The position numbers were made by a program, and so were the translations under genes. Under the pieces are notes generated by a model. It did not search any database, was not told where the DNA came from, and worked only from the letters and a program-made list of their open reading frames with translations. Positions 1-36,719 of a DNA stretch of 36,719 bases are shown here, in pieces. The number at the start of each line of letters is the position of its first letter. Positions within the stretch are counted from its first letter, which is position 1. The stretch covers positions 1 to 36,719 of the forward strand of contig CANGEG010000003.1 in NCBI GenBank assembly GCA_947452725.1, written 5' to 3'. Source of the stretch: Comamonadaceae bacterium (GTDB lineage: Bacteria; Pseudomonadota; Gammaproteobacteria; Burkholderiales; Burkholderiaceae_C).

Positions 1-1
1 C

Positions 2-532
2 GTCGGCAACGTCATCATGCACGGCAAAGACCCCATGGTCGTGCTGCGCACCGAATACCAACGTGGCGGCCGTGGCTCGTCCACCGTGCGCATGAAGCTC
101 AAAAGCCTGATTGCCAACTTCGGCACTGAAGTGGTATTCCGCGCCGATGACAAAATGGACCAAGTCATTCTGGACAAGAAAGACTGCACCTACACCTACT
201 TTGCTGATCCGATGTATGTCTGTATGGACGCCGACTTCAACCAATACGAAGTCGAAGCGACCAACATGGGTGACGCCCTGAACTACCTCGAAGACGGTAT
301 GGAACTCGAAGTGGTGTTCTACAACGAGAAAGCCATCTCAGTGGAATTGCCCACCAGCGTGGTGCGCGAGATCACTTGGACTGAGCCCGCCGTCAAAGGC
401 GATACATCAGGCAAAGTCATGAAGCCGGCCAAAATCGCCACCGGCCTAGAAGTGCCTGTACCTTTGTTTGTTGCCCAAGGCGACAAGATCGAAATCGACA
501 CCCGCACAGGCGAATACCGCAAACGCGTGTGA
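2..532 (+). CDS. efp: Elongation factor P (5' end outside window)
   Basis: EF-P binds between the P and E sites of the ribosome and relieves stalling at polyproline stretches. The frame is open to the left edge (VGNVI before the first visible Met), so about a dozen N-terminal residues are missing and the Met at 17 is internal. The KOW-like domain I is followed by the two OB-fold domains, ending in the family C-terminus [12 protein letters not shown]...[12 protein letters not shown]. The domain I tip reads RGGRGSS, so arginine replaces the lysine of E. coli. In the known EarP branch this Arg is rhamnosylated, so an earP gene is expected nearby, probably just upstream. A strong terminator follows the stop codon. 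Confidence 0.97.
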
Positions 533-553
533 TCGCTTAACGATCACGGCAAT

Positions 554-580
554 AGGCTCCTGAAGGGAGCCTTTTTTCTT
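554..580 (+). terminator. Rho-independent terminator of efp
   Basis: The 7-bp stem AGGCTCC/GGAGCCT with a 5-base loop (TGAAG) is followed by a T-rich tract. It begins about 20 bases after the efp stop and separates efp from the LOG-family gene. Confidence 0.9.
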
Positions 581-640
581 GCTGCCGATCGCTTTAAACG
601 GCTTGACTGGATCACTGCCGATTTGATCCACAATGCGCCT

Positions 641-1510
641 ATGCAATCCACACAAGACATTAAAGACTCCCCCTTGGCCGACGCGTGGGCTGAGCTACAA
701 GCGCACGCGGCCGCCGGCGAGCCATTGGAGCCCAATGCCTATCGCCTGGCTTTTGCAGATCCTGAGTTTTTACTTCGCCGCGAAGCGCGAGGAATTCGGT
801 TTCAGCTGGAAATGCTCAAGCCCGATCTTGACCAAACCGCGGCCGGCGTCGAGCACACCGTGGTGGTGTTTGGTAGCGCCCGCTTTGCATCCATGGAGAC
901 GGCGCAAGGGCAAATGGCCAGGGCTAAAAGCAGCGTTGACCCACAGGCTTTGAAAAAGGCCCAACAAGTCCTGCGCGGCGCGGCGTACTATGAACATGCC
1001 AGAGCCTTTGCGCGACATGTCTCTGAAGGTTGCAAGGCCATGCCGCCGGCTGAGCGCTTGTATATTTGCACAGGCGGCGGCCCCGGCATCATGGAGGCAG
1101 CCAATCGCGGTGCACATGACGTTGGCGCACCGTCTGTTGCGCTGAACATTGCGCTGCCCCATGAGCAAGTGGCGAACCCCTATGTAACACCCAATCTGAG
1201 TTTCAAGTTTCATTACTTTGCACTACGCAAAATGCATTTCATGATGCGCGCAAAAGCTTTGCTGGCTTTTCCTGGTGGCTTTGGCACGCTAGACGAATTG
1301 TTTGAAATCCTGACCTTGGTGCAAACACACAAAGCCAAGCCTGTGCCAATTTTGCTGTTTGGCACAGATTACTGGACGCGTCTGATCAACTTCCAAGCAT
1401 TGGTGGACGAAGGCACGATCATGCAAGAGGATTTGGATCTGTTCCACTACGTGAACGATGCACAGCAAGCCTGGGCGGTGATTCGCGATTTCTATCAGCT
1501 CGGGGGCTGA
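641..1510 (+). CDS. LOG family (TIGR00730-type) Rossmann-fold protein
   Basis: This 289-residue protein belongs to the LOG / 'lysine decarboxylase-like' family. Characterised members are nucleoside 5'-monophosphate phosphoribohydrolases, such as cytokinin-activating enzymes. The central region VVVFGSARF starts the Rossmann fold, and GGGPGIMEAANRGA and FPGGFGTLDELFE are the nucleotide-binding and catalytic signatures. At about 290 residues it is one of the larger LOG forms, with a roughly 75-residue N-terminal extension and a spacer helix. The ORF track begins at a TTG (623). I prefer ATG 641, although neither has a clear Shine-Dalgarno sequence. The physiological substrate cannot be read from sequence. 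It converges on the MFS gene, 18 bases away. Confidence 0.9.
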   Translation: MQSTQDIKDSPLADAWAELQAHAAAGEPLEPNAYRLAFADPEFLLRREARGIRFQLEMLKPDLDQTAAGVEHTVVVFGSARFASMETAQGQMARAKSSVDPQALKKAQQVLRGAAYYEHARAFARHVSEGCKAMPPAERLYICTGGGPGIMEAANRGAHDVGAPSVALNIALPHEQVANPYVTPNLSFKFHYFALRKMHFMMRAKALLAFPGGFGTLDELFEILTLVQTHKAKPVPILLFGTDYWTRLINFQALVDEGTIMQEDLDLFHYVNDAQQAWAVIRDFYQLGG

Positions 1511-1528
1511 ACGCATCAACCCGAGTTG

Positions 1529-2704
1529 TTAGTGCGAACCAGGCCTGGGGCGCAGATACCAGGCCGAACGCGAGCCCACACCGACCACCAAGCCCACCAC
1601 CCAAAACACGGGGCCAATGCCGGCCAGAGCCCCCGCAGCGCCAAAAAGCATAGGCATCAACACGCTGGACGCGTTAACTGACATCAACCTCAGGCCCACC
1701 GCCTCGCCCTGCCGGTGCACGGGTGTGATTTGGTGCAAGGTGCTCATGATCATTGGCTGCACAACGCCCAAGGTAAAGCCCAACAAAATGGAGCACACCC
1801 CCATGGTCCAAGGCGATTTGGTAAATGGGTAGATCATGAAAATCAAGGCCGTGACCGCCATAGCCAAGGTCAAAATGCGGAATTCTTCTAAATGCCGGAC
1901 CACCGAAGGTAAAGCGATCCGAACCAGGGCTGCGGCCACCGCAAAGGCACCCAAGATGAAACCAATCACCGAAGCGCTAAGACCTCGCTCATGACCCAGT
2001 ATGGGCACAACAAAGGTGTGCACATCCCAGCAAGACGAGAGCATCCAATTGACCAAAAGCAAGCGCTGCATCAACGGCTCGCGCAGGAGGTCAAACGCAC
2101 CGTGCCGCCCGGCATCAGGGTGCGGTGTTTCAATAGGCAACTCTTGCACCTTACGAATGCACAACCAAGTGCCCAATGGCAGCAAGCTCATCAGCGCAAA
2201 GGCTGCGCGAAACCCGGTGGAGTCAGCCGCCACACTGCCCGCATGGTCAATCAGCAAGCCTGCCGCCATGGGGCCCATGAAGTTGGACACAGCCGGCCCA
2301 ATCGACAACCAGCTGAAAGATTCTTTCAAGTGAGCAGGATCTCGCGCTGAGCGACCCACATGGCGCTGCAAAGCGATCACTGCCAAACCAGTGGCGCCAC
2401 CAGTCATTAAGGCACTGACACACAATGTGGCAAAACTGGGCCACAGCGCAGACTGGCCCGCGCCAACAACGGCGATCCCAATGCTCCAACGCATCGGTTT
2501 TTTAAGGCCATGGCGATCCGTGTAGCGCCCAGCCGGGATCGCCATAAACACCTGAGTCAACGCAAACAAGGCCAACAAAACGCCCACAGACCAGGCGCTG
2601 TAACCATCACGTAGCGCCATCAGCGGCGTGGCCATGCGCATGCCTGTCATGCATGCGTGCAAAAAAATTTGGCCCGTGACAAGGCGCAGCAGTGCAGTCT
2701 TCAT
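1529..2704 (-). CDS. MFS transporter
   Basis: A 391-residue, strongly hydrophobic protein with about 11-12 membrane segments and the MFS loop 2-3 signature GRYTDRHGLKK after the second helix. It sits in the inner membrane, and the substrate cannot be predicted. Its ATG overlaps the rmuC stop codon (ATGA, 2701-2704), so it is probably translationally coupled and is the last gene of the long minus-strand run. The function shared with rmuC, if any, is unknown. It ends close to, and convergent with, the LOG-family gene. Confidence 0.85.
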   Translation of the reverse strand: MKTALLRLVTGQIFLHACMTGMRMATPLMALRDGYSAWSVGVLLALFALTQVFMAIPAGRYTDRHGLKKPMRWSIGIAVVGAGQSALWPSFATLCVSALMTGGATGLAVIALQRHVGRSARDPAHLKESFSWLSIGPAVSNFMGPMAAGLLIDHAGSVAADSTGFRAAFALMSLLPLGTWLCIRKVQELPIETPHPDAGRHGAFDLLREPLMQRLLLVNWMLSSCWDVHTFVVPILGHERGLSASVIGFILGAFAVAAALVRIALPSVVRHLEEFRILTLAMAVTALIFMIYPFTKSPWTMGVCSILLGFTLGVVQPMIMSTLHQITPVHRQGEAVGLRLMSVNASSVLMPMLFGAAGALAGIGPVFWVVGLVVGVGSRSAWYLRPRPGSH

Positions 2705-4101
2705 CTCTCGAGTTCGGCCGCGTCAAGCGGCGTATCCGCTGCAGAAGTGGGCAACAAGACACCGGCTTGGGCATCTGGCAAAGCATCCACTGTACGAAGC
2801 GCGCGGTGCATCACATTGCTGCGGCTTTGCGCTTTGTCCAGCGTATTCAGTACGGTTTGGGTTTGCTCTTTCACCTTGGCCAGTACATCGCCAAACTTGC
2901 CGAACTCGGTTTTAACAGCGCCCAACACCTGCCACACTTCGCTGGAACGCTTTTCAAGCGCCAGTGTGCGAAAACCCATTTGCAAGGAATTGAGCATGGC
3001 CATCAAAGTGGTCGGGCCAGAGAGGGTAATGCGGTGGTCGCGCTGCAGCGACTCCATCAAACCCGGACGGCGCAAGACCTCGGCATACAAGCCTTCGGTT
3101 GGCAAAAACATGACAGCAAAATCGGTGGTGTACGGTGGAGCAAGATATTTCTCGGCGATGGATTTGGCCTCCAATCGCACTCGCACTTCCAGCGCTTTAC
3201 TGGCCAGATCGGCCTGCACCGCATCGGCGCGGCTTTGCGCGTCAAGCAACCGCTCGTAGTCTTCGTTGGGAAACTTCGCGTCGATTGGCAACCACACGGG
3301 CTGGCCATCGTCGGAACGACCCGGCAAGCGGATGGCAAAGTCAACCCTGTTCTTACTGCCAGGAATGGTCTCGTGTTGGGTCGCATACTGATCGGGCGCG
3401 AGCACTTGCTCCAGCAAGGAGGCCAATTGCGCCTCGCCAAACATGCCGCGGGTTTTGACGTTGGTCAGCAGGTGCTTTAAATCGCCCACGCCCTGCGCCA
3501 AAGTATTCATTTCGCCCAGGCCTTTGTGCACTTGCTCTAAGCGGTCAGCCACTTGTTTGAAACTCTCGCCCAAGCGTGCGTGCAAAGTAGCTTGCAGTTT
3601 CTCATCCACCGTCTGGCGCATCTCATCGAGCTTGCTGGTATTGCTTTGCTGCAACTGGGCAAGCTGTGTCTCCAGCGTGCCGCGCATTTCAGTCAAGCGT
3701 CGCGCATTGGACTCGGACAGCGTTTGCACTTGCTGAGTCAGCGTGTCAGACAGCGTTTTTTGAAGTAAACCCAGTTGTTGTGCAAACGCATCCATCTGAC
3801 TGTTTTGCGTGCGGGTGGCTTCAGCGCTTTGCTGCATAAGAGTTTGCTGAAATGTCGCCAAAGTTTGCATCATCTCTTGTCTATCACCACGTGCTGACTC
3901 CTGGATCTCGGTGCGCAGTTCACGCTCCAGTCGCTCACTGCTACTGGCTATGGTTTGTTGCAATTGCTGCGTTTGCTGCTGGGCTTGCTGCGCCTGCTCT
4001 GCACTGTGGTGAGCGTTATGTCGTGTGAGCCACAAAACCACCCAAGCGAGAAGATTCAGGCTGCCCAAAGCCAGCAGCAGCCAGATCATCCATTCAGCCA
4101 T
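2701..4101 (-). CDS. rmuC: DNA recombination protein RmuC
   Basis: RmuC limits rearrangements at inverted repeats and resembles a nuclease. This 466-residue protein has an N-terminal membrane anchor (about residues 4-25). A long Gln-rich coiled coil follows (about 30-210), then the RmuC domain with RVDFAIRLPG and VWLPIDAKFPNEDYERL, whose D-x-K resembles PD-(D/E)XK nuclease cores. The length is typical of the family. The start overlaps the stop of the dehydrogenase gene by one base (TGATG), and its own stop overlaps the MFS start. Translational coupling along this run is therefore likely. Confidence 0.95.
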   Translation of the reverse strand: MAEWMIWLLLALGSLNLLAWVVLWLTRHNAHHSAEQAQQAQQQTQQLQQTIASSSERLERELRTEIQESARGDRQEMMQTLATFQQTLMQQSAEATRTQNSQMDAFAQQLGLLQKTLSDTLTQQVQTLSESNARRLTEMRGTLETQLAQLQQSNTSKLDEMRQTVDEKLQATLHARLGESFKQVADRLEQVHKGLGEMNTLAQGVGDLKHLLTNVKTRGMFGEAQLASLLEQVLAPDQYATQHETIPGSKNRVDFAIRLPGRSDDGQPVWLPIDAKFPNEDYERLLDAQSRADAVQADLASKALEVRVRLEAKSIAEKYLAPPYTTDFAVMFLPTEGLYAEVLRRPGLMESLQRDHRITLSGPTTLMAMLNSLQMGFRTLALEKRSSEVWQVLGAVKTEFGKFGDVLAKVKEQTQTVLNTLDKAQSRSNVMHRALRTVDALPDAQAGVLLPTSAADTPLDAAELER

Positions 4102-5084
4102 CAGCGACTGACAGCCAAGGTGTTGAGCGGGGTCAGCGCTTTGCCATGCGTGAGATAAGCAATTAGGTTGTCGGCCGCCAACTGGGCCATGGCCTTGCGA
4201 GTTTTGAAAGTGGCACTAGCAATGTGGGGCGTCAGCACCACATTGGGCACGGTGAGCAAGGCAGGATTCAACGCGGGCTCGCCTTCAAAAACGTCCAGCC
4301 CAGCGCCGGCAATGCGCCGCTCTTTCAGTGCTTGGGCGAGGGCCGCATCGTCCACAATACCGCCGCGCGCAATGTTTACCAAGGTGGCGGTAGGCTTCAT
4401 CAAGGCCAGCTCGGCTGCGCCGATGGTGTGATGCGACTCGGCGCTATAGGGCACGACCAACATCACATGGTCTGCGGTTTGCAGCAGCTCTTGTTTGGAC
4501 ACATAACGCGCACCGCATTGCGCCTCCAGCTCCGGGCTCAAATGTGAGCGGTTGTTATAGAGCACCTGCATGCCAAAGCCGTGAGCGGCGCGCCGCGCAA
4601 TGCCTTGACCAATGCGGCCCATGCCAATGATGCCCAACGTGGAGCCATGGACTTCGGCGCCTGCAAACATGTCATAGCGCCAGTTCTTCCACAAGCCGGC
4701 GCGCACATAGTGCTCGCTCTCGGTGATGCGCCGGGCCGTGGCCATGAGCAGGGCAAAGCCAAAGTCGGCGGTGGTTTCAGTCAACACGTCCGGCGTGTTG
4801 GTAGCCTGCACCCCAGCGGCGGTCATGGCCGCAATGTCAAAATTGTTGTAGCCCACGGCCATATTGGCCACCACTTTCAAGTCGGGGCAAGCCGCCAGCA
4901 AGGCCGAGTCAATGCGCTCGGTGCCTGTGGTTATAGCGCCCGCTTGACCCTGCAACTTGGCAGCTAATTCGGCCGGCGAAAATAAGGCATCGGCTTGGTT
5001 GTCGATCACCACAAAATGTGAACGCAGGTTGTCCAAGACTTCATCAAAAACAGGGCGGCCAACAAAGACGGAGGGTTTCATCAC
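4101..5084 (-). CDS. D-isomer-specific 2-hydroxyacid dehydrogenase
   Basis: A 327-residue NAD(P)-dependent enzyme that interconverts 2-oxoacids and D-2-hydroxyacids. The closest known roles are glyoxylate/hydroxypyruvate reductase (GhrB/GyaR-like). The coenzyme domain contains GIIGMGRIGQGIARR (GxGxxG). The catalytic Arg lies in NIARGGIVDD, the Glu in FEGEPA and the His in LTPHIASAT. The N-terminus begins MKPSVFVGRPVFDEVL. Substrate preference is not resolvable, so I give no symbol. It lies 18 bases after the antiporter gene and overlaps rmuC by one base. Confidence 0.93.
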   Translation of the reverse strand: MMKPSVFVGRPVFDEVLDNLRSHFVVIDNQADALFSPAELAAKLQGQAGAITTGTERIDSALLAACPDLKVVANMAVGYNNFDIAAMTAAGVQATNTPDVLTETTADFGFALLMATARRITESEHYVRAGLWKNWRYDMFAGAEVHGSTLGIIGMGRIGQGIARRAAHGFGMQVLYNNRSHLSPELEAQCGARYVSKQELLQTADHVMLVVPYSAESHHTIGAAELALMKPTATLVNIARGGIVDDAALAQALKERRIAGAGLDVFEGEPALNPALLTVPNVVLTPHIASATFKTRKAMAQLAADNLIAYLTHGKALTPLNTLAVSR

Positions 5085-5102
5085 AATTCTCTTTTCAAGG
5101 TA

Positions 5103-6434
5103 TCAGTCGGCCATCTGCAGTTTGCGCGCCCACCAAGGGGTCACAGCAGGCAGCAGAGTCAAAGTCCAAATCACCACCCAAGCCGTCAACGACATGAGTT
5201 GCGTCATTTCGGGGAACTGCGCCACAGTGATCACGGCCAAAACCACCGGAATCACACCAGTTTCGCGCACAGCGCATAAAAACAATTTTTCTTTGAAGCT
5301 AACGCCCGTGAGCGCCAACGACAGCATCACTGCCAGCGGCCTTGCCACCACAATGAACAAGGCTGCAATCGCCAAGCCCAGCCACAAGGTATGCGACAGA
5401 TTTGCCAACGACACGAAAGGCCCGACCATCATGAAAATCGTAGGCTTGGCCACGCTTTCTATCTTGGACTCCATGTTATGCAATAGAGTTTTAAATTCGG
5501 GTGAGCCATGGTTGAAGTTTCCCAGCAGCCCCACAATGAAGGCAGCCAAAAATCCGTTGCCATGCATGGCCTGCGCCAGCACAAAGGTCATGAGTGGCAC
5601 CACCAAGACCACGGCAAAGTCGTAACTATGCTCGGCTTGTTCATTGGCAAAGCGCCGCGCCTTGTAGCGTTCAAACACCGCCACGCCCATCCAGCCGATC
5701 ATCCCCGCCAACGCGCCGAAGAAAAATTGTTGACCCAGCATCAGCAGGTTGTCGGCGCTGAGTAAGCCCTCGGCCAGCCCGGCTAAGCTGCCAAGCTGGG
5801 CGCCGGTCAGCGCCATGGCCACTACGGCTGCAGTAAAAATAGCTCCCACCGCGTCGTTCAGGGCGCTTTCGGCCACCGCCAAATTAGACACTCGGGTGTA
5901 TTCAGGTTTGAAAATCAATGGCTTGAGAGTCGGAATCAAAGCCGCTGGATCGGTGGAGCCCAATATGGCCGCGAGCAAAGCCGCTGTTTTACCGTCAAGT
6001 CCCAATAACATCAACAGCGGAAACATGACAATAAAGGTGATGAAATACCCCAGCACGGCAATCATTACGGTGGGGTAGGCAATTTTCAAAAAGTCCTTGC
6101 GCTCGATCTCGTCCCCACCCGACTTCAAGATGATGGCCGCCAAGGCCGTGCACACGACCACCGATAAGGTCAACTCCACCGACAAAGGCGCCAAAGCGTC
6201 GTGCAACACAATGCCCGCCAGCAATTGCAGGGTAAAACTGGGAAACACCGTCGCCTCCGCCGCTTTGCTGCACGCCCAGCCAAATACCAAAAACAAACTC
6301 AGGCACCACAGTGAAGTCGCAATCGCAGACTCGGCCCCACCTGCATGGCCCAAGTGTTGGAGCAACGTGGGGGAGACAGAATTGACCAGCGCAGCCAGCG
6401 CCAGCAGTAATCCGATTTTCAAATAATTGATCAT
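5103..6434 (-). CDS. Cation:proton antiporter (CPA-type, Na+/H+ exchanger family)
   Basis: A 443-residue inner-membrane protein with about 12 hydrophobic segments. GSTDPAALIPTL and ESALNDAVGAIF match the conserved ion-binding helices of the Na+/H+ exchanger superfamily (compare ESLLND in CPA1 members). It probably exchanges Na+ or K+ for H+ in pH and ion homeostasis, but ion specificity cannot be seen. There is no C-terminal TrkA/RCK regulatory domain. The start lies 2 bases after the pncB stop, so the two are very likely in one operon and coupled. Confidence 0.9.
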   Translation of the reverse strand: MINYLKIGLLLALAALVNSVSPTLLQHLGHAGGAESAIATSLWCLSLFLVFGWACSKAAEATVFPSFTLQLLAGIVLHDALAPLSVELTLSVVVCTALAAIILKSGGDEIERKDFLKIAYPTVMIAVLGYFITFIVMFPLLMLLGLDGKTAALLAAILGSTDPAALIPTLKPLIFKPEYTRVSNLAVAESALNDAVGAIFTAAVVAMALTGAQLGSLAGLAEGLLSADNLLMLGQQFFFGALAGMIGWMGVAVFERYKARRFANEQAEHSYDFAVVLVVPLMTFVLAQAMHGNGFLAAFIVGLLGNFNHGSPEFKTLLHNMESKIESVAKPTIFMMVGPFVSLANLSHTLWLGLAIAALFIVVARPLAVMLSLALTGVSFKEKLFLCAVRETGVIPVVLAVITVAQFPEMTQLMSLTAWVVIWTLTLLPAVTPWWARKLQMAD

Positions 6435-6436
6435 GT

Positions 6437-7621
6437 TCAGGCAGGTTGCTCGATCTCAAACACCTGGCGCAAATAGGCCAGGTATTTCTCGTCATCGCAC
6501 ATCCCCTTGCCCGGCGAGTCGGACAACTTGGCCACGGGTTGGCCGTTGCAGCGGGTCATTTTGATCACGATTTGCAGCGGCTCATAGCCCACATCGTTGG
6601 TCAGGTTGGTGCCGATGCCAAAAGCCAATTGGCAACGGCCGCTGAATTGGCGAAACAATTCAATCGTGCGAGGCACCGTCAAACCATCGCTAAAAATCAG
6701 CGTTTTGGTGCGGGGATCGACCCGGTTGTTGCTGTAATGCGCGATCATGCGTTCGCCCCAGGCAAACGGATCTCCGCTGTCGTGACGTGCGCCATCAAAC
6801 AGCTTGCAAAAATACAAATCAAAGTCTCGCAAAAAGGCGTTAAAACCATACACATCGCTCAGTGCGATTCCCAAGTCACCGCGGTATTCACGCGCCCAAG
6901 ACTCAAATGCAAACACTTGGCTGTCGCGCAAGCGAGGCCCCAAAGCTTGAGCCGCTTGCAAATACTCGTGTGCCATGGTGCCCAGCGGTGTCAGGCCCAG
7001 CAGATAGGCGAAATACACATTACTCGTGCCGGCCAATTGACCGGTGGGGCCGGTGCCCAAGCGGCCCGCCAAGACGCGCAAAATTTCTTCGTGCCAGGCA
7101 CGTGAAAAGCGGCGACGTGTTCCGTAATCGGCAATTTTGAGCGCCTCCAGTCCTTGAACCTGCAGTTGCGCAATTTTGGTATCTAGGCGCTGGCGCCCGC
7201 CCTGCAAATTTGGCACTTTTTGCGTGTTTCGAAAGTACACCTCGTTGACGATGGCCAGCACCGGAATTTCAAACAAGATGGTGTGCAGCCAAGGCCCTTG
7301 GATCGTGATCTCCAACTCACCCGAGGGTAAAGGCGTGATCTTGACGCATTTTTCGTTCAGCTTGAAGATGCCCAAAAAGTCGACAAAGTCACTCTTGATA
7401 AAACGCAGCGAGCGCAGGTAGTGGAGCTCAGATTCTTTAAACCTCAAGCTGCACAGCGATTTGATTTCATCGCGAATTTCGTCGGCATACGGAGCCAAGT
7501 TCACGCCAGGGTTACGGCACTTGAAACGGTACTCGACTTGTGCACCCGGAAACTGATGCAAGACCACCTGCATCATGGTGAACTTGTAAAGGTCGGTGTC
7601 CAGCAAACTGGTGATGATCAT
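6437..7621 (-). CDS. pncB: Nicotinate phosphoribosyltransferase
   Basis: PncB makes nicotinate mononucleotide from nicotinate and PRPP with ATP hydrolysis, the entry step of NAD salvage. The 394 residues match the bacterial enzyme (about 400). The N-terminus has [13 protein letters not shown]. The phosphoacceptor His is in [28 protein letters not shown] and [11 protein letters not shown] are family hallmarks of the phosphoribosyl-binding half. Its start is 87 bases after the nitroreductase stop with no convincing terminator between, so it may share the upstream transcript or have its own promoter. Confidence 0.96.
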
Positions 7622-7708
7622 GGGCGGTAGAGGGGGCAGTTTGATCGAGTGTAAGGCAAGACCCCGCCCCCGCTCACAAGGGTTTTCAGCCTCAGAGGCT
7701 GACGTCGG

Positions 7709-8446
7709 TTACTCCACCCAGTGCGTGAATGATTCAGCGTCCACCCGCGTAGTTTTAAAGGTATTGACCAGCGCCGACTCGTCGGCATAACCCAGGGCCA
7801 TGCCGCAAACCAGCATCTCGCTTTCCCCCGCACCGATGTGGGGCAAAATGATTTTGGCAAAATTGTTCCAGGCCGCTTGAGGGCAAGTGTGTAGGCCCCG
7901 CGCCCGCGCCGCCACCATGATGCTTTGCAAAAACATGCCAAAGTCGAGCAAGCTGCCCCGGCCCATAACTCGATCTATGGTGAACATCAAGCCTACCGGC
8001 GCATCAAAAAACTTGAAATTGCGTTGGTGCTGGGCATGCATTTTGTCTCGATCACCCTTGCCAATACCGAGCACGCCATACAAACCAAACCCACATTCGC
8101 GGCGGCGATCGATATAGGGGCTGACCCATTGGGTCGGGTAATAGTCGTACGCCTCGGCGTACTCTTGAGCAAGAGCAGGTTTGGCGACCAACAAATCATG
8201 CGCGGCACACACCTGAGTCACCAGGGCATCGCGAGGCTGGCCTTGCAGCACATACACATTCCAGGGCTGAGTGTTGGTGCCGCTGGGCGCGCGAGCGGCC
8301 ACACGCAAGATGTCTTCCAACACCACGCGCTCAACGGGACGGGGCAGGTAAGCGCGGGCAGAAAAACGGCTTTCGATGGCTGCGTCTACGCTGGCTGGAT
8401 CCTGAATGAGGGTGCTGACTTGGGGTGTTTTTAACTCTGTGTTCAT
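7709..8446 (-). CDS. Nitroreductase family flavoprotein
   Basis: A 245-residue FMN-dependent NAD(P)H oxidoreductase of the nitroreductase fold. The N-terminal FMN-binding segment is SRFSARAYLPRP followed by AARAPSGTNTQPW. DFGMFLQSIMVAARARGL is the dimer-interface and flavin region, and LVCGMALGYAD lies near the C-terminus. Family members reduce nitroaromatics, quinones or flavins, and the native substrate is unknown. The ATG overlaps the thioesterase stop (ATGA), which argues for an HDAC-like/thioesterase/nitroreductase operon. Confidence 0.92.
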   Translation of the reverse strand: MNTELKTPQVSTLIQDPASVDAAIESRFSARAYLPRPVERVVLEDILRVAARAPSGTNTQPWNVYVLQGQPRDALVTQVCAAHDLLVAKPALAQEYAEAYDYYPTQWVSPYIDRRRECGFGLYGVLGIGKGDRDKMHAQHQRNFKFFDAPVGLMFTIDRVMGRGSLLDFGMFLQSIMVAARARGLHTCPQAAWNNFAKIILPHIGAGESEMLVCGMALGYADESALVNTFKTTRVDAESFTHWVE

Positions 8447-8904
8447 TTGAGTGTTTCCAAAACGGTTTGAAATTCGGCCGACAAGGGCGAGGGGCGGCGG
8501 CTGTGACGGTCCACATAGACATGGACAAAGTGACCGCGCGCGGCGGTCATTGGCTCGCCATAGGCAAACAGGCCGACTTCGTAACGCACGCTGGAGGTGC
8601 CTTGGTGCGCAACCCGAATGCCAGCCTCAATAGTTTGCGGAAAAGCCAGCGGCGCAAAGTAGTTGCACTGAGTCTCAACCACTAGGCCAATGCAGGCGCC
8701 GTTGAGGACGTCCAGCACACCTTGCTCGATCAGATAAGCATTCACCGCGGTGTCAAACCAGCTGTAGTAAACGACGTTATTCACGTGACCGTAAGCATCG
8801 TTGTCCATCCAGCGGGTGGTGATGGTGCGAAACACCGGATACGCCGAACGCGGCAAGGGTTGGGGTTTGGACGGGGCTGATGAGGGGGGCATGTTCGCGG
8901 TCAT
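8443..8904 (-). CDS. Acyl-CoA thioesterase (hotdog fold, 4HBT family)
   Basis: A 153-residue single hotdog domain related to 4-hydroxybenzoyl-CoA thioesterases and YbgC/FcbC-like proteins. It would hydrolyse an acyl-CoA thioester. The signature TTRWMDNDAYGHVNN carries the catalytic Asp region, followed by VVYYSWFDTAVN. I place the start at ATG 8904, not at the ORF-track start 9045. The 8904 ATG overlaps the upstream stop (ATGA), and the family domain begins about 25 residues later. The extra 47 residues only read through the upstream gene in another frame. The acyl chain specificity is unknown. Confidence 0.9.
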   Translation of the reverse strand: MTANMPPSSAPSKPQPLPRSAYPVFRTITTRWMDNDAYGHVNNVVYYSWFDTAVNAYLIEQGVLDVLNGACIGLVVETQCNYFAPLAFPQTIEAGIRVAHQGTSSVRYEVGLFAYGEPMTAARGHFVHVYVDRHSRRPSPLSAEFQTVLETLK

Positions 8905-9848
8905 GGGGTTAGATTTTGCCAGCGTTGCCAATAGGTCTGCGCCACAGCCCACGTATTGACCTGAACTTGCACCGTGGTCTCGATGTCGCGGCCGTAACCG
9001 CCAGCCATGCACATGACCAGGGGAATGCGCCGTTGCCAGGCCCAATCCATCACCGCCCGGTCGCGGGCGATCAACCCGTCGTAGCTCAACTTCAAACGGC
9101 CCAAGCGGTCGCCCTCATGCGGATCGGCACCGGCCAAATAGATGATCAACTCCGTGTCAAAGCGATGCTCCAGTGTTTCTAGCGCCTGGTGCAAGGCCTG
9201 CAAATAAGCCTCATCACCCGTGCCGTCGGGCAAGTCGACATCCCAATCGCCCTGAACCTTGCGAAATGGAAAGTTCTTTTCACCATGCAGTGACAAGGTA
9301 AACACGCTGGGGTCGTGCGCAAAAATCTGGGCCGTACCATTGCCTTGGTGCACATCCAAATCGATCACCGCGACTTGCAGCACCCGCTTGGTTTGCCGAA
9401 AGCGCTCGGCCTGCATCAAGCGGGCGGCCACTGCGGCGTCGTTGAAAACGCAAAAACCAGCGCCCTGCTCACGGGAGGCATGGTGGGTGCCGCCGGCCAA
9501 GTTGCCGGCCAGGCCTTCGGTCAACGCCAAGCGCGCCGCCGCGATAGTGGCACCCGCTGATCGCCGTGAGCGCTCGACCATACCTTCGCTCCAAGGAAAG
9601 CCAATTTCACGCTGCATCTGCGCCGTCAAGCTACCAGTGCGCACGGCCTGGATGTAGGCTGGCAAATGGGCCAAGGCCAACTCGCCATCACTGGCCGCGG
9701 GGGCTTGCTGCATATGCACACCGGGCAACTCTTGGCCTAAGCGCTCGCGCAAGCGACTGTATTTACGCATGGGAAATCGGTGCCCTTCTGGCAGAGGCAA
9801 GACAAAATGATCGGCGTAAAAAGCTTGCATAAGTGACTTTTTTGACAT
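8901..9848 (-). CDS. Histone deacetylase family (Zn-dependent acyl-amide hydrolase)
   Basis: A 315-residue member of the arginase/deacetylase fold family that includes AcuC, acetylpolyamine amidohydrolases and class II-like bacterial HDACs. GGTHHASREQGAGFCVFND carries the catalytic His pair. VIDLDVHQGNGT provides the zinc-binding Asp and His, and GADPHEGD the second zinc Asp. MAGGYGRDI carries the transition-state Tyr. The domain is complete. Possible substrates are acetyl-lysine proteins, acetylpolyamines or other acyl-amides. The start at 9848 gives MSKKSLMQAFY; ATG 9830 is an alternative. It is the first gene of the run and is transcribed divergently from phasin. Confidence 0.92.
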   Translation of the reverse strand: MSKKSLMQAFYADHFVLPLPEGHRFPMRKYSRLRERLGQELPGVHMQQAPAASDGELALAHLPAYIQAVRTGSLTAQMQREIGFPWSEGMVERSRRSAGATIAAARLALTEGLAGNLAGGTHHASREQGAGFCVFNDAAVAARLMQAERFRQTKRVLQVAVIDLDVHQGNGTAQIFAHDPSVFTLSLHGEKNFPFRKVQGDWDVDLPDGTGDEAYLQALHQALETLEHRFDTELIIYLAGADPHEGDRLGRLKLSYDGLIARDRAVMDWAWQRRIPLVMCMAGGYGRDIETTVQVQVNTWAVAQTYWQRWQNLTP

Positions 9849-9854
9849 TTTAGA

Positions 9855-9900
9855 AAACAGGCTCTAAATTGCTGCGGCGCAGCAAAAAAGCCTTGTTTTT
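9855..9900. promoter_or_regulatory. Nested inverted repeat between HDAC-like gene and phasin
   Basis: An inner perfect 7-bp stem TTGCTGC/GCAGCAA with a 3-base loop lies inside outer arms AAAACAGGCT and AGCC(T)TGTTTT, which pair with one bulged base. On the plus strand a T-rich tract follows. It lies just upstream of the HDAC-like start and of a possible phasin promoter. It could be a terminator-like element, an operator, or a 5' structure in the HDAC-like transcript. Confidence 0.4.
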
Positions 9901-9920
9901 TGATTTTGAGTACGTAAAAT
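9893..9920 (+). promoter_or_regulatory. Possible sigma-70 promoter of phasin
   Basis: TTGTTT (9893-9898) and TAAAAT (9915-9920) are spaced 16 bases apart and would give a leader of about 85 bases before the phasin ATG. The consensus match is moderate and no other test is possible here. Confidence 0.35.
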
Positions 9921-10010
9921 TGGAATGATGCTGCACTGCAACAAGAAGTATCGGCCAAGGCCTGTTCCAGCGCGTATGTTGAAAACCTTTTTTATCTATT
10001 GGAGATTCTC

Positions 10011-10553
10011 ATGATGACTGCTGAACAACTGATGGCCTCGCACAAAGCCAACCTTGAAACTCTGTTCGGTTTGACCAGCAAAGCCTTTGAAGGCGTTGAA
10101 AAACTGGTGGAACTGAACCTGACTGCGGCCAAAGCGGCTTTGAGCGAGTCCGCAGAAAATACCCAGGCTACGTTAAGCGTGAAAGACGTCCAAGAACTGA
10201 TGTCGCTGCAAGCCGGTTTGTTCCAGCCTTTGGCTGAAAAAACAGCCGCTTACAGCCGCCACCTGTATGCCATTTCCACCGGCACCAGCAGCGAGTTGGC
10301 CAAAGCGTTTGAAGCTCAAGCCACTGGCGCACAAAAACAGTTCGCTAACTTGATCGACAGCACCATGGCCAACGCCCCTGCCGGTTCTGAGTCGGCTGTG
10401 GCCGTGATGAAAAACGCAGTATCGGCTGCAAGTACTGCTTTCGAGTCCGTGCAAAAAGCGGTCAAGCAAGCCACAGACATGGCCGAAGCCAACTTCCATG
10501 CTGTGACCAACCAAACCACTGCCGCTGTGAAAGCACCTGCTAAAAAGCGTTGA
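10011..10553 (+). CDS. Phasin family protein (polyhydroxyalkanoate granule-associated)
   Basis: Phasins coat polyhydroxyalkanoate storage granules. This 180-residue, Ala/Lys-rich, helix-forming protein has the family core [19 protein letters not shown] near the N-terminus and amphipathic heptads after it. A Lys/Ala tail (KAPAKKR) closes it. Start: the ORF track opens at a TTG (9999). GGAGA at 10001-10005 sits 5 bases before ATG 10011, with ATG 10014 as an equally well-spaced second choice. The gene is monocistronic, bounded by its own terminator. It implies that the host stores PHA, although no PHA synthase is in the window. Confidence 0.93.
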
Positions 10554-10616
10554 GCTCCATTGCAATTGTCTCCTCGAGTCCTTTAGACATCACACGCTGA
10601 TTCAGGGATTCTTTAG

Positions 10617-10643
10617 GGCTGATCGAAAGATCAGCCTTTTTTT
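10617..10643 (+). terminator. Rho-independent terminator of phasin gene
   Basis: The perfect 8-bp stem GGCTGATC/GATCAGCC with a stable GAAA tetraloop is followed by seven T. It lies 64 bases after the phasin stop. Confidence 0.95.
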
Positions 10644-10675
10644 ATGCCCACTCAGACAGGACACAAAGTTCTGGC

Positions 10676-11647
10676 TCATCGGCCGTTTTCAAAGAGGGAC
10701 AGCAACTCACGTAAGCGCGGAATCAGCTTTTGCATGGCGGCATGGCCCGCTTCAATGGAGCGGCGGCGGGCCGTAAAATCCGCGCTCTTAACGCCTGTAA
10801 GCGCGGGCCTGACCACCAAGTTGGCGTCCTTGAGACCGTAGTTGTTGAGACTTTTGCCCATGATGGTAAAGGTCTGCATCAAGATTTGAAACGTATCGCC
10901 AGCCAAGTTACCTTCAGGATCGCTAGAAATGTCCACGGCGATGACAAAATTGGCGCCCATTTCACGCGCCTGATGCACTGGCACGGGGGCGACCAAGCCG
11001 CCGTCCACATATTCGCGGCTGCCTAATCGGACGGGCTGAAACACGCCAGGCACCGCACTGGAGGCGCGCACGGCCGTGCCAGTGCTACCACGGCGAAATA
11101 GCATGGGCTCGCCGCTTTGCAAGTCGGTGGCCACAATGCCCAGGGGCAGCTTCATTTGCTCGATGGACAAGCCACCCACCTGCGTGTTCACATAGCGCGC
11201 CAGCGCCTCACCGCGCAGTGCGCCGCGGTTCAATATTGGAATCATCCAGTCTGTGATTTCAGCCTCTTCCATGCTGTCAGCCACTTTTTTCAGCTGTGTG
11301 CTATTTTTTCCGCTGGCATACAAGGCCGCCACCAAGCTGCCAGCCGAGGTGCCTGCGACCAGTTCTGGGCGAATCCCGGCCTCTTCCAGCGCCTGGATTA
11401 CCCCCACATGCGCAAAGCCCCGCGCGGCGCCGCCGCCCAAGGCCAGTCCAATGTGGGCAATTCGCCTTTCCGGCAAAGGTGCTGAGGGGATGGGCCCCAA
11501 ACCTGGCGAAGACACACCGGTAAGGGCTGGGTTGGACACAGAAACTTGAACCGGAGGGGGGACCGGTGCGCTAGCGCAGCCCACAAGCAAAGCGCCCAAG
11601 GCAAAGACCCACCCTAGGCGAAGGCCCCGTTGCGAAACAATTGTCAT
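10676..11647 (-). CDS. Patatin-like phospholipase lipoprotein (RssA-like)
   Basis: A 323-residue serine hydrolase of the patatin family. A lipoprotein signal peptide with lipobox LVGC ends at about residue 24, so it is probably lipid-anchored in the periplasm or outer membrane. The oxyanion hole is GGGAARGFAHVG, the nucleophile Ser is in GTSAGS, and the catalytic Asp is in DGGLVAPVP. I choose ATG 11647, which gives a canonical signal peptide. The track start 11716 would add a Phe-rich stretch reading back through the terminator region of the feo operon. The start is 53 bases downstream of the feo small gene, so read-through from feo is possible. The lipid substrate is unknown. Confidence 0.88.
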   Translation of the reverse strand: MTIVSQRGLRLGWVFALGALLVGCASAPVPPPVQVSVSNPALTGVSSPGLGPIPSAPLPERRIAHIGLALGGGAARGFAHVGVIQALEEAGIRPELVAGTSAGSLVAALYASGKNSTQLKKVADSMEEAEITDWMIPILNRGALRGEALARYVNTQVGGLSIEQMKLPLGIVATDLQSGEPMLFRRGSTGTAVRASSAVPGVFQPVRLGSREYVDGGLVAPVPVHQAREMGANFVIAVDISSDPEGNLAGDTFQILMQTFTIMGKSLNNYGLKDANLVVRPALTGVKSADFTARRRSIEAGHAAMQKLIPRLRELLSLFENGR

Positions 11648-11683
11648 GAAGAAATTAACGAGAAAGAAAAATAAGAAACACAG

Positions 11684-11707
11684 AAAAAAAGGGGGGCCCT
11701 TCAGGCC
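11684..11707 (-). terminator. Probable terminator of the feo operon
   Basis: On the minus strand GGCC-TGAAG-GGCC is followed by CCCC and seven T. The stem is short (4-5 bp) and overlaps the end of the Cys-rich small gene, so termination may be partial and let some transcription into the patatin gene. Confidence 0.5.
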
Positions 11708-11847
11708 GAGCCGCAATCGGAGTTGCTGCAGCGGCCGCAGGCGCCGTTCGCGACACCTTCACCTCTACGTCCGCGCCAGCGTTTGTATAAAAAAGCGAAT
11801 GCCCAGCCCACAATCGAGGCGACAGCAAAAATATCAAGCCAAGGCAT
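11701..11847 (-). CDS. FeoB-associated Cys-rich small membrane protein
   Basis: This 48-residue ORF is absent from the supplied track. It starts MPWLDIFAVASIVGW and has one membrane segment (about 4-21). A basic patch YKRWRGRR follows, and the tail carries three cysteines as CGRCSNSDC (37, 40, 45). Its ATG follows the feoB stop directly (TGAATG), so coupling is likely. Small single-span proteins with C-terminal Cys clusters are known next to feoB (the 'FeoB-associated Cys-rich membrane protein' group). The cysteines might bind Fe2+ or sense its redox state, which is inference. The overlapping 60-residue ORF at 11655-11837 is a shadow in another frame. Confidence 0.85.
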   Translation of the reverse strand: MPWLDIFAVASIVGWAFAFLYKRWRGRRGEGVANGACGRCSNSDCGSA

Positions 11848-13722
11848 TCAAGCGCTCCACTCTAGGGCAATGCGATAAGTGGCCCACGACGCGGCATAGG
11901 CCATACCAAACAAATACACCGCCATCAAAATAGGTGCGCGCCAACCGTCTAACTCCCTGCGCACGGTGGCCAGCGTGGCCATGCATTGCGGAGCAAACAC
12001 GTACCAGACCAACAGCGACAGCCCCGTGGCCATGGACCACTCGGAAGCGATAATAGGCGTCAGCGCCACGCCTACGGCATCGCTCGCGTGAGACAAGGCG
12101 TAGACGGTACCCAAGGCGCTCACAGCCACTTCGCGAGCGGCCAAACCGGGGATCAAGGCCACGGCAATTTGCCAGTTAAAACCAATGGGCTCAAACACCA
12201 CGGCCAAAAGTTTGCCCATGCGTCCGGCCAAACTGTATTCAATCGGTGCGCCATTAAAACCCACCGGCGCCACTGGAAAACTGGACAACAACCACAGCAC
12301 CACGGTCAGCGCCAAGATGATGCCGCCCACGCTGCGCAAAAAGATCTGGGCCCTTTGCCACAAACCCAGAGCCACGTCGCTGGGGCGCGGCCAGTGATAG
12401 TCTGGCAGCTCCATCATCAACTGCGCCGCAGGGCCGCTGCCGCGCCAGAGTTTGATGACCGTGGCCACCGCGATGGCCGACAAGATGCCCAGCAAGTACA
12501 ACCCCAGCAGCACCAAGCCTTGCAATTGCAAACCCGGGCCGACCGAAATGGCCGGAATGAAAGCGCCGATCAGCAAGGCGTACACAGGCAGTCGGGCCGA
12601 GCAGGTCATCAAAGGGGCAATCATGATGGTCACCCAACGATCGCGCCGGTTGGCAATGGTGCGGGTGGCCATGATGCCGGGAATGGCACAGGCAAAACTG
12701 GACAACAAAGGAATGAAGGAGCGCCCCGACAAACCGATGCTGCCCATCATCCGGTCAAGCAGCAACGCCGCACGCGGCAAATAGCCCGACTCTTCCAATA
12801 CCAGGATAAAAAAGAACAGGATCAAAATCTGCGGCAAAAACACCAGCACACTGCCCACCCCGGCCAAAATGCCGTCGATCAACAGGCTGCGCAGCAGACC
12901 TTCGGGTAGCTGAGTGGCCAAAAATTCAGACAGCCATAGCATGCTGGCTTTGATCGCGTCCATCGGCGCTTGGGCACCGGCAAAAACGGCTTGAAAAATC
13001 AAGAACAACAAGGCCAGAAGCGTCAGACTCCCCCACAGCGGGTGCAACAACACCCGGTCCAATTGCATGGACCACGCGTCAATCGGTTCGTCAGATTCCA
13101 AGCCGGCCTGGGCCATCCAGTTTTGAGCCTGCTCATCGTCGTTGCGCGCAGGCCTGCTCAGTGCCGGGTCGGGTGCTTGCCACACTGCGGCTTGGTCCAG
13201 CAAGGCCTTGAATTCGTCCAGCCCCTGCGCCTGCACCGCCACAGTAGCCACCAGCGGCAAACCAATCACCTGCGCCAAGCGGGGCACATCGACCTGCAGA
13301 CCGTGCGCTCTGGCGCTGTCAATGCGGTTGAGCACCACCACTAAAGGCAAACCCAGCCCTTGCAAGGAGGACAACAAACGCAAACTGCGGCGCAAGCGGG
13401 TGGCATCGAGCACGGCCACCACCAAATCAGGCGCAGGCTCTTGCAGGCTTTGGCCACGCACCACTTGGCAGGCCACCGCCTCGTCCTCTGCGCCGGGGTT
13501 CAGGCTATAGGTGCCGGGCAGGTCCAGCAAGGTGATGCTTTTACCTTTTGCGGATCTCATCAGACCGCGTTTGAGCTCCACGGTCACGCCAGCGTAGTTG
13601 GCCACTTTTTGCTGACTGCCCGTCAGTCGGTTGAATAAAGAGGACTTGCCGCAATTGGGGTTGCCCACCAAGGCCACCCTGCGCTGCGACATGCCGCTCA
13701 CGTCAATGATTTGCGTGCTCAT
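11848..13722 (-). CDS. feoB: Ferrous iron transport protein B
   Basis: FeoB is the GTP-regulated Fe2+ importer of the inner membrane. The N-terminal G domain has G1 GNPNCGKSS (20-28), G3 DLPGTYS (about 70) and G4 NRID. About eight to nine membrane segments start near residue 230, including the gate region SCSARLPVYALLIGAFIP. With 624 residues it is shorter than E. coli FeoB (773), as in other short betaproteobacterial forms. I choose ATG 13722, which overlaps the feoA stop (ATGA), over the upstream TTG 13740. It is the second gene of a three-gene feo operon. Confidence 0.96.
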   Translation of the reverse strand: MSTQIIDVSGMSQRRVALVGNPNCGKSSLFNRLTGSQQKVANYAGVTVELKRGLMRSAKGKSITLLDLPGTYSLNPGAEDEAVACQVVRGQSLQEPAPDLVVAVLDATRLRRSLRLLSSLQGLGLPLVVVLNRIDSARAHGLQVDVPRLAQVIGLPLVATVAVQAQGLDEFKALLDQAAVWQAPDPALSRPARNDDEQAQNWMAQAGLESDEPIDAWSMQLDRVLLHPLWGSLTLLALLFLIFQAVFAGAQAPMDAIKASMLWLSEFLATQLPEGLLRSLLIDGILAGVGSVLVFLPQILILFFFILVLEESGYLPRAALLLDRMMGSIGLSGRSFIPLLSSFACAIPGIMATRTIANRRDRWVTIMIAPLMTCSARLPVYALLIGAFIPAISVGPGLQLQGLVLLGLYLLGILSAIAVATVIKLWRGSGPAAQLMMELPDYHWPRPSDVALGLWQRAQIFLRSVGGIILALTVVLWLLSSFPVAPVGFNGAPIEYSLAGRMGKLLAVVFEPIGFNWQIAVALIPGLAAREVAVSALGTVYALSHASDAVGVALTPIIASEWSMATGLSLLVWYVFAPQCMATLATVRRELDGWRAPILMAVYLFGMAYAASWATYRIALEWSA

Positions 13723-13964
13723 GTCACCAACTCGATGCAAGCAGCTTCACTGTGGCGTAGCGCAAAGGTGGCGTTGCCCACCTGCACCACTAACGCGCCA
13801 TTTTTCCACCAGGAGCGGCGCAGCACGCAGACCCGCTCTTGGGGCACAAAGCCCAAGTCCGACAAGCGTCGGGCCACCTCGCCCGCCCCTGCCCCTTCAG
13901 TCTTCAAACTGAAAATACGCCGCCAAGTCTGCAGCTGCAGGTCGTTCAAGGTGAGGGTGGACAT
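13719..13964 (-). CDS. feoA: Ferrous iron transport protein A
   Basis: An 81-residue cytoplasmic protein with an SH3-like FeoA domain that assists FeoB. The sequence has LKTEGAGAGEVARRLSDLGFVP, the usual start of the fold, and ends with a strand-rich segment GALVVQVGNATFALR. It overlaps feoB by four bases (ATGA). The start codon lies 8 bases from a perfect palindromic Fur box, so the leader is very short. Confidence 0.94.
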   Translation of the reverse strand: MSTLTLNDLQLQTWRRIFSLKTEGAGAGEVARRLSDLGFVPQERVCVLRRSWWKNGALVVQVGNATFALRHSEAACIELVT

Positions 13965-13972
13965 GGCTTCTA

Positions 13973-13991
13973 AATGAGAATGGTTCTCATT
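13973..13991 (-). promoter_or_regulatory. Fur box over the feoA promoter
   Basis: AATGAGAA-TGG-TTCTCATT is a perfect 8+3+8 palindrome and a good match to the Fur 19-bp consensus (GATAATGATAATCATTATC-like). On the minus strand a possible -10 TACAAT runs into its upstream edge, so the site would cover the -10 and transcription start and repress feo when iron is plentiful. Confidence 0.88.
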
Positions 13992-14003
13992 GTAGACCCA
14001 AGA

Positions 14004-14032
14004 TAGACAGTCAGCAGGACGTCACCCATAAT
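14004..14032 (+). promoter_or_regulatory. Putative promoter of the 3-hydroxyacyl-CoA dehydrogenase gene
   Basis: TAGACA (14004-14009) and CATAAT (14027-14032) are spaced 17 bases apart. The predicted start, about 14039, falls inside the palindrome at 14031-14054, which suits repression by a protein bound there. Confidence 0.5.
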
Positions 14033-14054
14033 TGACGTTTACGTTAACGTCAAT
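14031..14054 (+). promoter_or_regulatory. Palindromic operator, LiuR-like
   Basis: ATTGACGTT-N6-AACGTCAAT is a perfect 9-bp inverted repeat with spacer TACGTT, 14 bases before the start codon. It resembles the TTTACGTTAACGTAAA-type sites of the MerR-family regulator LiuR, which controls branched-chain amino acid degradation in proteobacteria. The downstream gene belongs to that pathway. No liuR gene is in the window, so the assignment rests on motif and context. Confidence 0.65.
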
Positions 14055-14068
14055 CAACGGGGTATTTC

Positions 14069-14827
14069 ATGGACATTCAAGGCAAGGTTTTCATCGTCAC
14101 GGGCGCCGCTTCGGGCTTGGGCGAAGGCACAGCGCGCATGCTGGCGGCAAATGGCGCCAAGGTGGTGATTGCCGATATGCAAGCTGAAAAAGGCGAAGCC
14201 GTGGCCAAAGAGCTGGGCGGCGCTTTCGTCAAATGCGACGTAAGCAACGAAGCCGACGGCCAGGCCGTGGTGGCGCAGGCTGTTTCCATGGGCAAGCTGA
14301 TGGGTTTGATCAACTGCGCGGGCATTGCCCCGGCTGAGAAAACTGTCGGTAAAAACGGCGCGCACAACCTGGGCGTTTACACCAAGACCATCATGGTCAA
14401 CTTGGTGGGTAGCTTCAACATGATCCGCTTGGCAGCAGACGCCATGTGCAAAAACGAACCCGAAGCCACCGGCGAGCGCGGCGTTCTGATTTCCACCGCG
14501 AGTGTGGCCGCCTATGACGGCCAAATCGGCCAAGCCGCTTACGCAGCTTCCAAAGGCGGCGTGGTCGGCATGACCTTGCCAATTGCCCGCGATCTGGCGC
14601 GCAACGGGATCCGCAATATGACGATTGCTCCAGGAATTTTCGGCACGCCTATGCTGTTTGGCATGCCCCAAGAAGTGCAAGACGCCTTGGCCGCCGGCGT
14701 GCCCTTCCCTAGCCGTCTGGGCACCCCGCTGGACTACGCCAAACTGGCCAAGCACATCATCGAAAACGAGATGCTCAACGGTGAAGTGATTCGCTTGGAC
14801 GGCGCGATCCGATTGGCACCGAAATAA
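14069..14827 (+). CDS. SDR-family 3-hydroxyacyl-CoA dehydrogenase (HSD10 / type II-like)
   Basis: A 252-residue short-chain dehydrogenase closely resembling 3-hydroxyacyl-CoA dehydrogenase type 2 (HSD17B10). That enzyme oxidises 2-methyl-3-hydroxybutyryl-CoA in isoleucine breakdown and short-chain 3-hydroxyacyl-CoAs with NAD+. The NAD-binding motif is TGAASGLG (11-18), followed by NCAG (82-85). The catalytic triad is Ser145, Tyr158, Lys162 (AYAASKGG). The C-terminus [14 protein letters not shown] is typical of the subfamily. It is monocistronic, between a LiuR-like operator and a strong terminator. The 233-residue ORF on the other strand is a shadow. Confidence 0.93.
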
Positions 14828-14847
14828 GCTGCACCTGAGCGCTATTC

Positions 14848-14879
14848 AAGACAGACCCTCACGGGTCTGTCTTCGTTTT
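14848..14879 (+). terminator. Rho-independent terminator of the dehydrogenase gene
   Basis: The perfect 11-bp stem AAGACAGACCC/GGGTCTGTCTT with a TCAC loop is followed by CGTTTT. It starts about 20 bases after the stop. Confidence 0.9.
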
Positions 14880-15298
14880 ACGGAGATCTGACTGGGGAGT
14901 CAAAAGTTGGAATATATTTAGTTCGATATCCTTTTGCGACAGGAATCCCAAAAATGAACCTTGCCAGCCGCATGATCGTCAAGGACTCTGCCTGCAACCT
15001 GCAGTCGCTCAAGCGCTATCTGAAAACTCACTTTGCGAAAAGCTTTTGGCACGAAGTCAAACTAAATATCAAACGGCGCATGCGTGAAAGTGGTCAGAAC
15101 CTTGAAAGCGGCACCCACCCGTCCGATCCCCAAACACTAGGCTTGGGCCATTTAAAACCACGCATGATCCTTCAACCCCGCGAGATTTTTGGTTTTGCCG
15201 TTCAGCAAGTACTGACGCGCATGCTCCGCCAGAACAGGCGAAATTTTCTCAATTACTGCAAGCAAAGGGTTCTGGGAGCGCAAGGCTGCAGAAATCAC
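14880..15298 (+). other. Unexplained open stretch upstream of ggt, in frame with it
   Basis: This 419-base stretch has no recognisable gene of its own. From ATG 14954 it is open for 115 codons in frame with ggt, starting MNLASRMIVKDS and rich in Arg/Lys (KLNIKRRMRESGQ). AGGA at 14941-14944 is well spaced from that ATG, and TATATT at 14913-14918 could be a -10. It lacks signal-peptide character and resembles no family I know. It may be a leader ORF, the remnant of another gene, or an untranslated leader that happens to be open. Confidence 0.5.
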
Positions 15299-17185
15299 AT
15301 GAGATACCCCTGGAGCCTGTCCTCACATTTTTTACTCAGCGCGGGCCTGAGCATCGGCCTGAGCATTGGCCTGAGCGCCTGCGTCAGCAAGCCGTCTGAA
15401 TCTGCATCTGCATCTGCTCAGCGCATTACTCAGGCCCTCTCACACAACTCTACCCAAGTCGAACAACCTGAAGCCGCCACTGGTCTGAGCGAGAAACCCG
15501 GCTGGGCTTATTCGCACCAAGCCGTGGCTGCTGCGAATCCCTTGGCCGCGGCAGCGGGATTGCAGATACTGCAGGCCGGCGGGTCGGCGCTGGATGCGGC
15601 AATTGCAGTGCAACTGGTGCTGGGGCTGGTTGAGCCTCAGTCCAGCGGCATTGGTGGCGGGGCTTTATTGCTATATTTTGATGGGCACAGAGTGTCGGCT
15701 TACGACGGGCGCGAAACCGCCCCGGCCGGCGCAGGACCAGATTTGTTTCTAGCTGTCAAAGGCAGCCCCTTGCCCTTGGAAGACGCCGTGCTCAGTGGCC
15801 GATCCGTGGGAGTGCCGGGGGCTGTGCGCATGCTCGAAGCCGCGCACCGGCTGAATGGGACTTTGCCCTGGGCGCGATTGTTTGAGCCTGCCGTGCAAAT
15901 GGCTGAGCAAGGTTTTGCCGTCAGCCCGCGCCTACACGCGTTGTTGCAGGCCGACCAGCACCTGAGAAGAGATCCCGTGGCTTTGCGCTTTTTTTACGGC
16001 GCACAAGGCCAAGCTTGGCCCGTGGGCCACCTTTTGCGCAATCTGGAATACGCCCATGTGCTGCGCCTCATCGCCGCGCAAGGCAGCCGCGCCCTGTACG
16101 AAGGAGCGGTGGCGCAGGCCATTGTGCAGCGCACGCAAGCGCCGCCATTGGCGGGCAGCTTGAACCTGCATGACTTAAGCGGATACCAGGCCCGCGAGCG
16201 AAACGCCCTGTGCTTTGAGCACAGCGCCCGCATTAACAATCAGACACGCTCTTACCGCATCTGCGGATTTCCGCCGCCTTCATCGGGCACGATTGCGATT
16301 GGGCACATTTTGAAGTTGATGGCCAACACCACTGCGCAAGGCCCAGAGTTCATTGGCGGTTTACCCTCACCCGACTTTGTGCATCGCTACAGCGAGGCTT
16401 CGCGCCTGGCCTTTGCAGACCGGGCGCAGTATGTGGCCGACCCAGACTTTGTTTCACCGCCTGCTGGCAGGTGGGGTAGCTTGCTGGACAGCGGTTACCT
16501 GCAAGAACGCAGTCAACTCATCAGCGCGCAGGCTATGACGGAGGCTCCGGCCGGCCAGCCCCTGGGCGCCGTCACCCGCTGGAGCCCCATGCCCAATCAA
16601 GCCGAATTTGGCACCAGCCATATCAGCGTGGTCGATGCGCAGGGGCGCGCCGTGGCCATGACAACCACCATTGAGGCGGGGTTTGGCTCGCGACGTATGG
16701 TCTCAACCGATCACGCGCGGGCGGGTGGTTTCTTGCTGAATAACCAGCTCACCGACTTCAGCTTCATCCCAGCCGATGCACAAGGAAGACCCGTGGCCAA
16801 TCGGGTCGAGCCCGGCAAGCGTCCGCGCTCGTCCATGTCGCCCACGCTGGTGTTTGATAGCTTGACAGGCGAACTGTTGCTGAGCGGCGGCAGCCCGGGG
16901 GGGGCGGTCATCATTCCTTACACCACCAAACTGCTGTACGGCACCTTGAATTGGGGCTTGAATGTGCAACAGGCCATTAACCTGCCCAACTTCGGCGCGC
17001 TCTATGGGCCCGTGTTGTTGGAGCGCCAACGCTTTCCTCAAAGCACCGTGCAGGCTCTAAAGGTGCGCGGCCACGAGGTCATTGAAACTGACATGACCAG
17101 CGGCTTGCAAGCGATTGAGAAAACACGATCGGGTTGGTTTGGGGGGGCCGACCCTCGCCGTGAAGGGCAGGTGCTGGGGGATTAA
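15299..17185 (+). CDS. ggt: Gamma-glutamyltransferase, lipoprotein form
   Basis: GGT cleaves or transfers the gamma-glutamyl group of glutathione and related peptides outside the cytoplasm. From ATG 15299 it is a 628-residue precursor with a signal peptide and lipobox LSAC, so it is likely membrane-anchored. A Ser/Ala linker follows, then the large subunit (SGIGGGALLLYFDG) and the autocatalytic cleavage site before Thr439 in GTSHISVVD. The second Thr of the usual TTH motif is Ser. GGSPGG shapes the active site. The ORF track starts at 14954. I prefer 15299 because only that start puts the signal at the N-terminus. Its stop overlaps the converging ABC gene by four bases. Confidence 0.92.
   Translation: MRYPWSLSSHFLLSAGLSIGLSIGLSACVSKPSESASASAQRITQALSHNSTQVEQPEAATGLSEKPGWAYSHQAVAAANPLAAAAGLQILQAGGSALDAAIAVQLVLGLVEPQSSGIGGGALLLYFDGHRVSAYDGRETAPAGAGPDLFLAVKGSPLPLEDAVLSGRSVGVPGAVRMLEAAHRLNGTLPWARLFEPAVQMAEQGFAVSPRLHALLQADQHLRRDPVALRFFYGAQGQAWPVGHLLRNLEYAHVLRLIAAQGSRALYEGAVAQAIVQRTQAPPLAGSLNLHDLSGYQARERNALCFEHSARINNQTRSYRICGFPPPSSGTIAIGHILKLMANTTAQGPEFIGGLPSPDFVHRYSEASRLAFADRAQYVADPDFVSPPAGRWGSLLDSGYLQERSQLISAQAMTEAPAGQPLGAVTRWSPMPNQAEFGTSHISVVDAQGRAVAMTTTIEAGFGSRRMVSTDHARAGGFLLNNQLTDFSFIPADAQGRPVANRVEPGKRPRSSMSPTLVFDSLTGELLLSGGSPGGAVIIPYTTKLLYGTLNWGLNVQQAINLPNFGALYGPVLLERQRFPQSTVQALKVRGHEVIETDMTSGLQAIEKTRSGWFGGADPRREGQVLGD
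15344..15379 (+). repeat. Three 12-bp tandem repeats in the ggt signal peptide
   Basis: GGCCTGAGCATC, GGCCTGAGCATT and GGCCTGAGCGCC lie head to tail and encode the repeating LSIG of the hydrophobic core just before the lipobox Cys. Copy-number change would alter signal-peptide length in whole codons. Confidence 0.8.
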
Positions 17186-18675
17186 GCCTGTCGGTCGCGG
17201 TGGGAAATTTCCACGACCACCGCCCGGTTGGCCAACTCACTGATCCAGCGCTCTGCTTGCGCGCGGTTGCTGGCATCCAAATTCGCATCCCATTCGTCGA
17301 GCAAATACACGGCACAATGGGTGCGCTGCACGATTTCTTGAAGTGACTGCAATTGACGCTCACCCGAGGAAAAACCTGGCGCCGAGCTGGGCTCTGGGCA
17401 TTCGCCTTGCAGGCCTGCTTCAGCCTGGACTTCATCGGCTTGCGCCTCAATACCCCGCCTAGAAAATTCAAACACTAACCGATCACTGGTTGGCCAGTAA
17501 AAGGCCCTTGAGCCCAAGACCTGCTTGAGCGCTACCAACAGGGTCGATTTGCCGGCGCCGTTGGGTCCGCGCACTGTCACTCGTGCTCTGTGCCAAACGG
17601 TCAATTGGGCAGCCAAATCGGGGGCTGACTGAAAAGTCAAAGCCTGTTCATCTTTGCGTACATCCAAGAGCGCAGGCACGATGCGGGACTGAAAATCCAC
17701 ATCCGAAATTGGCCGCATGGCGCTACAGGCCCCGCCCATGCGGGTCCAGATGGCGAGCAAATCGTTCCAACCTGCAGCCAAGCTGTGCACGTCGGAGGAC
17801 AACTCGATTTGCCTGGGAAGCGTCGCGGCCAAGGCGATCCATAAAGCCGTGGCTTGGGTTCCCTGCGCCACCATGAAAGCCAAATAGCCAAACACCATAC
17901 TTAAGGCAATCACACCGCCCAAAGCGGCCAAGCCTTCTCGCGCCACAATACCGCGAATCGTGGCTTGCAGGGCCCCGCGCAGGCGCTGCTTAAAACCGTC
18001 GTGCCACAGGCGAAAGTTGTAGCGGTTGCCGCTGAAGACGTTGTCCCAGGCAAAGTAAGTGTGCGCGTGCATACGGTTGGTGCTGCTTTGCTGATTCAAG
18101 TAGGCCTGCGCCACCGGTTTGCGCAACTGCCATTGCAGCAGCATCAACACGGCAAACACAGCGGCGTAAACCCAGGGCAGACCGGCGTCCACCGCCACAC
18201 CCAGCACGGCGGCATTAAACACCAAGCCAAAGAACAGCTTAAGGTCAGCCTCCAGCTCATAGATGAACTCAAAAATCAGGTGAAAACTCTCATTGGTCAA
18301 AAAAGGCTCAACCGCTTCACGTTGAGCCTTGTCGTTCAACAAGGCAGTTTGCGCCCGGTTGTCTCGGGTGAACTGCAGCATGTAACGCCCGAAAGCGCCA
18401 AACCCGGCTTGCTCAGCAAACACCCAACTTACCGCCCCCACGCCGTAAGCGGCCGATTGCGCCAGCGCAATCCAAATAAAGTCGGATACCACAAACGCCG
18501 CGCGCGCCAAATCGTGACCAGCTTGAATGATCAAGGCAGTCGTAGTGGCCGACAAAGCCGCCTCAAAAACCAGCAACGCCAACATGCCACCAAAAGGTAA
18601 ACACAGCAACAAACGAACAAAAGCCATGGGCGTGAGCGGCGCCTCTCGATCTTTTAAAAAGTACTCATTTACCAT
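17182..18675 (-). CDS. Compact ABC transporter, fused membrane and ATPase domains
   Basis: A 497-residue half-transporter, smaller than usual exporters (570-600). About five or six hydrophobic segments occupy residues 15-290. A short ATPase domain (about 345-497) has Walker A RGPNGAGKST (369-378) and a signature-like FSSGERQLQ. Walker B is AVYLLDEWDANLDAS, and an H-loop ISHRD ends the protein. The segment from Walker A to the signature is short and I see no clear Q-loop. I cannot place it in a known subfamily. Export is inferred from the fused layout. ATG 18675 has GGAAG 7 bases upstream; the track's TTG 18681 is less likely. It is divergent from the small Lys-rich ORF and overlaps ggt tail to tail. 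Confidence 0.8.
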   Translation of the reverse strand: MVNEYFLKDREAPLTPMAFVRLLLCLPFGGMLALLVFEAALSATTTALIIQAGHDLARAAFVVSDFIWIALAQSAAYGVGAVSWVFAEQAGFGAFGRYMLQFTRDNRAQTALLNDKAQREAVEPFLTNESFHLIFEFIYELEADLKLFFGLVFNAAVLGVAVDAGLPWVYAAVFAVLMLLQWQLRKPVAQAYLNQQSSTNRMHAHTYFAWDNVFSGNRYNFRLWHDGFKQRLRGALQATIRGIVAREGLAALGGVIALSMVFGYLAFMVAQGTQATALWIALAATLPRQIELSSDVHSLAAGWNDLLAIWTRMGGACSAMRPISDVDFQSRIVPALLDVRKDEQALTFQSAPDLAAQLTVWHRARVTVRGPNGAGKSTLLVALKQVLGSRAFYWPTSDRLVFEFSRRGIEAQADEVQAEAGLQGECPEPSSAPGFSSGERQLQSLQEIVQRTHCAVYLLDEWDANLDASNRAQAERWISELANRAVVVEISHRDRQA

Positions 18676-18696
18676 TTTCAAGCTTCCAATTATTAC

Positions 18697-18726
18697 AAAT
18701 TATTTAATTTATAGTAAACTTGTCAA
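18697..18726 (-). promoter_or_regulatory. Promoter of the compact ABC transporter
   Basis: On the minus strand there is a perfect -35 TTGACA (18726-18721) and, 18 bases on, TAATTT (18702-18697), in a very AT-rich stretch unlike the surrounding GC-rich DNA. The transcript would start about 15 bases before the ABC start codon. Confidence 0.65.
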
Positions 18727-18756
18727 CGCCATTAGCTTGCAACACGTTGAGTTGAT

Positions 18757-18798
18757 ACCTGTGCGTTCATTGAAACATGTTTCAATGAACGCACAGGT
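18757..18798. repeat. 42-bp perfect palindrome
   Basis: Two 21-base arms (ACCTGTGCGTTCATTGAAAC... and its exact complement) meet with no spacer. The centre TTGAAACATGTTTCAA looks like a TetR-family operator; for example, PsrA sites have GAAAC-N2-4-GTTTC. It lies between the ABC promoter and the small Lys-rich ORF. As RNA it would form a very stable hairpin in the leader of that ORF. Confidence 0.95.
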
Positions 18799-18860
18799 CT
18801 AAATCGGCTTGGCAGCAGGTCGGTTTAGCACCTTAACCAGAACACTTCAGGAGATTCTTC

Positions 18861-18896
18861 ATGAAAAAGAAAAGCAAAAAACCAACAAAGAAGTAA
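18861..18896 (+). CDS. 11-residue lysine-rich peptide ORF
   Basis: The ORF reads MKKKSKKPTKK, with seven Lys in eleven residues. It is too short for the ORF track. AGGAGA at 18849-18854 lies 6 bases before the ATG, one of the best ribosome binding sites in the window. The stop codon sits in the loop of a small hairpin, and a strong terminator begins 13 bases later, so this looks like a complete short transcription unit. Translation is not proven. It could be a secreted cationic peptide, a regulatory leader peptide, or part of a small RNA. It is divergent from the ABC transporter, which suggests but does not show a link. Confidence 0.55.
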   Translation: MKKKSKKPTKK

Positions 18897-18905
18897 TTTC
18901 TTTGT
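18885..18905 (+). other. Hairpin enclosing the small ORF stop codon
   Basis: ACAAAGAA-GTAAT-TTCTTTGT is a perfect 8-bp stem whose 5-base loop contains most of the TAA stop. It sits between the ORF and the terminator. Confidence 0.7.
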
Positions 18906-18909
18906 AGCG

Positions 18910-18951
18910 AAAACAACCCCGCCAAGCTGCGCTTGAGCGGGGTTGTTTTTT
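18910..18951. terminator. Strong, probably bidirectional terminator
   Basis: AAAACAACCCCGC pairs with GCGGGGTTGTTTT, and the loop extends the stem with CAAGC/GCTTG (one bulged A), followed by further T on the plus strand. On the minus strand it also ends in TTGTTTT, so it can end both the small plus-strand unit and recD transcription arriving from the right. Confidence 0.92.
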
Positions 18952-19015
18952 GGAGCAGCGCTCTTGCTCAATTCAGCCGCTTGGGCATTGCCCCTCAAAC
19001 ATAAAAACACGCCCA

Positions 19016-21112
19016 TCATCCGGCCTGGCTCAAAGCCCCCAGACCACTGGCGCGTCGGACCTGTTGTGCCATGGCTTCGCCTAGCAAGCCAACTCGGGGC
19101 TCGACCAGCGACAGGTATTCCTTGGCGCGGGTGATACCGGTGTAGACCAACTCGCGGGTCAAAATATCACCGCCTACATCGGGCAAGACCACCACGGTGT
19201 GGGCAAACTCTGAGCCCTGGCTTTTGTGGATGGTCATGGCAAACGCCGTTTCCACATGGGCAAGTCGACTGACGCTGACAGAGCGCAACTGTTCACCATC
19301 GAGAAAATAGGCCCGCAGCGCTCTTCCCCCTTCGTGACCAGGCAGCACCACCCCCACATCGCCATTGAAAACGCCCTGTGCCTTGTCGTTACGAGTCACC
19401 ATGACGGGTCGCCCGACAAACCACTCACCTTCAGGTTGCAAAAGGCCTTGGCTGGCGAGCGCACGCTGCACCTGGTGATTGATGACCCGATCGCCCCAGT
19501 CCCCTTCATGCACAGCGCACAAGATACGAAAACGATCAAACGCTTTGAGCACACGCTTGACCCAGTCAGTGTGGGCCGTTTCGGGCTCAAGCGGCTGCGC
19601 CCTGTGAAGCCTCAAAGGCCAAGGTCCGAGCTGGATCTCACGCAGGTAGTCGGCGTAACTGGCCGGGGCCAGAGGGCGTCCGTGCAAGGCCAGTTGCACC
19701 AGCGCATCGGGGTGCAATGGAGTCGGCACCAAATACACCTTGCCTGGGTGGGCTACAGCACTAGGCAAAACGGTGTGTGCCTGCCGCGTGCCGCGGGCCA
19801 ATAGATCGTAGGCGCCCAAAGGCACCTCTAGCGTGAACAAATCCGAAGGGGCTTCGGCCCGAACCAGGCCCGCGTTCACGGCTTTAGCCAGCGCGCCGAT
19901 GTCCGAGCCAAAGCGGTGACTGTGGCGCAGCATCACGGTTTGCTGTTCGAGCGCGCTGGTGAAAGTTGTCGATGCGAGCAAATGTTGCCCGCAAGTAGCC
20001 ATCACATAAGCGCAGGTGGCAGGGCTGTAACGGGCCTGTTGGGCGTGGGCGCAAAGGTCTCCCAGCACCGAGCCTGCTTCCACCGATGCGAGTTGATCTT
20101 TGTCGCCCAGCAAGATCAGTTTGGCGTGAGGGGGCAAGGCTTGCAGCAAAGCGGCCATCATTTCCAGGTGCACCATCGAGGTCTCATCAACGATCAACAC
20201 GTCCAGGTCCAACTGATGCTGTGCATTGTGGTTGAACTGTCGACTGCCCACGCGCATACCTAGCAGCGCATGCACAGTGCTGGCCTGGCCGATGCGCTCG
20301 GTCAGCGCCTGCAAGTCCACCGCTGCCCCCAGGCTGCTTTGCAGGCTGACCAGCGACTGGTCAATGGACTGGCGCAAACGCGCCGCTGCCTTGCCGGTGG
20401 GCGCAGCCAGTGCCACGCGCAGCTGCGCCGGGTTCTGGCTGGTGGCCAGCAAGAGTGCCAGCAAACGGGCGGCGGTGTAGGTTTTACCAGTACCGGGGCC
20501 ACCGGTGATGACAGTCAGCCCACTGCGCAGAGCCAGCGCGCAGGCGATCTTTTGCCACTGGGGCTCATCGCCCGATGAAGTGCCCGCCTCGCTGCCAGAT
20601 GGTGCCGCAAACATCCGGTCCAGCCAGTCTTTGGCGGCCTCCGTGTCCACCCTTTGGTGCGCTGCGACGCGCTGCCCCACCGCGTGCGCCACTTGTTGCT
20701 CATAGACCCAATAGCGGCGCAGGTAAAGCAACGGGGCCTTGGCCGTGCCGTCCAGCACCAGCGGCTGGCCTGTATCGGGGTGACCTGGCGAGACGCAGCG
20801 CACCACCGGGCTGCGCTTGAGTGCATTCACCCAATTGTGCGGCGCAGTAGGCAAGCTGGCCCACAGGCTGTTCAGCTCACTCTGCGCTTTTTCCGGCCAG
20901 CCCAACACCGCTTGGGGGTTTTGCACCAGCTCAATCAACGGCAAGCACACATGACCTCGCCCCTCCATATGCGCCAGCAAAGCGCTGGCCACCAGAGTGG
21001 CGGGCTCGGCTTGGGGGTCATGGTCCAAAACAAAGCCGGCCAGGGCACTGTCTAGGCGGCGTAACCAGCCTTGCTCAGACCACTGACGAAGGGTTTCAAG
21101 GGTGGAATTCAT
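19016..21112 (-). CDS. recD: Exodeoxyribonuclease V subunit alpha
   Basis: RecD is the fast 5'-3' helicase of the RecBCD complex that processes double-strand breaks. This 698-residue protein has a helicase-poor N-terminal domain and Walker A TGGPGTGKTYT (about 220). VLIVDETSMVHLEM is motif II and GDKDQLASVEAG motif III. TIHKSQGSEF and YTGITRAKEYL are motifs V and VI near the C-terminus, as in superfamily 1B. It is the last gene of recC-recB-recD, 30 bases after recB, and is followed by a terminator about 65 bases on. Confidence 0.96.
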   Translation of the reverse strand: MNSTLETLRQWSEQGWLRRLDSALAGFVLDHDPQAEPATLVASALLAHMEGRGHVCLPLIELVQNPQAVLGWPEKAQSELNSLWASLPTAPHNWVNALKRSPVVRCVSPGHPDTGQPLVLDGTAKAPLLYLRRYWVYEQQVAHAVGQRVAAHQRVDTEAAKDWLDRMFAAPSGSEAGTSSGDEPQWQKIACALALRSGLTVITGGPGTGKTYTAARLLALLLATSQNPAQLRVALAAPTGKAAARLRQSIDQSLVSLQSSLGAAVDLQALTERIGQASTVHALLGMRVGSRQFNHNAQHQLDLDVLIVDETSMVHLEMMAALLQALPPHAKLILLGDKDQLASVEAGSVLGDLCAHAQQARYSPATCAYVMATCGQHLLASTTFTSALEQQTVMLRHSHRFGSDIGALAKAVNAGLVRAEAPSDLFTLEVPLGAYDLLARGTRQAHTVLPSAVAHPGKVYLVPTPLHPDALVQLALHGRPLAPASYADYLREIQLGPWPLRLHRAQPLEPETAHTDWVKRVLKAFDRFRILCAVHEGDWGDRVINHQVQRALASQGLLQPEGEWFVGRPVMVTRNDKAQGVFNGDVGVVLPGHEGGRALRAYFLDGEQLRSVSVSRLAHVETAFAMTIHKSQGSEFAHTVVVLPDVGGDILTRELVYTGITRAKEYLSLVEPRVGLLGEAMAQQVRRASGLGALSQAG

Positions 21113-21142
21113 GGGCTAGCTCGAAAGGTTCAGGTCGCATGT

Positions 21143-24100
21143 TCAGGCCAGGATTTCAGGAGACGGATCAAGCATGGCGTCCAGTGCGGCCAGACAAGAG
21201 GCCGAGGGCTGCAAAGTGCAGGTGCCCCCCGACGGGCCGTGCATTCCGCGCAAGAACAAACACACTGCGCCGCCCAACTGGCGTTCGGGGTCGTAGGCCA
21301 TGCCCAAGCGGCTTTTCAGCAGTCGGTGTAGCGCAAGCACATAGATGGCCGCCTGCACGTCGTATCGGTGTTCAGCCATGGCACGGGCCAGGCTGTCAGC
21401 GCTATACGCGCTGTCATCTGGACCCAGGGAGTTCGATTTGTAGTCGAGCACCCAATAGCGCCCTTCGTGCTCGAACACCAGATCCATGAAGCCCATCAAC
21501 ATGCCATGCAGCGTGCTGGTTTGAAGGCGCGGACGTGCCACACCGGGCAACAGGAACTCGCAGCACACGGCATCGACGGCGGCTGTCTCAATCTGGCGCG
21601 CAGGCAACCAAAACTCCATCTCCGAACGCACCGTGGGCAGCTGAGCCAACGTCACCTTCAGTCCCGGCAGTTTGGCATGAACCACATCGCTCAGCCAGCC
21701 CACCAGCGCTGGGGCTGCTTCGTTGTGGCCGTCGCGTTCACAGCGGGCCTGTAAGCGCGCGGCCAAAGCGACGTTGTCTTTCAAAGCAAAGCCTTCGCCC
21801 GCCAACCAATCGAGTTGCTTGTGCAGCCAATTGCCGGTGATGGGGCCGCGCTTGAAGCTGTGCCAGATCGGTCCCGGCGCGCCGGCTGTTGTTGGGGTCA
21901 AGGCTTCTACCTGGAAAGCCGCATCGACATCTTGCACACTGGGAGTTTCGTCATCGGCTGGACGCATCACCCGAAGGGGCGAGAGCGCGCTAGGGGGCAA
22001 AGTCACTTGCGCATCATTGAATTGCGCCTCTTTGACTTGCGCCTCTTTTTTCAGATCGCGCGTCAAGCGCGAATAGCTGGCAATCGACCAGTTGCGGTCA
22101 AAGTCAGCGACGTAAGTGGGCGCCGCCTGCAAGTCGGGCAACTGGGAGCGGGCCTGCAGCCGTGTCAGGCCGGTCTGCGCTGGCGCAGGCACCAGCGCGA
22201 TACCCTTGCAACCATCAGCCAGCGCCTGCAGCCTCTCCAACCAGTCGGCTGCAATGCGCTCATTAGCCCCGCCGACCAGGTAGCCAATGGCACTTTGCTG
22301 GGTTTTGCAAGCCTTGCCATTGCCCACTTTAACGGCAGCGAAACCCAGCCAAAGTGCATGGCATGCTCGTGTCAACGCCACATACAGCAGACGCAAGTCT
22401 TCGCGCATGCGCTCTTGCTCCAGCTTGGCCAGAGCCTCATCGTCCATGTCCAGCACCAGCTCGCGTACACCGTCGGCCATGGGCAACTGCACTGCGCTAC
22501 TCAATCCTTTTTTTGCAGGCCTGAAACTGGTGGAAAAAGGCAAGCAGACCACCGGATACTGCAGCCCCTTGCTGGCATGGATGGTGACGATTTTGACCAG
22601 GTCGGCATCGCTCTCAAGGCGCACCACCTGTTCAGTGGTCTGATCGGCGTTTTCGGCAATTTGGTTCATCAGCCAGCGAATCAACGCTTGTTCGCCTTCC
22701 AAGTCGGCGCTGGCGTTTTGCAGCAATTCGGCCAAGTGCAGGTAATTGGTCAAGCTGCGTTCACCGCCTTCGTTTGCCAGCCAGCGCGCCGCCAACTTAA
22801 AGCGGTGCATCGACTGGCGAAGCATCGCCAGTACACCCTGAACTAACCAGGTCTGGCGCAATTCGCGCAGGATCTGAATTTGTTCGTCAAAGACTTCATC
22901 GTCGGTAGCCAAAAGGGCCAGCTCGGCCAACGACAAGCCCACGCTGCCCAGCGCCAACGCGGCTCGCACCAGGCCTGCGTCTTGAGGCGTGGCCACGGCG
23001 CGAAGCCAGTGCAACAGGTCGCGGGCCTCGTCACTTTGGTAGACCGAATCTTTGTCTGACAAATACACCGAGGCCACATTTCGCTTTTGCAAGGCGCGGC
23101 GCACGGCCGCAGCCTCTTTGCCCGTACGCACCAGAACGGCGATATCTTGCGGACGTAGGCGTTGAAACTCTTTGCCATCGCGGGTAAAGCCGTTGGCCGG
23201 GTCAATCAGCCAACCGGCAATTTGCTCGGCGCAGCGATCTGAAAACCATTTTTGCGCCTGGCCCAGGCTTTGCAATTTCAGATCATGCACCAAGGTGATG
23301 GCGGGCAGTTCGCCATGGGCGTTGAGCCACTTTTCTTTTCGGCCCTGCGCCTTCACTTCGACAAAGGGTAATGGGTTGCCTGGCTGGCCAGCACTTTCTG
23401 CTTTAAACAAAAAGGCCCCACCCGGCAGCTGCATCTCGGCTTGCAAAAAGCTATGATTCACCGCCTTGACCAAGGCCTGTGTAGATCGGTAGTTAACCGA
23501 CAGCGCATAGTGCCGCCCCTGAGTGGCGAGGCGCGCCTGCAAGTAGCTGTAAATGTCCGCCCCGCGAAAGCCATAGATAGATTGCTTGGGGTCCCCAATC
23601 AACAACAAGGCCCTCTCTGGGGCGTTGTCTGCGACTCGGTAAATCTGATCAAAGATGCTGTATTGAATGGGCGAAGTGTCTTGAAACTCGTCGATCAAAG
23701 CCACGGGATATTGCGCCGCGATGCGTTCTCGTAAGCGGTCTCCGTTGGGACCTTTGAGTGCAGCATCTAACCGCTCCAGCATGTCGGAAAAACCAAACTG
23801 ACCCTTTTGGCGCTTGAGCTGGCGCAGGTGCTGCGCCACACTGGCCGCAGCGTGAAGGCGCACTGCCGCACTGGGTGTGGGCAGCTTATGCAAGCTGGCC
23901 TGAAGGCCGGCAAACGCCTCAAAAGCCTCGGTCTCGGCGGGGCTCATGTGCACAGGTCCGGCATCGACTTTGCGAGCCTCATCCAGCCCAGCGGGCCGCA
24001 AGCGCAACCAACCGGCGGCCAGATCGGGCACCACAGCCGCATCACTTGCCTCGGCCCAGCGCTGCAATGTATCGAGCCAGCCCGTGATGTTTTGGATAGA

Positions 24101-24913
24101 AAATCTGCGGCCATCCCAGCCATGTGCGTTGGGCGGATCTTGCGACAGCACAAAGCTGCGCATTTGCGCCACCCGCTCGCGCCAGGGGTGGCGCAACTCC
24201 TTGAGTTGCTCGCGCAATTCACTCTGAGCGCGCTGCAGCACTTGTGCCAGTGTCGCAGCGACGTCTACCGCACCTGTTGGCAACTTTCCCAGCAGCGCTT
24301 TCACATCCGTTAACAAAGGATCCACCCCTGACCAAATGTCCAACACCTCGTTCAGCACAGGTGCGGCCAGGCCATAGCACTGCTTGCGCCAATAGTCTTG
24401 TACTGCCTGCGTGAGAAGCGCTTGTTCGTCGGCCACCAGCTCTTCTTCAAACAGGCTGCCGCTGTCAAAGGCATGTTCACGCAGCATCCGCTGGCACCAG
24501 GCGTCTATAGTGTGAACACTGGCTTCGTCCATGCATTCGGCGGCCATGGCCAGACGCCAGGCGGCCAGCTGGCGTTCGCCCTGAGCCGGGTAATCCACCA
24601 AAAGGCCACGCAGATAGTCGTCTTCGGCCATGGGTTCGGCCTCGCCCCTGAAGCAGCGGGCGGCTTCAAGTAAGCGGGCACGGATGCGGTCCGACAACTC
24701 ACGCGTTGCGGCCCGGGTGAATGTCATCACCAAAATTTCCGACGGCATCAACGGACGCGTAAAACGCGACTCGTTGCGGCCATGCCCCAGCACCAACCGC
24801 AAATACAGTGCGGCAATGGTCCAGGTCTTGCCGGTGCCGGCACTGGCTTCAATCAGGCTAGACCCCCACAAAGGAAAGCACTCTGCGTGCAGAGGTTGCG
24901 ACACTTCATGCAT
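21143..24913 (-). CDS. recB: Exodeoxyribonuclease V subunit beta
   Basis: RecB is the 3'-5' helicase and the only nuclease of RecBCD, and it loads RecA. This 1256-residue protein has Walker A EASAGTGKTWTI near the N-terminus and motif II VALIDEFQDTSPIQYSIF. VTIHASKGLQYPVV is motif V. The C-terminal nuclease domain carries MGFMDLVFEHEGRYWVLDYKS, with the catalytic Asp and DYK, so the nuclease looks intact. Length is close to E. coli RecB (1180). The start overlaps recC by 8 bases, consistent with coupled synthesis. Confidence 0.97.
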   Translation of the reverse strand: MHEVSQPLHAECFPLWGSSLIEASAGTGKTWTIAALYLRLVLGHGRNESRFTRPLMPSEILVMTFTRAATRELSDRIRARLLEAARCFRGEAEPMAEDDYLRGLLVDYPAQGERQLAAWRLAMAAECMDEASVHTIDAWCQRMLREHAFDSGSLFEEELVADEQALLTQAVQDYWRKQCYGLAAPVLNEVLDIWSGVDPLLTDVKALLGKLPTGAVDVAATLAQVLQRAQSELREQLKELRHPWRERVAQMRSFVLSQDPPNAHGWDGRRFSIQNITGWLDTLQRWAEASDAAVVPDLAAGWLRLRPAGLDEARKVDAGPVHMSPAETEAFEAFAGLQASLHKLPTPSAAVRLHAAASVAQHLRQLKRQKGQFGFSDMLERLDAALKGPNGDRLRERIAAQYPVALIDEFQDTSPIQYSIFDQIYRVADNAPERALLLIGDPKQSIYGFRGADIYSYLQARLATQGRHYALSVNYRSTQALVKAVNHSFLQAEMQLPGGAFLFKAESAGQPGNPLPFVEVKAQGRKEKWLNAHGELPAITLVHDLKLQSLGQAQKWFSDRCAEQIAGWLIDPANGFTRDGKEFQRLRPQDIAVLVRTGKEAAAVRRALQKRNVASVYLSDKDSVYQSDEARDLLHWLRAVATPQDAGLVRAALALGSVGLSLAELALLATDDEVFDEQIQILRELRQTWLVQGVLAMLRQSMHRFKLAARWLANEGGERSLTNYLHLAELLQNASADLEGEQALIRWLMNQIAENADQTTEQVVRLESDADLVKIVTIHASKGLQYPVVCLPFSTSFRPAKKGLSSAVQLPMADGVRELVLDMDDEALAKLEQERMREDLRLLYVALTRACHALWLGFAAVKVGNGKACKTQQSAIGYLVGGANERIAADWLERLQALADGCKGIALVPAPAQTGLTRLQARSQLPDLQAAPTYVADFDRNWSIASYSRLTRDLKKEAQVKEAQFNDAQVTLPPSALSPLRVMRPADDETPSVQDVDAAFQVEALTPTTAGAPGPIWHSFKRGPITGNWLHKQLDWLAGEGFALKDNVALAARLQARCERDGHNEAAPALVGWLSDVVHAKLPGLKVTLAQLPTVRSEMEFWLPARQIETAAVDAVCCEFLLPGVARPRLQTSTLHGMLMGFMDLVFEHEGRYWVLDYKSNSLGPDDSAYSADSLARAMAEHRYDVQAAIYVLALHRLLKSRLGMAYDPERQLGGAVCLFLRGMHGPSGGTCTLQPSASCLAALDAMLDPSPEILA

Positions 24914-27900
24914 ATGAAACCGCTTTCACGCATTGGGCAGACCAGGCCAGCAAGGGACCATAAACCAGGCGGGCCAGAGCGGTCACATCCATGCCGTTTG
25001 GAGCCTTGGCGCTGCAAAGGGCTTCAAAGTCGGGAAAGACCCGGGCCAGGCACATCTCGCGCACTTCGGCCAGTTGTTCGCTAATCGCACCACCACCACC
25101 ACCACCACCACCACCACCTTCGTAGGCGAGTTCGGCCTTGGCATCGGCTTGGCTGTCCTCTTCGCTTTGAGCACCAGCGGCCAGCGCCAATGCAGTCTTG
25201 AGCGGTAAAGGTAAAGGGGCATTTTGGCCTTGCAGCCAAACTTCGCACAAAATGTTCAGGCCTTGCAAGGCTTGCTCGGGCGGCATGGGTTGAATATGCA
25301 GTTCGCCATCCTGCCCGACTACACGTCCCTGCAACACCTGCCCAACCGATGCGGCCAGCATGGATTGCAACCAAGCGCGCAAGAGTTTGTCAGGGCGGGC
25401 AACATAGACTTTACCGTTTTTGGCGGTGATTTTACTGGCGTCCAATATCACCCACGCGCGGTCACCGTCGCTATTTTGGCAAATACCGTCGAGCCAGTCG
25501 CGCAGCACCAACGTGTGATCTTGGCACCGGTGCTCATAGCTGACCGCAACGCGCTCGCTGGTCAGCGGAAACGCATGGCCCAGCCCAGCCCAGGCCTGCG
25601 CCATGGCGCTCAGCGTGCCTTGTAACTCGGCTTTTTTAAGTTGGCCCAGACCCTGCATTGGCAAACTGCCCGCACGATCCAAGGCCTCCAGCCGGGCCGT
25701 AATGCCTGCCTCCAGGCCTTGACATTGGGTTGGCGCGGGCCAGTGTTGGATCTGTGACTGTATGAGTTGGTAGTTGGCCAGCCCGTCAAAGCCAAAAGCT
25801 TCTGTGTCACCAGGCTCCTCTTCAGGGCTCCAAAAGCTCACACCAAAACGTTCCTTGAAAAAGGCTTTGACCGGGTTGCGGAAAAAACGCACCAGCCTAT
25901 CTTGGTCCAAGCGTTCCTGGCCCAAACGCTCGGGCTTAACCAGGCAAAGGGTGGTGGGCACCAAGGTGCTGGAATTGTCAGTACGGCAACCCTGCTCGGC
26001 CATGTTTGTACTCTCGTACAGGCTGCGCCACTCGCGGGCATAAGTTTGCAGCGATGAGCCCGATTCAAAATAGCGACGACTGAAAGGCTGCAAAGGATGC
26101 GAGGTTGTGCGGTCTATGACGGCTTGTTCGCCCCAGGCTGAGGCGATGTAATCGCGCAGCTGCGAGACCAGCACCGAGGGTGGCTGCGCGCTGTTATCGC
26201 GCACGCTGTGGCCAGTCCAGCTGACATACAGCACGCGGCGGGCAGACAGCAGCGCTTCTAGCATGAGTTGTCGGTCATCGTGCTGGCGCGATCGGTCGCC
26301 AGGGCGAAACATTCCGCGCTGGCCCATCAGGTCAAAGTCGCTGCGCTGAGTGCGACGCGGATAGTCGCCGTCATTCATACCCAGCAGGCAGACTACCTCA
26401 AACGGAATGGCCCGCATCGGCATCAGCGTGCAAAAAGTCACGCCACCGGCCCGAAAACGCTGCGCCAAGCTAGGCACCTGTAAGGCGTCAAGCCAGCCTT
26501 GGCGCAGAGCCGCCAAACCCACCGCCTGCGCAAAACCGGCTTGCTCACAGGCCCGCAGCCAATAGTCCAAACCATCGCTCAGTGCGCTCAAGGCCAGAGT
26601 GTCTATCTCGTCCACGGCTTTAAACAAAACTCCCAGCAACCACTGCGCGTGTTCGCGCCAAGCCCCAGGCGTGGCCTCGCTTTGGGTGCGCTGCCACCAG
26701 TCGGCCAGAGTTTGTAGCAGGTGCGCCAGGCTGCCAGCCAGTTCGGCATCCAAGCCGCCGACTTCGGCATAGGGCTCAGTACCCTGCCAGCCTGTGGCGC
26801 CGGACAGCTCGGCCATTGAGCCCGAGGCGTAACCTAGCAGCATGCGCTGCAAACCAAACCAGGCACTGTTTTGGTCGCCGCAAGCGGCCAGGTCCAACTG
26901 GGCCCGCTGCTGTTCGTGCAAGCCCCAGCGAATGCCAGAGCCGGTCATCCATTGCATGAGCAGGGGCAATTTTTCAGCGTCAATGCCAAAGCGCTGGGCC
27001 AAGGCGGGCACTTCTAATAAATCCACCAACTCGCTCAAGCCGCAGCGGTGCAACGGCAAACCGAGTAACCACTCCACGGCCAAAATAATCGGGCTGCTGG
27101 ACTTAGCGCTCAGGTCAGCAATGTCAAACGGAATGAACCGCTTGTCGTGACGCGAGTATTGACCAAACACAGCGCGGATAGCTGGGGCCATGCTCTGCAC
27201 ATCGGGCACCATGACAACGACGTCTCGGGGATTGAGTGGCAGTTTTTGATCCGTGGTTATGGACGATGGCGCCAATAGGGCCAGCAACTGGTCGTGCAGC
27301 ACTTCAAGCTCACGCACGGGGCTGTGCGCCAGGTGGAACACCACTGAGCGGTCTTCGGCGGCCAAAGGTGCATCGTCATGCCGCACGCTCAGCGGCTCCA
27401 AGTCGCGGATGCGATGCTGCATACGGGTGAGCATGGGTGTGTGAGCAGTTTCAGGTGCCTCGCCAAAAAGGTCAATCTTGAGCAAGGGAAAAGCCTGCGC
27501 CGTGGCCACGGCATCGTCAAAAGCATCGAGCTGGCGTACAAAGTCCCTCCCCTGCCGACCCCAGGCAGCAAGCAGCGGGTGGGCAAGCATGTGCATGTCT
27601 TCCAACGCTGGCGGTGTGTTCAGGGCCTCTCGCATTGGATGGCGGCGGCGCGCAATCTTGAATAGTTCACGCCCTTCCATGATGTCGCCCCAGTAAAAAC
27701 GGCAAGGGTTCGGCACCGCCACAATCACCTGGCTGTGAGGGGCCAGCGCGGCCATCATCTCTAGCATGGCCCCGGGAATGTGGCTCATACCAAATACCAC
27801 GACGCGCCGCGGCAGCGGTCCTGCAAAATTTTCGCCACTGTGTAAGCGCGCGACCACCTGGCGATGCAGGTCGGGTCGAGTGACGCCGCGCTGTGCGGGC

Positions 27901-28535
27901 GTGAGCGAGTGCAGCATCGCCCGCCACAGTGCTGGTTGCCAGCGCTGGTCTTCGGCCAAAGCTTGCGCAGGGCCGCTAGGTTGGCTCAACTCGTCGCGCC
28001 CGGCAGCCCAGTCTTGCAGCCAATCGGCGCGGTAATTTTGGTACTGGTCAAACAAGTCGGCCAACTGGCTGGCCAGCTGCAACATGCGGGTGTCGTCGAA
28101 CGCCGTGTCAGCGTCATGACCAGGAGACAGGTAGCGGGCCATAGGCGCAAATTCGGGTTGCGCCAGCAAACCTGGCAAAACTTGCATCAGCCGCCAGGTC
28201 ATGGGTAATTTGTCCAGCGGAGACTCGCGTGGAACTCCTTGTGCGCCCAGCACCAGACGGTAAGCGCGCCACATAAAGCGCCCCGGCAACTCCACCCGCA
28301 CCGCCGAACATACGCCAGACTGCTGCGCCAACGCCATCTTGAACCACTCGGCCATGCCACTGCTTTGTACCAAGATCACTTCTTCTTCGAGGGGCCGCAG
28401 GGGGTGGCTGCCCAGCCAGGCGATCACCGTGTGCGCCAGATCCTCGGATCGGTTGCCGTGCAAAACAATGAATCCGGTACGGATGACATTCTCAGCTGGA
28501 TTGACTTTGGAGTTTTCTATAGAGTCGGCTGGCAT
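24906..28535 (-). CDS. recC: Exodeoxyribonuclease V subunit gamma
   Basis: RecC is the inactive-helicase scaffold of RecBCD that splits the duplex and reads Chi. It starts FIVLHGNRSEDLA, followed by LVQSSGMAEWFKM and LPGRFMWRAYR, the usual N-terminal signature. Then come PFEVVCLLGMNDGDYPR and a degenerate nuclease-like C-terminal part. The track starts at TTG 28565. I choose ATG 28535 (MPADSIEN), which has AGGA 7 bases upstream, giving 1209 residues. Near the C-terminus (about residue 1140) lies a run of ten Gly encoded by a triplet repeat, which I do not know from RecC. recB follows with an 8-base overlap. Confidence 0.95.
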   Translation of the reverse strand: MPADSIENSKVNPAENVIRTGFIVLHGNRSEDLAHTVIAWLGSHPLRPLEEEVILVQSSGMAEWFKMALAQQSGVCSAVRVELPGRFMWRAYRLVLGAQGVPRESPLDKLPMTWRLMQVLPGLLAQPEFAPMARYLSPGHDADTAFDDTRMLQLASQLADLFDQYQNYRADWLQDWAAGRDELSQPSGPAQALAEDQRWQPALWRAMLHSLTPAQRGVTRPDLHRQVVARLHSGENFAGPLPRRVVVFGMSHIPGAMLEMMAALAPHSQVIVAVPNPCRFYWGDIMEGRELFKIARRRHPMREALNTPPALEDMHMLAHPLLAAWGRQGRDFVRQLDAFDDAVATAQAFPLLKIDLFGEAPETAHTPMLTRMQHRIRDLEPLSVRHDDAPLAAEDRSVVFHLAHSPVRELEVLHDQLLALLAPSSITTDQKLPLNPRDVVVMVPDVQSMAPAIRAVFGQYSRHDKRFIPFDIADLSAKSSSPIILAVEWLLGLPLHRCGLSELVDLLEVPALAQRFGIDAEKLPLLMQWMTGSGIRWGLHEQQRAQLDLAACGDQNSAWFGLQRMLLGYASGSMAELSGATGWQGTEPYAEVGGLDAELAGSLAHLLQTLADWWQRTQSEATPGAWREHAQWLLGVLFKAVDEIDTLALSALSDGLDYWLRACEQAGFAQAVGLAALRQGWLDALQVPSLAQRFRAGGVTFCTLMPMRAIPFEVVCLLGMNDGDYPRRTQRSDFDLMGQRGMFRPGDRSRQHDDRQLMLEALLSARRVLYVSWTGHSVRDNSAQPPSVLVSQLRDYIASAWGEQAVIDRTTSHPLQPFSRRYFESGSSLQTYAREWRSLYESTNMAEQGCRTDNSSTLVPTTLCLVKPERLGQERLDQDRLVRFFRNPVKAFFKERFGVSFWSPEEEPGDTEAFGFDGLANYQLIQSQIQHWPAPTQCQGLEAGITARLEALDRAGSLPMQGLGQLKKAELQGTLSAMAQAWAGLGHAFPLTSERVAVSYEHRCQDHTLVLRDWLDGICQNSDGDRAWVILDASKITAKNGKVYVARPDKLLRAWLQSMLAASVGQVLQGRVVGQDGELHIQPMPPEQALQGLNILCEVWLQGQNAPLPLPLKTALALAAGAQSEEDSQADAKAELAYEGGGGGGGGGGAISEQLAEVREMCLARVFPDFEALCSAKAPNGMDVTALARLVYGPLLAWSAQCVKAVSYA
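25089..25118 (-). repeat. (GGT)10 microsatellite encoding poly-Gly in recC
   Basis: Ten exact ACC units on the plus strand read GGT on the minus strand and encode ten consecutive Gly between AELAYE and AISEQL. Slippage would change length in whole codons, so it would tune a linker and not switch the gene off. Confidence 0.95.
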
Positions 28536-28647
28536 CAAAGCATCCTGGGCGGTTGGCACATGCAAATAGGCGATTACTAAAGCGATGACGATTGTTCACT
28601 GGAAGGTCGACTTTAGCGGGCCAGCCACGCAAAAAATTGCGGGGCAA

Positions 28648-28674
28648 CAAAAAAGCGCCGCTAGCGGCGCTTTT
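28648..28674 (-). terminator. Terminator of acs
   Basis: AAAAGCGCCG-CTAG-CGGCGCTTTT is a perfect 10-bp inverted repeat. On the minus strand it ends in seven T, 22 bases after the acs stop. It separates acs from recC, which runs in the same direction. Confidence 0.93.
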
Positions 28675-28695
28675 AGGCGGGGTTTTACAGCCTGA

Positions 28696-30654
28696 TCAGT
28701 ATGCCTGACCCAACTGGCTCAAGATGTGCGGATTTTCCAGCGTACTGGTGTCCTGCGTGATCTCTTCGCCTTTGGCCAGCGAGCGAAGCAAGCGGCGCAT
28801 GATCTTGCCTGAGCGCGTCTTAGGCAGATTTTCCCCAAAACGAATATCTTTGGGTTTAGCGATCGGGCCAATTTCTTTGGCAATGTGATCTCGCAACTGT
28901 TTGGCAATTGCCTTGCCTTCTTCGTTGTTGGGCAATGAGCGCTTGAGCACAACAAAAGCACAGATGGCTTCGCCCGTGGTGTCGTCGGGACGACCCACGA
29001 CGGCGGCTTCGGCCACCAGCTCGGTGCAACTGACCAAGGCCGATTCGATTTCCATGGTGCCCATGCGGTGGCCCGACACGTTCAATACATCGTCAATACG
29101 GCCTGTGATGGTGAAGTAACCGGTCTTCTCATCACGAATCGCACCATCGCCCGCCAAATAGTACTTGCCGTGAAACTCCTCGGGGTAGTAGCTCTTGATG
29201 AAGCGGTCTGGATCGCCCCAGATGTTGCGAATCATGGAAGGCCATGGGCGTTTAACGACCAAAATGCCGCCTTGGCCGTTAGGCATATCGTGCCCTGCTT
29301 CGTCCACTACTGCAGCTTGAATGCCAGGGAACGGCAAGGTGCAAGAGCCAGGCACCATAGGAGTCACACCAGGTAAAGGGGTGATCATGTGGCCACCCGT
29401 TTCGGTTTGCCAGAAAGTGTCCACGATCGGGCACCGACTGCCGCCCACATGCTCGTAGTACCACTCCCAGGCGGCAGGGTTGATCGGCTCGCCGACCGAG
29501 CCCAAAAGGCGCAGGCTGGACAGGTCGTAGCTCTTGGGATGCACGGCGTCGTTGGCTTCTGCCATTTTGATCAACGAGCGGATAGCGGTCGGCGCTGTAT
29601 AGAAGATCGACACTTTATGGTCTTGAATCATCTTCCAAAAGCGTCCTGCATCTGGGTAAGTGGGGACGCCTTCGAACACGATTTCGGTGCCGCCAAGGGC
29701 CAAGGGGCCATAGGTGATGTACGTGTGGCCCGTGACCCAGCCAATATCGGCCGTGCACCAAAACACGTCGTCAGCCTTCAAGTCAAATGTCCACTTGGTG
29801 GTCAGCGCGGCATGCAGCAGGTAGCCGCCAGTGCTGTGTTGCACACCTTTGGGCTTGCCCGTTGAGCCCGATGTGTAGAGCAAGAACAAGGGGTGCTCAG
29901 CGCCCACCCATTCAGGCTCGCAGGTGGTAGATTGCTTGTCGGCCAAGTCCTGCATCCACAAGTCTCGACCGGCGGTCATTGCAATCTCCGAGCCACTGCG
30001 CTTGATGACCAATACGTTTTTGATCGAGTCGCAACCGCCCAACGCCAAGGCTTCGTCAACGATGGATTTGAGTGGCAGTTGCTTGCCTCCGCGCACTTGG
30101 TGGTCGGCGGTAATCACAGCCACAGCACCAGTGTCTTCAATGCGATCGCGAAGCGAGTGACCCGAGAAGCCCCCAAACACCACCGAGTGGGTAGCACCAA
30201 TGCGGGCGCAGGCCTGCATGGCGGCCACGCCTTCGATGGACATGGAGATGTAGATGACGACTCGGTCGCCTTTTTCTACACCCAGAGATTTCAGAGCATT
30301 GGCGTATTGGCAGGTCTTGGCCAAGAGTTGGCTGTAAGTGATCTTGGTGACTTCGCCGCCGTCGGCTTCAAAAATAATGGCGGTTTTGTCGCCCAAGCCT
30401 TTTTCAACGTTACGGTCCAAACAGTTGTAAGAGGCATTCAAGGTGCCATCTTCGAACCACTTGAAAAAAGGCGCATGGGATTCATCCAGCACTTTGGTAA
30501 ATGGCGTCTTCCAAGTAATGAACTCCTTGGCCAAGCGGCCCCAGTAGCCTTGGTAGTCGGCATCAGCCTCTTGACACAAGGCCTCGTAGGCGGCCATGCC
30601 TGAAATATGGGCATTTTGAGCAAATGCCGGGCTTGGATTGTAAATGGTGCTCAT
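28696..30654 (-). CDS. acs: Acetyl-CoA synthetase (AMP-forming)
   Basis: Acs activates acetate to acetyl-CoA through acetyl-AMP. The 652 residues match E. coli Acs exactly in size. The P-loop [15 protein letters not shown] and TFWQTETGG bind ATP and acetyl-AMP. [15 protein letters not shown] is the hinge region. [11 protein letters not shown] carries the catalytic Lys that is reversibly acetylated in known homologues. ATG 30654 has AGGAGA 5 bases upstream. It is monocistronic, with its own terminator, and divergent from the YqhA-family gene. Confidence 0.98.
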
Positions 30655-30817
30655 ATTTGTCTCCTGAAAAGCTGATGCCTACAATTTAGATCAAATGTCG
30701 GTGTTAGCTCTTACAAAGTACTGACGGACACAAACCTTGCATTGCAAGCGCTCGACAACCCCCTAAAATGCCCACTTACCCCTATTCATTGCTTGCCTGC
30801 TTTCGGACACCCTTGAC

Positions 30818-31429
30818 ATGCCCATGCCACCACCGCCGACGCCCAAGCCGAAAGCCATCCGCCCCTTGCCCCGTCTGATCTTTGCTAGCCGTTGGTTGCA
30901 ATTACCGCTGTATTTGGGGCTGATTGCTGCACAAGCCGTCTACGTTTACCACTTTTGGGTGGAGTTGGTGCATCTGCTCGAAGCCGCGTTTGGCAATGCG
31001 GAGGCGCTTCAAGCCCTGGTCATCAGCATCGGCTACAAGACTGGCACAACGGTCATTCAGCTCAATGAAACCATCATCATGCTGGTGGTGCTGGCATTGA
31101 TCGACGTGGTCATGATCTCCAACCTCTTGATTATGGTGATTGTGGGCGGGTACGAAACCTTTGTCTCGCGTATGAATCTGGAAGGCCATCCCGACCAGCC
31201 CGAATGGCTGGACCATGTCAACGCATCGGTTCTCAAGGTCAAGCTGGGCACAGCCATCATTGGCATCAGCTCCATTCACTTGCTCAAGACCTTCATCAAT
31301 GCGGCCAACTACGAAGAAAAAGTGCTGCTGTGGCAAACGCTGATTCACATCACTTTCTTGCTCAGCGCGATGGCCATTGCCTTCACCGACCGCTTGATGA
31401 CGCGCCAAAACAGTGCAGGCATGCATTGA
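30818..31429 (+). CDS. YqhA / UPF0114 (TIGR00645) family inner-membrane protein
   Basis: A 203-residue protein with four hydrophobic segments, starting near LQLPLYLGLIAAQAVYVYHF. The family hallmark is ALIDVVMISNLLIMVIVGGY followed by ETFVSR and an interfacial KVKLGTAIIGISSIHLLKTF. The function of the family is not established. A proline-rich stretch (MPPPPTPKPK) precedes the first helix and gives an alternative ATG at 30824. Fumarase follows 42 bases downstream on the same strand. Confidence 0.92.
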   Translation: MPMPPPPTPKPKAIRPLPRLIFASRWLQLPLYLGLIAAQAVYVYHFWVELVHLLEAAFGNAEALQALVISIGYKTGTTVIQLNETIIMLVVLALIDVVMISNLLIMVIVGGYETFVSRMNLEGHPDQPEWLDHVNASVLKVKLGTAIIGISSIHLLKTFINAANYEEKVLLWQTLIHITFLLSAMAIAFTDRLMTRQNSAGMH

Positions 31430-31471
31430 GCTTCACACTTTATTTTTTGTTTTTAACTTGGACGATCTCCC

Positions 31472-33025
31472 ATGACCACACTCATCAAACAAGAAGACTT
31501 AATTGAATCGGTTGCCGCCTCCCTGCAGTACATCAGCTATTACCACCCGGCTGACTTTATTTCGCACCTGGCCTCGGCTTACACCCGAGAGCAAAGCCCT
31601 GCAGCCAAAGATGCGATTGCGCAAATTTTGACCAACAGCAAAATGAGCGCGATGGGCCACCGACCGATTTGCCAAGACACCGGCATCGTCAACGTGTTCT
31701 TGAAAGTTGGCATGGATGTGAAATTCGATGGGTTCACCGGTAGTCTGGAAGACGCCATCAACGAAGGCGTTCGACGCGGCTACAACTACGCAGACAACAT
31801 GCTGCGCGCCTCGGTGGTCGATGACCCTCAGTTTGCCCGTAAAAACACCAAAGACAACACGCCCGCCGTGATCTTCACACAGATCGTGCCTGGCAATAAA
31901 GTCGATGTGACCGTGGCAGCCAAGGGCGGTGGCAGCGAAAACAAATCCAAAATGTACATGCTCAACCCCAGCGACAGTGTTGTCGACTGGGTCTTGAAAA
32001 CTGTGCCCACCATGGGGGCGGGCTGGTGCCCTCCGGGCATGCTGGGCATTGGCATTGGCGGCACCGCAGAAAAAGCTGTGCTAATGGCCAAAGAAAGCCT
32101 CATGGACGACTTGGACATGTATCAGTTGCTGGAAAAGTCCAGCAAAGGCGCCCCACTCACGCAAGTTGAAGAACTGCGCCTAGAGCTGTACCACAAGGTC
32201 AACGCATTGGGCATTGGTGCACAAGGCCTGGGCGGCCTGACCACGGTGCTGGATGTGAAGATCAAGATGTATCCCACGCATGCGGCCAGCAAGCCGATTG
32301 CCATGATTCCCAACTGCGCCGCCACTCGCCACGCGCACTTTGTGCTGGACGGCTCGGGCCCCGTGTACTTGGAGGCCCCATCGCTGGACCTGTGGCCCAA
32401 CGTCAATTGGACGCCCGACACGCAAAAGAGTAAGCGCGTCGACCTGAACACATTGACCAAAGAAGAGGTGGCCAGTTGGACACCTGGCCAAACCCTGTTG
32501 CTCAACGGCAAGATGCTCACAGGCCGTGACGCCGCGCACAAGCGCATTCAAGACATGCTGGCCAAGGGCGAGAAGCTGCCCGTAGATTTCACCAACCGCG
32601 TGATTTATTACGTCGGCCCTGTCGACCCCGTGCGCGACGAGGTAGTTGGCCCTGCTGGCCCCACCACCGCCACGCGAATGGACAAGTTCACCGAGATGAT
32701 GCTGGCGCAAACCGGCCTGATCTCGATGGTAGGCAAAGCAGAGCGCGGCCCTACTGCGATCGAAGCCATTAAAAAGCACAAGTCAGCCTACCTGATGGCC
32801 GTGGGAGGCGCAGCTTACTTGGTGTCTAAAGCCATCAAGCACGCCACCGTGGTGGGCTTTGCTGACCTGGGAATGGAGGCCATTTACGAGTTCGATGTGG
32901 TCGATATGCCTGTGACCGTAGCGGTGGACTCGGGCGGCACCAGCGCCCACATCACTGGTCCGGCCGAGTGGTCCAAGCGCATCGCCACAGGCGAGTTCAA
33001 AGGCATCGCGCTCGCTTCAGCCTAA
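31472..33025 (+). CDS. Fumarate hydratase class I (iron-sulfur)
   Basis: The [4Fe-4S] fumarase of the TCA cycle converts fumarate to malate. It has 517 residues in a single chain with the alpha-type domain first and the beta-type domain from about residue 330 (GRDAAHKR, then IYYVGPVDPVRDEVVGPAGPTT). The cluster ligands are Cys67 (RPICQDTG), Cys186 (GWCPPG) and Cys282 (PNCAATRH). Their spacing is close to that of Cys105/224/318 in E. coli FumA, so all three appear present. MAVGGAAYLVSKAIK lies near the C-terminus. murI starts 11 bases after its stop, suggesting cotranscription. Confidence 0.96.
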   Translation: MTTLIKQEDLIESVAASLQYISYYHPADFISHLASAYTREQSPAAKDAIAQILTNSKMSAMGHRPICQDTGIVNVFLKVGMDVKFDGFTGSLEDAINEGVRRGYNYADNMLRASVVDDPQFARKNTKDNTPAVIFTQIVPGNKVDVTVAAKGGGSENKSKMYMLNPSDSVVDWVLKTVPTMGAGWCPPGMLGIGIGGTAEKAVLMAKESLMDDLDMYQLLEKSSKGAPLTQVEELRLELYHKVNALGIGAQGLGGLTTVLDVKIKMYPTHAASKPIAMIPNCAATRHAHFVLDGSGPVYLEAPSLDLWPNVNWTPDTQKSKRVDLNTLTKEEVASWTPGQTLLLNGKMLTGRDAAHKRIQDMLAKGEKLPVDFTNRVIYYVGPVDPVRDEVVGPAGPTTATRMDKFTEMMLAQTGLISMVGKAERGPTAIEAIKKHKSAYLMAVGGAAYLVSKAIKHATVVGFADLGMEAIYEFDVVDMPVTVAVDSGGTSAHITGPAEWSKRIATGEFKGIALASA

Positions 33026-33036
33026 AGCCTTTGCCC

Positions 33037-33903
33037 ATGCACGCAGCGGCGCAAGCTCCCATTGGCGTTTTTGACAGCGGCATTGGGGGCCTGAGCGTGC
33101 TGAAAGCCTTGCAAGCCGAGCTGCCGCATGAGCGCTTCGTGTATTTGGCCGACAGCGCCCATGCCCCCTATGGCGAGCGTGGAGACGCCTTTGTCGCCGA
33201 GCGTACTCATGCCATTGCAGACTATTTGGTTTCACACCACCACATCAAGGCCTTGGTCGTGGCGTGCAACACCGCCACGGCGGCAGCCATTCACGAAGCA
33301 CGCAGCCGCTACGCTCAGCTGCCTTTGGTCGGCGTGGAGCCAGCCCTCAAGCCTGCAGTGGCGCACAGCAAGACTCAGCGAATCGGGGTGATCGGCACGC
33401 ATGGCACTTTGGGCAGTACCAAGTTCGCCAGCTTGCTGGCCACGGTGCAAGGCCAAGCCGAGTTTGTGATTCAACCCTGCAAGGGTTTGGCGCATGCCAT
33501 TGAGCTGTCCACGATCCAAGCACCGGCAGGAGACCACGAGCAAAGGGAGGTGCACCGCCTGTGCGTGCAATACACCCAAGCCATGGGCCAGTTTGGCAAG
33601 GGGCAAGGGCAGATTGACACGTTGGTGCTGGGCTGCACCCACTACGTGTTTGCGGCTGAAGATTTGCAGCAAATTCTTGGACCCGATGTCACCCTGATTT
33701 CTACAGGCGAACCGGTGGCCCGGCAAACGCGGCGTTTGCTTGAAGCGGCGGGTCTGCTGGCGAGTTCGTCCAAAGCCGTCCTTACTGAAAGCAACCGCAC
33801 CCAGTTGCTGACCAGTGGCTCACTGATCGCTTTGCGGGCGGCGGCCCTGCGCTGGCTGCAGCTGCCTGCACATGCTTGCGCCGAAGCACTGACGTTGCGC
33901 TGA
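33037..33903 (+). CDS. murI: Glutamate racemase
   Basis: MurI makes D-glutamate for peptidoglycan. The two catalytic cysteines are Cys77 (VVACNTATAAA) and Cys200 (LGCTHY), and the N-terminal IGVFDSGIGGLSV carries the active-site Asp and Ser. The 288 residues are normal. The track starts at 32968, inside the fumarase gene; I use ATG 33037, directly before the conserved domain. It lies 11 bases after the fumarase stop and ends 6 bases from the converging YgjP-like gene. Confidence 0.95.
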   Translation: MHAAAQAPIGVFDSGIGGLSVLKALQAELPHERFVYLADSAHAPYGERGDAFVAERTHAIADYLVSHHHIKALVVACNTATAAAIHEARSRYAQLPLVGVEPALKPAVAHSKTQRIGVIGTHGTLGSTKFASLLATVQGQAEFVIQPCKGLAHAIELSTIQAPAGDHEQREVHRLCVQYTQAMGQFGKGQGQIDTLVLGCTHYVFAAEDLQQILGPDVTLISTGEPVARQTRRLLEAAGLLASSSKAVLTESNRTQLLTSGSLIALRAAALRWLQLPAHACAEALTLR

Positions 33904-33909
33904 GTTTTT

Positions 33910-34527
33910 TCAGGCTGAAGTGCCAGAGGTGGCTCGGCCTAGGGTACCTGAGCCACTTGGCACGCTTGCGCTTGCCACGGGTTGAACGGTTGCCCACAAA
34001 CGCTGCCCCGTCAGCTCCAAATGCGTGAGATAAACCCGCACATCAAACTCCAGCTGGTGATAAGAGGGCTCCATGTGCTCGCACAGCTGATAGAAAGCGC
34101 GGTCATGGTCGCGCAGGCGCAAGTGCGCCAACTCATGCACGGTGATCATGCGCAAAAACTCGGGGGGCGTGTCTTTGAACATTGCAGCCAATTTGATCTC
34201 GCGCTTTGACTTGAGCTTGCTACCCTGCACACGAGAAATGGTGGAATGCATGCCCAGCGCGTTGTTCACCACATGGATCTTGCTGTCAAAGGCAACTTTA
34301 CTTACCGCATCCGCATTGCGCATGAACTCGTTTTTCAAACCCATCACGTACTGATACAAAGCCCCGTCAGTCCTTATGCCATGGGCTTGCGGGTAACGCG
34401 CGAGCAACCACGGCGCCAAACTGTCTTGCGCGATTAGCGTCTGCACCTGTTGCTGTAGCGACTCGGAATAAGCCCGCAAAAAGGGTAAGCTGGGTAAAGC
34501 CAAGGTGAAAGGACTGTTGCCGCTCAA
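33910..34527 (-). CDS. YgjP-like metalloprotein (M48/DUF45 family)
   Basis: A 205-residue soluble protein with the zinc motif VHELAHLRLRDHD (His131, Glu132, His135, likely third ligand His141). It is a gluzincin-like signature as in YgjP/DUF45 proteins, and the true substrate is uncertain. No ATG exists until about residue 62. The start is probably TTG 34527, which overlaps the upstream MFS stop codon (TTGA), so translation would depend on coupling. The N-terminal 50 residues are less family-like. Confidence 0.82.
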   Translation of the reverse strand: MSGNSPFTLALPSLPFLRAYSESLQQQVQTLIAQDSLAPWLLARYPQAHGIRTDGALYQYVMGLKNEFMRNADAVSKVAFDSKIHVVNNALGMHSTISRVQGSKLKSKREIKLAAMFKDTPPEFLRMITVHELAHLRLRDHDRAFYQLCEHMEPSYHQLEFDVRVYLTHLELTGQRLWATVQPVASASVPSGSGTLGRATSGTSA

Positions 34528-35843
34528 CGAGGCTGCGCGGCAGCAGACTCATTTAAAGCCGCTTGACGGCCGCGTTGTATATCTACAGGAATCAACAACA
34601 GCCATCCCAGCAAAAACAGCAAGGCGGTGGAGCCAATGGCCAAGCGTTGGTTGCCATCGGTGAGCCATGTGATCACACCATAGGTAAGCGGGCCAATGAT
34701 GCTGGCCAAGCGAATGGCAAAAGTCCACAAGCCAAAAAATTCACCCAAACGCTCCGCAGGTGCCAATAAGCCAGCCATGGCTCTGCCCCCCGATTGACTC
34801 GACCCCATGCACAGGCCGGCAATGGCCGCCGCCCACCAAAACTGTCCCTTGGTGGCTGACAAAGCGGCAATCACACAGGTCAGCATCCAGCCCCACAAGG
34901 TGAGCGCCAACGCCCTTTTGTGGCCGATGCGGTCTTGGATGTAGCCAAACACAAAAGCCCCAGCAAAAGCGGCGATGTTCAGCACAAAAATCAAGACCAT
35001 TGTTTCTTGCTTTTCAAAGCCAATCACTTGCTCTGCATAAATGGCGGCCAGCGTAATTGCCACCGCGACGCCGCCTTGATAGGCCACGGCGCAGGCCAGC
35101 AGTTGTGTAAAGTCCTCGAACTGGCGCACCGCTTGCAAGGTACGCCACAACTGGCGCAGTTGTCCCGCCGCGCCCACAGGCCGATGCAAATACGGTTGCG
35201 GCTTGGCGTGTTCTTTAAGCAAGGCAAAGGTGACCATCGCCGCCAACCCATAAATCACCGCAGTGATCCACATCGTCACAGGCACAAATTGCGCAGCCGG
35301 AATGTGCTGGCTTTGAGCCCACAGCACATAGCCCAGACTGATGCCCAAAGCTACCATGCCGCCAATGTAGCCCAGGGACCATCCCCAGCCACTGACCCGT
35401 CCCATCGCTTCGGGCTTGGCCAATTCTGGCAAAAACGCAGCGGTAAGGGACTCGCCATAAGAGAAAAAGGTGTTGGAAATCACGATCAACAGCATGGCTA
35501 CCACCACCTGTCCGGGCGAGGCCCAAGCCAGCGCCGCGGTGCTGATGACGCAGCCAATGGTGGCCCAAGCCAGCAGCTTCTTTTTGGCCGCCCAACGGTC
35601 CGCCCAAGCGCCCAAACCGGGCATGGTCAGCATGACAATGGCGTAAGACAGGCTGAGGGCCGAGGTCCAAGCCAAGGTGGCCCAAGCGGCGCCGTCGGCG
35701 ATGCCGCCCACAAAGTAGGCGGCGAACACAGCCGTAATGACTACAGTGGTGTAGCCTGAGTTGGCAAAGTCGTACATGGCCCAACCAAAGACTTCGCGTT
35801 GGCGAACCCCGGGGTTCAGTGCGTCAGCAGGAAAAAGCGCCAT
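34524..35843 (-). CDS. UMF1-type (Atg22-like) MFS transporter
   Basis: A 439-residue inner-membrane protein with about 12 segments. The N-terminus EVFGWAMYDFANSGYTTVVITAVF is characteristic of the UMF1/Atg22 group, whose bacterial substrates are not known. Another signature is GLCMGSSQSGGRAMAGLLAP in the second half. It lies 23 bases after the conserved hypothetical gene and overlaps the YgjP-like gene, so the three probably form one operon. Confidence 0.92.
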   Translation of the reverse strand: MALFPADALNPGVRQREVFGWAMYDFANSGYTTVVITAVFAAYFVGGIADGAAWATLAWTSALSLSYAIVMLTMPGLGAWADRWAAKKKLLAWATIGCVISTAALAWASPGQVVVAMLLIVISNTFFSYGESLTAAFLPELAKPEAMGRVSGWGWSLGYIGGMVALGISLGYVLWAQSQHIPAAQFVPVTMWITAVIYGLAAMVTFALLKEHAKPQPYLHRPVGAAGQLRQLWRTLQAVRQFEDFTQLLACAVAYQGGVAVAITLAAIYAEQVIGFEKQETMVLIFVLNIAAFAGAFVFGYIQDRIGHKRALALTLWGWMLTCVIAALSATKGQFWWAAAIAGLCMGSSQSGGRAMAGLLAPAERLGEFFGLWTFAIRLASIIGPLTYGVITWLTDGNQRLAIGSTALLFLLGWLLLIPVDIQRGRQAALNESAAAQPR

Positions 35844-35866
35844 GGACGAAGTCTAGGCCCATCGCA

Positions 35867-36502
35867 TCAATGCAAGTGGCGGGGCCGACGCCCGCCACCT
35901 CCGTGGCCGCCTTGCGGCCCCGGGCCCATACCGCCACGTGGCGGTTTTCCCAGCTCCAAGGAATTCACCAAGTCTTCAAAGCGCTGTCCAAAGAGCTTGT
36001 CAATTTCACTCACTACGCCGCCCAGCTCAGCGCCATCAAAATGACGCTCCATGAGGCTGACTACGTCTTGCACCAACAGGTCGCGCTGCGCTTGCATGAT
36101 GGATGCGGGGTCTGGCCCCACAAACAAAATCAAAAAATCGTCTCGCGACTCACTGCCGCGCTCTTCATCTTCTTCGTCGTATTCGGTGTCGTAAAAGGTA
36201 ACTTCGATTTGGGCACCCGCAGCAGACACTTCATTGATGTTCATGCACATATCATCCAGAACTTGGCGAAAAGCCTCGTTGCCGCGCACGGTCCAACACA
36301 GCTGCAGGCGGTGCTCTTTGTCGTCAAATCGAATGCCTGGCTCTTCTTCGTAGAGGCTGTGTGCGCCCTCGGTCAACGAGCGGGCGCCGGCGTATTTCCA
36401 AAGGGGTTTGAGCGCCTCTTGCACTGCTTTGAGGTCCACATCGGTGCGGAGCAAGACGTCACCATGAACGTGAATTTCAAAAGGCGTGTTGTATGAACTC
36501 AT
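35867..36502 (-). CDS. Conserved hypothetical protein of Burkholderiales (possibly DUF6806)
   Basis: A 211-residue soluble, acidic protein. The N-terminus reads MSSYNTPFEIHVHGDVLL, the centre has LQLCWTVRGNEAFRQVLDDMCMNINE, and an acidic patch YDEEDEER follows. The last 30 residues are a Gly/Pro/Arg/His tail. I recall near-identical proteins in Comamonadaceae but no function, and the DUF number is from memory. I choose ATG 36502; the track start 36547 lies within the tRNA-Leu gene. It is the first gene of the run with the UMF1 transporter. Confidence 0.85.
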   Translation of the reverse strand: MSSYNTPFEIHVHGDVLLRTDVDLKAVQEALKPLWKYAGARSLTEGAHSLYEEEPGIRFDDKEHRLQLCWTVRGNEAFRQVLDDMCMNINEVSAAGAQIEVTFYDTEYDEEDEERGSESRDDFLILFVGPDPASIMQAQRDLLVQDVVSLMERHFDGAELGGVVSEIDKLFGQRFEDLVNSLELGKPPRGGMGPGPQGGHGGGGRRPRHLH

Positions 36503-36517
36503 GTTGTCTTCATTCGA

Positions 36518-36609
36518 TGGTGCCCCGAGCCGGAATCGAACCGGCACGCCCTCTCTCGAGAAGCGGCGGATTTTAAGTCCGCAGTGTCTACCACTTTCAC
36601 CATCGGGGC
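36518..36609 (-). tRNA. tRNA-Leu (UAA)
   Basis: On the minus strand the acceptor arms GCCCCGA/TCGGGGC pair perfectly and the encoded 3' end is ACCA. The anticodon stem GCGGA/TCCGC holds loop CTTAAAA, giving anticodon UAA. The T arm GCCGG-TTCGATT-CCGGC is present, and an extended variable arm makes it class II. The D-loop region contains TGGTAGACA as usual for Leu. It lies 15 bases upstream of the conserved hypothetical gene, same strand. Confidence 0.97.
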
Positions 36610-36719
36610 CGTGCGACTGCTCGCAACTTGGTACCGCCCTAGTTTAACAGCCCGGCACAGAGCGTTTGGCTTTTGGGTTGGCTTTGCCTGATGTCGATAT
36701 ATCGCCCGCCCCTTTTCTA
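36610..36719. other. Right-edge stretch upstream of tRNA-Leu
   Basis: No gene is visible in these 110 bases. On the minus strand TAAACT (36646-36641) could be the -10 of the tRNA promoter, but I see no good -35. Confidence 0.3.

Follow-up and report, generated by a model that had tools for sequence, protein, structure and literature searches.

A perfect 42-bp palindrome at the front of a predicted lysine-rich micropeptide mRNA beside an ABC transporter gene

Stem-loops in the 5' leader, of the ompA type, stabilise bacterial mRNAs. Amino-acid leader peptides with attenuators are encoded by a very short ORF that is rich in one amino acid and followed by an intrinsic terminator. In general, micro-ORFs of 8-22 codons are rarely annotated. 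The ABC transporter McjD exports microcin J25 and confers immunity to it. Template switching is reported to create and maintain RNA hairpins (PMC8794818).

The locus described here lies in a window of 36,719 nucleotides (the whole stretch of DNA that was analysed). As in ompA-type leaders, a stable predicted hairpin fronts a short leader whose Shine-Dalgarno region, further on, is unpaired; here, however, a perfect palindrome with zero spacer would form the stem, and the predicted mRNA codes for no more than 11 residues. As in attenuator leader peptides, a tiny ORF rich in one residue is followed by an intrinsic terminator, and in Rhodocyclales the unit precedes an ABC gene on the same strand. 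In Comamonadaceae, however, including the window, the unit and the ABC gene are arranged divergently, which precludes attenuation of the latter by the former. As at the McjD locus, a small-peptide gene adjoins a transporter gene, and McjD is the best structural match of the ABC protein of the window. Unlike in that system, the identity over the structural alignment is ~16%, no lasso-peptide maturation genes are seen beside the ABC gene of the window, and the peptides are of 8-22 residues and poly-cationic. No antibacterial activity is known for these peptides. As with hairpins formed by template switching (PMC8794818), the perfect stem could have been made or repaired in one event.

The palindrome and its mini-unit

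A preliminary description, made from the letters alone, had claimed a 42-bp perfect palindrome without spacer whose arms match exactly. This is confirmed at 18757-18798. The features of the locus are as follows.

18757-18798, plus strand: palindrome H1, 42 nt, 21-bp arms, spacer 0 (sequence and RNA fold)
18799-18828, plus strand: second hairpin H2, CTAAATCGGCTTG-GCAG-CAGGTCGGTTTAG, 13-bp stem (RNA fold)
18849-18853, plus strand: Shine-Dalgarno AGGAG (sequence); similar sites precede many related micro-ORFs
18861-18896, plus strand: micro-ORF of 11 codons, lysine-rich MKKKSKKPTKK, with counterparts at related ABC loci
18910-18951, plus strand: intrinsic terminator of the micro-gene, 13-bp stem and T6 tail
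18699-18726, minus strand: predicted sigma-70 promoter of the ABC gene, TTGACA (18726-18721)-16-AATAAT
17182-18681, minus strand: ABC transporter of 499 aa, TM domain and short nucleotide-binding domain (Pfam ABC_tran/SMC_N)
17189-19035, no strand: cassette of ABC gene, leader region, micro-gene and terminator, absent from a related genome

The perfect part of the palindrome is exactly 18757-18798 (ACCTGTGCGTTCATTGAAACA|TGTTTCAATGAACGCACAGGT), and a repeat search returns wider arms (18752-18777 and 18778-18803), also with spacer 0. By our own arithmetic, the chance of 21 matching pairs at a given point is ~4^-21. The runner-up among zero-spacer perfect palindromes in 704,902 bases (window and related loci) is 24 bp. 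The palindrome is far beyond chance, as the preliminary description had judged. Its predicted RNA fold is a 19-bp stem closed by a CAUG loop. The preliminary description had also asked whether further copies exist, and whether the core or all 42 bp are kept in orthologous intergenic regions. There is a single copy in its own genome and no similar DNA in 60 related genomes, and neither the core nor the full palindrome is kept in sequence in any relative.

On the plus strand, the palindrome is followed by H2, the Shine-Dalgarno sequence, the 11-codon ORF and the terminator, and the mini-mRNA predicted from palindrome to terminator is ~190 nt. The earlier placement of the palindrome between divergent units is correct, though incomplete; the plus-strand unit consists of an ORF of 11 codons that has a Shine-Dalgarno sequence and a terminator to itself. 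RNA folding gives z = -8.1 for 18740-18960 and z = -7.6 for the leader (18749-18848). Promoter prediction placed no promoter on the plus strand. A -10-like GATACC (18754-18759) extends into the left arm, part of which would be untranscribed if this were a real -10 element. The palindrome lies upstream of the predicted ABC promoter, ~30 bp away, and is thus outside the ABC transcript if that promoter is used. A TGTCAAC block, the complement of the -35 element, is nearly invariant in relatives, as few other blocks are. The terminator is nearly bidirectional and may also serve recD, whose end, oncoming from the opposite side, lies past it. Relatives likewise carry GC-rich hairpins with T-runs 3' of the micro-ORF.

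The same architecture is found upstream of the ABC homologue in Comamonadaceae relatives. When the 100 nt before the Shine-Dalgarno sequence were folded and compared with shuffles, the leaders of L050, L010, L014 and L006 gave z values of -7.3, -6.9, -5.4 and -5.3, respectively. The excess of structure is weaker in L007, L011, L012, L013, L015 and L018, and there is little or none in the Comamonadaceae loci L005, L008, L016, L017, L019, L023 and L025, nor in Rhodocyclales leaders except L043 (z -3.0). Hairpins at the places of H1 and H2 in relatives are unrelated in sequence to those of the window. The equivalence of H1 between window and relatives rests on position, since the H1 sequences differ completely. 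In the sister locus L023, an imperfect hairpin, CCAATAGGGTCGACTTATTGG, occupies the place of the palindrome.

Five leaders (L005, L011, L012, L014 and L015) can be aligned with one another, and the window cannot be aligned with them by sequence. In this group, scored for a two-hairpin structure that we specified, 98% of the H1/H2 cells pair. Seven pairs have changes in both partners, and six of these belong to H2; in the H2-equivalent hairpin, 6 of the 9 pairs carry such changes. None of 500 shuffles reaches the observed value, and slid versions of the structure pair at 35-56%. An Rfam search returned nothing at the gathering score; its sub-threshold matches are chance-like and consist mostly of miRNA-type hairpins, which any long stem would be expected to give.

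The micro-ORF and its transporter partner

Related micro-ORFs encode 8-22 aa, the shortest being MAKKKKKK. In Comamonadaceae (for example, MNNATAKPKKSKKPMKKAPK and MAKKRKSKKPAKKASQ), they are divergent from the ABC gene; in Rhodocyclales (for example, MATKKKTKGKKPAPK and, in Dechloromonas, MAKKKKKK), they are co-directional with it, with a terminator between. Ten MNNAT-type micro-ORFs differ by 162 synonymous and 41 nonsynonymous single-base codon changes. The synonymous fraction is 0.80 against 0.20 expected, counted over ten relatives, excluding the ORF of the window, in pairs that are non-independent through shared ancestry. These codon differences indicate that the micro-ORF of the relatives is under purifying selection at the codon level. 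As separate observations, an inverted repeat, TTGACGTTTACGTTAACGTCAA, which we take to resemble a LiuR-type operator, lies upstream of the MAKKKKKK/MAKRKKKK unit in L053, L054, L058 and L059, and a perfect 22-bp palindrome of similar sequence occurs at L010:8936.

Linkage was scored in 80 fetched ABC homologues as a lysine-rich ORF of 8-40 codons within 600 bp upstream to 150 bp inside the ABC start. A lysine-rich micro-ORF is found at 39 of the 44 betaproteobacterial ABC loci: 34 satisfy this definition, L074 falls just under it, and in L006, L010, L017 and L050 the micro-ORF is displaced, ~1.8-2.9 kb from the ABC gene. Besides these four, 353 kb of flanking DNA contain no other lysine-rich micro-ORF. 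The remaining neighbours vary from locus to locus. Among 301 family genomes, 12 have a strong ABC match and 4 have the MNNAT-type pattern, all of them ABC-positive; as these four also supplied the pattern, the informative part is that it occurs in 0 ABC-negative genomes. In the ABC protein tree, the bearers of a micro-ORF form two groups, with homologues without one between them. Tips with a micro-ORF make up 19/19 of the Rhodocyclales-type group and 18/20 of the Comamonadaceae-type group, the exceptions (L009 and L042) being on short contigs. The micro-gene and the ABC gene form a conserved pair.

Alphaproteobacterial ABC homologues have no micro-ORF nearby in lysine-rich scans, nor in a broader scan for a Shine-Dalgarno sequence plus hairpin, which was run without a positive control. 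The ABC protein can thus exist without the micropeptide. Likewise, G551 (L154), a genome outside the family, has the ABC gene and no detectable micro-ORF. An acidic residue at ABC position 138 was considered as a mark of homologues with a micro-ORF and dropped; it is also present in L029, L033, L040, L047, L069 and L154, which have no micro-ORF, and is absent in L065/L066, which have one.

The AlphaFold2 model of the ABC protein has a mean pLDDT of 87.6. Its top Foldseek match is McjD (8px9_B, E 8e-10), followed by MsbA, IrtAB and TmrAB. The consensus motifs, assigned by eye, are GxNGxGKS, SSGER, LLDEWDANLD and SH. With an exporter fold, Walker A, signature, Walker B and H-loop, the defining set for this class, the modelled protein looks like a type IV ABC exporter. 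The family ranges over Comamonadaceae, Rhodocyclales and Alphaproteobacteria, with distant members in Chlamydiae, Sporomusa and Moraxella. The models searched in Pfam, NCBIfam and PADLOC include none that is specific for it; the best PADLOC match, mads_3 (E 8.7e-15), is confined to the ATPase part, and a plasmid search with the protein gave distant ATP-binding matches only.

In the related genome G021 (L149), which otherwise has the same gene order, GGT joins recD over ~46 bp (the aligned parts stop at 4211 and start again at 4257) where the window holds ~1.85 kb. The ABC gene is missing from 59 other genomes of the genus. The empty site means that the cassette was either gained here or lost there. 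Given the patchy distribution, gain fits better than loss. A gamma-glutamyltransferase-like gene adjoins the ABC gene both in the window (14954-17185) and in L008 (3933-5939), in different relative orientation.

With gain, the ABC gene and the micro-gene would have entered the genome as one cassette. Their products probably work together. The simplest guess is that the cationic micropeptide is transported by the putative type IV exporter or else controls it; the gene linkage suggests that the peptide may be cargo or ligand of this protein. It is possible, though on balance doubtful, that the pair represents an undescribed two-gene system, in which an encoded poly-lysine peptide of as few as 8 residues (MAKKKKKK), with its own structured or terminator-bounded mini-mRNA, serves a McjD-like exporter as dedicated cargo or ligand. 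A partial literature search found nothing relevant on a lysine-rich micropeptide with an ABC transporter. Were the peptide exported or bound by the transporter, few encoded partners of ABC exporters would be as short. One micro-ORF class accompanies the same transporter gene in each of two distinct betaproteobacterial clades, in differing orientations and contexts and with codon-level selection, and the pair offers this otherwise unnamed transporter family a function that can be tested. The micro-gene and its transporter partner matter more than the palindrome, which on its own would be an extreme example of a widespread feature, the leader hairpin.

Readings of the palindrome

Any explanation starts from what computation establishes: the palindrome, the mini-unit, the conserved partnership, the selection in relatives, the leader hairpins in some relatives and the empty site. 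The palindrome is probably the first of two leader hairpins (H1 and H2) of the predicted micropeptide mRNA, in an unusually perfect form. The preliminary description had offered three options, and its leader hairpin fits best, as the palindrome stands at the front of a small unit, several relatives keep hairpins there, and the alignable group has compensatory changes. Against it stand the lack of a placed plus-strand promoter, the overlap of the -10-like GATACC with the left arm, the concentration of double changes in H2, the leaders with little or no excess structure and the alphaproteobacterial ABC homologues without a micro-ORF. Perfect symmetry that includes the central four bases is, moreover, unnecessary for an RNA hairpin.

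Alternatively, the palindrome could be a DNA operator, at which a dimeric repressor (TetR/PsrA-like, or at two nested sites) controls the divergent ABC gene and micro-gene. The perfect dyad, its symmetric centre, its place in a divergent promoter region, the GAAAC-AT-GTTTC core and the predicted ABC promoter ~30 bp away would all suit such a site. However, its own genome holds no second core 20-mer within 3 mismatches, and the core 16-mer is not in excess (9 genome matches with ≤3 mismatches, itself included, versus 6 for a reversed control). Moreover, the cassette has no regulator gene, and no relative keeps the core. The arms also exceed the usual operator length, as the preliminary description had noted. 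An operator, single or nested, is therefore unlikely. We regard as still less likely that the palindrome is a neutral by-product, an intergenic quasipalindrome perfected by template switching and without function of its own. Quasipalindrome correction is a known mutation route, and relatives such as L023 have imperfect hairpins at this place; but the palindrome coincides exactly with a place in the leader at which hairpins persist in several relatives, and the L005/L011/L014 group maintains leader pairing by compensatory change.

The source assembly is fragmented (276 contigs, 81% complete), as would suit an assembly fold-back. However, a fold-back would mirror longer flanking sequence, and here both flanks are unique and run into features expected for the gene family (the promoter block on the left; H2, the Shine-Dalgarno sequence, the micro-ORF and the terminator on the right), which makes such an artefact highly improbable. 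The third option of the preliminary description, a miniature mobile element or repeat unit, has the inverted-repeat form in its favour but is scarcely credible for a sequence found once in its genome and in 0 of 60 related genomes.

On the leader-hairpin reading, transcription would run through the palindrome. H1 would most likely shield the 5' end of the mini-mRNA from decay and prevent base-pairing between the leader and the Shine-Dalgarno region. The ribosome site would then stay open, allowing steady production from the tiny A-rich ORF. The perfection of the stem would most likely stem from template switching during replication, in which one arm of an imperfect hairpin served as the template for rewriting the other.

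Two further features were observed elsewhere in the window. A trinucleotide run at ~25089-25120 encodes ~10 glycines in the minus-strand ORF 24906-28565, which is probably recC and adjoins recB and recD. A 24-bp perfect palindrome, AAAAGCGCCGCTAGCGGCGCTTTT, at 28651-28674 is probably a bidirectional terminator.
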